From Bradymonadales bacterium (lineage in GTDB: Bacteria > Myxococcota > Bradymonadia > REDH01), in the NCBI GenBank assembly GCA_947483645.1, contig CANKLS010000032.1, forward strand, positions 1 to 16,778: a stretch of 16,778 nucleotides of DNA. Reading direction: 5' to 3'. Position numbers and translations under genes: made by a program. How positions within the stretch are numbered: the first letter of the stretch is position 1; every line of letters starts with the position of its first letter. Positions 1 to 16,778 of the stretch are shown in pieces. A model generated the notes under the pieces. The model saw only the letters and a program-made list of their open reading frames with translations. It was not told where the DNA came from and did not search any database.

Positions 1-1778
<1,778 letters not shown>

Positions 1779-1993
1779 GCCTGAGGCTCCGGTGAGGCGG
1801 TCTATGTTGGGCCGCGGGGTTAGTCGGCAGAGGCGTTGGGGGCAAGCGAGATGATGCAGTGCGCCACCAATCGAGAGACGAGGCAGAGAGGCAGCTCTCC
1901 GCGCGCAACGTTCTTGCCTGTCGCCAATGCTTATCGTATGAAGCCGCCGTCTGTTCGGCGCTGCCGGACGCCAGCCTACGCTACGGTGTGTAC

Positions 1994-2488
1994 ATGCTCC
2001 TTCGCCGCCTCACGATCGCCACGGTTTTCGGTCTTACACTCCTCAGCGGCCAGGCTTGGGCAGAGACGGTGAAGAACGACGATTTGAAGGTGTCGATGGA
2101 TCGGCCGGCCGGCTGGAGCAACGCCGATGGCAACGATCGCGCCGTCTTCATGTTCAAGCGTGACGGTGGCCACAGCCAGCTCGAGGTCATCGCCACCCAG
2201 CTGATGACCAGCGATGTCGCCGGCGTCTTCTTCGACACCTTCCACGAGACGCTCGGCGCCTCCGACTTCACCCGCGCGGGCCGCGAAGAGAGGAAGATCG
2301 GCAACATCAGCGGCACCGAGACCGTCTACACCTTCGCCCACGCCGGCGTGAACCTCAAGGTCTACGTCTTCCAGTTCGTCAAAGACACCTCAGCCTACGT
2401 TGTTGTCTCCTACATGGAGACCGAAAAGGCCGACGCGCTCCTCGCTGATTACCAGTCGGCCATCAGTTCGCTGAAGTTCGAAGAGTAA
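1994..2488 (+). CDS. Small secreted protein, possibly DcrB/PsbP-like fold
   Basis: A 164-residue protein of unknown function. The ATG at 1994 is preferred because it places a textbook signal peptide at the N-terminus: MLLRRLT, then a hydrophobic stretch, then a likely cleavage after the A of QAWA before ETVKNDD. The reading frame stays open upstream to a GTG at 1859, but that would bury the signal peptide behind 45 unremarkable residues. No strong ribosome binding site precedes 1994. The mature part (about 140 residues) has short beta-strand-like segments such as [30 protein letters not shown] and SAYVVVSYM, ending in a helix and ISSLKFEE. This pattern resembles DUF1795/DcrB/PsbP-type periplasmic proteins, but that is only a fold impression. 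A weak promoter-like pair (TTGCCT at 1914, TATGAA at 1937, 17-bp spacer) lies upstream. Confidence 0.8.
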
Positions 2489-2490
2489 CC

Positions 2491-2536
2491 GCCCCGCGGT
2501 GCCGAGCCGGGAGGTACCGCCAAATCGCCGCGGGGC
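2491..2536 (+). terminator. Possible hairpin after the secreted-protein gene
   Basis: Nine-base complementary arms, GCCCCGCGG (2491-2499) and CCGCGGGGC (2528-2536), begin two bases after the stop codon of the gene ending at 2488. The loop is long (28 nt) and no T-run follows, so this is not a classic intrinsic terminator. It may end transcription with Rho, protect the 3' end, or be coincidental in GC-rich DNA. Confidence 0.3.
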
Positions 2537-2545
2537 ATCCCGGTA

Positions 2546-2561
2546 ACGGGATCGATCCCGT
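2546..2561. promoter_or_regulatory. 16-bp perfect palindrome upstream of purB
   Basis: ACGGGATCGATCCCGT is a perfect 16-bp palindrome centred about 32 bp before the purB start codon, in the 97-bp gap between the secreted-protein gene and the pur genes. Position and symmetry fit an operator for a dimeric repressor of the purine genes. No match to the known E. coli PurR or Bacillus PurBox sequences is evident, so the role is inferred. Confidence 0.3.
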
Positions 2562-2585
2562 CCGATACGCGACAGGACCCTGCTC

Positions 2586-3890
2586 ATGATCGATAGATAT
2601 GCCCGCCCTGTGATGACTGCCATCTGGGCTGAGCAGGCCAAGCTCGACCGCTGGCTCGCCATCGAGCTCGCTGCCTGTGACGGCTTTGTCGCGCTTGGTC
2701 GCATGCCCGCAGAGACCGTCGCCCGCCTCCGCGCCTGCCTCTCGGTTGACCCGGCCCGCGTCGCCGAGATTGAGGCCATCACCCGCCACGACGTCGCCGC
2801 CTTTGTGCAGAGCCTCGAGGAGCAGTGCGGCCCCGATGATGGCCGCTTCCTCCACATGGGGCTCACCTCCAGCGACATCCTCGACACCACCTTTGCGCTG
2901 CAGCTCCGCGATGCAGGACAGCTCCTGCTCGACGACCTCGATGCGCTCGCGGCTGCCATCGAGCGGCGCGCCTTCGAACACAAGATGACCCCCGTCATCG
3001 GCCGCTCCCACGGCATCCACGCCGAACCCACCTCGCTCGGCCACATCCTCGCCGGCTGGTATGACGAGGTGAAGCGCTGCCGCGCGCGGCTCGTCTCCGC
3101 CATCGCCTCGGTCTCCGTCGGCAAGCTCAGCGGTTCGGTGGGCAACTTCACCCATGTGGAGCCCATCGTCGAAGAGACCGTCTGCGCGACCCTCGGCCTT
3201 GGCTGCGAGCCTGCAGGCACCCAGGTGGTCTCGCGCGACCGCCACGCCGAATACTTCTGCGTGCTGGCGCTCATCGCGAGCAGCCTCGAACGCTTCGCCG
3301 TCACCGTCCGCCACTGGCAGCGCACCGAGCTGATGGAGGCCGAGGAGTTCTTCCACAAGGGCCAGAAGGGCTCCAGCTCCATGCCCCACAAGCGCAACCC
3401 GGTGCTGAGCGAAAATGTCACCGGCCTCTGCCGGCTAGTGCGTGGCTACGCCATCCCCGCCATGGAGAATGTGGCCCTCTGGCACGAGCGCGACATCTCC
3501 CACTCGTCCGTCGAGCGGGTCGCTGCACCAGACGCCACCATCGCGCTCGACTTCGCCCTCCACCGCTTCACCGGCGTCATCGACAAGCTGGTCTTCTACC
3601 CCGAGAAGATGGAGCGCAACCTCGCCCAGACGCGTGGCCTCGTCTTCAGCCAGCGCATCCTCATGGAGCTGCTCTGGTCGGGGCTCGGCCGCGAGGTGGC
3701 CTACCGGCTCGTGCAGCGCATCTCGATGGTGGCCTGGGAGTCGGGCGATGAGCTCATGCCCCTCGCACTCGCCGACGAAGAGCTCCGCAGCCATCTCAGC
3801 CAGGCAGACATCGAGCGCTGCTTCGACCTCGCCCACGGCCTGCGCCATGTCGATGCCATCTTTCAACGCGTCTTCGGACGCACCGCCTAG
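2586..3890 (+). CDS. purB: Adenylosuccinate lyase
   Basis: A 434-residue member of the fumarase/aspartase superfamily. It cleaves SAICAR to AICAR plus fumarate and adenylosuccinate to AMP plus fumarate, two steps of purine synthesis. Visible signatures are TRHDVAAF (about 66-73), [11 protein letters not shown] (92-102), [11 protein letters not shown] (139-149, with the catalytic-region histidine H142) and the superfamily loop [11 protein letters not shown] (262-272), which carries the flexible-loop serine. The length is normal for the bacterial enzyme. The ATG at 2586 is preceded by AGGA at 2574-2577 with 8 nt spacing, and MIDRYARP is a typical start. It leads the purB-purS-purQ-purL cluster; purC, often between purB and purS in Gram-positive clusters, is absent here. 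The frame is intact. Confidence 0.97.
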
Positions 3891-3908
3891 TCAACGCAAG
3901 GAGTCACC

Positions 3909-4157
3909 ATGAAGGTGCGCGTATTCGTCACGCCCAAGAAGGGCGTCTTGGACCCCCAGGGTGTGGTCATCGAGACAGGTTTGCGGCAGCTTGGATTTGC
4001 GGGCGCCGACCAGGTCCGCGTGGGCAAGGTCATCGACCTCGTCGTTCACACAGACGACCGCGACGATGCCTCCGCGCGGGTGCATGCCATGTGCAAAACC
4101 TTCCTGACCAACCCGGTCATCGAGGACTACACCTTCACGCTGGACGAGGCCCCATGA
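3909..4157 (+). CDS. purS: Phosphoribosylformylglycinamidine synthase subunit PurS
   Basis: An 82-residue protein matching PurS, the small bridging subunit of the three-part FGAM synthase (PurS-PurQ-PurL), which is thought to help ammonia pass from PurQ to PurL. The start [17 protein letters not shown], the core [11 protein letters not shown] and the terminal NPVIEDYTF are characteristic. A strong AAGGAG at 3898-3903 lies 5 nt before the ATG at 3909. Its stop overlaps the purQ start as ATGA (4154-4157), so translation of the two is probably coupled. It follows purB by 18 bp, consistent with one operon. Confidence 0.96.
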
Positions 4158-4834
4158 AGGTCGGCATCGTCGTCTTCCCCGGCTCCAACTGCGATCGCGA
4201 CACCGAACACGCCTTCGAGAAGGTGCTCGGGGTGGGCGTGGAGCGGCTCTGGCACAAGGACTCCGACCTCAAGGGGGTAGATGCCATCGTGCTACCCGGC
4301 GGCTTCTCCTTCGGCGACTACCTCCGCACCGGCGCTGTTGCCCGCTTCAGCCCCATCATGGAGAGCGTCGCCGACTTCGCTGCCCGCGGCGGACGGGTGC
4401 TCGGCATCTGCAACGGCTTCCAGATCCTGCTCGAGGCAGGAATGCTGCCGGGCGCGATGCTCCCCAACCGGTCGCTCCGCTTCATCTGCCGCGACGTGAC
4501 GGTCCGCGTGGAGCAGACGGGAGCGCCTGTCGTCTCCAAACTCCAGCAGGGCCAGCTCCTGCGCATCCCCGTGGCCCACTACGAGGGCAACTGGTTCTGC
4601 GACGACGAGACGCTGGCGCGGGTCGAGGCGGAGGGCCTGCCCGTCCTCCGCTACTGCGATGCCGGAGGCGTGGTCTCCGATGAGACCAACCTCAACGGCT
4701 CGCGGAACAACATCGCCGGCCTCCGCAACGCTGCTGGCAACGTGGTCGGCATGATGCCCCACCCGGAGCGCTGCGCCGAGCCTGCGCTGGGCGGCATCGA
4801 CGGCCGCGCGCTCCTCGAAGGGCTGCTCTCCTAG
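4154..4834 (+). CDS. purQ: Phosphoribosylformylglycinamidine synthase glutaminase subunit
   Basis: A 226-residue class I glutamine amidotransferase that supplies ammonia to PurL for FGAM formation. The ATG at 4154 overlaps the purS stop and gives the typical [19 protein letters not shown]. The catalytic triad is visible: nucleophile C86 in LGICNGFQ, and H203 with E205 in [11 protein letters not shown]. The oxyanion/glutamine-site segment [15 protein letters not shown] (48-62) and AHYEGNW (141-147) are also present. The frame remains open upstream of 4154 within purS, but a longer start would add unrelated residues. Length and motif order are normal. A 29-bp gap separates it from purL. Confidence 0.97.
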
Positions 4835-4863
4835 AACCGAATCTTCTCTGCCGTGAGGTCGCC

Positions 4864-7089
4864 GTGAGCCAATCGAAGTCGATGCGCGAGGTCGCGCTCG
4901 AGCACAACCTGACCGATGAAGAGTATGACTTTGCGCTGAGCCGGCTCGGCCGCGAGCCCAACGCCACCGAGATTGGCGTGCTGGGCGCGATGTGGAGCGA
5001 GCACTGCTCCTACAAGTCGAGCCGCGTCCATCTGCGCACGCTGCCCACGACCGGGCCGCAGGTCGTCGTTGGCCCTGGCGAGAATGCCGGCGCCGTCGAC
5101 ATCGGCGACGGCTGGTGCGCCGTCTTCAAGATGGAGTCGCACAACCACCCCTCCTTCATCGAGCCCTACCAGGGCGCAGCGACCGGCGTGGGCGGCATCC
5201 TCCGCGACGTCTTCACCATGGGCGCCCGGCCGGTGGCCTCGCTCAACGCGCTCCGCTTCGGCGCACCCGACCACCCGCGCACCGCCTTCCTCATGAACGG
5301 CGTCATCGGTGGCATCGCAGGCTACGGCAACTGCATGGGCGTGCCAACGGTGGGCGGCGAGGTCTTCTTCGACCCCAGCTACAACGGCAACATCCTCGTC
5401 AACGCCTTCACGGCCGGCATCTGCCGTCACGATGAAATCTTCAAGGGCGTCGCCTCGGGCATCGGCAACCCCATCCTCTACGTGGGTGCCAAGACGGGCC
5501 GCGACGGCATCAACGGCGCCAAGATGGCCTCGGCCGGCTTCTCCAGCGATGGCGACGACCAGCGCCCGACCGTGCAGGTCGGCGACCCCTTCCGCGAGAA
5601 GCTGCTGCTCGAGGCCTGCCTCGAACTCTTCAAGGAAGATGCCGTCATCGGCATCCAAGACATGGGTGCCGCCGGCCTCACCAGCTCGAGCACCGAGATG
5701 GCCGGCCGCGGCGGCTGCGGCGTCTTCATCGACCTCGACCTGGTGCCGACGCGTGAGAGCGCGATGACCGCCTACGAGATGCTCCTCTCCGAGAGCCAGG
5801 AGCGCATGCTCATGGTGGTCAAGGATGGCCGCGAGCATGTGGTCAAGGCCATCTTCGACAAGTGGGACCTCGACAGCGCCGTCATCGGCCGCGTGACCGA
5901 CACCGGCCGCTGGGTGGTCTCCCGCAACGGCGAGATTGCCGCCGACATGCCGGTCGACTTCCTCACCGACGAGGCGCCCGTCTACGACCGCCCCCGTTCG
6001 GAGCCGGCCCGCTTCACCAACCGCAAGCCGCTCGACCGCGCCGCGCTCCCCGCGCTCACCGACGCCGGTTCCACGCTGCTCGCGCTGCTTGGTTCGCCCA
6101 ACATCTGCAGCCGCCGCAGCATCTACGAGCAGTATGACCACATGGTCGGCGCCGGCACCGTGCAGCGGCCCGGCGGCGACGCTGCCGTCGTGCGCATCAC
6201 CGGCACCGACAGGGCCATCGCGCTGGCCGTTGACTGTAACCCCCGCCACGTCTTCCTCGACCCCTACCAGGGGGCAGCCCGCGCCGTCGCCGAGTGCTCC
6301 CGCAACGTGGCCTGCACGGGCGCCCGTCCGCTCGGCCTCACCGACTGCCTCAACTTCGGCAACGTGAAGGACCCCGAAATCATGTGGGAGTTCGCCGAGG
6401 CGGTCCGCGGCATGGGTGTGGCCTGCCGCGCGCTCGATGTGCCCATCGTCTCGGGCAACGTCTCGCTCTACAACGCCACGGGTGGCGCCTCCATCAAGCC
6501 GACACCGTCGGTAGCCGTGGTCGGCTCCTTCGACGGCCCCTTCGATGCCTCCAAGGTGGTCCGCAAACGAGTCTCACAGCCGGGCCTCGAGCTCTGGCTT
6601 GTGGGGCCCCAGGCGGGCACGCTCGACGGCTCCGAGTTCGCGGCGCTGGCCGGTCATGGCGACGAGGGAATGCTCGCGCCAGTCGACCTCGACCTCGAGG
6701 CGCGGCTCCAGAAGCTCCTCATCGCCGGTGCAGACAAACGGCTCTTCGCCGCTGCGCACGACCTCTCCGAAGGCGGCCTCGCGGTCGCCGTCGCGGAGAT
6801 GTTCCTGGGCCAGACCGCAGTGGGCGCAGCGCTCACCGCATCGCTGGAGGGCGACCTTGCCACGGCCCTCTTCCACGAGGGCCCGTCGCGTGTCGTTCTG
6901 GCGGTCTCTGCCGAGAACAGCGCGGCCTTCGTTGCTGCCGCAAAGGCGGCCTCGCTGCCGCTGCTCGCGCTCGGTCAGTCGGTAGCCGGCGACCGGTTCG
7001 ACTGGGCCGGCCTCTTCTCCGTTTCGCTCGCGGAGGCCACGGCCCGCTTCGACGCGGGGCTCGATCCCATCCGGCGCGGCCGCGGCTAG
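4864..7089 (+). CDS. purL: Phosphoribosylformylglycinamidine synthase, synthetase subunit
   Basis: A 741-residue PurL of the small bacterial type that works with PurS and PurQ. It is an ATP-dependent AIRS-superfamily enzyme converting FGAR to FGAM. The N-terminus holds [11 protein letters not shown] (43-53) with the catalytic-region H47, followed by [22 protein letters not shown]. The linker [20 protein letters not shown] and the C-terminal [14 protein letters not shown] (633-646) mark the two AIRS-like halves. The start is taken as GTG at 4864 because GAGG at 4855-4858 sits 5 nt upstream; ATG at 4882 is a possible alternative that shortens it by 6 residues. Its TAG stop (7087-7089) overlaps the stop of the convergent PEGA reading frame. 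Confidence 0.97.
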
Positions 7090-7463
7090 AAGGTGGGGCG
7101 GATGCTGGTGCTGGTGCCAGGCGCCAGCCGCACCGTCTTCTCGAACTTCTTGCCGTAGAACTTCACCTGCACCGTGTGGCTCCCCGCGCTCACGGGGAAG
7201 ATGGCCTTCGGCGATTCGCCAACGGCCTTGCCGTCGATGGCGACCTTGTAGCTGCCGCTGGTGCCGGGGTAGATGATGCGGATGGTGGCCTGACCCCGCG
7301 GCTCCGCGAGGTGGACTCGCGGCGGCGGCGCCTTGGCCGGCTTGGGCTTGGCAGAGGGAGCTTCTGCCGGCGCAGGCGCCAAGGCGGTGCCGCTCGCCTC
7401 CGCAGCCGCGTTCGGCGATGGCGCGGCAACGGGGTCGGGCTGCGGCGTAGGCTCCGCCTTCAC
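7086..7463 (-). CDS. Orphan PEGA-domain tail, duplicate of the kinase C-terminus
   Basis: The last 80 residues, from [10 protein letters not shown] to STSIRPTF, are identical to residues 513-592 of the kinase encoded at 14395-16173. They form a PEGA-like beta domain ([30 protein letters not shown]). The two DNA copies (7082-7329 and 14391-14638) differ at 11 of 248 bases, and all 11 fall at silent third codon positions. In front is an Ala/Pro-rich linker like that of the kinase but divergent. The frame is open upstream to a stop at 7632-7634, yet the only usual start codon is GTG at 7463, with no good ribosome site. There is no kinase domain, signal peptide or membrane segment. It is either a small functional PEGA protein or the surviving 3' end of a lost kinase gene; silent-only divergence argues the frame was long kept under selection. 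Confidence 0.55.
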
Positions 7464-7862
7464 CTCGGCGGCAACGCTCGCGGCCGGCGCAGAAGCGGCA
7501 GGGGCGGTGAAGGATGAGAACTGGAGCGCGCTGGGAGACTGGGGGCTCGTGACGGCTGACCGATGCGGCTGAGGTGCGCTGCTCGTCTCTCGTCTAAGAA
7601 CGCCTGCCGGGGCGATCGATAACCGTTCGCGTCAGCGATGGCGCGGGCGGCAGCCGCCAGCACTTGCGCGGCCCCGTGTTGCGCCGAGCCCAGACCTGAC
7701 GCGGCGCCGCCTCGTGGGCCGAAGCGGGCGATCCAGACATTTTACGGCGAAGTTGTCGCTGTAATCAATTAGGTTGACTTTCGTGTTGTTCATAGTCAAT
7801 TTTTGTGCGGACAGTCGGGGTGATTGTTCTGATAAGTGGCGTGTTTTTTCGTAGGAGGCGAA
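7464..7862. other. Intergenic region before the DGR target gene
   Basis: About 400 bp without a gene I can support. The left part, to about 7634, continues the open Ala/Pro-rich frame of the PEGA fragment on the minus strand without a start codon. The right part (about 7740-7862) is clearly more AT-rich than its surroundings, with T-runs, and is the likely promoter and leader of the lipoprotein gene at 7863. It contains the inverted repeat at 7774-7799 and a strong AGGAGG. No tRNA, transposase or attachment-like repeat was seen. Confidence 0.6.
7774..7799. promoter_or_regulatory. Inverted repeat upstream of DGR target gene
   Basis: TTGACT (7774-7779) and AGTCAA (7794-7799) are perfect 6-bp arms whose centres are 20 bp apart, about two helical turns. 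They lie 64-89 bp before the lipoprotein start, in an AT-rich island. The left arm also resembles a -35 box, although no convincing -10 lies 16-18 bp downstream. It could be an operator for the variable lipoprotein. This is inferred from sequence symmetry only. Confidence 0.3.
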
Positions 7863-10800
7863 ATGTGTGTTGTTTTGCGTCGGTTCGTTCCGACTGTTTG
7901 GGCCGTTCTGCTAGTCTCGACTTGCCTGTCTGCCTGCTCCGACGACGCTGCCCTGACAGTGATAGCTTCAAAGGCGCCGTCTGCATCTCCGGACGGCGGG
8001 CTGGTCGCCCCCGATGCTGCGCTCCTGCTCCCCGATGGCGGGCAGGGCGACGCCTCTGCGGAGGCCGCTGCCGAGCCACTGTCTGGACTGCTGACGCTCG
8101 CGGAGTTCCGCGGCGACGTGACCGCAGACGGCGCGATGGTCATCACGAAGCTTGATCCTGCGGCCTCGTCCGACCCCGCACTCCGTCGGCTGGCGCAGGG
8201 GCTCTGCACCCTCAGCATTGTGCAGGACGGTGTGGCCGGCTCCGGGCCTGCCAACTCGCTCGAGCTCGTGACGGGGAGCACCGGCCTTGATGCCGACTGC
8301 GACGGCTACCTCGCTTCGCCCCTCTTCTGCGGCGCAGTGACGGTTCGGTCGTTTTACACCTCGCCGCAGACGCAGGTCTTTGCCCAGATCCAGTCGCTCG
8401 TGCCCTCCACGGGCTTTGGCGTGCAGAACGGCGACGCGGTCCCCGGCGCCTCGAGCGGCCTCGGCTCGTGGGCATACGGTGACCTCGGCGCCGCCTCGTC
8501 GGCGCCCGCCAACGCGGGTGTGCGCAACTGGGTCTTTGCCCGGTCGGGCGGCAACTTCACCTTCACGGGTCGCGTGGTTGCCAACGTGACGGAGCTCTGC
8601 GACGGCCTCGACAACGACTGCGACGGCGCGACAGACGAAGGGAACGGTTGTCGCACGCAGGGGCAGAGCTGCGCGGCCACGGTGGACTGCAGCGGTGCGC
8701 TGGTTTGCACTGCCAGTGTCTGCTCGCCGGCTGGTTGCCCGAGCGGCCAACATCTCGACGCTGGCGCCTGCGTGAGCGATACGCGCGCCTGCTCCATCAC
8801 CAACGGGACCGGCAGCCAGAGCTACGCCTCGGGCAGCTGGTCGGCCTGTGGCATCGTGAGCTGCAGCAACGGCTACCACGTGGAGAGCGGCGCCTGCGCG
8901 AACGATGTTCGGAGCTGCTCGCCGCTCCCTTCGAACGCCACAGTAGCGACAGAGACGTGGACCGGCGCCACCTATGGCGCCTGCACAGCGTCGGCCTGCC
9001 TGCCCGCCTATCATGTGGAGGGTGGCGAGTGCCTGTCGAACATCGGCTCTTGCTCGGTGACGAATGGTAGCGGAACCCGCACCTACAACGCCGGCGAGTG
9101 GAGCAGCTGCACGCTCACGGGCTGCAACGCCGGCTACCATGTACAGAGTGGCGCCTGTGAGCTCGACACGCGGAGCTGCACCCTTGCCGACGGCACGGGC
9201 AGCCAGTCCTGGCTCGGTTCGGCATGGAGCGACTGCACGCCTACGAGCTGCGATACGGGCTACCATGTGGAGAGCGGCGCCTGCGCGAGCGATGCGCGCA
9301 ACTGCCTGCTGACGGGCGGCGCCGGCAATCAGACCTGGAACGGCAACAGCTGGAACGGTTGCGTGGCCAGCGCCTGTTACGGCGCATTCAGTCTCTATGA
9401 CGGCACCTGCGTGCCGGCCGGCTGCGGCAACAGCGTGGTAGAGGCCGGCGAGGCCTGCGACGACGGCAACCTGGTGGCGACCGACGGCTGCACGGCCGCC
9501 TGCGCGGTGGCCGCCTGCGGCGACGGCCAGGTGCAGGCGGGGGTAGAGGGCTGCGACGACGGCAACACGCTGACGGAGGAGTGCAACTATGGCGCGGCCT
9601 CATGCACCGTCTGCAACGCGACCTGCACCAGCGCGGCCGGAGAGACCGACCTCTGCGGCGACGGCATCCTCGACGCAGCGGAGGTCTGCGATGACGGCAA
9701 CACGGTGGACGACGATAGCTGCGCCAACAGCTGCCTCTGCGGCACCGGCTACCATGTGGAGAGCGGCGCCTGCTTGAGCAACACCCGCAGCTGCTCGTCG
9801 AGCAACGCGACCATCGCCTTCGAGAGCTGGACCGGCAGCGCCTACGGCCTCTGCACCGCGACGGCTTGCGATGTGAACTACCACCTGGAGGGTGGCGCCT
9901 GCGCGAGCAACACGCGAGCCTGCTCCGTCGCCAACGCGACCACTGCGACGCAGAGCTGGACGGGCAGCGACTACACCGTCTGTGCGGCGACCGGCTGCGC
10001 TGCGGGTTACAGCCTGCTCGCCGGTGCCTGCGTGGCGGCGGGCTGCGGCAACAGCGTGGTGGAGGCTGGCGAGGCCTGCGATGATGGCAACACGGTCGCC
10101 ACCGACGGTTGCACCGCGACCTGCACCGTGGCCGCCTGTGGCGACGGTGTGGTGCAGGCTGGCGTGGATGGCTGCGACGACGGCAACACGGTGACGGAGG
10201 AGTGCGCCTACGGCGAGGCCTCCTGCGCAGTCTGCACCGCAACCTGCGCAATTGCTGCGGGCGAGACCGACATCTGCGGCGACGGCATCCTCGACACCGT
10301 TGAGGTCTGCGACGACGGTAACAGCGTCAACGGCGATAGCTGCAGCAATGGCTGCGTCTGCGGCACCGGCTTCCACCTCGAGGGGGGCGCTTGCACGAGC
10401 GACACGCGGAGCTGCCTGCTGGCCAACGGCACCGGCACCGAGCAATGGAACGGCAGCTCCTACGGCAGCACCTGCAGCGTTGCGACCTGCAACAGCGGCT
10501 ACCACGTTGCGGCCAACAGCTGCGCGGCCGATGTGGTGAGCTGCACGCTCGCCAACGCCTCCGCCGCCACCCAGACCTGGAACAGCGGCAGCAGCAGCTA
10601 CGGCAGCTGCACTGCGAGCGCCTGCGACGCCACCTATCACGTGGAGAGCGGCGCCTGCGCGGCGAATGTACGGGTCTGTACGCTGGCCAACGGCACAGCC
10701 ACGGAGACCTGGGACAGCGGCACCAGCAGCTACGGGAGCTGCACGCCTGGGGTTTGCAACTCGGGCTATCACGTGGAGTCAGGGGCCTGCCTGAGCGACA

Positions 10801-11879
10801 CCCGCAGCTGCTCTCCGCTGCCTGCCAACACCACGGCCGGCACGCAGACTTGGAACAGCGGCACCAGCAGCTACGGCAGCTGCACTGCGACGACCTGCAG
10901 TTCCGGTTATACTGTCAGCGCAGGCACCTGCGTCGTCTCGGTATACTCCCTCGGTACAGGCTGCACGCTGAATTCTCAGTGCGCCTCCGGCTTCTGTGCC
11001 ACCGGGCCGACGGGAACGGCCAACGACCGGTGCGCGCCTACCGGCATGAACTACATCCCTGCCGGCACCTTCACGATGGGTTCGCCCGCAACCGAGGTGG
11101 GCCGCTTTACCAGTGAGACGGAGCACAGCGTGACCATCTCGCGCAGTTTCTTCATGGGTCAGACAGAGGTGACGCAGGGGCAGTGGAAGGCGCTCTCCGG
11201 CGGGACCAATCCGTCCTACTTCCAGTCCACCACCGGCACGGGTTCGAGCACTGCCAACGCAAACGACAGCGGCCCTGCGGAGCAAATGGATTGGTATGCT
11301 GCAGTCGCCTTTGCCAACGCCCGCTCTGCGGCAGAGGGGCTCACCTCCTGCTACACGCTCTCCGGTTGCACCGACGCCACCGACGGCTGGAAGGACGGTA
11401 TCCACAGCGGCTGCACGGGGGCCACCTTCTCGGGCCTCACCTGCACGGGCTACCGGCTGCCCACAGAGAGCGAGTGGGAGTATGCGGCGCGTGGCGGCAC
11501 AACCACGGCCGCCTACCTGGGCAACCTGAGCGGTTCTGTCACAGATTGCACCACAGCACAGGCCAATCTGGACGGCATCGCCTGGTGGTGCATGAACAGT
11601 GGCTCTCGCACCAACGCGGTTGGCGGTAAGACTGCAAACAGCTTTGGCCTCTCCGACATGCTGGGCAATGTGTGGGAATGGACGGGTGACTGGTATGCCA
11701 ACTACCCTGCTGGCTCGGTGACCGACCCGCTCGGCGCCGGCACAGGCTCCGCCCGGGTGGGTCGCGGCGGGTCGTGGGCCAGCCGCGCCCGCAACGCGCG
11801 GGCCGCGTCTCGCTACGACGCCCCGCCGGTCTTTCGCTACAACGCCCTCGGCTTTCGCCTCTCCAGGACCGCACCGTAG
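7863..11879 (+). CDS. DGR target: variable lipoprotein with Cys-rich stalk and C-terminal FGE/C-type-lectin domain
   Basis: A 1338-residue surface lipoprotein. The ATG at 7863 follows AGGAGG (7853-7858). A signal peptide ends in the lipobox LSAC (C25 lipidated, S at +2). Residues 26-240 contain an Ala/Asp-rich linker and an unrecognised domain. A CDGLDNDCDG metal-binding-type motif lies at about 246-255. Residues 295-1013 hold eleven imperfect repeats of about 42-47 residues (GYHVESGAC, SDTRSC, QTWNG, YGSCTA), interrupted by two blocks of DUF4215/myxobacterial Cys-rich repeats (CGN or CGDG then EACDDGN). Residues 1062-1335 form an FGE-sulfatase fold: IPAGTFTMGS, TEVTQGQW, YRLPTESEWEYAARGG, MLGNVWEW and LGFRL. 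Its last 41 codons are the variable repeat. The cysteines needed for formylglycine-generating activity are absent in that segment, so it is read as a ligand-binding domain. The ligand is unknown. Confidence 0.93.
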   Translation: MCVVLRRFVPTVWAVLLVSTCLSACSDDAALTVIASKAPSASPDGGLVAPDAALLLPDGGQGDASAEAAAEPLSGLLTLAEFRGDVTADGAMVITKLDPAASSDPALRRLAQGLCTLSIVQDGVAGSGPANSLELVTGSTGLDADCDGYLASPLFCGAVTVRSFYTSPQTQVFAQIQSLVPSTGFGVQNGDAVPGASSGLGSWAYGDLGAASSAPANAGVRNWVFARSGGNFTFTGRVVANVTELCDGLDNDCDGATDEGNGCRTQGQSCAATVDCSGALVCTASVCSPAGCPSGQHLDAGACVSDTRACSITNGTGSQSYASGSWSACGIVSCSNGYHVESGACANDVRSCSPLPSNATVATETWTGATYGACTASACLPAYHVEGGECLSNIGSCSVTNGSGTRTYNAGEWSSCTLTGCNAGYHVQSGACELDTRSCTLADGTGSQSWLGSAWSDCTPTSCDTGYHVESGACASDARNCLLTGGAGNQTWNGNSWNGCVASACYGAFSLYDGTCVPAGCGNSVVEAGEACDDGNLVATDGCTAACAVAACGDGQVQAGVEGCDDGNTLTEECNYGAASCTVCNATCTSAAGETDLCGDGILDAAEVCDDGNTVDDDSCANSCLCGTGYHVESGACLSNTRSCSSSNATIAFESWTGSAYGLCTATACDVNYHLEGGACASNTRACSVANATTATQSWTGSDYTVCAATGCAAGYSLLAGACVAAGCGNSVVEAGEACDDGNTVATDGCTATCTVAACGDGVVQAGVDGCDDGNTVTEECAYGEASCAVCTATCAIAAGETDICGDGILDTVEVCDDGNSVNGDSCSNGCVCGTGFHLEGGACTSDTRSCLLANGTGTEQWNGSSYGSTCSVATCNSGYHVAANSCAADVVSCTLANASAATQTWNSGSSSYGSCTASACDATYHVESGACAANVRVCTLANGTATETWDSGTSSYGSCTPGVCNSGYHVESGACLSDTRSCSPLPANTTAGTQTWNSGTSSYGSCTATTCSSGYTVSAGTCVVSVYSLGTGCTLNSQCASGFCATGPTGTANDRCAPTGMNYIPAGTFTMGSPATEVGRFTSETEHSVTISRSFFMGQTEVTQGQWKALSGGTNPSYFQSTTGTGSSTANANDSGPAEQMDWYAAVAFANARSAAEGLTSCYTLSGCTDATDGWKDGIHSGCTGATFSGLTCTGYRLPTESEWEYAARGGTTTAAYLGNLSGSVTDCTTAQANLDGIAWWCMNSGSRTNAVGGKTANSFGLSDMLGNVWEWTGDWYANYPAGSVTDPLGAGTGSARVGRGGSWASRARNARAASRYDAPPVFRYNALGFRLSRTAP
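8745..10904 (+). repeat. Coding repeats of the cysteine-rich stalk
   Basis: Eleven imperfect repeats of about 126-141 bp encode units that begin with a GYHVESGAC-like segment. Two DUF4215-type blocks sit within the array, beginning at 9423 and 10044. The blocks are 621 bp (207 residues) apart, and each is followed by two of the short units, so a whole supermodule appears to have been duplicated in tandem. Regular cysteines, about six per short unit, suggest a disulfide-stiffened stalk. Recombination between copies could change the stalk length. Confidence 0.85.
11743..11866 (+). repeat. DGR variable repeat (VR)
   Basis: This 124-bp segment at the 3' end of the lipoprotein gene aligns without gaps to the TR at 13992-14115. 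Twenty positions differ: 11751, 11752, 11760, 11761, 11778, 11779, 11782, 11784, 11785, 11808, 11809, 11814, 11817, 11823, 11830, 11832, 11833, 11838, 11844 and 11845. At all of them the TR has A and the VR has G (8), C (6) or T (6). In the target frame, 13 of 15 adenine-bearing TR codons are changed, for example N to A, G, S, R, Y, D or F, T to P and D to V. The last 21 bp (11846-11866) are identical to the TR, as expected for the initiation-of-mutagenic-homing end. Confidence 0.97.
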
Positions 11880-11888
11880 GGGCGGTGC
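11871..11888 (+). promoter_or_regulatory. Hairpin immediately after the VR (homing-associated)
   Basis: GCACCG (11871-11876) pairs with CGGTGC (11883-11888) around a 6-nt loop, TAGGGG, that contains the target stop codon. It begins 4 nt after the VR end. A DNA hairpin/cruciform a few bases downstream of the VR promotes retrohoming in the Bordetella phage BPP-1 DGR. The position here matches that pattern, although this stem is shorter (6 bp). No comparable hairpin directly follows the TR. Confidence 0.6.
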
Positions 11889-11891
11889 AGT

Positions 11892-11922
11892 GAACCCTTG
11901 ACCCTTGAACCATTGAACCCTT
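11892..11922 (+). repeat. Short tandem octamer repeat
   Basis: Four tandem copies of a GAACCCTT-like unit: GAACCCTT, GACCCTT, GAACCATT and GAACCCTT. They lie directly after the post-VR hairpin. They could be slippage-prone or a protein-binding array; no function is evident from sequence. Confidence 0.6.
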
Positions 11923-11945
11923 GTCAACGGGCCTTCGGTAGCGCA

Positions 11946-11989
11946 GCCCCCACGGAAAGGCCCAGCGAAGCGCGGGCCCCGTGGAGGGC
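11946..11989 (+). other. Long bulged stem-loop between VR and HRDC gene
   Basis: Fifteen base pairs in three helices: GCCC with GGGC, CCACGG (11950-11955) with CCGTGG (11979-11984), and GGCCC (11959-11963) with GGGCC (11974-11978). There is an AAA bulge on one side, a single A on the other and a 10-nt apical loop. It sits in the 272-bp gap between the target and the accessory operon. It could be an RNA element, an attenuator or a terminator without a T-run. The covarying shape is predicted by eye only. Confidence 0.45.
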
Positions 11990-12043
11990 GGAGCGGAGTG
12001 GAGCGTAGCCGTGCAGAGGAGCAAGCGCAGCGGCCGGGCGGGG

Positions 12044-12064
12044 TCCGGGGCGGTCAGCCCCGGA
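12044..12064 (+). other. Perfect 8-bp hairpin upstream of HRDC gene
   Basis: TCCGGGGC (12044-12051) and GCCCCGGA (12057-12064) pair perfectly around the loop GGTCA. No T-tract follows. Together with the stem at 11946-11989 it makes the 5' region of the accessory operon strongly structured. It may reduce read-through from the target gene or be part of a regulatory RNA. Confidence 0.45.
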
Positions 12065-12137
12065 AGCGGAGAAATCAGCCAGATTGCCTCAATCGATTCA
12101 TCGCGGGCAAAGCCTCTCGGCGCGTCTTGTTTGCCAT

Positions 12138-12147
12138 AAAGGAGGAG
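12138..12147 (+). promoter_or_regulatory. Strong ribosome binding site of HRDC accessory gene
   Basis: AAAGGAGGAG, containing a full AGGAGG (12140-12145) 6 nt before the ATG at 12152. It is a near-perfect anti-16S match and fixes the start codon. Confidence 0.85.
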
Positions 12148-12151
12148 AGCC

Positions 12152-12631
12152 ATGAGGCTTGCTGTGATCACGCTAGGTGTGGGCCCTGATGGTGCCTTCG
12201 AAGATCAGCAATTGCGCGACTTCTGCTCGACGCACGATGTGGTGACCTTTTCGGAGCATCGCTTTGTCTGGCAGGGTGAGCCGCGCTGGTCGTTCATGCT
12301 GCAGTGGCGACCTCTGAGCGGAAGCAGCTCTGTTCGGTTGGAGCTTCAGCAGCGGGTCGCCGAACAACAGGAGTTGAAGGCCGAGCTTACGCAGGAGGAG
12401 CGCGCGCTGTTCGAGCGGCTGCGAGAATGGCGGAATGCGACGATGAAGGCGTCGGGTCGGCCGTCCTTTGTCATGTTCAGCAACCGTCAGCTCGTGGACC
12501 TGGTTCGCACCCGTCCTGAAACGCTGTCGGGCCTCCGCGAAATCCAGGGGATTGGCGAACAGAAAGCGGAGCAGTTCGGCGTTGCGTTGCTAGAATTACT
12601 GCGCTCGCCCGTGGTGGAGGAGATGTCGTGA
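12152..12631 (+). CDS. DGR accessory protein with HRDC domain
   Basis: A 159-residue protein. Residues 1-60 (MRLAVITLGVG, then FCSTHDVVTFSEHRFVW) form a small domain rich in beta-like segments that I cannot name. Residues 61-80 are a charged helix. Residues about 84-151 are a clear HRDC domain (helicase and RNase D C-terminal type): LFERLREWRNATMKASGRPS, SNRQLVDLV, PETLSGLREIQGIGEQKAEQFG. HRDC domains bind nucleic acid in RecQ and RNase D. HRDC-containing accessory ORFs are known from some DGRs, where they may assist the RT-RNA complex. The start is set by the strong ribosome site at 12138-12147. Its TGA overlaps the GTG of the next gene (GTGA, 12628-12631), so translation is coupled. No helicase or nuclease catalytic domain is attached. 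Confidence 0.85.
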   Translation: MRLAVITLGVGPDGAFEDQQLRDFCSTHDVVTFSEHRFVWQGEPRWSFMLQWRPLSGSSSVRLELQQRVAEQQELKAELTQEERALFERLREWRNATMKASGRPSFVMFSNRQLVDLVRTRPETLSGLREIQGIGEQKAEQFGVALLELLRSPVVEEMS

Positions 12632-12981
12632 GCGGTCCCGATTTGCCATTGGTGCAGCTAGCATGGGAGCATGCGATGGGGGTGCTGTTTGACAAGAGCA
12701 GCCAGTTTCCCAAAGTGCTCCGGCATACGCTTACGAACCGGATAGAGTTGACGTCGCTCGATGTACTGGAACATTTGATAGAGGCTCGGTTCGCGACGGG
12801 GTCGGTGCGGCGTGTGGCGCTCCAGCGTGCCGATCGGCGGCTTGCGCAGTTGCGGGCGTTGGTTCGGTTTGCGCACGCGCGCCACGCCCTCGACCACCGT
12901 GGATTGGAGCAGGTTTCGGTGGCACTGGACGAGTCTGGCCGGCAGATTGGCGGTTGGCTGAAGCACGAGGCGAGCGCTTGA
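12628..12981 (+). CDS. avd: Avd-like DGR accessory protein (four-helix bundle)
   Basis: A 117-residue, wholly helical, basic protein: LAWEHAMGVLFDKSSQFPKVLRHT, DVLEHLIEARFATG, ALQRADRRLAQLRALVRFAHARHAL and LEQVSVALDESGRQIGGWLKHE. Size, helix pattern and position just before the reverse transcriptase match Avd, the pentameric four-helix-bundle protein that binds DGR RT and TR RNA and is required for mutagenic retrohoming in BPP-1. The phrases KVLRHTLTNRI and LDESGRQIGGWLK fit the family (bacterial Avd/four-helix-bundle, 23S rRNA IVS-like). The start is GTG at 12628, with GGAGGAG (12616-12622) 5 nt upstream and overlapping the HRDC stop. Its own TGA overlaps the TTG start of the RT. Family assignment is from pattern and context, not alignment. 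Confidence 0.85.
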   Translation: MSGPDLPLVQLAWEHAMGVLFDKSSQFPKVLRHTLTNRIELTSLDVLEHLIEARFATGSVRRVALQRADRRLAQLRALVRFAHARHALDHRGLEQVSVALDESGRQIGGWLKHEASA

Positions 12982-14009
12982 ACAACACAGACTTTCGGAG
13001 TTTCGGTGCGCTCCTGAAGGCATGCGAGTCTGCCCAGCGGGGTTCGGGTGACTCTCGGGAGGCGGCAGCGTTTTTGGTCGAGCGTGAGCAACAGATTCTC
13101 GCGCTGCACAGGCGGCTTTTGAGCGGAGGTTGGCAACCTGGCGGGTTTCGGACCTTCGTGATTCGTGAGCCGAAGCGGCGCGTCATTAGTGCAGCCCCCT
13201 TCGGCGATCGGGTTGTGCATCATGCCGTATGCGCGCAGCTCGAGCCGATGTTCGACCGTCGCAGCAGTCCAATCAGCTTTGCCTGTCGGAAGGGGCGCGG
13301 CACGGTGGCTGCACTTCGGCGCGCCCGTGAGCTCGCGCGCCGATTTCAGTGGTATCTGAAGTTGGATGTCGAGCACTACTTTGAGACCCTGCCTCACGCA
13401 GGTCTGCTGAAGCGGCTCTCGGAGGTGGTGGAGGATGCAGAGGCGTTCGCAATCTGTGAGCGCATCGTCCGCTTCGGGGCTCCCGGCTCTCAGCCGGGTC
13501 ATGGAGTTCCGATTGGGAACCTGACCAGCCAGCACTTCTCGAACGACTACCTGTCACAGCTTGATCATCATCTGATGCGTTCACTCCGGGTTCCGGCTGC
13601 ACTTCGGTATATGGACGACATCCTCATTTTCTCGGATGACCCCTCTGAACTTCGGGCTTGCCGAGCAGAACTTCAGGGTTGGGTTGGGGTTCGGCTGGGG
13701 CTTCGTCTCAAGCCGAGCGCTGAGCGGCTTGCTCCAGTATTGAGCGGCGTACCATTCTTGGGCTTTCGCATCTGGCCATCGCACATCCGTTTGGACGGAG
13801 CTCGGCGGACTCGACTTGCTCGGCGGCTACGGACCACGCTCGCGGCGCTTGATCGCGGCTCGCTTTGTGAGCATGATGCCGCTGCATGTCTGCAAAGTGT
13901 TTGTGCTTGGAGTGACCTAGGCGGTGCCGTACGGTTCCGGCAGTCAGTCCTGGCCAGATACGAACAGACAGGCGCTAGGCCAATCGACGAGCAGGCTCCA
14001 ACCGGGTGA
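12978..14009 (+). CDS. DGR-type reverse transcriptase
   Basis: A 343-residue reverse transcriptase that would copy the TR RNA with adenine-specific errors. Motifs in order: [17 protein letters not shown] (68-84), [10 protein letters not shown] (100-109), [12 protein letters not shown] (128-139, catalytic D130), [22 protein letters not shown] (176-197, the IGNLTSQ signature of DGR RTs), RYMDDILIF (210-218, D213 and D214), [10 protein letters not shown] and FLGFRIWP (thumb-proximal). There is no maturase, RNase H or integrase domain. The chosen start is TTG at 12978: GAGG at 12967-12970 is 7 nt upstream and TTGA overlaps the avd stop. A TTG at 12954 would add 8 residues. The stop (14007-14009) lies inside the TR, so the last codons double as template sequence. 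Confidence 0.95.
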
Positions 14010-14115
14010 ATCGCGGCGGGTCGTGGAACAACAACGCCCGCAACGCGCGGGCCGCGAATCGCAACAACGCCACGCCGGACAATCGCAACAACAACCTCGG
14101 CTTTCGCCTCTCCAG
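13992..14115 (+). repeat. DGR template repeat (TR)
   Basis: A 124-bp invariant template aligned to VR 11743-11866 at a constant offset of 2249. It holds 30 adenines, 20 of which differ in the VR. Read in the VR frame it contains twelve AAC and AAT codons at varied sites plus ACG and GAC, which can mutate to many residues but never to a stop. It begins inside the RT gene, whose last six codons and stop lie within it, and ends at CTCTCCAG (14108-14115). An apparent open frame from GTG 14006 through the TR is a by-product of its origin from target coding sequence. Confidence 0.96.
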
Positions 14116-14190
14116 CACACGGGCCGCCCGATACTGCAGCGGTCAAGGTCGCTCCGTCAGTGCCACCGTGTCCATGTCGATTCGGCCCGC

Positions 14191-14212
14191 GTTGCAGTGA
14201 GGTAACTGCAAC
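14191..14212 (+). other. 8-bp hairpin downstream of TR
   Basis: GTTGCAGT (14191-14198) and ACTGCAAC (14205-14212) pair perfectly around the loop GAGGTA, starting 76 nt after the TR. The low-GC stem stands out from the surroundings. It is probably part of the DGR RNA fold. Confidence 0.5.
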
Positions 14213-14224
14213 CAAAGAAGCCAA

Positions 14225-14253
14225 GCCCCGCAGCCGCGATCCCGCTGCGGGGC
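14225..14253 (+). terminator. 10-bp GC-rich hairpin, possible DGR RNA 3' end
   Basis: GCCCCGCAGC (14225-14234) and GCTGCGGGGC (14244-14253) are perfect 10-bp arms around a 9-nt loop. There is no T-run after it, so termination is unproven. It may cap the TR-containing transcript or form part of its required structure. It is the strongest simple hairpin in the window. Confidence 0.5.
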
Positions 14254-14390
14254 GCTACGCCTCGGGCCCTGTGATCGGGTCGGCGAGCCGTCCACAGTCT
14301 TCATGGTTCGGCACCAACCTCACGGACCGGACGCGCGAGGGTGAGCTGTTCGTCGAGGGCGGCGGTGGTGTCGACCTCTGGTTCGCGGCT

Positions 14391-14638
14391 GCGGCTAGAA
14401 GGTGGGGCGGATGCTGGTGCTGGTGCCCGGCGCCAGCCGCACCGTCTTCTCGAACTTCTTGCCGTAGAACTTCACCTGCACCGTGTGGCTCCCCGCGCTC
14501 ACGGGGAAGATGGCCTTTGGTGATTCGCCAACGGCCTTGCCGTCGATGGCAACCTTGTAGCTTCCGCTGGTGCCCGGGTAGATGATGCGGATGGTGGCTT
14601 GGCCCCGCGGCTCGGCGAGGTGCACCCGCGGCGGCGGC
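14391..14638 (-). repeat. PEGA-coding direct repeat, right copy (left copy 7082-7329)
   Basis: The 248-bp segment encoding the last 80 kinase residues and stop matches 7082-7329 in the same orientation, with 11 substitutions, all silent. The repeats start four bases before the CTA that encodes the stop and end where the Ala/Pro-rich linkers diverge. They flank the whole DGR cassette. Confidence 0.95.
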
Positions 14639-16173
14639 CGCTTGTCGGCCTTGGGCGTGGGTGTGGGCGTAGGATCTAACGCTGCGCTACCGCTCGCCTC
14701 GCCAGCGCCTACGGCCTGCGCGGGTGTTGGGTCAGCGACCGCAGGAGCGGGGGAAGGTTGCGGCTCAGTTGCTGGCGCCGCCTCCGCCACGACCTCGGCC
14801 TGTGGCGCAGCCGGCGGCGCGGGCGCCTCACTCCGCATGAGCCACCAGCCGCCTGCAAGCAGCGCAGCGATGGCCACGCCCACCCAGAGCTTCGATCCAG
14901 ACTTCGGCGCAGCCGCTTCCATGGTCGGCTCCGGCGCGGGCGCAGGGGGCGAGGCGAGCCACCCGTTGCCGGGCAGCGGGCGCGCAGGTGATGATGGGTC
15001 TGGCGTGATGACCGCGTGGGCGGCGTGCGATGCGGCCTGAATGTCCGGGGAGTTGAGCGCCGTGGCCGCAGAGAGGCCAAGCGCCGGTGCTGCGCCAAGC
15101 GCGACCGCCGTTCTGGCAACGGGCTGTTCTGGCGCAGACGCCTGCGCTGCGCCTGCCCAGGGCCCCTCGGTGGCCGTCTTGAGTCGGGTCGAACTCACGG
15201 CGTCGACGTCGCCGAGCAGCGTGGGGCCGCCGCCTGTGGGCGCTGCGGGGCGCTCCGAGAAGAGGCCGGTGAGGAAGTCTGCGAGATCGCGCTGCGTGAC
15301 CAGCTGCTGCTGCTCCTTGAGCCACAGTTCGAGCGCCCGCTCCATCTCTGCCACGCTCTGAAAACGGTCCTGCGCCTTCTTCGCCAGCGCCCTGGCAATA
15401 ATCTCGTCGAGCCCCGCGGGCAGGTCGGCCCGAAAGCTCGACATGGGCTGGTGAGGCTCGTTGAGGATCGCAGAGATGGCCAGCAGCTCGCTCTCGCCGC
15501 CAAACGGGCGCTCGCCCGTCAGCAGCTCGTAGAGCACGATGCCCATGGCGAAGATGTCGCTCCGGCCGTCGAGCACCTTGGCGTGAATCTGCTCCGGCGA
15601 CAGGTAGGCCAGCTTGCCTTTCACCATGCCCGTCTGCGTCTTGTGGACGCTCGAGGCGGCCTTTGCGACGCCAAAATCCACCAGCTTCACCACGCCGATG
15701 CGCGAGATGAGGAGGTTGTGGGGGCTGATGTCCCGGTGCACCAGGCCCACCCGGTTGCCCTCCCGGTCCACAAAGTTGTGGGCGTAGTCGAGCCCCGCAC
15801 AGGCGTCGGCGACGATGCGGACGGCGATGTGGGCGGGGATGGAGAGGCCGCGCGTCTTGGCCCGCACAATGAGCCGGCTCAGGTCGTAGCCCTCGATGAA
15901 CTCCATCGCGATGAAGTAGCTGTCGCCGTCCTGACCGAGGTTGAAGATGGAGACGATGTGGGGGTGGCTCAGCGAGGCCGCCAGCCGCGCCTCATCCAAG
16001 AACATCTCCACAAAGCGCGCGTCGTTCGCGAAGTGCGGCAGGATGCGCTTGATGACCACATCCTTCTGGAAGCCCGCGGGCCCCTGCGTGGTCGCCAGCC
16101 AGATCTCGGCCATGCCGCCAACAGCCAGCTGGCGCTGCAACACATACTGACCAATTGTCGCGCCTGCTTCCAT
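14395..16173 (-). CDS. Membrane Ser/Thr protein kinase with C-terminal PEGA domain
   Basis: A 592-residue eukaryotic-type (Hanks) kinase that phosphorylates unknown cytoplasmic substrates. Glycine-rich loop LAVGGMAEIW (16-25), ATP-site K42 in VVIKRI, catalytic HRDISPHN (147-153, D149 and N153), DFG (167-169) and LSPEQ (191-195) are all intact, so it should be active. An Ala/Pro-rich linker (about 306-425) leads to one membrane segment (LWVGVAIAALLAGGWWL, about 429-445). The outer part is another Pro/Ala-rich linker and a PEGA-like domain (517-592), which probably senses or anchors in the envelope. The ATG at 16173 has GAGGGA shortly upstream. It lies 21 bp after the stop of the unrecognised upstream gene, so the two may be cotranscribed. 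The 3' end is duplicated at 7082-7329. Confidence 0.93.
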   Translation of the reverse strand: MEAGATIGQYVLQRQLAVGGMAEIWLATTQGPAGFQKDVVIKRILPHFANDARFVEMFLDEARLAASLSHPHIVSIFNLGQDGDSYFIAMEFIEGYDLSRLIVRAKTRGLSIPAHIAVRIVADACAGLDYAHNFVDREGNRVGLVHRDISPHNLLISRIGVVKLVDFGVAKAASSVHKTQTGMVKGKLAYLSPEQIHAKVLDGRSDIFAMGIVLYELLTGERPFGGESELLAISAILNEPHQPMSSFRADLPAGLDEIIARALAKKAQDRFQSVAEMERALELWLKEQQQLVTQRDLADFLTGLFSERPAAPTGGGPTLLGDVDAVSSTRLKTATEGPWAGAAQASAPEQPVARTAVALGAAPALGLSAATALNSPDIQAASHAAHAVITPDPSSPARPLPGNGWLASPPAPAPEPTMEAAAPKSGSKLWVGVAIAALLAGGWWLMRSEAPAPPAAPQAEVVAEAAPATEPQPSPAPAVADPTPAQAVGAGEASGSAALDPTPTPTPKADKRPPPRVHLAEPRGQATIRIIYPGTSGSYKVAIDGKAVGESPKAIFPVSAGSHTVQVKFYGKKFEKTVRLAPGTSTSIRPTF

Positions 16174-16194
16174 GTGGTCCCTCGTTCTGGAACA

Positions 16195-16778
16195 CTACTC
16201 TGAGACGGTCTGCGGACGGAAGCAAAAGAAGCGGTCGAGGTGGTCTTTGGCGCTGATGCGGAACTCCACATCGGCCTGCTTGCCAGCCCAGGTTGGCGTG
16301 GGGATGACCGTCTCGGGGTAGCCGAGCTGATGCGGCGCGTAGGTTGTCGCAAAGACCCGCTTGCCGTCAACCATCGCCTCGATGGCCACCTCGCTGCCGC
16401 GCGGCAGCCGGTGGGCGTAGTAGGTGTTGCCCGCCTTGAAGCGGAGCTGCTTGCCCATCGTCACGCTCGGCCAGCGGATGGACCAGGCGGTCTGTCCGGG
16501 CAGACCGTTGGCGGCGATGCACTCGCGGAAGGAGTCGTCCATCTCGCGGAAGGCCGGGCCCACGAAGAGGTAGGGGTCGGTGCGGCCACACTGCCAGGCG
16601 TTGGCATCCCAGCGGTCGCAGCGGACGGCGGCCCCCTTGGGCGGCAGCTTCTCCACGACGGCGTCGCGTATGGCGGTGTAGCCGTCCCAGTGCACCGTCT
16701 CCGCCTGCTGGATGGTGCCCACCTCCACCCGGTAGTGGCCGGCGTCGAAGCGGGTCTTGGTGCCGGCGCCCAGCCAGG
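16195..16778 (-). CDS. Unrecognised protein, C-terminal part (cut by window edge)
   Basis: The frame is open to the window edge, giving at least 194 residues with the start outside; the visible part begins WLGAGTKTRFDAGHYRVEVG. I do not recognise the family. Features include paired cysteines in RCDRWDANAWQCGRTDPY, further cysteines in FRECIAANG and FFCFRPQ, and many beta-like stretches (QLRFKAGNTYYAHRL, EVAIEAMVDGKRVFATTY, DVEFRISAKDHLDRFF). The composition could suit an exported beta-rich domain, but no signal peptide can be judged. It is 21 bp upstream of the kinase gene on the same strand. A GTG at 16728 could serve as an internal start but is not preferred. Confidence 0.7.
   Translation of the reverse strand, partial: WLGAGTKTRFDAGHYRVEVGTIQQAETVHWDGYTAIRDAVVEKLPPKGAAVRCDRWDANAWQCGRTDPYLFVGPAFREMDDSFRECIAANGLPGQTAWSIRWPSVTMGKQLRFKAGNTYYAHRLPRGSEVAIEAMVDGKRVFATTYAPHQLGYPETVIPTPTWAGKQADVEFRISAKDHLDRFFCFRPQTVSE

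Follow-up and report, generated by a model that had tools for sequence, protein, structure and literature searches.

The 16,778-nucleotide stretch of DNA analysed here (hereafter the window) raises three linked questions: whether the reverse transcriptase (RT) gene and the repeats found in it constitute a complete diversity-generating retroelement (DGR); which protein such an element would diversify; and whether it is still at work. We consider it highly probable (roughly 95%) that the locus is a DGR, in which an RT, likely helped by Avd and an HRDC protein, rewrites the variable repeat (VR) of a predicted FGE-fold lipoprotein from a template repeat (TR). The TR would be transcribed and copied by the RT with random bases placed opposite adenines, with Avd and the HRDC protein likely in assisting roles, and the resulting cDNA would then replace the VR in the 3'-terminal part of the predicted FGE-fold lipoprotein gene. 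One TR would probably serve several targets.

Organization of the locus

The window contains the following features:

7863..11879, + strand: target gene, 1338 aa, a predicted lipoprotein with a C-terminal FGE-sulfatase domain ending in the VR
11743..11869, + strand: VR, aligning to the TR without gaps
11846..11869, + strand: IMH-like 3' end of the VR, identical to the TR except for C (TR) / G (VR) at 11867
11871..11888, + strand: possible hairpin GCACCG-TAGGGG-CGGTGC with the target stop codon inside its loop; weak
11880..12065, + strand: non-coding 3' flank of the target, common to other target genes of the genus
11895-11923, + strand: four-unit CCCTTGA-like array inside this flank
12152..12631, + strand: HRDC-domain accessory gene, 159 aa (PF00570, E 2e-18)
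12628..12981, + strand: avd, 117 aa (PF22296; PHROG Avd of DGR), with a 4-base overlap with the HRDC gene
12978..14009, + strand: DGR RT, 343 aa from TTG 12978, with YMDD and IGNLTSQ
13992..14118, + strand: TR; its start overlaps the RT gene's 3' end, stop codon included
14191-14212 and 14226-14252, + strand: two perfect 8-bp stems 3' of the TR
7075..7358, - strand: copy of the 3' end of a kinase gene, left of the DGR, with 263 of 284 bases as at 14384-14667
14384..14667, - strand: 3' end of the Ser/Thr kinase gene right of the DGR (whole gene 14395-16173)

The order on the + strand is thus target with VR, HRDC gene, avd, RT gene and TR. The HRDC, avd and RT genes overlap head to tail, all four DGR genes are open and closely packed, and the TR starts within the last codons of the RT gene (stop codon at 14007-14009). 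The TTG start at 12978 gives an RT of 343 aa, as long as the database protein P0001 that matches it; upstream of this TTG the frame stays open back to 12954. A single VR is present in the window, and the element lies in a chromosomal-looking place between purL and the kinase gene. The first-pass annotation had named each of these parts (target with VR, HRDC gene, avd-like gene, RT and TR) in this order on one strand, together with the IGNLTSQ and YMDD motifs of the RT, and all of them are confirmed. What the window holds is an intact and well-preserved DGR of a cellular genome, equipped with HRDC and avd alike; it is an ordinary representative of a known kind of element.

The template and variable repeats

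The TR and VR can be aligned without a gap along 127 bases, the offset being 2249 throughout. They differ at 20 of the 31 TR adenines and at 1 of the 96 other bases (one-sided Fisher p = 1.6e-14), the adenine being replaced in the VR by G eight times and by C and T six times each. The lone non-adenine mismatch is a C in the TR and a G in the VR at 11867/14116. A scripted search for A-biased repeats listed this as the sole pair in the window. The adenine-specific character claimed earlier for the pair stands, but the ends then given to it (11866/14115) were short by three bases: the repeat reaches 11869/14118, and the sole non-adenine mismatch falls in the added bases. The IMH-like 3' end, whose function is predicted, carries G at the C/G position (11867) in all three diversified relatives as well (see below). 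With the VR ending at 11869 and the target stop codon at 11879, the VR occupies the 3' end of the target gene.

Eighteen VR codons contain a TR adenine, and 13 of these are AAY in the TR; no outcome of adenine substitution in the VR can create a stop codon. About 5e17 different proteins could arise in this way; without the two codons that fall in the IMH-like end, the figure is about 3e16 (the first divided by 16). The two 8-bp stems that follow the TR possibly form the end of the template RNA. A structured template RNA, by comparison, finds little support, since the folding of the TR with its flank is little better than that of shuffled sequences (z -1.45) and no Rfam match was recovered in the window.

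Diversified and frozen variable repeats in related genomes

The genome nearest to the window, G001, has 35% of sampled words in common with it, and G001-G004 are four genomes of the nearest genus. An RT of the kind seen in the window, avd, the HRDC gene and a TR were found in none of these four genomes (77-93% complete); three of them have a weak PF00078 match, which phmmer with the window RT does not report. VR-like domains, however, are present in all four. A search of the four genomes with the TR yielded 15 matches, and at the adenines none of these resembles the TR.

Comparisons of VRs were made on TR columns 1-105. Relative to the TR, the window VR differs at 20/29 adenine columns and 0/76 others; the domains on contigs C7 and C145 of G001 each differ at 14/28 and 3/75; and that on C212 of G002 differs at 20/29 and 4/76. 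Two further domains are less clean: C41 of G003 (19/29 adenine columns, 7/76 others) and C157a of G004 (19/28, 8/75). Compared pairwise, the window VR, the two from G001 and the one from G002 differ at 18-21 of 28-29 adenine columns versus 3-6 of 75-76 others, with p <= 3e-10 for each of the six pairs. Three other cross-species domain pairs are frozen: they differ at 0/27 adenine columns with 0/69 others, 0/29 with 6/76 and 1/26 with 1/69. The six members of these frozen pairs depart from the TR at 10-14 of 69-76 non-adenine columns, as against 0/76 for the window VR in the same columns. Judged from these alignments, the genus has both diversified and frozen versions of the variable domain. 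Variation at TR adenines, the hallmark looked for across relatives, is seen in two other genomes of the genus (G001, G002), with hardly any change at other columns, and concerns paralogs rather than alleles of this gene.

For the domain on C7 of G001, the upstream part of the gene is 47-78% identical to that of the window in six bins of <=100 bases, rising to 86/97 in the last bin. In the VR, 93/96 non-adenine columns (40/41 at third codon positions) are alike versus 12/31 adenine columns. The upstream region is thus far more diverged than the non-adenine columns of the VR, a pattern to be expected after retrohoming from a shared TR; conservation also covers the final 97 upstream bases and the 3' flank, however, so that a longer block may have been converted. 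For C145 of G001, similarity to the 3' flank of the window drops to 19/30 and then 18/47 past the VR. Contig C212 of G001 ends within the flank that elsewhere follows a VR. The VRs of the genus cannot be tied to a TR of their own, because no core or TR was found in the four genomes; the missing core may have been lost or may be unassembled. Taken together, the relatives suggest a core cassette that is gained and lost (or missed in assembly) while diversified targets remain. Precedents are known from other DGRs: T. denticola isolates without the core retain targets differing from the TR mostly at adenines (PMC4891356), and remote VRs and a multi-FGE target ORF have already been described (PMC3521204). 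The genus offers a natural experiment, with diversified and frozen variable domains side by side in assemblies without the core, and makes two questions testable: whether targets persist after their retroelement has gone, and what DNA signal singles out a target for homing.

The same data bear on whether the element in the window still operates. It might be a DGR by descent that is now inactive, with intact frames and a VR that is the frozen product of past homing; this alternative shares the identification as a DGR and disputes present activity only, so that its odds overlap with those of the preferred reading. The frozen targets of the genus (0/27, 0/29 and 1/26 adenine differences across species) and the core cassette missing from all four assemblies speak for it, but we regard it as unlikely: the four genes of the window are open and tightly packed, and a long-dead element would gather changes at all positions, whereas the VR has only 1/96 non-adenine differences, and the diversified VRs of the two other genomes are clean too (3-6 of 75-76). 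The element in the window is presumably active at present.

A second alternative, that the TR and VR are ordinary drifted paralogous FGE fragments whose A-bias stems from variable asparagine-rich sites, is very improbable. The family is indeed large (119 stretches in G001 match the target), and its frozen members also differ from the TR more at adenine columns (e.g. C149 of G001, 16/26 vs 13/69). Yet the drift that frozen-pair members show at non-adenine columns is wholly lacking in the window VR (10-14 of 69-76 versus 0/76), the adenines are replaced by all three bases (8 G, 6 C, 6 T), and the TR is no gene of its own: it follows a DGR RT accompanied by avd.

The reverse transcriptase

The RT matches the Pfam family RVT_1. 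Its best solved relative, at 154 bits versus 57 for the next, is chain A of 8ub7, which we take to be the RT of the Bordetella phage BPP-1 DGR; the same entry also contains Avd. In a 47-row tree, 37 rows including the window RT are split with support 100/100 from ten others, namely five annotated group II RTs, one phage RT annotated as 'retron-type' and four RTs of genomes G005 and G006. The tree took 15 of at least 120 RT protein matches listed, and its sampling of other RT classes is limited (a single phage RT annotated retron-type; CRISPR and UG rows are absent); L032 and the loci L052-L054, which gave no match to the RT, were omitted. All 16 tree rows with an A-biased pair at their own locus (L029 and L030 being near-identical) fall on the 37-row side: these comprise 14 of the 18 genome-contig loci, Bordetella phage BMP-1 and plasmid pPAES01. 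In the four remaining genome-contig loci (L016, L027, L028, L032), the script found no A-biased TR/VR pair. IGNLTSQ, as IGxxxSQ, is invariant in all 38 aligned rows, the window included, and the SQ motif is described as a mark of DGR RTs in PMC3521204. The phylogeny thus places the window RT with RTs that have A-biased TR/VR loci and away from group II RTs, and by this measure the RT is of DGR ancestry. That it belongs to another system (group II intron, CRISPR or UG/DRT defence) and sits beside the repeats by chance is barely credible: generic libraries do rate it as an RT of group II or UG/DRT-like type (106.8 bits for NCBIfam group II, against a cut-off of 300; PADLOC RT 132 bits), but the tree separates it from the group II rows (100/100), it has the IGNLTSQ motif, the TR overlaps its stop codon and avd overlaps its start.

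Accessory genes

The avd product scores 52.4 bits against Pfam bAvd (above the cut-off of 40) and E 3e-17 against PHROG Avd; it reaches 68.1 bits against NCBIfam Avd, below the cut-off of 80, and its matches to BPP-1 Avd in the PDB are insignificant (E 0.07 and 0.4). On these profile scores the avd call is real but remote. Besides the Pfam HRDC domain, the HRDC protein matches the RecQ-type tail of DpdF and RecQ models; a PHROG match is absent.

Among the 18 genome-contig loci with a related RT, phmmer with the window proteins (E <= 0.01), which could miss divergent genes, detects the HRDC gene and avd together in two; eight gave HRDC without avd, five avd without HRDC, and three no match to either. 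The two with both, L015 and L016, are the two rows labelled Myxococcota in the tree; plasmid pPAES01 likewise has both. The four double-accessory loci lie in one 19-row clade (100/97), which adjoins seven HRDC-only rows from Bacteroidota/Treponema, although the fork uniting these two clades has support of 84/82 only. This topology suggests one gain of HRDC in an avd-bearing lineage, followed by loss of avd in the HRDC-only sister clade.

Three loci (L026, L027 and L028) depart from the usual order in that their avd match is located downstream of the RT and on the opposite strand; L026 has its A-biased pair on that strand as well.

The target protein and its variable domain

The target has a lipobox-like LSAC at its N-terminus, read by eye, on which the prediction of a lipoprotein is based; this is followed by cysteine-rich myxo_disulf/DUF4215 repeats (PF13948; TIGR02232) and a C-terminal FGE-sulfatase domain of the C-type-lectin type (PF03781, E 4e-43). 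The nearest solved relative of the variable domain is TvpA of Treponema denticola (2y3c; sequence E 1e-36, profile E 1e-71), which is also the top Foldseek match of the target-domain model (E 4e-14, TM 0.67), a search made with the first structure model and not the better second one. The structure alignment (A2) covered loci with an FGE target, minus L018, whose target is on the other strand. Since the VR stretch is of low confidence in both structure models, the proposed position of the variable residues at the protein surface rests on the alignment to TvpA and on PMC6328139. The variable codons align where TvpA-type proteins have their ligand site, and a changed binding surface is therefore the likely output of diversification. 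The protein itself would be located at the cell surface. The earlier proposal of a DGR that rewrites the tip of a surface lipoprotein by adenine-specific hypermutation draws support from the RT tree, the VRs of the genus and a predicted lipoprotein with a TvpA-like tip; activity and surface location are its presumptive elements.

Proteins of this build are numerous in G001, which has a very large family of FGE/cysteine-rich repeat lipoprotein-like proteins, with 119 stretches matching the target. One of its contigs (C2; locus L012) has a 2804-aa frame with four FGE domains, each related to the tip of the target; the first and last of these are unchanged in G003 at TR-adenine columns. PMC3521204 describes a Marichromatium frame with three FGE domains as highly unusual.

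The neighbourhood of the DGR and the host

The Ser/Thr kinase gene has its 3' end in two copies, one to each side of the DGR (263/284 bases alike). In G003 and G004, purL is followed on the contig by a fragment of the kinase tail that corresponds to part of the left copy, and there is no DGR match; about 1 kb farther along, beyond another ORF, similarity to the window begins again at 14309. In G001 (L011, contig C185) the end of purL is followed by a 385-aa ORF at 1923-3080, presumably an Rpn-like recombination-promoting nuclease, and then by the kinase; in G002 the kinase stretch is without a match. As the neighbourhoods differ between the genomes of the genus, the DGR sits at a spot of variable content. 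The idea that the kinase-tail repeats (7075-7358 and 14384-14667) are the insertion ends of the DGR is weakened, since the left copy is partly present behind purL, without any DGR match, on contigs of G003 and G004. The 385-aa ORF at the place of the DGR in G001 has EGRQEG repeats.

The first-pass annotation had described the surroundings as free of phage genes and the host as myxobacterium-like. The former is consistent with our reading of the 16.8 kb, in which the family search of flanking ORFs covered the kinase, the kinase-tail ORF and 16198-16776, and a homology search covered purL. As to the host, the top matches of purL are at 97, 96 and 71% identity; the named ones, among the matches listed (at least 120), are at 54-59%, mostly from Bradymonadaceae/Persicimonas, Myxococcaceae, Anaeromyxobacter and Deltaproteobacteria. 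The RT clade includes the Myxococcota-labelled L015 and L016. Both purL and the RT clade point to a likely affinity with Myxococcota, a placement at the level of phylum and nothing finer.

Candidate signals in the 3' flank of the target

The BPP-1 DGR needs a hairpin after its VR. In the window, the hairpin following the VR has a 6-bp stem, equalled in 13 of 500 shuffles, and is perfect in two of the four diversified VRs. BMP-1, used as a positive control, has a strong 8-bp hairpin in this place (0/500 shuffles as good). A hairpin as homing mark is thus weak here, whereas the BMP-1 control stands out. With a cruder script a stem of >=7 was detected in only 1 of 71 viral TR/VR loci; either the absence of a hairpin may mean little, or the VR ends were misplaced there.

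A second candidate is the four-unit CCCTTGA-like array. Five places, distributed over three of the four genomes of the genus, match the 186 bases past the target stop: four directly after the end of an FGE/VR gene and one at the end of contig C212 of G001. The 13-mer CCCTTGACCCTTG occurs five times in six genomes, at these same five flank places, and its reversed control not at all; within the six genomes searched, target-gene ends are the only places where the array is found, with one of the matches situated where a contig stops. In the distant myxococcal DGR L015, four CCCTTGA-like units start 7 bases past the last base of the VR (L015 1954 onwards), the only cluster of >=3 units in 965 kb of genome-contig and viral DGR loci. 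The array was singled out after looking at L015, and the genus copies are homologous and count once.

As a general feature of DGRs the array fails: none of 71 viral loci with a TR/VR pair has a CCCTTGA array (80 examined, the best 80 of at least 577 confirmed). Nor does it act as a switch between diversified and frozen states, C145 of G001 being diversified without an array and the frozen last domains of G001 C2 and G003 C211 having one. A pattern scan of viral contigs (80 loci from at least 120 stretches) gave eight with period-7/8 CCNTTG arrays, and tblastn with the window RT has no match at E <= 1e-10 in those 80 loci; such arrays therefore arise elsewhere as simple repeats.

One might still propose that in the HRDC+Avd branch of DGRs an array of about four CCCTTGA units behind the target stop, rather than a strong hairpin, marks the VR end as a portable homing aid that travels with new targets, so that one TR diversifies dispersed lipoproteins. 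We hold this to be a long shot, in view of the post hoc notice, the exception of C145, the frozen pair with an array, the homologous copies and the viral arrays without this RT. The array would in any case be no strict requirement, given that it is missing after one diversified VR and present in one frozen pair. It is the one candidate novelty, and a weak one, with an inconsistent link to diversification.

Comparison with known systems

The DGR of the Bordetella phages BPP-1/BMP-1 shares with the window the RT and the A-biased TR/VR pair; it differs in having a phage target and a strong 8-bp hairpin, as opposed to the weak 6-bp hairpin here. Closer in its target are the DGRs of Treponema denticola, typified by TvpA (2Y3C), which likewise have lipoprotein targets, an HRDC accessory gene and remote targets. 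In PMC4891356, where the word avd does not occur, this HRDC gene overlaps the RT gene and lies between the TR and the RT, whereas in the window the TR follows the RT. The presence of avd at 12628-12981 sets the window apart from this HRDC-only type.

Both accessory genes are present in two further systems. L015, from the uncultured Myxococcales bacterium ErkenSummer_bin-0937, has the same FGE-HRDC-avd-RT-TR arrangement, an RT 48% identical to that of the window, its own TR/VR pair differing at 22/29 adenines and 0/94 others, and the array just after the VR; no stem in the 45 bases after this VR beats shuffles. The Prosthecochloris aestuarii plasmid pPAES01 (NC_011061) has the same order of FGE target, HRDC, avd and RT on one strand, with the TR after the RT, and its RT, 43.5% identical to the window RT, belongs to the same 19-row clade. 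It is a conjugative plasmid with a second FGE target downstream, whereas the window is chromosomal-looking and has one VR. To these the window adds a cellular DGR with HRDC and avd from a likely myxobacterial lineage, the added value of which lies in the related genomes and in the tentative lead provided by the array.
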